NCBI GenBank assembly: GCA_903828695.1
Contig: CAIKNE010000088.1
Location: 1-41,864, forward strand
Direction of reading: 5' to 3'
From: an uncultured Burkholderiales bacterium
GTDB taxonomy: Bacteria; Pseudomonadota; Gammaproteobacteria; Burkholderiales; Burkholderiaceae_C
DNA length: 41,864 nt
The translations under genes and the position numbers were made by a program. The notes under the pieces were generated by a model. The model did no database searches. It worked only from the letters and a program-made list of their open reading frames with translations, and was not told the DNA's origin. This document shows positions 1 to 41,864 of the stretch, piece after piece; the first letter of the stretch is position 1, and each line of letters starts with the position of its first letter.

Positions 1-143
1 GGTGCAGCAGCGACCGGCGCAGGTGCTGTGGGAGCTGCGCTAGCAGGGGCTGGTTTAGCGCCTGCTGCTGGATCGGCCGCGTGGGCTGCACTGGCTAAAA
101 CAAACGTGCTTGCGATGAGGAGGGACAGAAATTTACTTTTCAT
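1..143 (-). CDS. Exported Ala/Pro-rich protein, N-terminal part (runs off left edge)
   Basis: A minus-strand gene begins with ATG at 143-141 and stays open to the window edge. The first 47 residues read as a signal peptide: MKSK, then a hydrophobic core (FLSLLIASTFVLASA) and an AHA-A cleavage site near residue 22. After that comes a low-complexity Ala/Pro/Thr stretch. A GGAG ribosome binding site sits about 8 bases before the start. The product is therefore probably periplasmic or secreted; no domain can be named because the rest lies outside the window. A plus-strand frame is open over the same bases, but the signal peptide and ribosome binding site favour the minus strand. Confidence 0.7.
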   Translation of the reverse strand, partial: MKSKFLSLLIASTFVLASAAHAADPAAGAKPAPASAAPTAPAPVAAA

Positions 144-191
144 TAAAAAACTCCATTTAAAAGAAAAAATATTTAACTCAACTTACTCTAC

Positions 192-233
192 TAACACTGG
201 TAACACTGGTAACACTGGTAACACTGGTAACAC
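192..233. repeat. 9-bp tandem repeat (TAACACTGG), 4 copies plus a partial
   Basis: Four exact copies of TAACACTGG lie head to tail at 192-227, followed by TAACACT. They sit in the gap between two minus-strand genes for exported proteins, upstream of the left-edge gene. Nothing in the repeat suggests a known protein site; slippage-prone variation in copy number is possible. Confidence 0.9.
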
Positions 234-262
234 TACTAACTCGACTGAAAGAACTGAATCCA

Positions 263-664
263 TTAATTTCTCCACCCACGGTGCCAACCGTGCTCAGGGT
301 GATGCCACCCCCAACCAAACTGAGTGTGATAGCTCCACACCCAAGCGGCTCCAGGTGGCGGGTAATCGGGGGCCACATACACAGCACCCGGGGGCACAAT
401 GATCGGCGCGGGTTGAACAGCGATGGGCGCCACTGGGGTTACGATCTGCTCGGCCATCGTAGGCGCTTTGCCGATGCCTGAGCTCTGGGGCGGCAGCGCA
501 GGTGCAGGTACTTGGCCCTGATAGCCCCCAACTGGCTGGTGAGGGAGGAGGGCCGCGGGTTGTGGGTTTTGCGGCAAAACTGGAGTTTGAATGAGCTGCT
601 GAGCCTGTACCTGCAAGCATACGGAAGTAACCAATAACAAAAATGCGCTAAAGTTACGAATCAT
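263..664 (-). CDS. Small exported Pro-rich protein with aromatic/His-rich C-terminus
   Basis: This 133-residue protein starts with a clear signal peptide (MIRNFSAFLLLVTSVCLQVQA, cleavage near AQA/Q). A Pro/Gln/Val-rich middle follows (about residues 24-95). The last 35 residues are packed with Trp, Tyr, His and Gly (WVWSYHTQFGWGWHHPEHGWH), a pattern seen in small proteobacterial envelope proteins with YXW and HPXXGW motifs. The function is unknown and the location is probably periplasm or outer membrane. It reads in the same direction as the exported protein gene at the left edge. No strong ribosome binding site is visible. Confidence 0.75.
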   Translation of the reverse strand: MIRNFSAFLLLVTSVCLQVQAQQLIQTPVLPQNPQPAALLPHQPVGGYQGQVPAPALPPQSSGIGKAPTMAEQIVTPVAPIAVQPAPIIVPPGAVYVAPDYPPPGAAWVWSYHTQFGWGWHHPEHGWHRGWRN

Positions 665-678
665 CTTGTAAATGGTAA

Positions 679-708
679 ATTAGTACACATTAGTACTCAT
701 TAGAACAA
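679..708. repeat. Three 10-bp direct repeats (ATTAGTACNC)
   Basis: ATTAGTACAC, ATTAGTACTC and ATTAGAACAA follow one another at 679-708, just upstream of the start of the minus-strand exported protein gene (ATG at 664). Phased 10-bp repeats upstream of a gene can be binding sites for a regulator on one face of the helix, but no regulator is identified. Confidence 0.6.
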
Positions 709-717
709 GAGGGTCGG

Positions 718-999
718 TTACAGTTTTAGTTCGCCGTGTCTAAAGGGGATCCAATTTTTGTGGTCTGGCCTGTATTGCAAACCATAAGGATTGGTAAAGA
801 AAACCTTTAACAAAGGGGTCCCACCTTCTTTTGCGGTTTTACTGACGTCTACCAAGCCAGTAGGTAGAAAAACTTTTTCCAATACCTCTTGAGTTGCTGG
901 TTCGTGACCCAAAGAATTCGTGTAATTTTGAGCTTGTTCAGCAATTTTCCAAGCTTCATCAACCATATCGATGTAGCGAACTTGTGCTGTCTCTGTCAT
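718..999 (-). CDS. Hypothetical 93-residue protein
   Basis: The gene is supported by a strong AGGAGA ribosome binding site about 9 bases before its ATG and by normal amino-acid composition without low complexity. It has no signal peptide, membrane segment or cysteine cluster, so the product should be a soluble cytoplasmic protein. The N-terminal half is likely helical (EAWKIAEQAQNY); the C-terminal half has aromatic and basic residues. I do not recognise the family. It lies downstream of argF on the same strand, across a 125-base gap without an obvious terminator, so co-transcription with argDF is possible but unproven. Confidence 0.75.
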   Translation of the reverse strand: MTETAQVRYIDMVDEAWKIAEQAQNYTNSLGHEPATQEVLEKVFLPTGLVDVSKTAKEGGTPLLKVFFTNPYGLQYRPDHKNWIPFRHGELKL

Positions 1000-1124
1000 G
1001 TCGTCAATCTCCTAGACGTTTTTCTCAATCAAAATAGGAATCATATATGAGTTTGCGATCAAATTCAAAATTTCAATAGGGGCTCAGATGATTTCAATCT
1101 CACCGGAGTCGCATCAATGGCTCT

Positions 1125-2054
1125 TCAAAGGGATCCTAAGAGTAAATACTCCATTAAAGCCTTTTGGACATGAAGCCTGTTCTCCGCCTCGTCCCAAACA
1201 ACGGATTGGGGGCCGTCTATAACCTCAGCCGCAACCTCCTCGCCTCTATGGGCTGGGAGGCAGTGCATGAAAAGCGCCTGAGGATGAGCCATGGCCATCA
1301 TCTCTGGCCCCACACACCAATCGTTAAAGGCAATTCTTCTTGTTTCATTTTCTGCCTCATACCCCATACTGGTCCAGACATCTGTCGTAACCAAGTCAGA
1401 CCCCTTGCAAGCTTGCCGAGGATCATCAAAGACCTTAAAGCTGTGACTTGATGTGAGGCCTGCGATGGATTGATCTACCTCATAGCCGCGAGGGGTACTG
1501 ATGTGGACTGTAAATCCGAGCAATTCGGCTGCTTGTAGCCAAGTATTAGCCATGTTATTACCGTCACCAACCCAAGAAACAATTTTCCCTCGCAGGCATG
1601 CCAATGGATTGCTGGGGTCTCCGCGGTGCTCAATAAAGGTAAACAAATCAGCAAGTATTTGACAAGGGTGGAACTCGTTGGTAAGTCCATTGATCACTGG
1701 CACGCGCGAATGGGCTGCAAAGTTGTTGATCTTGTCTTGACCATAGGTGCGGATCATCACTAAGTCCACCATTCGGCTGATGACGCGAGCGCTGTCCTCT
1801 ATGGGCTCTGATCGCCCGAGTTGAGAGTCCCCGGTGGTTAAATGAACCACCGACCCCCCAAGTTGATACATCCCCGCCTCAAAACTAACACGCGTTCTTG
1901 TGGATGCTTTTTCAAAAATCATGGCCAACGTTCTGTCCACCAAGGGCTGATGGCGCTCATAGGACTTGAATTTGTTTTTGATTAACGCAGTTCGTTTGAA
2001 TAAATATTCGTATTCATCTAGCGTGAAATCAGAAAATTTCAGATAGTGTTTCAA
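1125..2054 (-). CDS. argF: Ornithine carbamoyltransferase
   Basis: It catalyses carbamoyl phosphate plus ornithine to citrulline, the sixth step of arginine synthesis, in the cytoplasm as a homotrimer. The 309-residue length is normal. The carbamoyl-phosphate loop STRTR is at residues 51-55, the HPCQ motif at 129-132, and the ornithine-binding HCLPAHRGEE loop starts at 264 with the active-site Cys at 265. The start codon overlaps the end of argD by 4 bases (ATGA), so the two genes are translationally coupled. Identification is secure. Confidence 0.97.
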   Translation of the reverse strand: MKHYLKFSDFTLDEYEYLFKRTALIKNKFKSYERHQPLVDRTLAMIFEKASTRTRVSFEAGMYQLGGSVVHLTTGDSQLGRSEPIEDSARVISRMVDLVMIRTYGQDKINNFAAHSRVPVINGLTNEFHPCQILADLFTFIEHRGDPSNPLACLRGKIVSWVGDGNNMANTWLQAAELLGFTVHISTPRGYEVDQSIAGLTSSHSFKVFDDPRQACKGSDLVTTDVWTSMGYEAENETRRIAFNDWCVGPEMMAMAHPQALFMHCLPAHRGEEVAAEVIDGPQSVVWDEAENRLHVQKALMEYLLLGSL

Positions 2055-3301
2055 ACGTTTGCCTTTTGCAAAGTTAAATTTTGAGTGCTAGATCCTTTGA
2101 GTCCTGCTTGTTCCTCTAAGAATGTTTTGATGATCGGGACCAAGATGGAGAGGACCTCATCAGCCTCAGCGGTTGTCATAATCAGTGGAGGCACCAAACG
2201 GATGACAGAGTCAGCGGTTACGCTGAGGAGCAGTCCCGCTTCTAGTGCCCGTCCCATGATCACTGAGCAAGGATCGTCTAGCTCAATACCAATCATCAAA
2301 CCAAAAGCACGAATTTCTTTCACCCCCTTTGAATGGCCAAGAGCTTTGACCAACCCTTCTTTCAAATGACTTCCCACAATAGATGCATTTTCAAGGAGTG
2401 AGTCTTCTTCAATGATTCTGATCGTCTCCACCCCAGCACGCATGGCCAGAGGGTTTCCCCCAAACGTGGTGCCGTGATTGCCGGGCTGAAAAATATGCGC
2501 AGCTCTTGGACCTGCAACAACCGCTCCAATGGGTACGCCTGAGCCTAGGCCTTTAGCCAGTGGCATCACATCAGGCTTGATCCCTGCCCATTGATGGGCA
2601 AACCATTTACCCGTCCTGCCCATGCCGCACTGGACTTCGTCAATCATCAGTAACCAATCCTTTTTGTCGCAAAGAGATCTGACCTGTTGGAGGTAATCTT
2701 TGTGCATGGGATTGATTCCGCCTTCACCTTGAATGGTCTCAAAAAATACAGCCACCACATCAGGATTGTCTTTTGTTGCAGCTTCCAAAGCTTTGATATC
2801 GTTTAGAGGGACCCGAATAAATCCACCCAGTAAAGGCTCAAAGCCTTTTTGTATTTTTGCATTACCCGTTGCACTGAGCGTGGCGATGGATCTGCCGTGA
2901 AACGCTTTTTCATAGACAACGATCTGTGGGTTAGAGATTCCTTTGTCGTGCCCAAATTTGCGGGCTAATTTAATGGCCGCTTCGTTAGCCTCTAAACCGC
3001 TTGAACAAAAAAAGGTATTCGTCATCCCCGCTAATTCAGCCAATTTCGCTGCAAGTTTTTCTTGATCGGGGATATGGTAATAGTTGCAGCAATGCATCAT
3101 TTTTGCGACTTGCTCTTGTAATGCGGGTACCAATTTAGGGTGACCATGCCCGAGCGTGTTGACCGCTATACCGGCGAGAGCGTCCAAATAACTCTTTCCG
3201 TTGACATCCCACAGACGAACCCCATGACCGTGGGACATTGCCACTGGCAATCTTCCGTATGTGTTCATCACATGAGGTGAATCTGCTTTGAGTAAAGACA
3301 T
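2051..3301 (-). CDS. argD: Acetylornithine aminotransferase (class III, PLP)
   Basis: This pyridoxal-phosphate enzyme converts N-acetylglutamate semialdehyde to N-acetylornithine in arginine synthesis, and often also serves in lysine synthesis. The 416-residue protein has the class III signature: the cofactor-binding IDEVQCGMGRTGK segment and the Schiff-base lysine in LAKGLGSGVPIGA. The substrate-binding HGRS segment and the TTFGGNPLA motif are also present. It is the first gene of an argD-argF pair. The short C-terminal tail after about residue 395 is not part of the conserved domain. Related aminotransferases (ornithine or succinylornithine) share the fold, but the coupling to argF supports ArgD. 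Confidence 0.95.
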   Translation of the reverse strand: MSLLKADSPHVMNTYGRLPVAMSHGHGVRLWDVNGKSYLDALAGIAVNTLGHGHPKLVPALQEQVAKMMHCCNYYHIPDQEKLAAKLAELAGMTNTFFCSSGLEANEAAIKLARKFGHDKGISNPQIVVYEKAFHGRSIATLSATGNAKIQKGFEPLLGGFIRVPLNDIKALEAATKDNPDVVAVFFETIQGEGGINPMHKDYLQQVRSLCDKKDWLLMIDEVQCGMGRTGKWFAHQWAGIKPDVMPLAKGLGSGVPIGAVVAGPRAAHIFQPGNHGTTFGGNPLAMRAGVETIRIIEEDSLLENASIVGSHLKEGLVKALGHSKGVKEIRAFGLMIGIELDDPCSVIMGRALEAGLLLSVTADSVIRLVPPLIMTTAEADEVLSILVPIIKTFLEEQAGLKGSSTQNLTLQKANV

Positions 3302-3433
3302 AAGGAGTGGCTCCGGAATGAGGCTGTTTGTATTAATTAGTGCAATTGTAATGAACTATCGTGAACGCTTGATGATACAAGACCTATAAGCGCTCATCCG
3401 TGCGCAAGTAGGCAGGACAGGTTTGGAATTAAG

Positions 3434-3457
3434 CCCAACCCCAACCCCAACCCCAAC
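3434..3457. repeat. Hexanucleotide tandem repeat CCCAAC x4
   Basis: Four perfect copies of CCCAAC sit in the divergent promoter region. On the minus strand this is a G-rich run (GTTGGG repeated) able to form four G-tracts of three, so a G-quadruplex is conceivable on that strand, upstream of argD. Confidence 0.85.
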
Positions 3458-3471
3458 ACAGATCAAGCGCG

Positions 3472-3487
3472 TCCTTTGTACAAAGGA
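3472..3487. promoter_or_regulatory. Perfect 16-bp palindrome, possible operator
   Basis: TCCTTTGTACAAAGGA is an exact inverted repeat without a spacer, in the region between divergent argD and the DUF3579 gene. Such a site fits a dimeric regulator. It does not resemble the enterobacterial ARG box, so the regulator is unknown. Confidence 0.45.
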
Positions 3488-3706
3488 GTCAATCTGCAAC
3501 TGAGCTCTCATCACCAATCCACCAAGAGAGCGTCTTATCGGGACTTCTGGTTGCCTCGTGCAAATGGCTCTGCATACTCGGGTTAGATCAGTATAAACCC
3601 GGTGATCCTTTAAGAGCTCGGTTAGAATGGTCCAGGTCCTAGGTACTTCGGATTTGCATCTTCAAATCCACGGCTATCCCAGGAATTTACACTTCGACCT
3701 TCAAGA

Positions 3707-4006
3707 ATGGCATCTCCCAACTCTAAAGAATTCATTATCCTGGGCATTACCCAAGACGGGAAGACCTTTCGCCCAAGTGACTGGGCTGAGAGGTTGGCTG
3801 GAGTGATGAGCCAATTCAGACCTGGCGGGGCCATGCCGGGGGACTACATTTCTTATTCACCTTGGTGCGTTCCGAATCAAATTGACGGCTATAAGTGCGT
3901 GGTCGTTCATATAGACCTTAAAGAGTCTGAGCCAATGGCTTGGAGCTTTGTGATGAATTTTGCAAAAGACAATCAACTTCAGGTCAAAGAACCTCAGAAG
4001 CCATAG
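3707..4006 (+). CDS. DUF3579 family protein
   Basis: This 99-residue soluble protein matches what I know of the DUF3579 family, found next to arginine or rpsT genes in beta-proteobacteria. The family-typical segments are ITQDGKTFRPSDWAERLAGV (about residues 14-33), FRPGG, YSPWCVP, a central KCVVVH strand and EPMAWSFVMNFAKDN near the C-terminus. The function is not established. It is divergent from argD and convergent with rpsT, and a bidirectional-looking terminator follows. The start codon has only a weak ribosome binding site, but the conserved sequence starts soon after it. Confidence 0.9.
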   Translation: MASPNSKEFIILGITQDGKTFRPSDWAERLAGVMSQFRPGGAMPGDYISYSPWCVPNQIDGYKCVVVHIDLKESEPMAWSFVMNFAKDNQLQVKEPQKP

Positions 4007-4021
4007 ACAGACTTGGACATG

Positions 4022-4051
4022 AAAAAAGCCGCTAATTGCTTAGCGGCTTTT
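4022..4051. terminator. Intrinsic terminator, likely bidirectional
   Basis: AGCCGCTAA and TTAGCGGCT pair around a TTGC loop, flanked by an A-run on the left and a T-run on the right. It therefore has a T-tract on both strands. It lies between the convergent DUF3579 gene and rpsT and can serve both. Confidence 0.85.
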
Positions 4052-4125
4052 AAGGGTAGTGTTTGCCAACAGCGCACCCGATCAAACGGCAGTCCCTTGA
4101 GGGGACCGTGCGAATTGCCTAGTTA

Positions 4126-4422
4126 TTAGGCTGCGGTTGCCAAGGCTTTAACCTTGACGGATAAGCGGCTCTTATCACGAGCTGCTTTGTTTTTATGAAA
4201 AATTCCCTTGTCTGCAATCGTATCAACGATGGCTTGCATTTTCCCGAAGAGTTCAGTTGCTTTGGCTTTGTCGCCACTTACAACTGCTTTCTCAACGTTT
4301 TTGACAGCGGTACGGTATTTTGAGCGCAGTGAACTGTTCGCTGCATTGAGTTTCACGTCTTGACGTGCACGTTTACGCCCTGAGGCTAGACGTGGGTTCT
4401 TTTTAGGCTTTCCAGATGCCAT
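4126..4422 (-). CDS. rpsT: 30S ribosomal protein S20
   Basis: S20 binds 16S rRNA in the body of the 30S subunit and acts early in assembly. The 98-residue product is Lys/Arg/Ala-rich and helical throughout, with the conserved start [20 protein letters not shown] and the [14 protein letters not shown] segment near residues 74-87. An AAAGGAAAT ribosome binding site precedes the ATG. It is divergent from murJ, as in many beta-proteobacteria. Confidence 0.97.
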
Positions 4423-4468
4423 GAGTAATTTCCTTTTATTGTCTGTAGATGATGTTGGCGAACCTTAG

Positions 4469-4477
4469 ATTATAGCA
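4469..4477 (-). promoter_or_regulatory. Extended -10 promoter for rpsT
   Basis: On the minus strand this reads TGCTATAAT: a consensus -10 hexamer with the TG extension, about 50 bases upstream of the rpsT start. No good -35 hexamer is seen at 16-18 bases, which is acceptable for an extended -10 promoter. Confidence 0.65.
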
Positions 4478-4550
4478 AATTCTGGGGTTAAAGCCCCTTT
4501 TTTACCAAGCATGTAAGTGCCAGACTGACTGGGGAAGATACACTTAGTGT

Positions 4551-6116
4551 GTGAGTCTCATAAAATCCGCATCCCTCGTATCCATTTTGACCCTTGTTTC
4601 CCGTGTCACCGGGTTGGCGCGCGAGCTCTTGATTGCCTCTTTTTTCGGCGCAAGCGCTCTCACGGATGCCTTTAACGTCGCTTTTAGGATTCCTAACTTA
4701 CTGCGCAGGTTATTTGCAGAAGGCGCCTTTAGCCAGGCCTTCGTCCCAGTCCTAGCCGCCACGCGGCAAACCAAGGGGGAGGAGGCAACGAAGGTTTTAA
4801 TAGACCGTGTCTCAACCCTCCTTAGCCTTGCACTTTTGCTCACCTGTATCGTGGGTGTGATTGCCGCTCCTGTGCTGGTTTGGATGATGGCCAGTGGTTT
4901 GGAGTCGAGTCCAGCGTCTTTTGACAATGCTGTTTATATGACACGTTGGATGTTCCCCTACATCGGCTTTATGTCTTTGGTTGCTCTGTCTGCTGGGATA
5001 TTGAACACTTGGCGCCGCTTTGCTGTACCCGCAGTCACTCCTGTGCTCCTTAACCTATCCATGATTTTGGCCGCATGGCTGGGAGCCCCTTGGTTCAGAT
5101 CCATGGGACTTGAGCCCATTCACGCACTTGCTTTTGGTGTCTTATTGGGCGGTCTGCTGCAACTGTGCATCCAAATCCCAGCTCTTTTGCATATCGGCTT
5201 ACTTCCAAGAGTGCACTGGAGTTTGAGGGAAATCAAGACGGCTTGGAGGGATCCGGGAACAAGAAACATTTTGAGCCTCATGGCTCCAGCCTTGCTTGGG
5301 GTCGGTGTGGCTCAGCTGTCCTTGCTGATCAACACTCAGATCGCCTCCCACTTGACGGCGGGCAGTGTGAGTTGGCTCAGTTACGCAGACCGTTTGATGG
5401 AGTTTCCAACGGCACTATTGGGTGTGGCGTTGGGCGTCGTATTGATGCCCCAATTGGCCGCAGCCAAGGCCGCTAACGATCGTCATACATTCTCAAAAAT
5501 GCTGGACTGGGGGCTTAGGCTGGTCGTGATGTCGGCTGCACCGTGCGCCGTCGTTTTAATGATCTTCTCGCAGCCCCTAGTCTGCGTTTTGTACCACTAC
5601 GGCGCTTTTACTGCCAATGACGTAGATCAAACCAGTCGCGCGTTGATGGGTTACGGGGTGGGGCTCCTTGGGTTGATTGCCATCAAGGTCTTGGCTCCAG
5701 GTTTTTATGCAAGTCAAGATATTCGCACCCCTGTCAAGATCGCTGTATTGGTCTTGGTGTGCACCCAATTGCTGAACACAGTGTTTGTTCCCTATTTTGC
5801 GCATGCTGGGCTTGCACTTGCCATTGGCGTTGGTGCGTTGATTAATGCGGGACTGCTTTGGCTAGGCTTGATTAGAAGCGGTAAATATGCCCCCATGCCA
5901 GGGTGGTCACGATTTCTTCTTCAAACTTTGATAGCATGTTTGCTGATGGGAGCTGTTTTGTACTGGGCCAACAATCATTGGGACTGGACTGCACTGAGGG
6001 CCAGTGTGTGGCTTCGAATCGCCCTTCTCGCGGGTGTCTTGAGTTTGGCTGGATCACTTTATTTAGCAGCCCTGGCAGCAATGGGTATGAATCTGCGCGA
6101 ATTAGTAAAGACATGA
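4551..6116 (+). CDS. murJ: Lipid II flippase MurJ
   Basis: MurJ moves lipid II across the inner membrane for peptidoglycan synthesis. The 521-residue protein is almost wholly hydrophobic, in line with about 14 membrane helices of the MOP exporter superfamily. The N-terminal signature is intact: SRVTGLARELLIASFFGAS, then the DAFNVAFRIPNLLRRLFAEG segment and AFSQAFVPVL. The start codon is GTG; translation from it gives the family-typical N-terminus MSLIKSASLV. It is divergent from rpsT. Confidence 0.96.
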   Translation: MSLIKSASLVSILTLVSRVTGLARELLIASFFGASALTDAFNVAFRIPNLLRRLFAEGAFSQAFVPVLAATRQTKGEEATKVLIDRVSTLLSLALLLTCIVGVIAAPVLVWMMASGLESSPASFDNAVYMTRWMFPYIGFMSLVALSAGILNTWRRFAVPAVTPVLLNLSMILAAWLGAPWFRSMGLEPIHALAFGVLLGGLLQLCIQIPALLHIGLLPRVHWSLREIKTAWRDPGTRNILSLMAPALLGVGVAQLSLLINTQIASHLTAGSVSWLSYADRLMEFPTALLGVALGVVLMPQLAAAKAANDRHTFSKMLDWGLRLVVMSAAPCAVVLMIFSQPLVCVLYHYGAFTANDVDQTSRALMGYGVGLLGLIAIKVLAPGFYASQDIRTPVKIAVLVLVCTQLLNTVFVPYFAHAGLALAIGVGALINAGLLWLGLIRSGKYAPMPGWSRFLLQTLIACLLMGAVLYWANNHWDWTALRASVWLRIALLAGVLSLAGSLYLAALAAMGMNLRELVKT

Positions 6117-6146
6117 AGTTAAAGTACTCCAATTAACATCAAAGTC

Positions 6147-6860
6147 ATGGACCTTAATCTATCCGTTCCAAGTGCGATCAATTTCTTTACCTCCCTTGTG
6201 CGCGAGGGGGAAGACTTTGCGCTTTTAGAAGCGGCAATCTCCATTGCGCAGGATGAATTTCCCCAGCTCGATATTGAGCAGACCCTTAGCCAGGTCGATC
6301 ACATGAGATTGAAACTTCAATCCCGCATTCCCAAGCACTGTGATCATTTGGGTAAATTGAGAATACTGAATATGTATTTCTATGACGAACTTGGATTTGC
6401 GGGCAATGTTAACAATTACGATGACCCTCAAAATAGTTTTATACACAGCGTGATTGCCACCCGACGCGGCATCCCCATTACCCTGGCCGTGTTGTGGCTT
6501 GAGCTGGCCAAAGAAATTGGCCTTAGAGCCAGTGGCGTTAACTTTCCGGGGCACTTTTTGATGAAGATTGATTTGCCCGAGCCCCATGAGGGGCAGGTCG
6601 TAATGGACCCTTTTACAGGCACTTCACTCTCTAGAGATGAAATAGGGGAACGCTTGGTTCCCTGGCTCACGCAAAGCGACCAAACCTTCATTCCTGGAGG
6701 TATAGCGGATGAGACCTTAGCTCATTTTTTAGAGTCCGCCAACTCCAAAGAGATTGTCACAAGGATGCTCAACAATCTCTTTGAGATCTACCGCAGGCAA
6801 TACGACTCCAAGCGTATGCAACTTGTCCAATCACGACTAGATGTGATTGGCTCTATATGA
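6147..6860 (+). CDS. sirB1: SirB1 family transglutaminase-like protein
   Basis: This 237-residue protein belongs to the SirB1/transglutaminase-like family. The typical core is present: LRILNMYFYDELGFAGN, then NSFIHSVIATRRGIPITLAVLW, then GVNFPGHFLMKI and the Asp-containing DPFTG segment. The usual catalytic Cys of active transglutaminases is replaced in this family, so an enzymatic role is doubtful; the His of GHFL and the Asp of DPF remain. It follows murJ by 30 bases on the same strand and is probably co-transcribed. Its cellular role is not established. Confidence 0.88.
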   Translation: MDLNLSVPSAINFFTSLVREGEDFALLEAAISIAQDEFPQLDIEQTLSQVDHMRLKLQSRIPKHCDHLGKLRILNMYFYDELGFAGNVNNYDDPQNSFIHSVIATRRGIPITLAVLWLELAKEIGLRASGVNFPGHFLMKIDLPEPHEGQVVMDPFTGTSLSRDEIGERLVPWLTQSDQTFIPGGIADETLAHFLESANSKEIVTRMLNNLFEIYRRQYDSKRMQLVQSRLDVIGSI

Positions 6861-6878
6861 TCCAGAGTTTGGGTCGCA

Positions 6879-7934
6879 TTAGCTAATAAAAACGCGTACC
6901 GCTGAGTCCTCTTTAGCGTCAGGCGTCGGGCTCTTTAAAGCGATCACCTCTCCAATGGCGTGCACAGATTCGCCCAGCGACTTGAGAGTGGCAATACAAG
7001 CCTGGGCTTGCTGCTCAGCAATAATGACGACCATCCCAATACCATTGTTGAAGGTACGGTTCATCTCAAAGTCATCGATACCAGCTGTTTTTTGGGCCCA
7101 ATTAAAGAGCTCAGTTTGAGGCCAGTTCTTGCGCACCAGTTGGACACCCATCTCGCTTGGCAATATCCGAGGGATGTTCTCGATCAGTCCGCCGCCCGTG
7201 ATGTGAGCAAGTCCTTTAATAGGATGTTTTTTAAGAGCTTCTAAAACGGGTTTTACATATAGCCGGGTTGGAGCCATTAATGCCTCTTTGTAGGGCAGGC
7301 CGTCTAGGGTTTGGGGCATCGAGCCGGCTGAGCGCTCCAGTAATTTGCGAATAAGTGAGAATCCGTTGGAGTGTACGCCACTTGAGGTCAAGCCAAGTAC
7401 AACGTCCCCAGGTTGGATATTTTTTCCGTCTAATATTTTTGATTTCTCAACGACACCCACTGCGAAGCCGGCCAAATCATATTCACCTTTTGGGTACATG
7501 CCTGGCATCTCCGCTGTCTCCCCCCCAATTAGCGCGCACCCGCTGAGCTCACAGCCCTTGGCTATGCCCTCTATGACTTGAGCTGCAGTGTCAACGTCTA
7601 AGGACCCGCAGGCAAAGTAATCTAAAAAGAATAAGGGCTCTGCTCCTTGAACCAAAACGTCATTCACGCTCATTGCTACCAAATCGATTCCAACCGTATT
7701 GTGGATGTTCCACTCAAACGCAAGCTTTAACTTAGTGCCCACCCCATCTGTGCCGCTCACCAATACGGGCTCTGAGTAGTTCTTGGGTACTTCAAACAAG
7801 GCGCCAAATCCGCCTATTCCCGCTAAAACACCGTTTCTGAGTGTTTTACGCGCAAAGGGCTTGATTCTCTCGATAAGAGCGTCCCCAGCGTCAATGTCAA
7901 CGCCAGAGTCTTTGTACGATAAGGGTAAATTCAT
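6879..7934 (-). CDS. purM: Phosphoribosylformylglycinamidine cyclo-ligase (AIR synthetase)
   Basis: PurM uses ATP to close the imidazole ring, converting FGAM to AIR in purine synthesis. The 351-residue length is normal. The N-terminal [13 protein letters not shown], the [15 protein letters not shown] loop, [17 protein letters not shown] and the [11 protein letters not shown] motif are all present, as is [14 protein letters not shown] in the C-terminal domain. It converges on the SirB1-family gene and is divergent from the permease gene downstream. Confidence 0.97.
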
Positions 7935-8104
7935 AACTTAAGTTTCTTGGAAAAAGGGTAAAAGACGCAGTGCTTGAGGAGTAAATTCAATTAAAGCGTC
8001 CTATTGTGGCTTAGTTGGGGCGCAGATTGACAGCCCAGCCCCAAGAGGTGCGTAAAATCATAGTATTTTAAGTTAGTGGCAACCTGTTAACTCCACCCCA
8101 TCTT

Positions 8105-9193
8105 ATGCAAACCAAGAACAATCCCCTTCAGATTTTGACCTGGCTTCTCATGGCCGTCGCATCTTGCTTGATTTTGTGGTGGCTGAAGGCTGTCCTTATG
8201 CCATTTATCCTGGCCAGCGTGGTCGCCTATCTTTTATTGCCAGCGGTGCTTTATTTGACCGGAAGTAAAGCTTTACCCAGTGGCAGACGTTTAAAGGTGC
8301 CACGAATACTCGCTGCGGTTTTGATAGAAATTCTCTTTATCGTGATCATTGCCGCTTTGTTCTTGTTAATTGGGCCTGCACTCGTTAAAGAGTGGCCTCA
8401 GTTGAGGGAGCAGTTACCCGATTTGATTCAAAGCTTGGGGCAAGTATTAACACCCTATTTGAAAGATTGGGGCCTGCCCACTCAATTCGACAAAGCAACT
8501 TTAGATTCCTTTTTTAAACAAAACTTTGATTTCTCCTCTGAGGCAGGTTTTGCCTCCATTTTGTCTTCTGTCAAACTGGGGGGCAGCATCGCATTGACCG
8601 TGGTTGGCGACGCAGTCTTGATTCCTGTTGTTTTGTTCTACCTTCTATTGGAGGGGGACGTGTTTTATGAGAATTGTTTGGGTTGGATGCCCCAACCTCT
8701 GAGGCCCTCTATTGAGAGCTTTATGAACGAGTCCAACGAAATGCTGGGTCAGTACCTGCGTGGTCAGGTGTCGGTGATGCTCATCTTGGCTCTTTATTAT
8801 TCAACGGCCCTCAGCGTATTTGGTTTAGATTTGGCTCTCCCTATTGGAGTTTTTACGGGGCTCGTTATATTTATCCCGTATCTGGGCTTTGGGATTGGAC
8901 TTGTTTTGGCATTGTTGGCTTGTATTCTTCAGTTTGGCTTCATGCACGGACTCTTTGTGATCGGTGTTGTTTATGGATTCGGTCAATTGTTAGAGGGTTT
9001 TGTGCTCACCCCCAAGTTAGTTGGTGAGAGGATAGGACTGCACCCGCTGGGTCTTATCTTTGCCTTGTTGGCTTTTGGCCAACTCATGGGCTTTGTTGGC
9101 GTCTTGATAGCTCTTCCAGTCAGTACCGTAACATTAGTTGCATTAAAGCGAATCAAAGCAAAATATATTGCAAGTGATGTCTATACGGGCTGA
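8105..9193 (+). CDS. AI-2E family (PerM-type) membrane transporter
   Basis: This 362-residue inner-membrane protein belongs to the AI-2E/PerM (UPF0118) family. There are two or three helices in the first 60 residues, a third near 75-95, a soluble amphipathic stretch (about 95-150), and a run of helices from about 158 to the end containing GLVIFIPYLGFGIG and GFVLTPKLVGERIGLHPL. Family members have been linked to export of a quorum-sensing signal or to Na+/H+ exchange; the substrate here is unknown. In Burkholderiales it often sits between purM and hda, as here. Confidence 0.9.
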   Translation: MQTKNNPLQILTWLLMAVASCLILWWLKAVLMPFILASVVAYLLLPAVLYLTGSKALPSGRRLKVPRILAAVLIEILFIVIIAALFLLIGPALVKEWPQLREQLPDLIQSLGQVLTPYLKDWGLPTQFDKATLDSFFKQNFDFSSEAGFASILSSVKLGGSIALTVVGDAVLIPVVLFYLLLEGDVFYENCLGWMPQPLRPSIESFMNESNEMLGQYLRGQVSVMLILALYYSTALSVFGLDLALPIGVFTGLVIFIPYLGFGIGLVLALLACILQFGFMHGLFVIGVVYGFGQLLEGFVLTPKLVGERIGLHPLGLIFALLAFGQLMGFVGVLIALPVSTVTLVALKRIKAKYIASDVYTG

Positions 9194-9236
9194 TGCACCA
9201 ATGACTAGGATCAAGACCAAGTTTAAGAATTAGTTC

Positions 9237-9929
9237 ATGAAGCAAATTGCATTACCAATCACAGTGGATGTGGAGCAAACGCTTCAAAATTATGTTGTGG
9301 GCTCTAATCAAGCAGTTATTGAGCACTTTAAGTTATTTGCCTCCCACCCCAATCGCTCGCCCGTTCCCACCTATATTTGGGGAGAGCGGGGGAGTGGCAA
9401 AACACACCTCTTAAACGCCATTGGAAAAGAGCTTAAGACTTTGAATCAATCCTTTGGGTGGTTGGGCGCAACCCAGGACCAGAGCAAACCAAAAGTTTTT
9501 GATCCCGCCTGGGACGCAGTATTGATGGATGATGTGCAGGAGTTCACTCCCTCTGAACAGCAGTTTGCTTTCAACTGTTTCGTAAACGCCTTGACTCCCA
9601 CTGTGGGACTCCAAAGATGGGTTGTAGCCACAGGTTCACTTCCGCCCCAGGACCTCAAACTACGGGAAGACTTGAGAACACGCTTGGGATGGGGGCATGT
9701 TTTTCATCTGCAAACACTGGGTGAGCAGGGCAGTCGAGAGGTGCTAAACAAACACTCACGCGATTTGGGTATTCATTTGCCCCTTGAGTTGGAGGATTAC
9801 ATCTTGAGTCGCTTTAGCAGGGACTTGAGCACCCTGATTAGACTGTTAAAGGAGTTGGACGCCTATGCCTTGCAAACCAAACGTCCGCCAACCATCCCTT
9901 TACTCAAAGCCATGCTAGATGAGCATTAG
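9237..9929 (+). CDS. hda: DnaA regulatory inactivator Hda
   Basis: Hda, bound to the DNA sliding clamp, stimulates hydrolysis of DnaA-ATP and so prevents re-initiation of replication. The 230-residue protein starts with a clamp-binding peptide (QIALPI, residues 3-8, compare QLSLPL in E. coli). A DnaA-like AAA+ domain follows, with the P-loop WGERGSGKTHLL, the Walker B VLMDDVQEF and an arginine-finger region near LREDLRTRLGWG. It lacks the DNA-binding domain of DnaA. It is 43 bases downstream of the permease gene, probably one transcript. Confidence 0.95.
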   Translation: MKQIALPITVDVEQTLQNYVVGSNQAVIEHFKLFASHPNRSPVPTYIWGERGSGKTHLLNAIGKELKTLNQSFGWLGATQDQSKPKVFDPAWDAVLMDDVQEFTPSEQQFAFNCFVNALTPTVGLQRWVVATGSLPPQDLKLREDLRTRLGWGHVFHLQTLGEQGSREVLNKHSRDLGIHLPLELEDYILSRFSRDLSTLIRLLKELDAYALQTKRPPTIPLLKAMLDEH

Positions 9930-10012
9930 TTTTGATCTTTATTTACTGATCATCGATTTACTTATTAATTTACCTTTCACTCAAGTCTTGCAGATGCGAG
10001 ACTAAAGATGTT

Positions 10013-10687
10013 ATGAACCGACTTACTTTATTCGACCTAGATCACACACTTTTGCCAATTGATTCCGACTACGCATGGGGTGAGTTCACCCTTCGCTTGG
10101 GTTGGGTTGATCCAGTGCATTTCAAAAAGAAGAACGATCAGTTCTACGCTGATTATCAAAGGGGGGCGCTAGACATACATGAGTATGTAGAGTTTGCAAC
10201 CCAGGCTATTCGCCAAAAGGGACTCGCCCAGGCTCAACAGGCTCATGCCCAGTTCATGAGCGAGGTGATTGAGCCTGCGATCAAGGCTCAGGCGAGGCAA
10301 TTGATTAAAACTCACCAAGAGCGCGGAGACCATGTCATGATAGTGACTGCGACCAATGAGTTTGTAACTGGCCCCATTGCAAAGGCTTTAGGGGTTGAAG
10401 ATTTAATCGCCGTTGAGCTCGAACGCGATGAGACAGGCTGGATCAACGGGCGAATCAAAGGTATTCCCTCCATGAGAGAGGGTAAGGTTGCTCGCTTAAA
10501 ACAGTGGTTTGCTGAACGCGGCGACAAGTGGGAGAATACGGATATTACGTTTTACAGCGATTCAACCAATGACTTGCCTCTTTTGAGTGCCGTAAATCAC
10601 CCTATTGCTACCAATCCTGATGAGAAACTTCGCGCTTGGGCGTTGGAAAAAGGTTGGCCCATTTTGGATTTATTTCCACCTGTATGA
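10013..10687 (+). CDS. HAD-superfamily subfamily IB phosphatase (SerB-like)
   Basis: This 224-residue cytoplasmic hydrolase of the HAD IB type carries all the motifs: the nucleophile DLDHT (residues 8-12), motif II in MIVTATN, the Lys of REGKVARL and motif III in YSDSTNDLPLL. The closest relatives are SerB-like and histidinol- or phospholipid-phosphatase-like proteins annotated as HAD-IB hydrolases. The substrate cannot be told from sequence. Its stop overlaps the start of pcnB by 4 bases, so the two are translationally coupled. Confidence 0.9.
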   Translation: MNRLTLFDLDHTLLPIDSDYAWGEFTLRLGWVDPVHFKKKNDQFYADYQRGALDIHEYVEFATQAIRQKGLAQAQQAHAQFMSEVIEPAIKAQARQLIKTHQERGDHVMIVTATNEFVTGPIAKALGVEDLIAVELERDETGWINGRIKGIPSMREGKVARLKQWFAERGDKWENTDITFYSDSTNDLPLLSAVNHPIATNPDEKLRAWALEKGWPILDLFPPV

Positions 10688-12336
10688 TAAAAAAAATATT
10701 TGATCGACTACTGGGTCGCGGCGCTAAAGAAGAGCGTTTAAATTCAAGCTCAGTACCTAAGGGGGCTGCAAAATCCCCCCATAAACGTTTTGGTGCCCAA
10801 AGGGTCATTGCCCTCAAAGAACACAAAATTAACTTAAAGCAGGTGGACGACCGTGCCATAGATGTGGTGCAGACCTTGCAAAACAAGGGCTTCGCTGCTT
10901 ACATCGTTGGTGGAGCAGTCAGGGACTTGCTGTTGGGTATTAAGCCCAAAGATTTTGATGTGGCAACCAACGCTACGCCCGAGCAAGTTAAATCGCTTTT
11001 TAGGCGCGCATTTATCATTGGTCGAAGGTTTCGCATTGTCCATGTCGTCTACGGACGGGGGCGCGAACACGAAGTGGTAGAGGTCTCTACCTTTAGGGCT
11101 TATTTGGATAGCGCAGATGCTCACCAAGTAACGGGCAATGAGAAGTCAGGCAAAAAAGAACTTGCCGGTGTATCTCACGCAGTCGATGAGTCGGGCCGTG
11201 TTTTAAGGGACAACGTCTGGGGACCCATGGATGAGGATGCAACGCGCCGTGATTTCACGGTAAATGCGATGTACTACGACCCGACCACGCAGCAGGTCAT
11301 CGATTTTCATGGTGGCTTTGAGGATTCCAGAAAAAGAGTCATCAAAATGATTGGGGATCCTGCCGCCCGGTACAGAGAGGACCCCGTGCGCATTATTCGA
11401 GCAGTCCGCTTTGTTGCCAAGTTGAGTGCTTTGGGTTTTAAGTTGGAAAAGCTAACCGCCAAGCCTTTGCAGGCTATGGTCAAACTCTTGAATGATGTTC
11501 CCCCAAGCCGACTGTTTGATGAAACTTTAAAGTTACTTCAAACGGGTCATGCTCTAGCAAGCATTGCACAGCTGAATAAGCTAGGTCTGGAGCGCGGTAT
11601 TTATCCTATTTTAGATTTAGTGGTCGAGCGGGCAACTGATCCGATGGTTCACGCAGCGCTGACGGATACGGACCGCAGGGTTTCTGAGGGCAAGCCCGTT
11701 GTCCCTAGTTTCTTGCTAAGTTGTTTATTGTGGAGTGATGTTTTAAAGCGTTGGAATGAGCTTGGTGCACATCTACCCTCTTTTTCCGCACTTCAAGAGG
11801 CGATTGATTCCGTATTTGATGCCCGCATCGGGGATGTGTCGGGTAGGGGGAAGTTGGCCGCTGACATGCGCGAGATTTGGAGCATGCAAACCCGCTTTGA
11901 CAAACAAACGGGACGTGCTCCGTTGAGTTTGGTGGAGCAACCAAGGTTTCGTGCTGGGTTTGATTTTTTAAGATTGCGTGCTCAAGTAGGAGAGATTCCA
12001 TCGGAGCTCGCTAACTGGTGGGAGGACTTCAGTACCGCTTATCCAGATGAGCGTGAGCAGATGCTTGAAGAAAAACGCATAGAACATCAAAACCAGCAGA
12101 GATCCAAAAAAGCTCCCCCTCGAGCACACTCTAAAGCCGCAACTGAGAGAGGTGCCGGTGAAATCGCAGCTCGACCCGCCCCCCCAAGGACCCAAGCTCA
12201 AAATGAAGACGACGAAAGTTCGGTGAGTACGGGCGGTACAGACACCCCCAAACCCAAAAGAAGGCGAAGAAGGAGGAGCTCTGGATCAGGGGATCCTAAA
12301 CCTTTCGGAGCATCGCCTGCATCCGGTGACATTTAA
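10684..12336 (+). CDS. pcnB: Poly(A) polymerase I
   Basis: PcnB adds 3' poly(A) tails that mark RNAs for decay. The start was set at the ATG overlapping the upstream stop codon (ATGA), giving 550 residues; the frame is open further upstream but that part lies inside the HAD gene. The class II nucleotidyltransferase core is clear: IVGGAVRDLLLG, the catalytic KPKDFDVATNA, then RRDFTVNAMYYD and the YREDPVRIIRAVRF segment. The C-terminal 90 residues are low complexity and end in a basic patch (KPKRRRRRRSSGSG), typical of PcnB and probably RNA-binding. folK follows 9 bases later. Confidence 0.95.
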   Translation: MIKKIFDRLLGRGAKEERLNSSSVPKGAAKSPHKRFGAQRVIALKEHKINLKQVDDRAIDVVQTLQNKGFAAYIVGGAVRDLLLGIKPKDFDVATNATPEQVKSLFRRAFIIGRRFRIVHVVYGRGREHEVVEVSTFRAYLDSADAHQVTGNEKSGKKELAGVSHAVDESGRVLRDNVWGPMDEDATRRDFTVNAMYYDPTTQQVIDFHGGFEDSRKRVIKMIGDPAARYREDPVRIIRAVRFVAKLSALGFKLEKLTAKPLQAMVKLLNDVPPSRLFDETLKLLQTGHALASIAQLNKLGLERGIYPILDLVVERATDPMVHAALTDTDRRVSEGKPVVPSFLLSCLLWSDVLKRWNELGAHLPSFSALQEAIDSVFDARIGDVSGRGKLAADMREIWSMQTRFDKQTGRAPLSLVEQPRFRAGFDFLRLRAQVGEIPSELANWWEDFSTAYPDEREQMLEEKRIEHQNQQRSKKAPPRAHSKAATERGAGEIAARPAPPRTQAQNEDDESSVSTGGTDTPKPKRRRRRRSSGSGDPKPFGASPASGDI

Positions 12337-12345
12337 TCAGCGCTT

Positions 12346-12837
12346 ATGTCCGCAAAAGGCTCTTTTAGGCCAGACACCGTGGTTACCGCTTACGTAGCCT
12401 TGGGGTCCAATTTAGGGGATTCAAAGGCGATCGTACTGGCTGCTATCAAGGAGCTTGGTGAGAGGCCCGGGCTTTGCCTTGCAGCCCAGTCTCCCTTATT
12501 TACCTCAAAGCCACACGAAGCTACAGGGGGCGATTACGTGAATGCGGTTGTCGCGCTCGAGTGCTCGCTCAACCCAGTGGAGCTGCTTGACCTTACTCAA
12601 GAGATTGAACAATCCCATGGGCGTGAGAGAAGTTTTGTAAACGCTCCAAGAACACTTGATTTGGATTTGATTTTATTTGGAGACGCTCAAATTCAATCCC
12701 CACGCCTGGTGCTTCCTCACCCCCGTTGGGCCGAGCGAGCGTTTGTGTTGAAACCCCTCTCTACGATTGCCCCGCACTTAGTCAGCGAGGAGATGCTGCG
12801 CGCAGTGAGTGATCAGCCTATTGCGCTGTTGGTCTAG
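12346..12837 (+). CDS. folK: 6-hydroxymethyl-7,8-dihydropterin pyrophosphokinase
   Basis: FolK transfers pyrophosphate from ATP to hydroxymethyl-dihydropterin in folate synthesis. The 163-residue protein has the start motif AYVALGSNLGDS, the YVNAVVALE strand, the signature RTLDLDLILFG (the two metal-binding Asp are in LDLDL) and LPHPRWAERAFVLKPL. The pcnB-folK order is a common proteobacterial arrangement. The first ten residues precede the conserved domain and a later start is possible. Confidence 0.95.
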   Translation: MSAKGSFRPDTVVTAYVALGSNLGDSKAIVLAAIKELGERPGLCLAAQSPLFTSKPHEATGGDYVNAVVALECSLNPVELLDLTQEIEQSHGRERSFVNAPRTLDLDLILFGDAQIQSPRLVLPHPRWAERAFVLKPLSTIAPHLVSEEMLRAVSDQPIALLV

Positions 12838-12862
12838 TTGCTCGGTGTTAGCAAGGTGCAAA

Positions 12863-13309
12863 TTAAAGCGCTAATTTGTGTGCTTCTTCGATTTGATATT
12901 CAAAGTAGCGCTGAAAGCTGTAAGCAAAGCTTGATAAAAGTACCGTTGCCCCAAACATAAGAGAAATCACAATCGCGCCAATGGTTAACCAATTTGTTTG
13001 ACCAGCAGAATGTTCAGAGTTCACGCCGGGATTGAATTTTTCATTCCAAGCCTGGGGCGACATCAAACCAAAGACGATTGCATTGAGTGAGCACGCAGCA
13101 GTGGTGAACCCAAAGATTGGGAGGAGCCACCAACTTAGAAAATCATCGAGCCCAAACTCTTGCACTCGCTCAAAACCATAGAGTCCAATAAGCGTGATCC
13201 AAGGCAATATCCAGCCCAAATAGTCACGCCTGCCAAATAAATAAAATCGGTGAAGTCCTAATGGACCCCCTACAAAAGCCAGCCAAGTCGCAAGAGTCTT
13301 ATTTTTCAT
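12863..13309 (-). CDS. TM2-domain-like small membrane protein
   Basis: The start was chosen at the ATG at 13309 because the sequence before it looks non-coding; this gives 149 residues starting MKNKTLATWLAFVGGPLGLH. The first 50 residues match a TM2-type pair of helices (AFVGGPLGLHRFYLFGRRDYLGW, with the Gly-Xaa-His-Arg-Phe-Tyr turn). Two further helices are at about 65-90 and 115-140. It is an inner-membrane protein of unknown function. It converges with folK and is divergent from the rpsP operon. The ribosome binding site is weak. Confidence 0.75.
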   Translation of the reverse strand: MKNKTLATWLAFVGGPLGLHRFYLFGRRDYLGWILPWITLIGLYGFERVQEFGLDDFLSWWLLPIFGFTTAACSLNAIVFGLMSPQAWNEKFNPGVNSEHSAGQTNWLTIGAIVISLMFGATVLLSSFAYSFQRYFEYQIEEAHKLAL

Positions 13310-13442
13310 TTGATGTTTCTTTGGTAATTGAAGGGCTTCTCCCAGCCAAAATGGGTGTGATCTGCCTGGGATGATGGGTTTGTAGGCATTTGTGGTGAGT
13401 AGGCCACAAAACAGGCCGTAGATAATGGCCCCGAAATCTATT

Positions 13443-13471
13443 TTAACAATAGGTAGGGAAAAAGCTATAAT
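13443..13471 (+). promoter_or_regulatory. Sigma70-type promoter of the rpsP operon
   Basis: TTAACA (13443-13448) and a perfect TATAAT (13466-13471) are 17 bases apart, about 90 bases before rpsP. The position suits the rpsP-rimM-trmD-rplS operon. Confidence 0.8.
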
Positions 13472-13560
13472 AGACGGTTTACGGCGAAGTCGCTGGCCGG
13501 GTGGCTCAGTTGCGTGTCTCAATCGCCGAACAAATCATTCTCCCACCCGAAGGAATCATT

Positions 13561-13812
13561 ATGGTCGTCATTCGACTCTCCCGCGGCGGCTCTAAAGGTC
13601 GTCCATTTTTTAATATCGTTGTTGCTGACAAACGCGTACGTCGCGATGGTCGTTTCATTGAGCGTATTGGCTTTTACAACCCAACCGCTGTTGAAGGTGA
13701 AGAGGGCTTGCGTATTGCTCAAGACCGTTTGACTCACTGGAGAAGTGTTGGTGCACAGGCGTCTCCTACAGTTGAGCGTTTGATCAAGCAAGTCGCCCAC
13801 AAGGCCGCTTAA
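13561..13812 (+). CDS. rpsP: 30S ribosomal protein S16
   Basis: S16 is a small primary binder of 16S rRNA needed for 30S assembly. The start was set at the ATG preceded by GAAGGA, giving an 83-residue protein that begins [20 protein letters not shown], the usual S16 N-terminus. In-frame codons upstream to 13501 lie in the leader. The [20 protein letters not shown] segment is typical. It is the first gene of the rpsP-rimM-trmD-rplS operon. Confidence 0.97.
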
Positions 13813-13818
13813 CCACGA

Positions 13819-14382
13819 ATGGAACTCGACTTCGAGGCTGCTGAGCTTCCAGCGGATGCCATCGAAGTCGGGCGCATCGTAGGTGCTTGGGGGATTAAAG
13901 GCTGGTTTAAGGTTTTCGCTTATAGTGGAGATCCTGAGGCAGTCTTTAGCTCTAAGCGGTGGTTGCTTCAACCATCTATTAAGAACAAATCCCCATTTGA
14001 GGGCACGGTCAAGTTAAATATTATTGAGTCCAAAGAACATTCGGACTCCGTTGTTGCTCGCGCAGAGGGTGTGAGTTCACCTGAGAGTGCCAATGACCTC
14101 AAGGGCGCAAGAATTTTTGTCCCACGCTCTAGTTTTCCAACTACTGCATTAGATGAATATTACTGGGTGGATCTCATCGGCCTGGTTGTCCTGAACCGGG
14201 AAAATCTCACCTTGGGTACCGTGATTGACCTTATCAGCACAGGGCCGCAAACGGTGTTAGTGCTTACTAGACTTGAGAGCGGCAAGCTGATTGAGACTAT
14301 GATTCCATTTGTTAGCGCCTATATTGACAGCGTTGATCTTAAGGAAAAAAATATCAGAGTTGATTGGGGTGTTGATTACTAG
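13819..14382 (+). CDS. rimM: Ribosome maturation factor RimM
   Basis: RimM binds S19 and helps fold the head of the 30S subunit. The 187-residue protein has the N-terminal RimM barrel (VGRIVGAWGIKGWFKVFAYS, about residues 15-34) and a C-terminal PRC-type barrel starting near EYYWVDLIGLVV. The PFVSAYIDSVDLKEKNIRVDW ending is characteristic. It is 6 bases after rpsP. Confidence 0.95.
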   Translation: MELDFEAAELPADAIEVGRIVGAWGIKGWFKVFAYSGDPEAVFSSKRWLLQPSIKNKSPFEGTVKLNIIESKEHSDSVVARAEGVSSPESANDLKGARIFVPRSSFPTTALDEYYWVDLIGLVVLNRENLTLGTVIDLISTGPQTVLVLTRLESGKLIETMIPFVSAYIDSVDLKEKNIRVDWGVDY

Positions 14383-14457
14383 TCATCAGCCCAGGTTGCA
14401 ATGAACTTTACCGTTTGCAAATCCACGCACCTCCAACTTTCTAATGACTGAATTATT

Positions 14458-15201
14458 GTGCGATTTGACGTAATCACTTTGTTCCCAGATATGTTCGCCC
14501 CATTCTTAGAGCAGGGCGTCAATCGCCGTGCGTTTGATTCTGGGATCATGAAGGTGAAGTTGTGGAACCTAAGAGACTACGCCCCGGGGAATTACAAAAG
14601 AGTTGACGACCGACCCTACGGTGGTGGAGCGGGAATGGTCATGCTCGCAGAACCCTTGTTTCAATGTTTAAGTGCAATACGTCAAGAGCGTGGAGAAGAC
14701 CGGGAAGATGCCCCGTTGATATTTTTCACCCCCATTGGTCAGCAACTCACGCACCAATTTGTGCAGACGTGGGGATCAAAGCGAGGGGCTATTCTCTTGT
14801 GCGGTAGGTATGAAGGGGTAGACCAGCGCTTTATTGATTTACACGTTGACCAAATGATCAGCCTGGGAGATTTTGTTTTATCAGGAGGAGAAATACCTGC
14901 AATGGCACTTTTGGATGCTATAGCGCGTTTGCAGCCAGGTGTATTAAATTCGGATGAAAGCCACCAATTCGATAGTTTTCATGAAAACTTAGATGGCCTG
15001 TTGGATTGCCCTCACTTTACCCGCCCCGAGGTTTGGCAAGGGATAGGGATACCTGAGGAATTAATGTCCGGTCATCACGAAAAAATTCTCGCCTGGAGAA
15101 AACAGCAATCTTTATGGGTTACAAGACAAAATAGACCAGAGCTCCTTGAGAAGACGAAGCTCCAATTTACGCCTATTAGTAATAAGGTATTAAAAAAATA
15201 G
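14458..15201 (+). CDS. trmD: tRNA (guanine-N1-)-methyltransferase
   Basis: TrmD methylates G37 of tRNAs reading CUN, CCN and CGG codons, preventing frameshifts. The start is GTG, giving 247 residues starting MRFDVITLFPDMF. The deep trefoil knot of the SPOUT fold is recognisable: DDRPYGGGAGMVML, LCGRYEGVDQRF and SLGDFVLSGGEIPAMAL. The LLDCPHFTRPEVW segment and the C-terminal RRPELL-like WVTRQNRPELLEK are conserved. A 75-base gap separates it from rimM. Confidence 0.96.
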   Translation: MRFDVITLFPDMFAPFLEQGVNRRAFDSGIMKVKLWNLRDYAPGNYKRVDDRPYGGGAGMVMLAEPLFQCLSAIRQERGEDREDAPLIFFTPIGQQLTHQFVQTWGSKRGAILLCGRYEGVDQRFIDLHVDQMISLGDFVLSGGEIPAMALLDAIARLQPGVLNSDESHQFDSFHENLDGLLDCPHFTRPEVWQGIGIPEELMSGHHEKILAWRKQQSLWVTRQNRPELLEKTKLQFTPISNKVLKK

Positions 15202-15272
15202 GTTCTTGCTCCTTGATCAGGTTTGTATTTGGATTGCAAACACGGGTTGTAGTTGAGTCAGTGTAAAAGGGT

Positions 15273-15278
15273 TATAAT
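15273..15278 (+). promoter_or_regulatory. Possible -10 element before rplS
   Basis: A perfect TATAAT lies in the trmD-rplS gap about 105 bases before rplS. The best -35 candidates are badly spaced (TTGAGT at 14 bases, TTGTAG at 20), so a secondary promoter for rplS is plausible but not secure. Confidence 0.4.
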
Positions 15279-15383
15279 AATGGGCTTTGATCCTCTGGTC
15301 GGCCGTTTTACAGTTCAAGCTTTCGCTTGGTACTTTGCATGAAACCTTTAGTGTCGCGCGACCAAGATCTATTTGAGGCCAAA

Positions 15384-15767
15384 ATGAATTTAATTCAAAC
15401 ACTTGAACAAGAAGAGATCGCAAGACTCAATAAAACGATACCCGAATTTGCTCCTGGTGATACAGTCATCGTGAGCGTCAATGTGGTTGAGGGAACACGT
15501 AAAAGGCTCCAAGCCTTTGAAGGTGTCGTAATCGCTAAGCGCAACCGTGGTTTAAACAGTGGTTTCACTGTTCGTAAAATATCCAGCGGTGAGGGCGTCG
15601 AGCGTACCTTCCAAACTTACAGTCCTTTGATTGCCTCTATTGAGGTCAAGCGTCGCGGTGATGTGCGTCGTGCCAAGTTGTATTACCTGCGCGATCGTAG
15701 CGGTAAGTCTGCGCGTATTAAAGAAAAGTTAGTCAGCAAAAGCAGCGTAGCAGCAGAGGCAAAATAA
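15384..15767 (+). CDS. rplS: 50S ribosomal protein L19
   Basis: L19 sits at the interface of the ribosomal subunits. The start was set at the ATG preceded by GAGG, giving 127 residues starting [15 protein letters not shown]. The conserved core is present: [41 protein letters not shown], and [28 protein letters not shown]. The frame is open upstream to 15327 but those codons do not match L19. It is the last gene of the operon. Confidence 0.97.
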
Positions 15768-15812
15768 GCCGCTCTGAGTTGCACTGAACATCTCAGTTGT
15801 GACGTCTGCATC

Positions 15813-15853
15813 AACCCAATGCCCTCCTATTTCGGATGCATTGGGTTTTTTTA
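15813..15853 (+). terminator. Intrinsic terminator of the rpsP-rplS operon
   Basis: A perfect 10-bp stem (AACCCAATGC at 15813-15822 with GCATTGGGTT at 15838-15847) and a run of T follow 45 bases after the rplS stop. Confidence 0.92.
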
Positions 15854-15873
15854 TGGGTGGAGCATGAAAAACA

Positions 15874-16575
15874 ATGAGCCAACCCAACACCTTTGACCCA
15901 ACACTTCATCCCGCGTTAGGGGTAGACACTCATCTGCCTGTCGTTCCCCAGGAGCGATTGCGCATTGAGTATATTTACCAACGCTTTAAAGATGGCGCTC
16001 AAGTGGAGCCTGAGGTCTTCGGCGACTATGCCAGACTTGACGCAAACGCCCATCTTGATAACGCCGTCAAGGCCTCCGTATTGGTTGCAATTGTGGATAG
16101 GGCACAACCCACTGTGCTCTTCACGGTGCGCTCACCCCAGCTTAAAAAGCATTCTGGGCAGATCTCCTTTGCGGGTGGACGTTTAGATGAGAGTGATCCT
16201 TCGGATGTTCACGCTGCGTTAAGGGAGGCACAAGAGGAGATAGGTCTCAGGGCGAGTGATGTGAGGGTTATGGGGGAGATGAATAAGTACTTAACGGGCA
16301 CCGGATATCTAGTTACGCCAGTGGTTGCCTGGGTGGATCCTCGCATGCAGTTGACTCTCAACCCGCATGAGGTGACAGAGATTTTTGAGGTGCCCTTGCG
16401 CTTTTTAATGAATCCCAGCAATCACAGGCGTCACTCTAGAGATTTTGAAGGCAAGCGGCGTGAGTGGTTTTCGATGCCGTATATTCAGGAAGGTCAAGAA
16501 CGCCAAGAGCGTTTTATTTGGGGTGCTACAGCAGGGATCTTGAGAAATTTTTATCATTTTTTGATGCATGAATGA
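15874..16575 (+). CDS. Nudix hydrolase, CoA pyrophosphatase type
   Basis: This 233-residue protein carries a CoA-pyrophosphatase (NudL-like) Nudix domain. The marker preceding the Nudix box is clear (KKHSGQISFAGGRLDESDPS, about residues 90-109). The box itself has the family's extra residues and the catalytic helix ALREAQEEIGL, with the metal-binding Glu residues. Such enzymes split CoA into 4'-phosphopantetheine and 3',5'-ADP. It lies directly after the rplS terminator and 11 bases before the CobD-like gene, as in other Burkholderiales. Confidence 0.88.
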   Translation: MSQPNTFDPTLHPALGVDTHLPVVPQERLRIEYIYQRFKDGAQVEPEVFGDYARLDANAHLDNAVKASVLVAIVDRAQPTVLFTVRSPQLKKHSGQISFAGGRLDESDPSDVHAALREAQEEIGLRASDVRVMGEMNKYLTGTGYLVTPVVAWVDPRMQLTLNPHEVTEIFEVPLRFLMNPSNHRRHSRDFEGKRREWFSMPYIQEGQERQERFIWGATAGILRNFYHFLMHE

Positions 16576-16586
16576 ATTTTTAGTCC

Positions 16587-17582
16587 ATGAGTAGTTATTA
16601 TTCGCTCATGAGCTTTTTATCACTTCTTTTTGCATTTCTACTCGAGCAGGTCAGACCCTTTGTCTACAACTCATGGGTTCAGGGCCAAGTTGCTAGCGCT
16701 GCGCAGTGGATTCGGCTGCACTTAGATGCTGGCCTGGAGAAACAGGCCTGGGCAGCGTGGAGTGCAGTTGCTTTAATTCCTACCCTCATTGTGGCTGCGA
16801 TTTATTGGTTTCTGATTGAGTGGGGAAGTTGGTTTTTTGGCCTGGTTTGGAGCGTTGGTGTGCTCTACGTTTGTTTGGGTTTTAGACAGTTTAGCCACCA
16901 TTTCACTGAAATTCGGGATGCACTTGAGTCTGCAAAAGAGGAGGAGGCGGGTACCTTACTGGCCAAGTGGAAGAATCTAAGCTCAAGTGACTGGAACTCT
17001 TCAACGCTCATTCGCCATTTGATAGAGCACTCAGTCGTTCAGGCACATCGACACGTGTTTGGTGTACTTTATTGGTATTGCATTTTGGCCGCTGTCGGGT
17101 TTGGTCCCGCGGGGGCGGTGCTCTACAGGCTTTGTGAAATATTGGTTTACGTATGGACGGAGCAAAGAGATATCGTAGAAGGTGAGGAGATTGTGAGCAG
17201 CGATTCCCTTCTTAAACTAACGCGTCAAATATGGTTTTATGTGGACTGGTTGCCCGCTCGCTTAACTGCGATATCGTTTGCAGTTGTGGGTAATTTTGAA
17301 GAGGCCATTGATTCATGGCGGTTTCACCTCAATCGCTACGACACAAGCAACGACGCCGTTATATTGGCATCCACGGCGGGGGCTTTGAACATTGAATTAG
17401 GAGTGACGCCGTTAAAAAATCAAGCTATCCAAGATTCAGGCGAACCAGAGCCGCGTGAATCTCAAAGGGGCCAACCCCCTCAAATAGCTCATTTAAAGAC
17501 TGTTGTGGGACTACTTTGGCGATCAGTTGTCATGTGGATGTTAATTTTGGCCTTGTTCAGCCTCACTCACTTAATGGGCTAG
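16587..17582 (+). CDS. CobD/CbiB family membrane protein
   Basis: This 331-residue protein has several hydrophobic helices: residues 5-22, 60-80, 84-98, a pair near 155-185, and one at the C-terminal end. It belongs to the CobD/CbiB (and AmpE-related) family; the segment QIWFYVDWLPARLTAISFAVVGNFEEAIDSWR is diagnostic (compare the WIPARLTAL-type motif). CbiB proper attaches aminopropanol to cobyric acid, but no other cobalamin gene is nearby. In this neighbourhood the protein is generally annotated only by family, so a cobalamin role is doubtful. Confidence 0.8.
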   Translation: MSSYYSLMSFLSLLFAFLLEQVRPFVYNSWVQGQVASAAQWIRLHLDAGLEKQAWAAWSAVALIPTLIVAAIYWFLIEWGSWFFGLVWSVGVLYVCLGFRQFSHHFTEIRDALESAKEEEAGTLLAKWKNLSSSDWNSSTLIRHLIEHSVVQAHRHVFGVLYWYCILAAVGFGPAGAVLYRLCEILVYVWTEQRDIVEGEEIVSSDSLLKLTRQIWFYVDWLPARLTAISFAVVGNFEEAIDSWRFHLNRYDTSNDAVILASTAGALNIELGVTPLKNQAIQDSGEPEPRESQRGQPPQIAHLKTVVGLLWRSVVMWMLILALFSLTHLMG

Positions 17583-17609
17583 TGAGTCAAGTTGACACGC
17601 CCACTTTAA

Positions 17610-18533
17610 CTAGTAAGGACTCTCTGAGAGTTGATGAAACAACTGGGCATATATTTTGTAACGACTCGCACTGATGAGCCCGTTTTCAAGCTCCGCGCGG
17701 ATAACGCACCCAGGCTCGTGCAGGTGTGTACAGTTGTAGAACTTACAGCCCGTATTAAACTGTTCAAGGTCGGGCATTAAATGCGCAAGCTGTGTGGGCT
17801 CGATGTGATTGAGTCCGAATTCTTGAAATCCCGGTGAATCAATCAATGCACTCGTGCGCTCTGAGTCAGTCCAGTAAAGCGTTGTTGCCGTTGTTGTGTG
17901 TTTGCCAGACTGCAAGGCCTTGGATATCTCCCCAGTCTGCGCCTGGGCGTTAGGGACCAGGCGGTTGATGAGCGTGCTCTTTCCAGCACCTGAGGGACCC
18001 ATAATGAAAGATATTTTGTTCTTAAGTCGATCCGTGAAATCTGGGTTCACTGCGCTCTCCCCCGTAAGAGTTAGAGGTAATAAGTCATAACCCATGGACG
18101 GGTAGTGTTTGAGTTTGTCCAAGGCCTTGGCAAATAAATCTCGCAGATCTGCTTTATTTAGAGCAATAAATGCGGGAATGTTTTGAGAGTTTGCTGATAT
18201 GAGCGCCCGAACAATTTGTTCTTCTGAGAAGTCGGGATCGCTGGCCACCAAGACAACGATTTGATCGATATTGGCTGCGAAGGACTTGGTCCGTAATTCA
18301 TCGCTTCTGTAAAAGAGGTTTGTGCGCTCATCTACGTGTTCGATGATGCCTGCGTCCTCAGTGACACTCCACTGCACACGATCACCAACGACAACTTCGT
18401 TTTTCTTGCCCCTGAAGTGACAAAGCCTGCGAAGACCGTCCGTGCTCTCGACAACGGCGTGGCGGCCGTGAGTGGCCGTGACCAGTCCTTGTAGAGTCAT
18501 CGATTTTGGGGTCTCGCCAGTGGTCTTAAGCAT
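17610..18533 (-). CDS. rsgA: Ribosome small-subunit-dependent GTPase RsgA
   Basis: RsgA checks late 30S assembly and releases RbfA. The 307-residue protein has an N-terminal OB fold (GLVTATHGRHAVVESTDGLRR). A circularly permuted GTPase domain follows, with motifs in the order G4 (ALNKADL), G1 (GPSGAGKSTLIN) and G3 (DSPGFQEFG). The C-terminal zinc knuckle reads CKFYNCTHLHEPGC, with the Cys-Cys-His-Cys ligands. It starts 8 bases after the M48 peptidase gene ends and is likely co-transcribed with it. Confidence 0.96.
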   Translation of the reverse strand: MLKTTGETPKSMTLQGLVTATHGRHAVVESTDGLRRLCHFRGKKNEVVVGDRVQWSVTEDAGIIEHVDERTNLFYRSDELRTKSFAANIDQIVVLVASDPDFSEEQIVRALISANSQNIPAFIALNKADLRDLFAKALDKLKHYPSMGYDLLPLTLTGESAVNPDFTDRLKNKISFIMGPSGAGKSTLINRLVPNAQAQTGEISKALQSGKHTTTATTLYWTDSERTSALIDSPGFQEFGLNHIEPTQLAHLMPDLEQFNTGCKFYNCTHLHEPGCVIRAELENGLISASRYKIYAQLFHQLSESPY

Positions 18534-18541
18534 TTAGGCTT

Positions 18542-19804
18542 TTAAGACTCCAATTTTGCAAGTCGCTGGGACGCTGGGGGGTGTGAGTGGTAAAACTTAA
18601 CGTAAATGGGATCTGGCGTTAGAGTTGAGGAGTTGTCTTTATAAAGTTTTAACAGAGCACTTTTAAGGCTAGCTGAGTTGGCATGAATTTTTGCAAAAGC
18701 ATCCGCTTCAAACTCAAATTTTCTGGACCGAGCGGAACTCAAGGGGGAGAATAAAAAGCTGACCAAAGGCACAACTTCCATAAAAAGTAACAAAGCCAAT
18801 GCATCATTTGACCCGCTCAAGCTAGGCGTAACACCAAGGCCTGTATAAAACCACGCTTGCCCAGATAAAAAGCCCAGAGTCCAAAGACCCACCAAACTCA
18901 TTAAGAAACTTGTGATCATTAGTTTTGGAATATGCTTTAACTTGAAGTGGCCCAATTCATGCGCAAGCACTGCCTCCATCTCCTCTAGTGAGAGTTGCTG
19001 AAGTAATGTATCAAAGAAGACAACTCTTTTGTTGGATCCCATACCCGTGAAGAAGGCGTTGGAGTGTGCTGAGCGTCTGCTCCCGTCCATGACGAAAAAC
19101 CCTTTTGCGGACAATCCCACTCGCGTCATCAAATCAGTCACTTTTGCCTTCAATGTCTCGTCCTCTAGAGGCGTGAATTTGTTGAACAAAGGCATGATTA
19201 AATTGGGCGCTATCCACATGACAAAGAGTTGGTAGACCACAAGGCTTATCCATGCAATAGCCCACCAGTTCGCTCCGCCAGCACTCATCAGCTTCAATAT
19301 AAGCCACAAGATGGGCAGTCCCAGGACTGCACCAACCAAAAGGCCTTTGCATAAATCACTGACCCAAAGCGAAAGCGTCATTTTGTTGAAGCCAAATTTC
19401 TCTTCAAGTTGAAAGGTTTGTATCAACGACAAGGGCAGATGAAAGAGGCCATTGATCAACATGAAGGCGACGATCAAGCAAATTTCCTGCGTCATACTCA
19501 TACTGCTTGGGATGAAGAGGTTGATGGCTTGGTTTAAAGCAGAAAGACCTCCCAGTAAAGTCCAACTCATTAAAAGCAGTGTGTCTAGCAGTAATTCCCA
19601 AAAACCGATCTGTGATTTGGCAAGCGTGTAATCAGCTGCTTTTTGGTGTGCTTCTAAACTAATGGAGTCTGCAAAATCTGTAGGAACCTGATCTCGGTGT
19701 GCAAAGACACATCTGTTTTGTCTTGTAGTCAGCCAGATCTTAATCAATAGATTCAGCAGTAGGGTTGCGGAGAAGGCTAGCGTAAAAATTTGTGATGAAT
19801 TCAT
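18542..19804 (-). CDS. M48 family (Ste24-type) membrane metallopeptidase
   Basis: This 420-residue inner-membrane zinc peptidase is of the CAAX-protease-1/Ste24 type. The N-terminal half has about four helices and the EEKFGFNKMTLSLWVSDL segment seen in the Ste24 N-terminal domain. The catalytic HEXXH is in VLAHELGHFKLKH, and the third zinc ligand is the Glu in FEFEADAFA. Bacterial members are thought to act in membrane protein quality control; no prenylated substrate is expected. It heads an M48-rsgA pair and is divergent from orn. Confidence 0.92.
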   Translation of the reverse strand: MNSSQIFTLAFSATLLLNLLIKIWLTTRQNRCVFAHRDQVPTDFADSISLEAHQKAADYTLAKSQIGFWELLLDTLLLMSWTLLGGLSALNQAINLFIPSSMSMTQEICLIVAFMLINGLFHLPLSLIQTFQLEEKFGFNKMTLSLWVSDLCKGLLVGAVLGLPILWLILKLMSAGGANWWAIAWISLVVYQLFVMWIAPNLIMPLFNKFTPLEDETLKAKVTDLMTRVGLSAKGFFVMDGSRRSAHSNAFFTGMGSNKRVVFFDTLLQQLSLEEMEAVLAHELGHFKLKHIPKLMITSFLMSLVGLWTLGFLSGQAWFYTGLGVTPSLSGSNDALALLLFMEVVPLVSFLFSPLSSARSRKFEFEADAFAKIHANSASLKSALLKLYKDNSSTLTPDPIYVKFYHSHPPASQRLAKLES

Positions 19805-19896
19805 AGAGCACTAGTTTAGTTGGAAAAGTGAATCGATTGCACTCTATTTAGGGGCTTAGCCTCACAAAATCAAGCAAGATCAGCGACAATGATCCC

Positions 19897-20517
19897 ATGA
19901 ACGATACAAAAAATGCCACTCCACCAGTGCCAAGTACAACCCACCTGGTGACTAACGACCCCGCTTTACTTACCAAGTCGGATCAAAACCTGATTTGGAT
20001 CGATTGTGAGATGTCCGGACTCGATCCCGAGCGTGAAAGGTTGCTAGAGGTGGCGATCGTTATCACTGGCCCCAATTTAACGCCAAGAGTCGAAGGTCCC
20101 GTACTCATCATTCGCCAATCAGATGAGCTCTTAGCGGGTATGGACGCCTGGAATCAAGGTACCCATAAAAGGAGTGGCCTCATTGACAAAGTGAAATCAT
20201 CTACGCTGACCGAAGCGCAGGCAGAGGAAATCCTCTTGAATTTCATAAAGCAGTATGTTCCTAAATCGAGCTCTCCTTGTTGTGGCAACACGATTAGTCA
20301 AGACCGACGCTTCCTAGTGAAATACATGCCTCGACTGGATGCGTGGTTTCACTACAGAAATTTAGACGTCAGCACCCTGAAGGAGCTTGCAAAACGTTGG
20401 AAACCTGCGGTTTACTCAGCATTTAAGAAAAAACAATTACACACAGCTTTGGCCGACGTTCACGAATCCATCGATGAGCTCCAACACTACAAAGAGACTT
20501 TTTTGAACCTCCTTTGA
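19897..20517 (+). CDS. orn: Oligoribonuclease
   Basis: Orn is a 3'-5' exonuclease that degrades very short RNAs, and pGpG in particular. The 206-residue protein has the DEDDh motifs: [12 protein letters not shown] (first Asp and Glu), the [13 protein letters not shown] segment, and the final [18 protein letters not shown] with catalytic His and Asp. About 25 residues precede the conserved start, longer than in E. coli, so a downstream start cannot be excluded. It is divergent from the M48 gene, a typical Burkholderiales arrangement. Confidence 0.95.
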
Positions 20518-20855
20518 TTCTCAATATTTGGAGGGATCGCAGTAATCTAACTTGTCACCAACTTAGCGATCAAGTAACTCTTTAGTGATAGATTGGCTGA
20601 TATTTTGTGGGTAGTGTCTTTAATTTGTGATATCCGTAGCTTACAGGGTTGCTATTTGTCAACAATAGTGAAATAATATAAGTCTTGCTTGAACACAAGT
20701 GTCCAGCAATTTGTACATCCGCCTCACACCTTGGGTCCATTAATGTGGACTGATCGCTCTTATACCAAAGTGCGTTGAACTTTGTCTGAAGGTTGATGTT
20801 TTTAAACCCTTCAGATGGAGTCGCCTTAGCCTTTTACAGGCCGGCGGAGTAATGT
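20518..20855. other. Intergenic region, long leader of rhlE
   Basis: These 338 bases contain no convincing gene. TTGTCA (20656) and AT-rich TAATATAAG (20674-20682) suggest a promoter, but the spacing is only 12-15 bases. A hairpin closer to rhlE is listed separately. The long leader is suggestive of post-transcriptional control. Confidence 0.5.
20785..20815 (+). promoter_or_regulatory. Hairpin in the 5' leader of rhlE
   Basis: TCTGAAGG (20785-20792) pairs perfectly with CCTTCAGA (20808-20815) around a 15-base loop, ending 40 bases before the rhlE start. There is no T-run directly after it, so it is more likely a leader structure than a terminator. Confidence 0.5.
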
Positions 20856-22586
20856 ATGAGTGAAAATTTAGTTTTAAACAATTCGGTTGAATCTTTGGAT
20901 TTAACGACCCTAGATGTATCCGTTGAATTGAGTCCTGTTCTTGCTACGCAAGACAATCAGTTGGATCACGATTCGGTCCCAACTCAGCTTGATCATCAGC
21001 ATAGTAATAAGTCAAAAACACCTGAAGCACCTGTTAATCCTATGTCTGAGTTTGAGGCGTTGGGTCTAGCAAGAGAGCTTAATCAAGCCGTTTTTGATCT
21101 TGGTTACACAAAACCGACCACGGTTCAATTGCGTGCAATCCCATTGGCAATGCAAGATGCAACAGATAGTCGTTTCAATGATTTGATGGTTTCTAGTCAA
21201 ACTGGAAGCGGCAAAACGGCAGCCTTTTTGTTGCCTGTTTTAAATACATTGTTGTCACAGCAAAAAGAAGAATATGCACAAGAGGACAAGGCCTGGAATG
21301 ATAAGGTTGCGCAAGCTCTTGCCAATGGTGAGCCACAGCCCAAGCGACCAAAGCGCAAGAACCCGCTTGATGCAAGAAACTTCAAGCCTGCTGTGCCAGG
21401 TGCGCTCGTACTTTGCCCAACGCGTGAGTTGGCTCAACAGGTTGCGCAAGACGCAATTGGTTTGGTCAAGCACTGCAAAGGGCTCAGAGTTGCCACGGTG
21501 GTCGGCGGAATGCCCTATGCGATGCAAATCTCAAAGCTGCAAAATGCAAACTTAGTGGTTGCGACTCCGGGTCGATTGATCGATCTACAAAACTCCAAGC
21601 AAATTCAACTCTCGAAGGTCCAGTTTTTAGTGATCGATGAGGCTGACCGCATGCTTGATCTTGGTTTTGCTGATGATTTGGCTCAAATCAACGAGCTAAC
21701 ACGTGAACGTCGCCAGACCATGATGTTTAGTGCTACTTTTGCCCCCCGCATTCAACAATTGGCTTCGCGCATTATGCGCAGTCCACAACGTGTCCAAGTC
21801 GATTCTCCTCAAGATAGACACAACAACATTAAGCAAGTTCTTTTTTGGGCTGATAGCATGTCCCATAAACGCAAGCTGCTTGACCATTGGCTCAGGGATA
21901 CAACGATTGCTCAGGCGATCGTATTTGCAAGCACTCAAATTGAGTGCGACTCACTTGCGCAAGATTTGCAGCAGTCAGGTTTCTCCTCTGTTGCCTTGCA
22001 CGGGGCTTTGAGTCAAAGCATCCGCAACCGCAGATTGAACGCTTTAAGAGACGGACAAGTGCAGATTCTTGTGGCAACCGATGTTGCTGCTCGCGGTATC
22101 GATGTACCCAGTATTAGTCACGTCTTCAATTACGGCCTTCCAATGAAGGCTGAGGATTACGTTCACAGAATCGGTAGAACCGGACGTGCGGGTCGGGACG
22201 GATTGGCCATTACTTTTGCTGAGTTCAGAGATCGTCGCAAGATCTCCGATATCGAGCACTTTACTCAACAGCCCCTAAGATCAGAGATCATTCCTGGTTT
22301 GGAGCCACAACCGCGGAGTAATAAATCTGCTGCACCTGCGCGTCGTGGGCGCTCAGATTCAAGAGATTCCAGGGATGGTCGAGATTCAAGAGGTTCAGAG
22401 AGAACTTTTGGTAAGCCAGCCAACAAGCCGCCAAGTGTTTGGAGAGCCGATGCACGTAAGCCCTCAGATTCAGGTGCTGGAGCACCTGCTAAGCGCCACG
22501 GCGGTGGTCAGGGTGGTGGGTTTTCTGGACGTGGGGCTCCTGCTGGAGGAGATCGTCCTGCGTTCAAACCCCGGGCGCCTAGATAA
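20856..22586 (+). CDS. rhlE: DEAD-box RNA helicase, RhlE type
   Basis: This 576-residue ATP-dependent RNA helicase acts in ribosome assembly or RNA decay. It has an acidic, Gln-rich N-terminal extension (1-65), the Q motif TKPTTVQLRAIP, motif I SQTGSGKT (114-121), PTRELAQQ, TPGR, DEAD (261-264), SAT, then the second RecA domain with VATDVAARGIDVP and HRIGRTGRAGR. Between motifs I and Ia there is a charged insert of roughly 45 residues (QKEEYAQEDKAWNDK and following), which I associate with beta-proteobacterial members. The tail from about 485 is low complexity with Arg/Gly/Asp-Ser repeats, probably RNA-binding. Confidence 0.93.
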   Translation: MSENLVLNNSVESLDLTTLDVSVELSPVLATQDNQLDHDSVPTQLDHQHSNKSKTPEAPVNPMSEFEALGLARELNQAVFDLGYTKPTTVQLRAIPLAMQDATDSRFNDLMVSSQTGSGKTAAFLLPVLNTLLSQQKEEYAQEDKAWNDKVAQALANGEPQPKRPKRKNPLDARNFKPAVPGALVLCPTRELAQQVAQDAIGLVKHCKGLRVATVVGGMPYAMQISKLQNANLVVATPGRLIDLQNSKQIQLSKVQFLVIDEADRMLDLGFADDLAQINELTRERRQTMMFSATFAPRIQQLASRIMRSPQRVQVDSPQDRHNNIKQVLFWADSMSHKRKLLDHWLRDTTIAQAIVFASTQIECDSLAQDLQQSGFSSVALHGALSQSIRNRRLNALRDGQVQILVATDVAARGIDVPSISHVFNYGLPMKAEDYVHRIGRTGRAGRDGLAITFAEFRDRRKISDIEHFTQQPLRSEIIPGLEPQPRSNKSAAPARRGRSDSRDSRDGRDSRGSERTFGKPANKPPSVWRADARKPSDSGAGAPAKRHGGGQGGGFSGRGAPAGGDRPAFKPRAPR

Positions 22587-22601
22587 TTCTTGAACTCAAT
22601 T

Positions 22602-22650
22602 GGGGGGTTAGCAGATCGACAAAATCATAGTATTGGGTCGATCTGGCCCC
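22602..22650 (+). terminator. Probable terminator hairpin after rhlE
   Basis: AGATCGAC (22613-22620) pairs with GTCGATCT (22637-22644), with outer GGGG and CCCC arms. A T-rich stretch only appears further on (22665-22680), so this is a weaker candidate than the other terminators. Confidence 0.5.
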
Positions 22651-22788
22651 AAAATTCGGGACTTTTAGGTTATTTTTTTGATGAGATGTGTTGCAAAAAT
22701 CTCAAAAGAATATCTAATAAAATCAACAAGTTCAGGTAAAAAGTTAATTTAGTACAATTATTTGATAAGATTATGTTAAGGAGATAAT

Positions 22789-23307
22789 ATGTCCAATCAA
22801 TCTGATTCACTTGAAAGCGTAGTAATTGGCGACGGCGTCGTTGTGAAGGGTACCTTTACGGTTCCTTCTAAGGCTGTGGTCAATGGAGTTATTGAAGGCG
22901 ACTTGACTGCAGAGGAGGTCCTGATCGGACCAACGGGTCGAATAACGGGTCGTGTTTCTGCAAAAGTGATTGATGTTCGTGGTCAGCTCCACAACACGAT
23001 CATTAGCGAGGAGAGCTTGATTGTGCGCTCGACCGGTAAGATTGCCGGCAAGGTACATTACTCTGAGATCGAAATTGAAAAGGGCGGCGAAATCGAGGGC
23101 TCACTCAATCAAGATTCTGATGAGATCGCCTCACAAACTGCTACCCAGGCTAAGACTGCTGCTGCACCGGCTCAGCAGTCTGCAGCGCCAACAGCCCCTG
23201 CGCAGCAACAGCCCGCAAATTCTGGCTCCCAAGCTAACGCTCCAGCTGCTAGCACCGGCGCGAGCCCCGCGCCAGCTAGTAGCAACAACACGCCCCGAGT
23301 AGGCTAA
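22789..23307 (+). CDS. Bactofilin (first copy)
   Basis: Bactofilins are small cytoskeletal proteins that polymerise without nucleotides and scaffold cell-wall enzymes. The 172-residue protein has the right-handed beta-helix core at about residues 8-105. It shows the alternating hydrophobic/Gly pattern of the family (VVKGTFTVPSKAVVNGVIEGDL, then GRITGRVSAKVIDVRGQL, then GKIAGKVHYSEIEIEKGGEIEG). The tail from 115 is Ala/Pro/Gln/Ser-rich. A strong AAGGAG ribosome binding site precedes the ATG, and TACAAT (22753-22758) may be its -10 element. It heads the cluster with M23 peptidase, bactofilin 2 and the RodZ-like gene. Confidence 0.92.
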   Translation: MSNQSDSLESVVIGDGVVVKGTFTVPSKAVVNGVIEGDLTAEEVLIGPTGRITGRVSAKVIDVRGQLHNTIISEESLIVRSTGKIAGKVHYSEIEIEKGGEIEGSLNQDSDEIASQTATQAKTAAAPAQQSAAPTAPAQQQPANSGSQANAPAASTGASPAPASSNNTPRVG

Positions 23308-23345
23308 TACCGCGCCGTCCAAATTGCGACTGTCTGCTTTAGAAC

Positions 23346-24389
23346 ATGAACATCTTGAGAAGACTCCCCTCAACCTTGCGATCTTTTACTCGCTTGGTGG
23401 TCAACTCTTGGAATCGGGATTACCTTGATGCGCGTATTATTTTGGAGCAAAACGGGGATCTAAAGTACTTAAACATTTCCGCAAAAATACAAAGAGTATT
23501 CATACGCAGCAGTATTGTTACAGCGGGCGTTTTGCTTTTAACAATCGTCTCCCTTGCAAGTACAAGTATCAACCTCTTTACGAGTCGTGCGCGTTTAGAG
23601 AGATCCCACGAGGAGGTCTACAGGGCTTTGCTCAGTAGTGCCTTGGATGGTCGGGACGCTCAGGATGTCCAGTTGAGTGAGGACCAAATGGTTGCTCTTG
23701 CGCAAACCATACGTGATCGGGATATGAGTATTCGTCGCTTTGTGGATACTTCTATGGTGGCGGTGACTCAAGAAAACGACACCATGAAGTCACAGTTGGA
23801 TTCTTCTGGCTTAACTGAGAAGATCGTTAAGATCATCCAACAAAACTCAGCCAACGGGGGCTTGACCCCAGAAAACACTTTGTCGGACAACCCATTGTTA
23901 AGGGGCAAGGTCGCTGACGAGCTCTCTACGAACCGCGCCTTGCGCGAGGTTTTGTATGCTTTGCCAACCCATATGCCCATCACCAATTACAGCGTTTCCT
24001 CCGATTTCGGAATCCGAAAGCATCCTGTGACTGGAATACCACATTTTCACACTGGGGTTGATTTGCTCACAGCAACCAACGATGATAATGTTCACCCTGT
24101 TAAGCCTGGCATAATTGTCATGGCTGAGTTTCATTCAACCTATGGCAACACGGTTGTTGTGCGTCACACCAACGGGGTCGAATCGTTGTACGCGCACCTC
24201 TCTTCGATTGCCGTTAAAGTTGGTGACAAGGTTGCCATGGATGACGTGATTGGACGCATTGGTAACACAGGCGTTTCAACTGGAAAGCATTTGCATCTTG
24301 AAATCTTGGTTGGTGGATATCCAGTAAATCCACAAAAAGTAATTCGTACAGCTCAATATGTTCAACAAATTCAGCAAAAGTCTCAGTAA
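23346..24389 (+). CDS. Membrane-anchored M23 (LytM) peptidoglycan endopeptidase
   Basis: This 347-residue protein has a short cytoplasmic N-terminus, one membrane helix (about residues 55-75, SSIVTAGVLLLTIVSLAS) and a helical periplasmic stretch (about 80-210). The catalytic LytM domain is at about 215-335. The zinc ligands are present: His and Asp in HFHTGVD, and the HLHLE motif near 315-319, so it should be active. M23 enzymes paired with bactofilins control cell shape in other proteobacteria (for example the LmdC/BacA pairing), and the gene is sandwiched between two bactofilins. Its end overlaps the second bactofilin start by 32 bases. Confidence 0.93.
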   Translation: MNILRRLPSTLRSFTRLVVNSWNRDYLDARIILEQNGDLKYLNISAKIQRVFIRSSIVTAGVLLLTIVSLASTSINLFTSRARLERSHEEVYRALLSSALDGRDAQDVQLSEDQMVALAQTIRDRDMSIRRFVDTSMVAVTQENDTMKSQLDSSGLTEKIVKIIQQNSANGGLTPENTLSDNPLLRGKVADELSTNRALREVLYALPTHMPITNYSVSSDFGIRKHPVTGIPHFHTGVDLLTATNDDNVHPVKPGIIVMAEFHSTYGNTVVVRHTNGVESLYAHLSSIAVKVGDKVAMDDVIGRIGNTGVSTGKHLHLEILVGGYPVNPQKVIRTAQYVQQIQQKSQ

Positions 24390-24891
24390 TCAAAGTCTCT
24401 CGTCAAACGAACAAAAACAAAGCGAAATCCCTAAGCTTCTGAAACCCCAAACTGACCCTCCAAATTCCGCTAAACCCTTAACCCAAGTTAACCAAAACGC
24501 GCAGTCTCCAAACGAGATTGCACTTCCTCAACATAATCAATCGCGTAACACTACTATGATGGACATCATCTCATCAAACTCTAATAAGCCCTCAATTTTG
24601 AGTGAGGGATTCTCTTTTCGTGGAGAAATCTCTGCGAAGGGCGCCATTCACGTTGAAGGCTCCTTAAACGGACAAGTGCAAGTTGACGAACTAACGATTG
24701 GTTCAAGAGGCCAAGTCGAAGGCGTGGTTACATGCTCAAGCTTGCACATAAAGGGAAAGTTCTCTGGCACTGCAACCTGCAGTGAGCTCATTGTTACATC
24801 GTCCGCAACGGTCGATGGACACGTGGTCTACCAGACGCTCTCTGTCCAAAAAGGCGCCTCTATTAAAGGCGAGCTGTTGCTCGTCAAGTAA
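24358..24891 (+). CDS. Bactofilin (second copy)
   Basis: This 177-residue protein has an unusually long disordered N-terminus (about residues 1-75, Asn/Gln/Ser/Pro-rich). The bactofilin beta-helix follows at about 80-177 (ILSEGFSFRGEISAKGAIHVEGSLNG, then GSRGQVEGVVTC, then GKFSGTATCSELIVTSSATVDG). Its start lies inside the 3' end of the M23 gene in another frame; no ribosome binding site is obvious, so translation may be coupled. A later start at 24556 would remove most of the N-terminus. It differs from the first copy in having its disordered part at the N- rather than the C-terminus. Confidence 0.88.
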   Translation: MFNKFSKSLSNQSLSSNEQKQSEIPKLLKPQTDPPNSAKPLTQVNQNAQSPNEIALPQHNQSRNTTMMDIISSNSNKPSILSEGFSFRGEISAKGAIHVEGSLNGQVQVDELTIGSRGQVEGVVTCSSLHIKGKFSGTATCSELIVTSSATVDGHVVYQTLSVQKGASIKGELLLVK

Positions 24892-24922
24892 TTCCAATAA
24901 TTACTAAGGAAACCCTACCTAC

Positions 24923-26068
24923 ATGTCTGATCCGCTAACAATCAACGGATCCTATCTCCGCGAAATTCGTGAATCCTTAGGATGGTCTCACGGAGAGGTA
25001 GCCTCTAGGGCTTGTTTGTCTGTCAAACAAGTTAAACAACTAGAGGAGGGCGGAGCCAGCTCTTTTTACAGTGATAACGTTAAATTAACCGCTGCTCGCA
25101 AAGTGGCAGGAATTTTGGGTGTCAGTGAGGCTGACCTGTTAGGAACGCCTGCGCTGGAGGTGGCCTCCTTTGAGGATGACGAACTCCAGCCATCACATCA
25201 ACACGGTACAACCCCCCTCGTTACAGAAAAAGAGACCTTGCCTGAGGAAGCCAATTTATTGGCTCAATTCGAATCGCAAGCAACTGCTAGCTCTGCAACT
25301 CATCTGCATCAGCCAATTTTGACACCCGGTGTTGAGGCATTAACCATTAGAAGTGAAGTACTTCATTTCCTGGCTCAACCTCCTGAGGAGGGGCAGGACG
25401 AACATCATTTTCATGACAGTCTTGAATCCCAAGTTCCCAGTTCAACGCATCACACTAGTGAAACCCCAGATGCGCAATCAGTTGGCGCCTATGGCGAACA
25501 AAATACCGAAGTGCATGAGCACACTCTTAGTGCAAATGTAGATCAAACCGGCGTTGAGCATCATACAGACCTCGCACAGTCATCCAGTCCGGCGGGCGTA
25601 AAGACTTCAGGTGAGCAAAGTATTTCAAACTCTGCCTCTAATCTTTTTAAAATAATTATTCTTTTCCTCTTGGCTTTGGGAATTGCTGCTTTTTTTGCGC
25701 AAAAAACCAATGAAGAGCATTCAGAACCACCTCCCCCGCTTCAATCCGTTCCAGAATCATCCTCAAACGCTGCTGATTCAAACGCTAAGACCGAGGATTC
25801 CACCAGTGCGACGCCTACTGGGTCAAGCTCTGGAAGTGCTGGGAATGCGACAAACGCTAGCTCAGTGTCTACGAGTTCAAATGCCACGAACAACGCTGGG
25901 GTAGCTCCAGCTAAGCCTATGGCTTCCGCCCCTACTGCTCCTCCTCCTGCTAAAACGCCAAGTACAGAGCAAAAACCAGCCTCTTCGTCCTCCAATACCG
26001 TGAACCCTTCCAGTTCAAACGCGAGCGGCACCGGGGGCCCAAATACATCTCCTACGCCCTCTAACTAA
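24923..26068 (+). CDS. RodZ-like HTH/transmembrane protein
   Basis: This 381-residue protein has an N-terminal helix-turn-helix of the RodZ type (about residues 8-62, LREIRESLGWSHGEVASRACLSVKQVKQLEEG). A long acidic, His-rich linker follows, then one membrane helix (about 241-262, FKIIILFLLALGIAAFFA) and a periplasmic tail of nearly pure Ser/Thr/Asn/Pro/Ala. RodZ proper joins MreB to the elongation machinery and ends in a beta-domain that is missing here. I infer a cell-shape protein linked to the adjacent bactofilins; it may act as a variant RodZ or only share the architecture. Confidence 0.78.
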   Translation: MSDPLTINGSYLREIRESLGWSHGEVASRACLSVKQVKQLEEGGASSFYSDNVKLTAARKVAGILGVSEADLLGTPALEVASFEDDELQPSHQHGTTPLVTEKETLPEEANLLAQFESQATASSATHLHQPILTPGVEALTIRSEVLHFLAQPPEEGQDEHHFHDSLESQVPSSTHHTSETPDAQSVGAYGEQNTEVHEHTLSANVDQTGVEHHTDLAQSSSPAGVKTSGEQSISNSASNLFKIIILFLLALGIAAFFAQKTNEEHSEPPPPLQSVPESSSNAADSNAKTEDSTSATPTGSSSGSAGNATNASSVSTSSNATNNAGVAPAKPMASAPTAPPPAKTPSTEQKPASSSSNTVNPSSSNASGTGGPNTSPTPSN

Positions 26069-26180
26069 GCTTTTACTGCATTAGTTAGAGAGGAAGACCT
26101 TAGGGTCCAATGGGCCTCGAACTCGATTAAAAAGTGTTCAGCCGTAAGGTTTACTACTTTGAGCGCAGGTTACGCTCAGC

Positions 26181-27296
26181 CTATTCTTTTGCGCCTAAAG
26201 CCATTGCATTTTGTTTAGAGATCAATCTTTCTTGCTCATTATTGGATTCGCTTACAGGCCAACCTTGCATGTGCTGTTGTGCAATAGTTGCCAAAGCACT
26301 CAACCAATGCTTTGAGCCGTTGAGGCAAGGAATGTAGTTAAATTCTTTACCACCAGCATTTAGAAAGGTATCACGTACTTCCATGCCAATTTCCTCAAGC
26401 GTTTCCAAGCAATCACTTGTAAATCCGGGGCAAATCACATCAATGCTGGTTGTGCCTTGTTCGGCTAAGGATTTGGCAGTGGGCTCGGTATAGGGCTCTA
26501 GCCACTTGGCCCGACCAAACCTAGATTGAAAGGTAACGATGTATTCGCTCTTGTTAAGTTGCAGCCTTTCAGCCAGCAGTCGCGCAGTTTTATGGCACTC
26601 GCAATGATAGGGGTCGCCGAGCAGTAGTGAGCGTTCAGGGATGCCGTGAAAGCTCATGAGAAGCTTTTGTGCACGGCCCTTGGCATTCCAGTGGGACTCA
26701 ACTTGCAAAGCAAGGGCCTCAATGTAGGCCGGATGATCATGGTAGTGATTGATGAAACGAAACTCAGGGAGCAACCGACTTTTGAAGCCCCATGTAAATA
26801 CACTATCAAACAAACTAGCAGTGGTGGTTGCCGAATACTGGGGGTATGCGGGCAGCAAAAGCACGCGAGTAACACCCTCGTTCTTTAATTGAGTCAGCTG
26901 AGAACCTATGCTGGGTTGGCCGTAACGCATCGCATAACGAACAATCAGAGTCTGGTTGTTGGGGGATTGTTTATGAAATTCCTGTTCCAATCCATCGGCT
27001 TGTGTCTTGGTCCATACCTTCAGGGGCGAGCCTTCAGGGGTCCAGATGCTTGCGTATTTTTTTGCGGACTTGGAGGGACGAACTCTTAAAATGATGCCGT
27101 GCAAGATGAGGAGCCACAAGAGTTTTGGGATCTCAACGACTCTTGAATCGCTCAAAAATTCTGCCAAGTAGCGACGCAGCGCCTTAGCAGTTGGCGCCTC
27201 AGGCGTGCCTAAGTTACAAAATAAAACTGCAGTCTTATTAACTTGACCGTGCTGGTATTTTGGCTCTTTGGTGAAACGTGGTTTGATGGATAACAT
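26181..27296 (-). CDS. hemH: Ferrochelatase
   Basis: HemH inserts Fe2+ into protoporphyrin IX, the last step of haem synthesis. The start at 27296 gives 371 residues with the family-typical N-terminus (FTKEPKYQHGQVNKTAVLFCNLGTPEAPT); the frame is open to 27329. Conserved parts are LRRYLAEFLSDSRVVEIP, the PAYPQYSATTTAS segment, the metal-binding His in LMSFHGIPERS and the CPGFTSDCLETLEEI loop with the conserved Glu residues. It is 59 bases downstream of hpnE on the same strand. Confidence 0.94.
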   Translation of the reverse strand: MLSIKPRFTKEPKYQHGQVNKTAVLFCNLGTPEAPTAKALRRYLAEFLSDSRVVEIPKLLWLLILHGIILRVRPSKSAKKYASIWTPEGSPLKVWTKTQADGLEQEFHKQSPNNQTLIVRYAMRYGQPSIGSQLTQLKNEGVTRVLLLPAYPQYSATTTASLFDSVFTWGFKSRLLPEFRFINHYHDHPAYIEALALQVESHWNAKGRAQKLLMSFHGIPERSLLLGDPYHCECHKTARLLAERLQLNKSEYIVTFQSRFGRAKWLEPYTEPTAKSLAEQGTTSIDVICPGFTSDCLETLEEIGMEVRDTFLNAGGKEFNYIPCLNGSKHWLSALATIAQQHMQGWPVSESNNEQERLISKQNAMALGAKE

Positions 27297-27355
27297 AAGC
27301 TTTATTTTCGCCCAACCAGGGGCTCTCATTGAAAGATAAGGTTAAAAAGTCGCAC

Positions 27356-28681
27356 TTAATGCATGTCAAGGGTTTGAAAGGCTTCTTTCACCGCGCGCAT
27401 ACCCGATAAAACCGCGCCTTCTAGCGTTGATGGGTAGGGCCCGTCCGTGAAATCTCCGCACGCCCAAATCCGCTCGCTGACTTGGATGCTAGGCCTGATA
27501 AGCTCAGGTTTACAACAAAAAGTGGCTCGACGCTCTGTGATTGTTCCTAAGTACTCTAGGTGGGAGAGTCCCAACTCAATTCTCGCTTGCTCGAGCACAG
27601 CGCTTGCAGTTTGATCGTTGGAGAGTGTTGCATAACTGCTGACGAAGCTGAGAATGCGCCGGTTCAGTTGGGATTGCTCAACGTTCATGGATCCTTCAAA
27701 TAAAAATCCACGATCAAATACAAATTGAGCGGGTGCTTGTACGTGTCCTACATTTGTTGAATCACTTTGAAGCATTAACACTGGTGCGCTCAAACTCTCA
27801 AAGGAAGAATCATTGCACCTTAGGTAGGTCGTCGCAATTTGAGTGTATTCAATGCGGTTTGCCCTATCCGCCCACTGCGGGTTGATATCTGCCAACAACC
27901 TGGCTGCGTTGATGGGGTCGCAGGCCACGATGACCGCATCTGGTTTGTCACTCCTGTCCCCCAATATGCCTAGGGAGCTGAGACTCTTTATGTGTGTGCT
28001 TTTTTGGATTTCACAGCCCATCTGCAATAACCAGCGCTCACAGGTATGAGGGAAAAGTTCCCCCAAGTCACACCGTGGAATTAAAAAATCAGATCCCCCC
28101 GCAACTGTGAACATGGCGTCTTTTAAAACTCTAAGAAAGACCCTCCCACTCGTCATTTCAATGGGGGTATTGAAAGCGCAAAGACATAAAGGTAAAAAGA
28201 GCGACTCCATCACAGTATCCGTCGCGCCCTTGCAAATGTCTTTGACTGAGTACTTTGTTTCGCACCGGAACCCCTGAAGCGTCCACTTTGTCGCCAACCA
28301 TAGGAGTGAGCTTTTGTCTTTAAGACTCCATTGCGAACAGTTTAGGATGCCCAGTAAAAACTGCACTGAAGGGGGAAGCCAGGCGGGCCCCTTAAGACTA
28401 AAGCCATTGCCTTGCTTGTCCAACAAACTGAGTCTACAGCGCAGCATAAGGCTCTCAGGATTGAGTCCTACACTTGCCATCAAATCAAGGGTTGCACGGT
28501 AAGCGCCAATCATAATGTGCTGACCATTGTCTAGGGTGAGTCCCCCCAGTTGCACGGACCGTGCTCGCCCACCCAATTCGGATTTAGCTTCGACAAGGGT
28601 TACTTTAGCGCCTCGCCTCGTAGCTTCAACTGCAGCGCATAAACCAGCCCAACCCGCTCCAATAATGAGAATATTTTTCAA
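27356..28681 (-). CDS. hpnE: Hydroxysqualene dehydroxylase HpnE
   Basis: HpnE is an FAD-dependent amine-oxidase-fold enzyme that reduces hydroxysqualene to squalene, the last step of the bacterial HpnCDE route. The 441-residue protein has the dinucleotide-binding GAGWAG (residues 8-13) and the ELGGRARSVQLGGLTLDNGQH segment. The C-terminal FAD contact is in WACGDFTDGPYPSTLEGAVLSG. Its start overlaps the end of hpnD by 4 bases. The hpnCD neighbours separate it from the related carotenoid desaturases. Confidence 0.93.
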   Translation of the reverse strand: MKNILIIGAGWAGLCAAVEATRRGAKVTLVEAKSELGGRARSVQLGGLTLDNGQHIMIGAYRATLDLMASVGLNPESLMLRCRLSLLDKQGNGFSLKGPAWLPPSVQFLLGILNCSQWSLKDKSSLLWLATKWTLQGFRCETKYSVKDICKGATDTVMESLFLPLCLCAFNTPIEMTSGRVFLRVLKDAMFTVAGGSDFLIPRCDLGELFPHTCERWLLQMGCEIQKSTHIKSLSSLGILGDRSDKPDAVIVACDPINAARLLADINPQWADRANRIEYTQIATTYLRCNDSSFESLSAPVLMLQSDSTNVGHVQAPAQFVFDRGFLFEGSMNVEQSQLNRRILSFVSSYATLSNDQTASAVLEQARIELGLSHLEYLGTITERRATFCCKPELIRPSIQVSERIWACGDFTDGPYPSTLEGAVLSGMRAVKEAFQTLDMH

Positions 28682-29517
28682 AATCTACCCAAAGCTTGCA
28701 CTCTCCAAGCTAACCAAAACTTCCTCAGAGGCGTTAGTGCTACCCGTTCCTTAAGAACAGGAAACCCTGAGCTCTCAATTTCATCTAAGAGTTTGCTGTA
28801 AATACTTGCCATCATCAGCCCAGGCTTTTGCGATCTTTTGTCTTGAGCGGGTAAAAGCGAGAGTGCTTGTGTGTAGATGGAGCGCGCCCGGTCGCATTGA
28901 AATTGCATGAGTGCCGTAAAGCGCTCTGAAGGTATTCGTTGCAGTATTTCATGCGCTTTGACGTCAAATTGCTGTAACTCACTGATGGGGATATAAATTC
29001 TGCCCCTGAGTGCATCCTCTCCGACATCTCGGATGATATTAGTGAGTTGAAAGGCCAACCCAAGTCGGTGTGCATACTCGGTGGTGTTCGGGTGTGAGGA
29101 GCCGAAAATGAGGGAAGATACCTCGCCAACGACTGAAGCAACCAAGTAGCAGTAGCGACTCAGGGCTTCGAAATCGAGGTACCTGGTTTGAACCAAATCC
29201 ATTTGACACCCCTCAATGACACAGAGAAGGTGGTGGGCTTGGATGCCAAATTCGCTGCAGCAAGGAAGGAGTGCTTGCATCACCGGGTGATGCGCCGCTC
29301 CCTCAAAGGACTGTATAACTTCCTGGTGCCACCAAGCTAATTTTTGTGCCGCAACGCTTGGATCACTGACCTCATCTACGACGTCGTCTACTTCTCTGCA
29401 AAAAGCATAAAAGGCCGTGATTGCAGCGCGACGTGCCGGGGGCAGGAAAAGGAAAGCATAGTAAAAACTACTACCCGAGGAAGAAGCTTTTTGTTGAACG
29501 TATTCTTGTGGAGTCAT
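28678..29517 (-). CDS. hpnD: Presqualene diphosphate synthase HpnD
   Basis: HpnD joins two farnesyl diphosphates to presqualene diphosphate. The 279-residue protein is of the trans-isoprenyl diphosphate synthase head-to-head type, with the first Asp-rich motif DDVVDE (44-49), the second in LTNIIRDVGEDALRGRIYIP (Asp 164 and 168), and the FYYAFLFLPPARRAAI substrate segment. It begins directly where hpnC ends and overlaps hpnE by 4 bases. Phytoene synthase is the main alternative, ruled out by the three-gene context. Confidence 0.94.
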   Translation of the reverse strand: MTPQEYVQQKASSSGSSFYYAFLFLPPARRAAITAFYAFCREVDDVVDEVSDPSVAAQKLAWWHQEVIQSFEGAAHHPVMQALLPCCSEFGIQAHHLLCVIEGCQMDLVQTRYLDFEALSRYCYLVASVVGEVSSLIFGSSHPNTTEYAHRLGLAFQLTNIIRDVGEDALRGRIYIPISELQQFDVKAHEILQRIPSERFTALMQFQCDRARSIYTQALSLLPAQDKRSQKPGLMMASIYSKLLDEIESSGFPVLKERVALTPLRKFWLAWRVQALGRF

Positions 29518-30372
29518 CTAAGTTGGATTGGGTGGGGGATTGCTGTTCAAATGTTGAGTGGGGCTAAAAGAACTTTTAAAGCAGCATCTCCATGCGATTA
29601 CAACGTAGTCTAACCGTGTAAGTCGGGGTCTAATTAGGTGTGGATTAACTCTTTCAATCTTCTCAATCATGCGCAGGCCCCCCTGGACCACTGCGCGCAA
29701 CTCCCAACCTGCTCGCCCACCGATGGATAAGCAAAGTGGGGCTCCGGTGTGCATCAATTTCTTTGCAAATGCAATTTCTTTGTCCAAAGTGGAGTCAACG
29801 GGTAAGTAAAACCTGTTTCTTGAAATGTCTATGCTTATATCTTGCCAAAAATTAATAAGTTGGAGCGCGCAGCATATCGAATCACTTTGCGACAAGCTCT
29901 TGGGGTCCTCATGGTTAAACAAGCGAAGCATGATTCGCCCAATGGGCGCTGCCGATTTATGGCAGTACTGGATCAACTCCTCCCTGGTTTTATAGGTTAG
30001 GTTGGCTTCCGAATACAGCACATCTTGTTCAAATGCATCCAATAATCGGTGTAGCAGTTCGGGGGGGATTTGAAATTCTTTTATAACAAGTCCAAGAGGG
30101 CCAAAAATATGGGGCCATCTGTTGCTGCTGGTCTCATGACCTTGGGTTTGCGAGTCCATGTCAGACAGGCAAAGATTGAGGTCTGCTCTGTACTCCGATA
30201 AATCGTCAATCCTTTGAACCGATCCCTGCTCGCCCTCATCTGCCAAATCATCTGCGGTTCTTGCAAAGTGGTAGACAGCGCTCACTGCATAGCGCAGTTT
30301 AGGTGGGCAAAGCCAGGACGCGACGGGAAAGTTCTCGTAGTGGTCTATAGGTTTGGGATTCACCTTGTGCAT
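29518..30372 (-). CDS. hpnC: Hydroxysqualene synthase HpnC
   Basis: HpnC converts presqualene diphosphate to hydroxysqualene. The start was set at ATG 30372 (284 residues), since family members begin just before DHYENFPVAS; an upstream TTG at 30420 is in frame. The Asp-rich motifs are TADDLADE (39-46) and INFWQDISIDISRNRFYLP. It is the first gene of hpnC-hpnD-hpnE(-hemH). No squalene-hopene cyclase is in the window, so the end product (hopanoid or squalene) cannot be told. Confidence 0.93.
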   Translation of the reverse strand: MHKVNPKPIDHYENFPVASWLCPPKLRYAVSAVYHFARTADDLADEGEQGSVQRIDDLSEYRADLNLCLSDMDSQTQGHETSSNRWPHIFGPLGLVIKEFQIPPELLHRLLDAFEQDVLYSEANLTYKTREELIQYCHKSAAPIGRIMLRLFNHEDPKSLSQSDSICCALQLINFWQDISIDISRNRFYLPVDSTLDKEIAFAKKLMHTGAPLCLSIGGRAGWELRAVVQGGLRMIEKIERVNPHLIRPRLTRLDYVVIAWRCCFKSSFSPTQHLNSNPPPNPT

Positions 30373-30421
30373 TCTGTCATTAAGTTTCCGATTTGCCGAG
30401 TCCCCGTTGGGGGCGATCAAA

Positions 30422-30460
30422 GAATTTTGTGTTCAAAACAGTTAGATTGAACACAAATTC
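30422..30460. promoter_or_regulatory. Long inverted repeat upstream of hpnC
   Basis: TTGTGTTCAA and TTGAACACAA flank a 10-base centre; the arms extend to GAATTT and AAATTC with one extra T on the left. It lies 50-90 bases upstream of the hpnC ATG. Its spacing (10-10-10) suits a dimeric regulator; as RNA it would form a 14-bp hairpin. No T-run follows on either strand that would make it a clear terminator. Confidence 0.6.
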
Positions 30461-30609
30461 TCATGTTATTTTCTCATTCGCTCAACTCTTGTAGGGATTT
30501 TAGACCCCAAGCCTCGTATTTTGGGGGAGTAAGAGGTAGAATTTAGGGTTGACCGATTTCAGGCGGGTGGTTTGCAAATGTGGACCGCCCGTTGCTATTT
30601 TGAAAACCT

Positions 30610-30696
30610 GCGCGGGTGGCGAAATTGGTAGACGCACCAGGTTTAGGTCCTGACGGTAGAAATACTGTGGGGGTTCGAGTCCCCCCCCGCGCACCA
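30610..30696 (+). tRNA. tRNA-Leu (anticodon UAG)
   Basis: The acceptor arms GCGCGGG and CCCGCGC pair, followed by the discriminator A and an encoded CCA. The D-arm reads TGGCGAAATTGGTAGACGC, the anticodon loop TTTAGGT has TAG at 30644-30646, there is a long class II variable arm, and the T-loop TTCGAGT is intact. TTGCAA (30572) and TGCTATTTT (30593-30601) could be its promoter. Confidence 0.97.
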
Positions 30697-30744
30697 GAGA
30701 TTTTGCTCGTCCGTTCAGTACGGGTAAATTTATTAGGAATGAAT

Positions 30745-32064
30745 ATGACAATTCAAGTTGAAACCTTAGAAAAATTAGAGCGCAAAATGACGCTGACCTT
30801 GCCAGTTGAGGTCATTCAAAACGAGGTGGATACCCGTCTTAAGCGCTTGGCAAGAAAAGTGAAAATCGATGGATTCAGGCCCGGTAAAGTTCCGATGAAT
30901 ATCGTTGCGCAACGCTATGGGTATTCAGTCCATTACGAGGTCATGAACGACAAAGTCGGTGAAGCGTTTCAAACCGCTGCCAATGAGGCGAAGTTAAGGG
31001 TAGCTGGCGCACCGAAAATAAGTGAAACAGAAGGGGCACCCGATGGGCAGATGTCCTTTGATGCGGTCTTTGAGGTCTACCCTGAGGTAACAGTTTCTGA
31101 TATTTCTCAGATTAAAGTTGAAAAATTGAGTTGCGAAGTCTCGCAAGAGTCATTGCAAAAAACGATCGATATTCTTCGTGCACAAAAGAGAACTTATACG
31201 ATTCGTGGATTGGACGCAAAAGCGGCCAAGACAGACCGTGTAAGCGTTGACTTTGAGGGGCGCATTGACGGCGAAACCTTTGAAGGCGGAAAAGCCGAGG
31301 ACTTCCAGTTTGTGCTGGGTGAGGGCAGAATGCTCAAAGAGTTTGACGACGCTGTGCACGATATGAAGCTTGGGGAGAGCAAGACGTTTCCCCTTGTATT
31401 CCCTGCCGACTACCATGGACGCGAGGTTGCTGGAAAGACCGCTGACTTTATGGTCACGGTCAAGAAGATTGAAGCCTCTCATTTGCCTGAGGTTAACGAT
31501 GCGTTCGCTAAATCTTTGGGCGTACCAGAGGGTACCGTTGATGGTTTGATGGCTGAAGTTCGCAAGAATTTAGAGCTCGAAGTCAAGTCGCGCTTGCTCA
31601 AGCGCAATAAAATCGCTGCCTTAGATGCATTGATTGAGCATGCCCAGCTTGACTTGCCCAAGTCCATTGTTCAGTCAGAAATCGATCGACAAATTGCTGC
31701 AGCAAGAGCTGAGCTCAAACAGCGCGGAGTCAAGGACGCTGAGAATGCGCCCATACCTGAGGATATTTTCCGTCCCCAGGCGGAGCGTCAAGTTCGAATG
31801 GGGTTGGTTATCGGTGAGATGGTTAGAAAGCATGAATTGCATGCCACTAAAGATCAAATCAAAGCTCAAATCGAAGAGATGGCCTCTAGCTATGAGAAAC
31901 CAAGCGAAGTCGCTGGTTGGTATTACAGGGATAACCGTCGTATGGCCGAAGTAGAGTCCTGGGTCATCGAGAATAACGTCACAGATTTCATTCTTTCTCA
32001 AATGCAAGTATCTGAGAAAGCTGTGTCTTTTGATGAGCTGATGGATCAGCAACAGCAGCAGTAA
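30745..32064 (+). CDS. tig: Trigger factor
   Basis: Trigger factor is the ribosome-bound chaperone and prolyl isomerase for nascent chains. The start was set at the second of two nearby ATGs because AGGA lies at the right distance; this gives 439 residues starting [14 protein letters not shown]. The N-terminal ribosome-binding loop contains GFRPGKVP (the GFRxGxxP signature). The FKBP-like domain (about 150-245) contains [18 protein letters not shown] and the C-terminal helical arms end in a poly-Gln tail. It heads tig-clpP-clpX-lon. Confidence 0.96.
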
Positions 32065-32104
32065 TAGTAATAGCCTTAATACTTTTGAATTACGGAGAGC
32101 AATT

Positions 32105-32713
32105 ATGAATTCCTTGGACACGCAGGCCTTAGGCTTGGTCCCGATGGTCGTTGAGCAATCTGGAAGAGGTGAGCGCTCATATGATATTTATTCCCGTCTC
32201 TTAAAAGAGAGGGTTATCTTCCTTGTTGGCCCCGTGAATGACCAAACAGCCAACTTGGTTGTTGCTCAGTTGTTGTTTTTGGAGAGTGAGAACCCTGATA
32301 AAGATATTTCTCTCTACATCAACTCGCCTGGCGGATCGGTTAGCGCAGGCTTGGCCATATTCGACACTATGAACTTCATTAAGCCAGATGTTTCTACCCT
32401 GTGTATAGGCATGGCGGCTAGCATGGGAGCCTTTTTGTTGGCAGCTGGTCAAAAGGGGAAAAGATTTGCCCTTCCTAATTCTAAGGTGATGATTCACCAG
32501 CCTTTGGGTGGAACTCAGGGGCAGGCAACAGAGATTGAAATTGCCGCACGTGAGATCTTAAAAACTCGTGAGCAGCTGAATAGGATTACGGCTGAACGAA
32601 CTGGGCAGCCCCTAGAAAAGATCAATCTGGACACTGAGCGTGACTTCTACCTCTCTGCAGAAGAGACAAAGGAATACGGAATCGTAGATCAGGTTATCTC
32701 AAAAAGACCCTAA
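32105..32713 (+). CDS. clpP: ATP-dependent Clp protease proteolytic subunit
   Basis: ClpP is the barrel-shaped serine protease that works with ClpX or ClpA. The 202-residue protein has the catalytic triad Ser106 (GMAASMGAF), His131 (MIHQPLGG) and Asp180 (ERDFYLS). The N-terminal [21 protein letters not shown] is typical. A GGAG ribosome binding site precedes it; the gap to tig is 40 bases. Confidence 0.97.
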
Positions 32714-32804
32714 AAGTCGGTTAACGGTTGGGAGGCACTAAAACTTGCACGATTCCTGCTTTATTTCAAAAGTAGCCGGTTTTAGGCTAATTTTAGTTAT
32801 CATT

Positions 32805-32813
32805 TGGTATACA
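32805..32813 (+). promoter_or_regulatory. Possible extended -10 before clpX
   Basis: TGGTATACA (TG extension plus TATACA) ends 22 bases before the clpX ATG. No good -35 is seen. It may give clpX separate expression from clpP. Confidence 0.3.
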
Positions 32814-32835
32814 AATTTGAAATAGGCGGAAACGA

Positions 32836-34101
32836 ATGGCCGATAAAAAAGGCAACCCTAGAGAAAAGACCTTGTATTGCTCCTTTTGTGGCAAAAGTCA
32901 GCATGAGGTCAAAAAGCTAATTGCAGGTCCGTCTGTATTCATTTGTGATGAATGCATTGATCTTTGCAATGACATCATTCGTGACGAAGTGCCGGCAGAA
33001 AGTTTGGATGGGGTTAAACGAAGCGATCTGCCCACTCCGATCGAGATCAAGAATAATTTAGACAACTATGTGATTGGTCAAGAGGTTGCAAAGCGTTCTT
33101 TAGCTGTAGCTGTTTATAACCATTACAAGCGGTTGCGTCATAAAGAGCTGGCTAAAAAAGATGAGATCGAGCTTACAAAGACCAATATTTTATTGATTGG
33201 TCCTACGGGTTCGGGTAAGACACTACTTGCTCAAACTCTGGCTCGAATGCTTGATGTGCCCTTTGTTATGGCTGATGCAACGACGCTGACTGAGGCGGGT
33301 TATGTGGGTGAGGATGTTGAAAATATCATCCAAAAGCTTTTACAAAATTGTAATTACGATATTGCTCGTGCGCAAAAGGGTATTGTCTACATTGATGAGA
33401 TAGACAAAATCTCTAGAAAATCAGACAACCCCTCCATCACCCGCGATGTCTCTGGTGAAGGCGTGCAACAAGCTCTCCTTAAATTGATAGAGGGCACGAT
33501 GGCAAGTATTCCCCCTCAGGGCGGAAGAAAGCATCCCAATCAAGATTTCTTGCAAGTGGATACAACAAATATTTTGTTTATCTGCGGTGGTGCTTTTGCG
33601 GGACTTGAAAAGGTTATTCAAAATAGAACCGATACATCGGGCATTGGTTTTAGTGCTGTAGTGCGCACGAAAGCAGAAAAAACGTTGACAGAAGTTTTCG
33701 GCGACGTTGAGCCCGAGGATTTAATTAAATTCGGTCTCATTCCCGAACTTGTTGGAAGGTTGCCCGTTGTGGCGACCCTGGACGAGCTGACGGAGGACGC
33801 GCTTGTTCAGATCTTAACTGAGCCCAAAAATGCACTGATTAAGCAATACGCTCAACTCCTACACATGGAGGGTGTTGATCTTGAGATTCGTCCTGCAGCA
33901 CTTAAAGCCATCGCTAAAAAGGCGCTTGCACGTAAAACAGGTGCAAGAGGACTCAGATCGATACTTGAACATTCGTTAATTGACACCATGTTTGATTTAC
34001 CGAGCGCGAGTAACGTTGAAAAAGTAGTGGTGGAGGAGTCCACCATTGAAGAGAACAAAGCACCTTTATTGGTGTACCGTGAGGCTGCTAAAAAGGCTTA
34101 A
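32836..34101 (+). CDS. clpX: ATP-dependent Clp protease ATP-binding subunit
   Basis: ClpX is the AAA+ unfoldase that feeds proteins to ClpP. The 421-residue protein has the N-terminal zinc-binding domain (Cys15, 18, 37 and 40), Walker A GPTGSGKT (122-129), the Walker [10 protein letters not shown] and the GYVGEDVE pore region. The ClpP-binding IGF loop appears as TSGIGFSA. It follows clpP by 122 bases. Confidence 0.97.
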
Positions 34102-34179
34102 TTGCATAACCATGATCATTGGGTGAAGTCTCTCTTAGAGATCCTATTCGCCAAGTTCATTTTTAAATGGAAATAAACC

Positions 34180-36600
34180 ATGTCTGGACACTTATCCCTG
34201 CCCCCCGAGCCGATTGACTTGCCCCTACTCCCACTGCGTGATGTTGTGGTATTTCCACATATGGTTATTCCATTATTTGTAGGCAGACCCAAAAGTATCA
34301 AGGCCTTAGAGTCTGCCATGATCGCGGAGCGCCGGATCATGTTGGTTGCTCAAAAAACGGCTGCCAAAGATGAGCCCGCTGTTGATGATATGTTTGAGGT
34401 CGGTTGTGTATCAACCATTTTGCAAATGCTCAAACTACCTGACGGTACAGTAAAGGTGCTCGTTGAAGGTCAACAAAGAGCGTTGGTAAACAAGATTGAA
34501 GAGGGCGAGTCTCACTTTAGCGCAAACGTAACCCCGATTGAGCTGGACGCCTCATCCCAGGGCGAAAATGAGATAGAAGCACTGCGCCGCGCTGTCATGC
34601 AGCAGTTCGATCAATACGTCAAGCTCAATAAAAAAATCCCTCCAGAGATTTTGACGTCCATTGCAAGTATTGATGATGCAGGGCGCCTAGCGGACACGAT
34701 TGCTGCACATTTGCCGCTTAAGCTGGATAACAAACAGATCATCTTGGATCTCTCTAGTATCAAAGCGCGTCTTGAAAATCTCTTCACTCAACTTGAGCGA
34801 GAGGTAGACATTTTGAACGTCGATAAGAAGATTCGTTCAAGAGTAAAGCGCCAAATGGAGAAAAATCAGCGCGATTTTTATTTGAACGAGCAAGTCAAGG
34901 CCATTCAAAAGGAGCTCGGCGAAGGCGAGGAAGGTGCGGATATAGAAGAGATTGAGAAGAAAATTAAAACCGCAAAGATGCCTGCAGAAGCTCGTAAAAA
35001 GGCAGAGGCTGAGTTGAAAAAGCTAAAGCTTATGTCTCCCATGTCAGCAGAAGCAACCGTGGTTCGTAATTACATCGATGTATTGGTTAATTTGCCATGG
35101 GCAAAGAAGACTAAGATCAAGCACGATCTTCCCTTTGCAGAGGAGGTCTTGAACGAGGATCACTACGGACTTGAGAAAGTTAAGGACCGTATCCTTGAGT
35201 ATCTTGCTGTACAAAAGCGTGTTGATAAACTCAAGGCACCCATCCTTTGTTTGGTAGGGCCTCCCGGCGTTGGTAAGACATCGCTTGGGCAATCCATTGC
35301 TAAAGCGACCGGTCGTAAGTACGTGCGTATGGCGCTAGGCGGGATGCGCGATGAAGCCGAGATCAGGGGTCATAGAAGAACTTACATCGGTGCTTTGCCT
35401 GGAAAAGTTCTTCAAAGTCTGACGAAGGTGAGCGCTCGCAATCCACTCTTCTTGTTGGATGAAATTGACAAGTTAGGTTCAGATTTCAGGGGTGATCCTT
35501 CAAGTGCTTTGCTTGAGGTGCTTGATCCCGAGCAAAACCACACCTTTAATGATCACTACGTTGAAGTTGACTTTGATTTGAGTGATGTTATGTTTGTGGC
35601 CACTTCGAACTCAATGAATATTCCATCTGCATTGCTCGATAGGATGGAGGTCATTAGGCTGTCGGGTTACACCGAGGACGAAAAGGTCAACATTGCACAG
35701 AAATATCTTTTCCCCAAACAGTTGAAAAACAACGGATTGAAGGAGAGTGAACTCAGTTTCTCTGAGGAGTCCTTGGTTGATGTTGTAAGGTATTACACAA
35801 GAGAGGCTGGCGTAAGATCACTTGAGCGTGAGATATCTAAAGTTTGTCGCAAAGTAGTGAAAGCTATTCAATTGGGTGAGATGAAGGCGCAGGTCAAAGT
35901 CACACCAGAAAATTTGAATGATTTCCTGGGTGTACGCAAGTACAACTATGGACGCGCAGAGCAGCAAAATCAGGTTGGACAAGTGGTTGGTTTAGCCTGG
36001 ACAGAGGTGGGGGGAGATTTACTCACCATCGAGTCCGCCATGATGCCTGGTAAAGGCACCATCACACGTACTGGATCCTTGGGTGACGTGATGAAGGAGT
36101 CAGTGGAGACGGCTAGAACAGTTGTTCGTTCACGCTCCAAGATACTGGGTATAAAAGATGAGGCCTTTGAGAAAAAGGATATTCATATCCATGTACCCGA
36201 TGGGGCAACGCCCAAAGACGGTCCAAGTGCTGGGGTTGCTATGACGATTGCAATCGTTTCAACATTGACCAACATACCCGTTCGCAGCGATGTTGCAATG
36301 ACGGGTGAGATTACGCTCAGAGGTGAGGTAACGGCTATTGGCGGATTAAAAGAGAAGCTTTTAGCAGCGCTGAGAGGCGGAATTAAAACGGTTCTTATTC
36401 CTGAAGAAAACGTGAAAGATCTTCAAGAAATCCCCGAGAACGTTAAGAACGGCTTGGAGATCATCCCAGTCAAATGGATTGATAAAGCCCTTGAGATAGC
36501 GCTGGTTCGTATGCCAACTCCTCTCACCGATGAGGAAATTGCCAGTCCGGTAGTGGCATCTGAGCCGCCAAAGACTGAATCTAGTGCTGTTAAGCATTAA
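34180..36600 (+). CDS. lon: ATP-dependent protease La (Lon)
   Basis: Lon is a cytoplasmic AAA+ serine protease that degrades misfolded and regulatory proteins. The 806-residue protein has the N-terminal substrate domain (LPLLPLRDVVVFPHMVIPLFVGR), a coiled coil around residues 190-280, Walker A GPPGVGKT (360-367), and the proteolytic domain with the Ser683-Lys726 dyad (PKDGPSAGV and GGLKEKLLAA). It is the last gene of the tig-clpP-clpX-lon block. Confidence 0.97.
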   Translation: MSGHLSLPPEPIDLPLLPLRDVVVFPHMVIPLFVGRPKSIKALESAMIAERRIMLVAQKTAAKDEPAVDDMFEVGCVSTILQMLKLPDGTVKVLVEGQQRALVNKIEEGESHFSANVTPIELDASSQGENEIEALRRAVMQQFDQYVKLNKKIPPEILTSIASIDDAGRLADTIAAHLPLKLDNKQIILDLSSIKARLENLFTQLEREVDILNVDKKIRSRVKRQMEKNQRDFYLNEQVKAIQKELGEGEEGADIEEIEKKIKTAKMPAEARKKAEAELKKLKLMSPMSAEATVVRNYIDVLVNLPWAKKTKIKHDLPFAEEVLNEDHYGLEKVKDRILEYLAVQKRVDKLKAPILCLVGPPGVGKTSLGQSIAKATGRKYVRMALGGMRDEAEIRGHRRTYIGALPGKVLQSLTKVSARNPLFLLDEIDKLGSDFRGDPSSALLEVLDPEQNHTFNDHYVEVDFDLSDVMFVATSNSMNIPSALLDRMEVIRLSGYTEDEKVNIAQKYLFPKQLKNNGLKESELSFSEESLVDVVRYYTREAGVRSLEREISKVCRKVVKAIQLGEMKAQVKVTPENLNDFLGVRKYNYGRAEQQNQVGQVVGLAWTEVGGDLLTIESAMMPGKGTITRTGSLGDVMKESVETARTVVRSRSKILGIKDEAFEKKDIHIHVPDGATPKDGPSAGVAMTIAIVSTLTNIPVRSDVAMTGEITLRGEVTAIGGLKEKLLAALRGGIKTVLIPEENVKDLQEIPENVKNGLEIIPVKWIDKALEIALVRMPTPLTDEEIASPVVASEPPKTESSAVKH

Positions 36601-36648
36601 ATCATTCGAATTAAATTTTTTGATCGTTCATTTTTAAGTTACTTGGGT

Positions 36649-36654
36649 TATAAT
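36649..36654 (+). promoter_or_regulatory. -10 element of the tRNA-Gly gene
   Basis: A consensus TATAAT ends 10 bases before the mature 5' end of tRNA-Gly. TTCATT lies 16 bases upstream as a poor -35. Confidence 0.5.
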
Positions 36655-36664
36655 AATAATCCAC

Positions 36665-36740
36665 GCGGGAATAGCTCAGTTGGTAGAGCGCAACCTTGCC
36701 AAGGTTGAGGTCGCGAGTTCGAGCCTCGTTTCCCGCTCCA
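36665..36740 (+). tRNA. tRNA-Gly (anticodon GCC)
   Basis: A 76-base cloverleaf with acceptor GCGGGAA/TTCCCGC, D-arm AGCTCAGTTGGTAGAGC, anticodon arm CAACC-TTGCCAA-GGTTG (GCC at 36698-36700), T-loop TTCGAGC and encoded CCA. Confidence 0.97.
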
Positions 36741-36750
36741 TACCTCTACA

Positions 36751-36776
36751 AAGGGAAGCTTTTGCTTCCCTTTTTT
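36751..36776 (+). terminator. Intrinsic terminator after tRNA-Gly
   Basis: AAGGGAAGC and GCTTCCCTT form a perfect 9-bp stem with a TTTT loop and a following T-run, lying between the two tRNA genes. Confidence 0.9.
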
Positions 36777-36794
36777 ATCAGAGTTTGGGCTTAC

Positions 36795-36868
36795 GGCGCG
36801 GTAGCAAAGCGGTTATGCACCGGATTGCAAATCCGAGTAGGTCGGTTCGACTCCGGCCCGCGCCTCCA
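36795..36868 (+). tRNA. tRNA-Cys (anticodon GCA)
   Basis: A 74-base cloverleaf with acceptor GGCGCGG/CCGCGCC, anticodon loop TTGCAAA (GCA at 36827-36829), T-loop TTCGACT and encoded CCA. It follows the terminator of tRNA-Gly, so it must be read from incomplete termination or an unseen promoter. Its 3' end marks the change to accessory DNA. Confidence 0.96.
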
Positions 36869-37563
36869 TTACACACACATTGCACACGCTACGGCTCTAC
36901 CCAATTAACGGGGGATGGGCATTTATTAAACACGGTTGAATACTCCATTCCAACCACAGTGTGCCAAGACGCGCAGTCTGTAATTCTCGAAATTTTCGGT
37001 CGTGTTCTTCTGGGGTTAAAAGGACAAGGGAAGGACAGAATACCAGTTCTTTAAAACTGCATCAAGCATTTCGATCGACTATGCCGCGCTCCATGCGCAT
37101 ACTAGGTAATTTCAGGATTCTTAAGATCCCACCTTACCCCCACCCGTCCGTTTCGAGGTCGTCCTGTCCATACAGGTTAATCACTGTTCTGCAGTCGCAA
37201 TAAAAAATCCATTAGTCTTTGTCTAACGTTGTACATCAGGGCAGTTTGGGTATGTGACTCGGCAATGTTGGTTTGTGCGGCGCAGCATCCGTATAGTGGG
37301 TGGTGGAGTACCCCTTCAAAAATCCAGCGAGACCTGACCCCAGTACCCCGGCACCCCCCCCCAAATTGGAGTTGGTTCCATCCGTTTACTCTTTCACTGT
37401 GTGTTGGAAGAACGAATAGGCAGCCACGAAATTTACTTTTTAAACAAAGCGGTTCAGTGAAAGGCCTTGTTTGGACTCGAGCATACTTAGGGTTTGTCAC
37501 AGGATTGCAAAAGTTTATATATATAATATATTTATAAAAACAATATTTTTACCAAAGGATCTT
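36869..37563. other. Gene-poor junction between tRNA-Cys and the RiPP cluster
   Basis: About 695 bases with only short, unconvincing reading frames on both strands. A minus-strand stretch near 36970-37070 reads as a plausible protein piece interrupted by stops, so decayed coding DNA is possible. GACCTGACCCCAG at 37330-37342 resembles the GGGGTCAG(G/A)TC words that are frequent near transposase remnants. No integrase is recognised. The last 70 bases become very AT-rich and hold the cluster promoter. Confidence 0.5.
37494..37523 (+). promoter_or_regulatory. Likely promoter of the RiPP cluster
   Basis: TTGTCA (37494-37499) is followed 18 bases later by TATATA (37518-37523); a perfect TATAAT overlaps at 37522-37527. 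The region 37514-37540 is made of A and T only, which could also attract a silencer such as an H-NS-type (MvaT/Bv3F-like) protein. Confidence 0.5.
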
Positions 37564-39237
37564 ATGCAACTTGAAAATTCAATTTTTTACGAGAGGCAGC
37601 CTTGGGTAGCGCATCGTACCTTTACCCCTTCTGGGGATGATCCGCGTACTGTCTTATCTAACGATAAAGACCATGAGTTCCTCAGGTTAGATGGTAACGC
37701 TTCGCTTGCGTGGAAACTGATTGCAGAAGATGGAGTTGGCAACCCAAATGATGTTGCACAAAAACTTAGTGTTACTGTTTCCGAAGTTCAAGTTTTACTG
37801 GACGACTTGTTAAACGCAAATCTAATAAAAATTAGAGGGGTTGAAGATAAATACACATCTGAGGTTGATATAAATCCAAATCATGTCCCTTCTTCTGAAA
37901 GATATCATGCTGGTGGATACACAGAGCCATCTCCAGGTGGCAGCAATCTGGAGGCAGAATTTGAGTTTCAAGATTGGGCTTTATCACATGGATTTCTTTG
38001 GTCAGCTTTGTGGGAAATTACATTTAGATGTAACGAAGCATGTGTTCACTGCTTCAACCCTGGGGCAAGTCATTCAGAAGGGCAGCGTGCCTATCGTAAA
38101 ACTGAAGAGCTTGAGCGAGATGAATGGCTAAAACTTCTTGACGAATTTAAATCTTTAGGCGTCTTTCGCCTACTTTTAACAGGTGGTGAAGTGGCACTTC
38201 GAAAAGATTTTTTTGAAATTTTGGAGGCGTGCAATGAACGTGGATTTTCTGTAACTGTATTTACAAACGGGACTCTGTTTGATGCAGATGAAATTAACAG
38301 ACTGGCAAATTTTTATCCTCACCGAATTGAGTTGAGTTTGTACAGTCCAGAACCCGAGGTTCACGATCGGATAACACGACTAAAGGGATCATTTGAAAAA
38401 ACACGCAATTCGGCTCTTCAACTAAAACAATTGGGAGTAACGGTTGCAATAAAAATGTCGGTGATGGCTGAAACTATCAATTCAGTCATTGCCTTTAGAA
38501 CACTCTGTGATGAATGGGGTATTGAGCCGCAAGTTGATTACAACATGTCACCCGGTGTTGATGGTGCACGCGAACCACTTCTTGAATTGTTGCCTGCTCC
38601 TTTGGAGTTGATAAGGGCAGCGATGACTCCGGGAATGCCTTTATTTGCAGGGGTCGCTGGTGCTCCAAATAAAAGCGATTGGGTAGAAAGAAAAGCCAAC
38701 CCAATCTGTGGTGCGGGGCGTACTACTATGTCGATTTCACCAGAGGGACATATTTATCCTTGTAACAGTTTGCCAATCCATGTCGGTTCGACAAGGACAG
38801 AGGGTCTTACTTCAGTGTGGAAAAATTCTATTTCTGGGGGAGCCTTGGCCACAAAACCGAAAAGCGAGTTGTCTCAATGGCAATCGATTAAAGGTGCTGA
38901 TTACCGTGTGTGTGGATCTTTTGATCGTTGTGCATGGTGCCACAAGTGTCCCGGAATGGCCTTGCTCGAGAGTGGTGATGAGTTAGGGCCTTCGACAACC
39001 AACTGTAGAAACTCTGCAGCAAGAATGATCGCATTTGATCTTATTGAGAAAGGCCGAACGCCTCAAAGTATTTCTTCTTTAGACCTTGAACCGCTTCAGT
39101 TGAAATACGCTGAAAATATTCCTTTATGGGAGCCCAACTTTAGTGTCGAGTCAAAAATATCTTTAGAGTCACTTAAAAAGAGTTTGAAGAGCAGAACAAA
39201 AGCAACTGCTCTTGAAAAGGATCCCTTGTTGGGATAG
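37564..39237 (+). CDS. Radical SAM/SPASM peptide maturase with PqqD-like N-terminal domain
   Basis: The start was set at the ATG preceded by AAAGGA (37554-37559), giving 557 residues; upstream in-frame codons fall in the AT-rich promoter. Residues about 30-92 look like a PqqD-type precursor-binding domain (LRLDGNASLAWKLI, then a winged-helix-like LLDDLLNANLIKI). The radical SAM cluster motif is CNEACVHC (Cys156, 160 and 163), followed by LLTGGEVALRKDF. The C-terminal SPASM region has Cys382, 400, 450, 456, 459, 462 and 481, enough for two auxiliary iron-sulphur clusters. Such enzymes form crosslinks or epimerise residues in ribosomal peptides. It is the first gene of the cluster; its likely substrate is the 32-residue peptide encoded 40 bases downstream. 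Confidence 0.9.
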   Translation: MQLENSIFYERQPWVAHRTFTPSGDDPRTVLSNDKDHEFLRLDGNASLAWKLIAEDGVGNPNDVAQKLSVTVSEVQVLLDDLLNANLIKIRGVEDKYTSEVDINPNHVPSSERYHAGGYTEPSPGGSNLEAEFEFQDWALSHGFLWSALWEITFRCNEACVHCFNPGASHSEGQRAYRKTEELERDEWLKLLDEFKSLGVFRLLLTGGEVALRKDFFEILEACNERGFSVTVFTNGTLFDADEINRLANFYPHRIELSLYSPEPEVHDRITRLKGSFEKTRNSALQLKQLGVTVAIKMSVMAETINSVIAFRTLCDEWGIEPQVDYNMSPGVDGAREPLLELLPAPLELIRAAMTPGMPLFAGVAGAPNKSDWVERKANPICGAGRTTMSISPEGHIYPCNSLPIHVGSTRTEGLTSVWKNSISGGALATKPKSELSQWQSIKGADYRVCGSFDRCAWCHKCPGMALLESGDELGPSTTNCRNSAARMIAFDLIEKGRTPQSISSLDLEPLQLKYAENIPLWEPNFSVESKISLESLKKSLKSRTKATALEKDPLLG

Positions 39238-39239
39238 GC

Positions 39240-39260
39240 GGGGGATTCCCCCATTTTTTT
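39240..39260 (+). terminator. Intrinsic terminator/attenuator between maturase and precursor genes
   Basis: GGGGG (39240-39244), loop ATT and CCCCC (39248-39252) are followed by A and seven T. It begins 2 bases after the maturase stop codon and ends 4 bases before the ribosome binding site of the peptide gene. Confidence 0.75.
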
Positions 39261-39277
39261 ACTTAGGAGAAATCATC

Positions 39278-39376
39278 ATGAAAATTTCAATTCGCATTGG
39301 TTACAGCAAGCGTGCAATGTCAGGTTGCAGCCGTGGCAATGAAAATAGCTGCGGTATCGGAAATAAAAACGGCTAA
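39278..39376 (+). CDS. Putative RiPP precursor peptide (32 residues)
   Basis: An ATG preceded by a near-consensus AGGAGA (39265-39270, 7-base spacing) opens a 32-codon frame ending at TAA. The N-terminal part (MKISIRIGYSKRAM) is basic and could be a leader; the rest (SGCSRGNENSCGIGNKNG) is rich in Gly, Asn and Ser with two Cys (17 and 25). Arg is at 6, 12 and 19. The small size, position between the SPASM maturase and three modifying enzymes, and the best ribosome binding site in the cluster argue for a modified peptide. The next gene begins 8 bases later. I know of no family with this sequence; cleavage site and modifications are unknown. Confidence 0.72.
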   Translation: MKISIRIGYSKRAMSGCSRGNENSCGIGNKNG

Positions 39377-39383
39377 TTTCATT

Positions 39384-40250
39384 ATGCTGGGACACCCATT
39401 TCTGGACACTATTTTGAGGCGACTTGAATTAGTTCCAGTGAATGGGTACCCAAAAGTAATTTCTACATTTCACCGTAGATCGATAGCAGTAAAAACCCAA
39501 GAATTTGAAGACAAGCTATTTATAGTTAAGGGAATAGGGTGGTCTCATGGGCCGCCTTGGACATTTTTATCTCCAAAAGACGATCAACTCTATTTTGGGT
39601 TGATGGATAAAAATTCTGCAATTAGAGAGTTGAGAGTATCCAATTGGTTCCTCAATGCGGGAATACATTCAACTAGAGTAATAAAATACGAGGTTTTGAC
39701 GGAAAACGAATTGTTATTATTTGGTTTAAATCAAAAAACATCATTTAAAAATGGTAACCAGGTCTCCCCGGTTGTATTGGTTACAGAAAGTCTTTCTGCT
39801 TTCCGTGTTAATGACTTTACCCCTAGAAATCATAAAGACTGGTTAAAAGAGTTTTTGACTCATAATAAACCCACAGAATTAGAAGCTCAAGATATTAGAA
39901 ATTTCATAATAAATTTCGCAGAGAAATTAGTGCTGAATATCGAAAAATATCAGTCGCTAGGTGGGGTTAACGATACTTTATCTGCTGATAATGTAACCAT
40001 AGCTGGCGAAATTACTGACTTTGAATGGATTTATGTGCCTGGTGTTCCCCTGCCTGATGGATGGACTGATAAGTATTTGTTTGAACGGCAAGAAAAAGAG
40101 GCAATTTACTATATTGACATAATGTTAGCCCTTTGTGAAGGGCTTTCAGTGGATATCACAATCAGAGAATTGGCTTCTATTGGTTGCAAAAAATTGCAAA
40201 ATAATGCAATTGGATTTTCCAAATGTTTAATGCGAATTGCAAAAGGATAA
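39384..40250 (+). CDS. SelO/YdiU-like (pseudokinase-fold) protein
   Basis: The start at ATG 39384 (288 residues) avoids overlap with the peptide gene; in-frame TTG 39297 and ATG 39339 lie inside it. With this numbering the protein has VKGIGWSHGP (48-57), comparable to the KGAGRTPYSR lysine motif of SelO. It also has AIREL.....LNAGIHSTR (79-98), comparable to IRE...SEAM..LGIPTTR, an FRV segment (140-142), and SADNVTIAGEITDFEW (200-215), comparable to NTDNMSILGLTIDYG with its metal-binding Asn and Asp. SelO is an AMP-transferring pseudokinase of about 480 residues, so this is a much shortened, remote relative. The role in peptide maturation is inferred: nucleotidyl or phosphoryl transfer, or a partner protein. 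Confidence 0.6.
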   Translation: MLGHPFLDTILRRLELVPVNGYPKVISTFHRRSIAVKTQEFEDKLFIVKGIGWSHGPPWTFLSPKDDQLYFGLMDKNSAIRELRVSNWFLNAGIHSTRVIKYEVLTENELLLFGLNQKTSFKNGNQVSPVVLVTESLSAFRVNDFTPRNHKDWLKEFLTHNKPTELEAQDIRNFIINFAEKLVLNIEKYQSLGGVNDTLSADNVTIAGEITDFEWIYVPGVPLPDGWTDKYLFERQEKEAIYYIDIMLALCEGLSVDITIRELASIGCKKLQNNAIGFSKCLMRIAKG

Positions 40251-40252
40251 AG

Positions 40253-40978
40253 ATGGAATTTTATGAATTTAACCAAAGTAAAATTGAAGCTATTTTTCCT
40301 GATCCTAAGTATCTCCAAATACAACTTATTGAAAAGTTGAATGATGCTCATGTAGTTGAAGAGCCTTTTCCGCATATTTTTATTAATAATTTTTTACCTA
40401 ATGATCTTCGCGACTTACTATTAAATTCCGTTTCTGAACTGGAATTTAGAAAATACTATGAAGGTGCTGTCCCAGTTTTTCATTTGACAGAAAAATCTCC
40501 GGTACCTTTATTATTTTTCAAAAACTACATATTAGATGATTTATTAACTCCTTTTTTTAACTCTATCTTTAACGATAATGATTTTAAAAAAAATATTGAG
40601 TTAAAAAACACCTCTGAAAAAATTACTAAATTAGATAAAGTGGAATACGGAAGTATTTATTTTGCTAGAAATCCTCCTGGAGGCAAAATAAAAATGCACG
40701 TAGATGATAACTTTGCTAGTTTTCAATATGTCTTTTACTTTGGGTACAAAGATGGAGGTGTTGCACCTACTACAGATTTATTACTATATCCTCAATCAAA
40801 TATTGACGATTACTCGGCTGATTTAAATTCAAAGAATTATATTAATTATGGACCTACAAATAATGGTTTGCTTGTCTTTGTAAACACTCCAAGCTCATAT
40901 CATGGTTTATTAAGTCCTTTACATAAGGAGAGATTAACGCTTTGCGTCTCTGCCCATTATTATTATAAAAACACCTGA
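40253..40978 (+). CDS. 2-oxoglutarate/Fe(II)-dependent oxygenase
   Basis: The start at ATG 40253, 2 bases after the previous stop and preceded by AAAAGGA, gives 241 residues; ATG 40223 inside the previous gene is also in frame. The N-terminal EEPFPHIFINNFLPNDLRDLL is typical of prolyl-4-hydroxylase-like 2OG-Fe(II) enzymes. The iron facial triad is visible as His149-x-Asp151 (KMHVDD) and His217 (SSYHGLLSP), with the 2-oxoglutarate-binding Arg227 ten residues later (KERLTL). It should hydroxylate or otherwise oxidise a peptide side chain (inference from context). The gene is very AT-rich compared with the chromosome to the left. Confidence 0.8.
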   Translation: MEFYEFNQSKIEAIFPDPKYLQIQLIEKLNDAHVVEEPFPHIFINNFLPNDLRDLLLNSVSELEFRKYYEGAVPVFHLTEKSPVPLLFFKNYILDDLLTPFFNSIFNDNDFKKNIELKNTSEKITKLDKVEYGSIYFARNPPGGKIKMHVDDNFASFQYVFYFGYKDGGVAPTTDLLLYPQSNIDDYSADLNSKNYINYGPTNNGLLVFVNTPSSYHGLLSPLHKERLTLCVSAHYYYKNT

Positions 40979-40981
40979 TCA

Positions 40982-41860
40982 ATGTCAATCAAAATTGCTG
41001 ATGGTCAATTTGCAAGGCCTACATACATTATTGATGAGCACAACGAAGCATTCTTAGTTTGGTCGAATATATTTAATAGTATAGCTCCAACTAAGCGTCA
41101 TCTGATACATATTGATGAACACGCTGATTTCGGAATCCCATTCCTGACTAAACCAGTACCTGATCAATTTTCTACTAAAGAACAACTTGTTGACTTTACT
41201 TACAGGCAATTAACAATTGGAACTTTTTTAATTCCATCTGCTATTAGGAAATTTTTTTCTACTTTAATATGGATAAAACCATCTTCTCCAGTATCTTCTG
41301 CGCTTGAAAATATTTATATTAATTACAATCCGGAATTATGTAAAATTTCAGTTTTAAATAATCCAAATTATAATTGTACTCAACTTAAATATATTTCTAG
41401 TATTTGGCGGGATGAAATATTTAATTCTGATAATTGGATGCTTGATATTTGTCTTGATGCTTTTAATCCAAACGAAATCCTAACACCAGATCCATTTACT
41501 CTCGAAATCACAAAGATTGAATTTGAGAATTTAAACTATGATGATATTAATGTTTGGAATATGAGATATGGCGCCTCTGTCACTACAACAATTAAAGATA
41601 ATAGATATTATTTTAATTTAGATTTTTCAAAATGGAGTTCCCCGGAAAATATTAATTTAAATAGTAGTCTTGATAATAATTTGAAAAACTTCGAAGAATT
41701 TATAAATTCAACTTCAATTTTACCAGATGTTATTACCATTTGCCGATCCATCAGATCAGGACACACAAGGAGGGGTGAGGTTGAGTGGATACAAGAATTT
41801 ATTTTAAAAACATTAATGTATAAATATAAAGGTGGATTCAAGGACGAAGTGCAACGTTGA
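40982..41860 (+). CDS. UPF0489 family protein, putative peptide arginase
   Basis: This 292-residue protein of the UPF0489 family has the arginase-like fold. The first metal motif is HIDEHAD (His43, Asp45, His47, Asp49), preceded by the family-typical YIIDEHNEAFLVW. The second motif is WMLDICLDAF (Asp155, Asp159). Family member OspR turns peptide Arg into ornithine in landornamide biosynthesis; the peptide encoded here has three Arg. In the second motif the middle Asp of the usual DIDLD is Cys157, so metal binding may be altered. It follows the oxygenase by 3 bases, without a ribosome binding site, hence coupled. It is strongly AT-rich. The window ends just after its stop, so the cluster may continue. 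Confidence 0.78.
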   Translation: MSIKIADGQFARPTYIIDEHNEAFLVWSNIFNSIAPTKRHLIHIDEHADFGIPFLTKPVPDQFSTKEQLVDFTYRQLTIGTFLIPSAIRKFFSTLIWIKPSSPVSSALENIYINYNPELCKISVLNNPNYNCTQLKYISSIWRDEIFNSDNWMLDICLDAFNPNEILTPDPFTLEITKIEFENLNYDDINVWNMRYGASVTTTIKDNRYYFNLDFSKWSSPENINLNSSLDNNLKNFEEFINSTSILPDVITICRSIRSGHTRRGEVEWIQEFILKTLMYKYKGGFKDEVQR

Positions 41861-41864
41861 CTAA

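Follow-up and report, generated by a model that had tools for sequence, protein, structure and literature searches.

The right-hand end of the window (the entire contig of 41,864 bases, ending at position 41864) carries five genes that probably constitute a RiPP biosynthetic cluster of undescribed type, situated in a variable region that follows a tRNA-Cys gene, and with the enzyme roles proposed below. The data support a single operon-like row comprising a conserved small peptide gene together with genes for RiPP-type radical SAM (rSAM)/SPASM, SelO-fold, 2OG-Fe(II)-type and UPF0489 proteins. As the initial annotation had it, the five ORFs share one strand (+, as do all features given here), with intergenic gaps of 40, 7, 2 and 3 bases. 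Their products belong to named folds or families and retain most active-site residues. Peptide-modifying enzyme families adjoin the precursor, a statement about family and not activity.

The peptide gene (39278–39376) encodes 32 residues, MKISIRIGYSKRAMSGCSRGNENSCGIGNKNG, and is preceded by an AGGAG ribosome-binding site (39265–39269) 8 bases 5′ of its ATG. This tiny ORF, picked out from the sequence at the start, overlaps the database-assigned starts of two SelO-like homologues, P0001 and P0002, and the draft genome holds one match to it. The overlap could be compared through the extensions that the P0002 and P0006 proteins carry, together with P0001. In their overlapping frame, P0002 and P0006 show eight visible replacements, all of them on the third codon position of the peptide ORF, a test in which its first codon positions are mostly invisible; as a control, the same base accounts for 15/48 and 27/68 of replacements in the body of the downstream gene. 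P0001 has zero replacements within the ORF. The comparison begins after residue 12 (after residue 20 for P0006), and the remaining 11 SelO-like matches have no comparable extension across the peptide. Judged from these substitutions, the ORF has the pattern of a coding gene, as expected for a precursor under selection.

A regulatory leader peptide or attenuator, with the enzymes acting on some other target, is highly improbable. The ORF is short, lies immediately 5′ of the SelO-like gene while overlapping the database starts of two of its homologues, and has directly 5′ of it a terminator-like hairpin with a T run (39240–39259; hairpin 39240–39252) in the rSAM/peptide intergenic region, a possible attenuator. 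This hairpin is no evidence by itself, because the region holds 5 terminator-like sites against a mean of 4.3 in shuffles; moreover, it sits 5′ of the ORF, not 3′. The third-position pattern runs to the last codon, and the partner families, SelO excepted, are known peptide modifiers. Attenuator peptides typically carry a run of one amino acid, and this peptide has none.

Returning to the RiPP reading, the first gene (37564–39237) encodes a 557-residue rSAM/SPASM protein of RiPP-maturase type. The CxxxCxxC motif (C156, C160 and C163; PF04055, 6.4e-24) and the SPASM domain (PF13186, 9.3e-6) are both present as first noted, although at one SPASM column, 453, this protein has Phe where the 24 other rows have Cys (C456 lies nearby). 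The predicted structure has the RiPP maturases SkfB and SuiB as its top rows, and a CxxxCxxC core, SPASM cysteines and an N-terminal extension of winged-helix character are likewise found in SuiB, SkfB, CteB (which we take to be entry 5why) and PqqE. Among the 25 NCBIfam families listed of 64 matched, all score below their cut-offs, the best at 102 bits where 500 are required. The PqqD-type N terminus proposed at the outset has weak structural backing and no PqqD Pfam match, and a profile built from 13 acidobacterial PqqD ORFs finds no significant stretch in the protein (best −0.4 bits). Residues ~44–97 give weak winged-helix matches, making this region a candidate leader-binding domain (RRE). 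The model aligns to SuiB from residue 4–6, a range that gives the ends only and lies where pLDDT is low. Peptide residues ~1–16 would form the leader bound by this winged-helix-like part, leaving CSRGNENSCGIGNKNG as the proposed core, with Arg19 as its sole arginine.

The nearest sequence relatives of the rSAM protein are acidobacterial, with 30–34% identity over the alignment. They sit 3′ of PqqD genes (in locus L002, PF05402 at 7.1e-13), and of the 15 acidobacterial loci examined, 13 have a PqqD-like ORF recognised by motif; in these PqqD + rSAM loci (L002, L031) PqqD is a separate gene, and no SelO-like, 2OG or UPF0489 gene was found in them. Putative HprK-like and nucleotidyltransferase-like genes, read from ORFs, adjoin the acidobacterial pair. 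Whether these or further rSAM loci are related to the cluster as a whole was considered, and the idea rejected: tblastn of the other four products against such loci returned, at E ≤ 0.01, pieces of the window's own genome only, the best match outside it being the SelO of L059 (E 0.021). Plasmid records match the rSAM protein 399 times, none over more than 80% of its length, the best listed including mycofactocin, PqqE and unnamed radical SAM proteins. A defence role was also entertained, since PADLOC viperin models match the rSAM protein (5.2e-17) and a 2OG model matches the fourth gene (0.0012). To our knowledge, viperins have no SPASM domain, no such N-terminal extension and no peptide gene, and we set this reading aside for that reason.

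The third gene (39384–40250) encodes a 288-residue protein with a protein-kinase-like fold of the SelO/YdiU branch. The SelO resemblance first proposed is real in fold and motifs, the sequence match being far below the Pfam cut-off: PF02696 is matched by only one of 15 members, at a best E of 0.42. The structural alignment places it with the SelO variant of the kinase fold at 14–16% identity. Six residues (K49, E82, R141, D202, N203 and D212) are invariant in all 15 SelO-like rows, corresponding to SelO K113, E136, R183, D252, N253 and D262, with K and E paired by motif only. We take the SelO active-site list to be K113, E136, R176, R183, D252, N253 and D262, positions that agree with 6eac; six of the seven are therefore kept, the Arg176 position being Thr in 14 rows and Val in one. 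Relative to the SelO/YdiU protein adenylyltransferases (~480 residues), with which it shares the kinase-like fold and these six residues, the protein is thus shorter, has no Arg176 and adjoins a small peptide gene. The SelO-like profile matched no PDB sequence, the plasmid records gave no match, and 16 pattern matches in viral contigs included no relatives. Its high divergence and missing Arg176 could befit a partner devoid of catalysis, which would present the peptide and transfer no nucleotide. We consider this unlikely, given that the active-site K, E, R, D, N and D are invariant in 15/15 rows despite a mean column identity of 55%. A working SelO-like enzyme would place AMP or UMP on a side chain; the nucleotide could be the finished modification, or could prime an Asn, Glu or Ser for a subsequent reaction.

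In the 241-residue product of the fourth gene (40253–40978), the HxD...H...R motif read initially as that of a 2OG-Fe(II) oxygenase is borne out, with H149, D151, H217 and R227 invariant in 9/9 rows, one of which (P0039) is a 99% copy, that is, the window's own protein or nearly so. PF13640 matches at E 0.0017 and 19.7 bits, under the cut-off of 27, and 6 of the 9 family members (the window's included) match it at E ≤ 0.1. A PDB search with the 2OG profile gave nothing beyond three weak hits on a complex I subunit (E 0.38–0.63). The protein may hydroxylate a core residue, either ornithine (as do BipG and PbsQ) or an Asn.

The last gene (40982–41860) encodes a 292-residue member of the peptide-arginase family UPF0489. 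PF12640 matches it at 7.5e-12 (46.4 bits, cut-off 27), and OspR (8brp) is the sole PDB sequence matched (E 3e-21). Family membership (pfam12640) and the DxHxD and (E/D)EHxEA-type motifs are common to this protein and the peptide arginases OspR, FlmR and OhkR. The family reported at first stands, and five metal ligands are present; the exception lies in motif 3. Of the OspR ligands His12, Asp39, His41, Asp43, Asp165 and Asp167, five are kept in 25/25 rows, whereas Cys157, also in 25/25, aligns with Asp165, which bridges both metals according to PMC10028609; the OspR-type LDIDLDYFSC becomes LDICLDxF in this family. A class-wide search aimed at nearby Asp-type members found UPF0489 in 2 of 350 genomes (the window's own and a 92-codon frame on a fragment in G340) and in none of 14 controls; it was not found in plasmid and phage records. 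Literature searches yielded nothing combining D232C, arginase and manganese, nor, among the matches listed, a Cys-ligated ureohydrolase.

The thiolate could mean that the cluster is the same and this protein is no arginase, with a thiolate-bridged site serving another metal reaction (hydrolysis of a different C–N bond, or redox) or peptide binding only. Such a reading is possible, if short of probable; it gains from the loss of the bridging Asp and from a score of 146.9 bits against the FlmR/OhkR model (NF052474, cut-off 350). Pulling the other way are the five remaining ligands, E19 (the Glu before the motif-1 His) and Ser256, all kept 25/25, with Ser259 in 24/25; the invariance of the Cys, which favours a working metal site over decay; and the presence of an Arg in the core. 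As a peptide arginase, the protein would remove the guanidine of Arg19 at a two-metal site bridged by the Cys thiolate, the metal probably being other than manganese. The rSAM/SPASM enzyme would for its part install a cross-link by radical chemistry, with Cys17, Cys25 or both as the likeliest participants. Export and leader removal may be encoded past the contig end; as the window is the whole contig, the missing transporter and protease are uninformative.

Our literature search found no described pathway with this set, as first claimed, but part of the combination has precedent. PMC12707348 and PMC12257519 describe biphenomycin-type bip/pbs clusters in which a radical SAM enzyme, a UPF0489 arginase and a 2OG/Fe(II)-type ornithine hydroxylase act around one precursor. 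As described there, those clusters use a B12-dependent rSAM, an MNIO with an RRE partner, a JmjC- or cupin-type hydroxylase and an FRF core, whereas the present one has no FRF motif in the peptide, a Cys in the UPF0489 site and an added SelO-type protein. No MNIO occurs among the five genes, directly after which the contig ends.

Looking for the same genes elsewhere, as had been suggested, we found that genes 3–5 recur pairwise in other contigs, co-location being read from identical longest-contig sizes: 2394 for SelO-like + 2OG, 13810 for SelO-like + UPF0489, and 8837, 2291, 2685 and 5775 for 2OG + UPF0489. Homologues number at least 14 (SelO-like), 24 (UPF0489) and 8 (2OG), in a search that sees only proteins with shared exact 5-residue words. 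G+C drops sharply, from 0.477 upstream to 0.30–0.43 in the cluster, and the cluster was not found in sampled relatives (genome samples that overlap and are not additive); both fit recent acquisition. The same two features, in a draft genome of 161 contigs with the cluster on a contig end, could also arise from mis-assembly, in which a foreign fragment was fused at the tRNA-Cys gene with host backbone sequence. This is improbable: the tRNA-Cys gene looks like a natural variable site, with different DNA in each of the four relatives examined (one holding a gene with weak integrase matches), and genes 3–5 are found pairwise elsewhere. Mis-assembly would in any case leave the cluster itself untouched.

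We offer as a doubtful but bolder proposal that the locus represents a new class of RiPP. Its peptide maturases would include a SelO-branch nucleotidyl transferase, acting on core Asn, Ser or Glu by AMP/UMP-ylation or activation, and a Cys-bridged two-metal UPF0489 protein would perform chemistry not known in ureohydrolases. If right, SelO-type nucleotide transfer, so far described on cellular proteins, would extend to natural-product biosynthesis, and nature would have made an Asp-to-Cys swap at the heart of an arginase metal site and kept it in 25 of 25 sequences. With a 32-residue peptide as a substrate easy to express, both points are directly testable.

The five genes lie on one strand with gaps of 40, 7, 2 and 3 bases, and the sequence bears out the initial annotation on this point: a radical SAM/SPASM gene (37564–39237), a peptide open reading frame (39278–39376), a SelO-like gene (gene 3, 39384–40250), a 2OG gene (gene 4, 40253–40978) and a UPF0489 gene (gene 5, 40982–41860). 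Because the window is a whole contig (one of 161 in a 3.02 Mb draft genome) and the final stop codon ends 4 bases short of its end, the operon is probably cut off there. A terminator-like GGGGGATTCCCCC hairpin followed by a T run (39240–39259) separates the radical SAM and peptide genes, and could detach the peptide and downstream genes from the radical SAM transcript.

Three database homologues of the SelO-like protein—the close relatives P0001 (93% identity) and P0002 (78%), and the distant P0006 (53%)—start upstream of the likely start of gene 3, so their first residues represent peptide-gene DNA read in another frame. Within the peptide frame, P0002 and P0006 carry four replacements each in this overlapping frame and P0001 none. 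By the smallest change, all eight require substitution at the second position in the overlapping frame, equivalent to the third base of the peptide codon; by the genetic code, seven are silent in the peptide and the remaining one is Glu22 to Asp. Past the peptide stop, six more replacements over the three proteins are not exclusive to the second base. As a control, unambiguous single-base replacements in the gene-3 body fall at first, second and third bases in 27, 15 and 6 cases for P0002 and 33, 27 and 8 for P0006 (omitting, respectively, 15 and 70 cases that were ambiguous or involved several bases). At these shares, eight of eight at the second base would arise by chance roughly twice in 10,000 trials; with replacements divided equally over first and second bases the figure is 4 in 1,000, the more cautious one, since selection acts on the gene-3 body too, in its own reading frame. 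The test covers peptide codon positions 2 and 3, position 1 being mostly invisible to it. The tail N(E/D)NSCGIGNKNG is consistent with the letters of all three homologues, and a peptide search of the draft genome gave one match.

Co-location of genes 3–5 elsewhere was judged from identical sizes of the longest contig listed per homologue, six sizes being common to two families. SelO-like and 2OG proteins share 2394 (P0001, P0043), SelO-like and UPF0489 proteins 13810 (P0005, P0022), and UPF0489 and 2OG proteins 8837 (P0016, P0040), 2291 (P0018, P0041), 2685 (P0015, P0042) and 5775 (P0021, P0046), with linked relatives reaching down to 42–53% identity. All these links are between pairs of genes. 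The gene-4 homologue search returned no 2OG match on the 13810 contig, so gene 4 may be dispensable at that locus or have diverged too far to be matched.

Judged by sequence, gene 5 is a clear member of the UPF0489 family. In the structurally characterized arginase OspR, MnA is held by His12 and Asp43, MnB by His41 and Asp167, and both metals by Asp39 and Asp165 (PMC10028609). Window Cys157 aligns with Asp165; cysteine occupies this position in the window protein and all 24 homologues found, and the other five ligands are kept in all 25. The homologue search favours close relatives, so the cysteine marks a clade rather than the whole family. Motif 3 in the 25 proteins is of a cysteine-containing DICLD type, as opposed to DIDLD, whereas FlmR and OhkR are described with the standard LDIDLDYFSC (PMC12703449). 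Gene 4 matches PF13640 weakly (0.0017); six of nine aligned family members, the window's among them, match at E 0.1 or better, and the 2OG ligands are invariant in aligned rows. Its homologue search gave eight matches, including P0039 (99% identical).

In the radical SAM protein, the SPASM column at residue 453 (38911–38960) holds Phe, against Cys in the other 24 aligned proteins; the neighbouring Cys456 may take its place. Its nearest relatives are acidobacterial radical SAM/SPASM proteins, encoded with a PqqD gene at loci L002 (8848–12309) and L031 (8878–11191). Neighbours at both look HPr-kinase-like, with a nucleotidyltransferase-like neighbour also at L002, seemingly another conserved cassette.

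The SelO-like gene is confined to the window's genome among 369 sampled genomes of the class (the only other match being a genuine SelO) and 399 of the family (E 1e-6), as is gene 5 among 330 genomes of the order and 398 of the phylum (both E 1e-5). Radical SAM matches at E 0.001 occur in 64 of 101 genomes, the best outside the window's own genome being E 1e-19 over 173 residues. G+C runs 0.43, 0.42, 0.36, 0.30 and 0.30 across genes 1–5, against 0.477 for bases 1–37200. Upstream lie lon, tRNA-Gly and tRNA-Cys (tRNAs within 36665–36868); parts of this stretch are present in all seven relatives searched, and the frames following tRNA-Cys differ in all four compared (L074–L077). The two tRNA genes behind lon mark a variable site. 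At one such locus, L076, the gene directly after tRNA-Cys has weak, below-cut-off integrase matches (0.0076, 0.029), its best weak match being to Trp repressor (0.0038).

The initial annotation knew of no described pathway with this set. Searches of an open-access library, which lacks most subscription journals, turned up no publication on the SelO-branch member, on the UPF0489 clade with cysteine at the bridging position or on this precursor, and UPF0489, RiPP and radical SAM are absent from the main text of a SelO neighbourhood analysis (PMC10364804). Kinase folds are recruited elsewhere as AviCys cyclases (PMC12291118) and as a nitrile-forming pseudokinase (PMC13060819). RiPP clusters combining radical SAM, arginase and hydroxylase are already known: in biphenomycin pathways, ornithine formed by a UPF0489 arginase is hydroxylated by an alphaKG/Fe(II)-type enzyme, and cross-linking is the work of a B12 radical SAM enzyme (PMC12707348, PMC12257519). 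This logic offers a precedent for the mechanism proposed for the window cluster.
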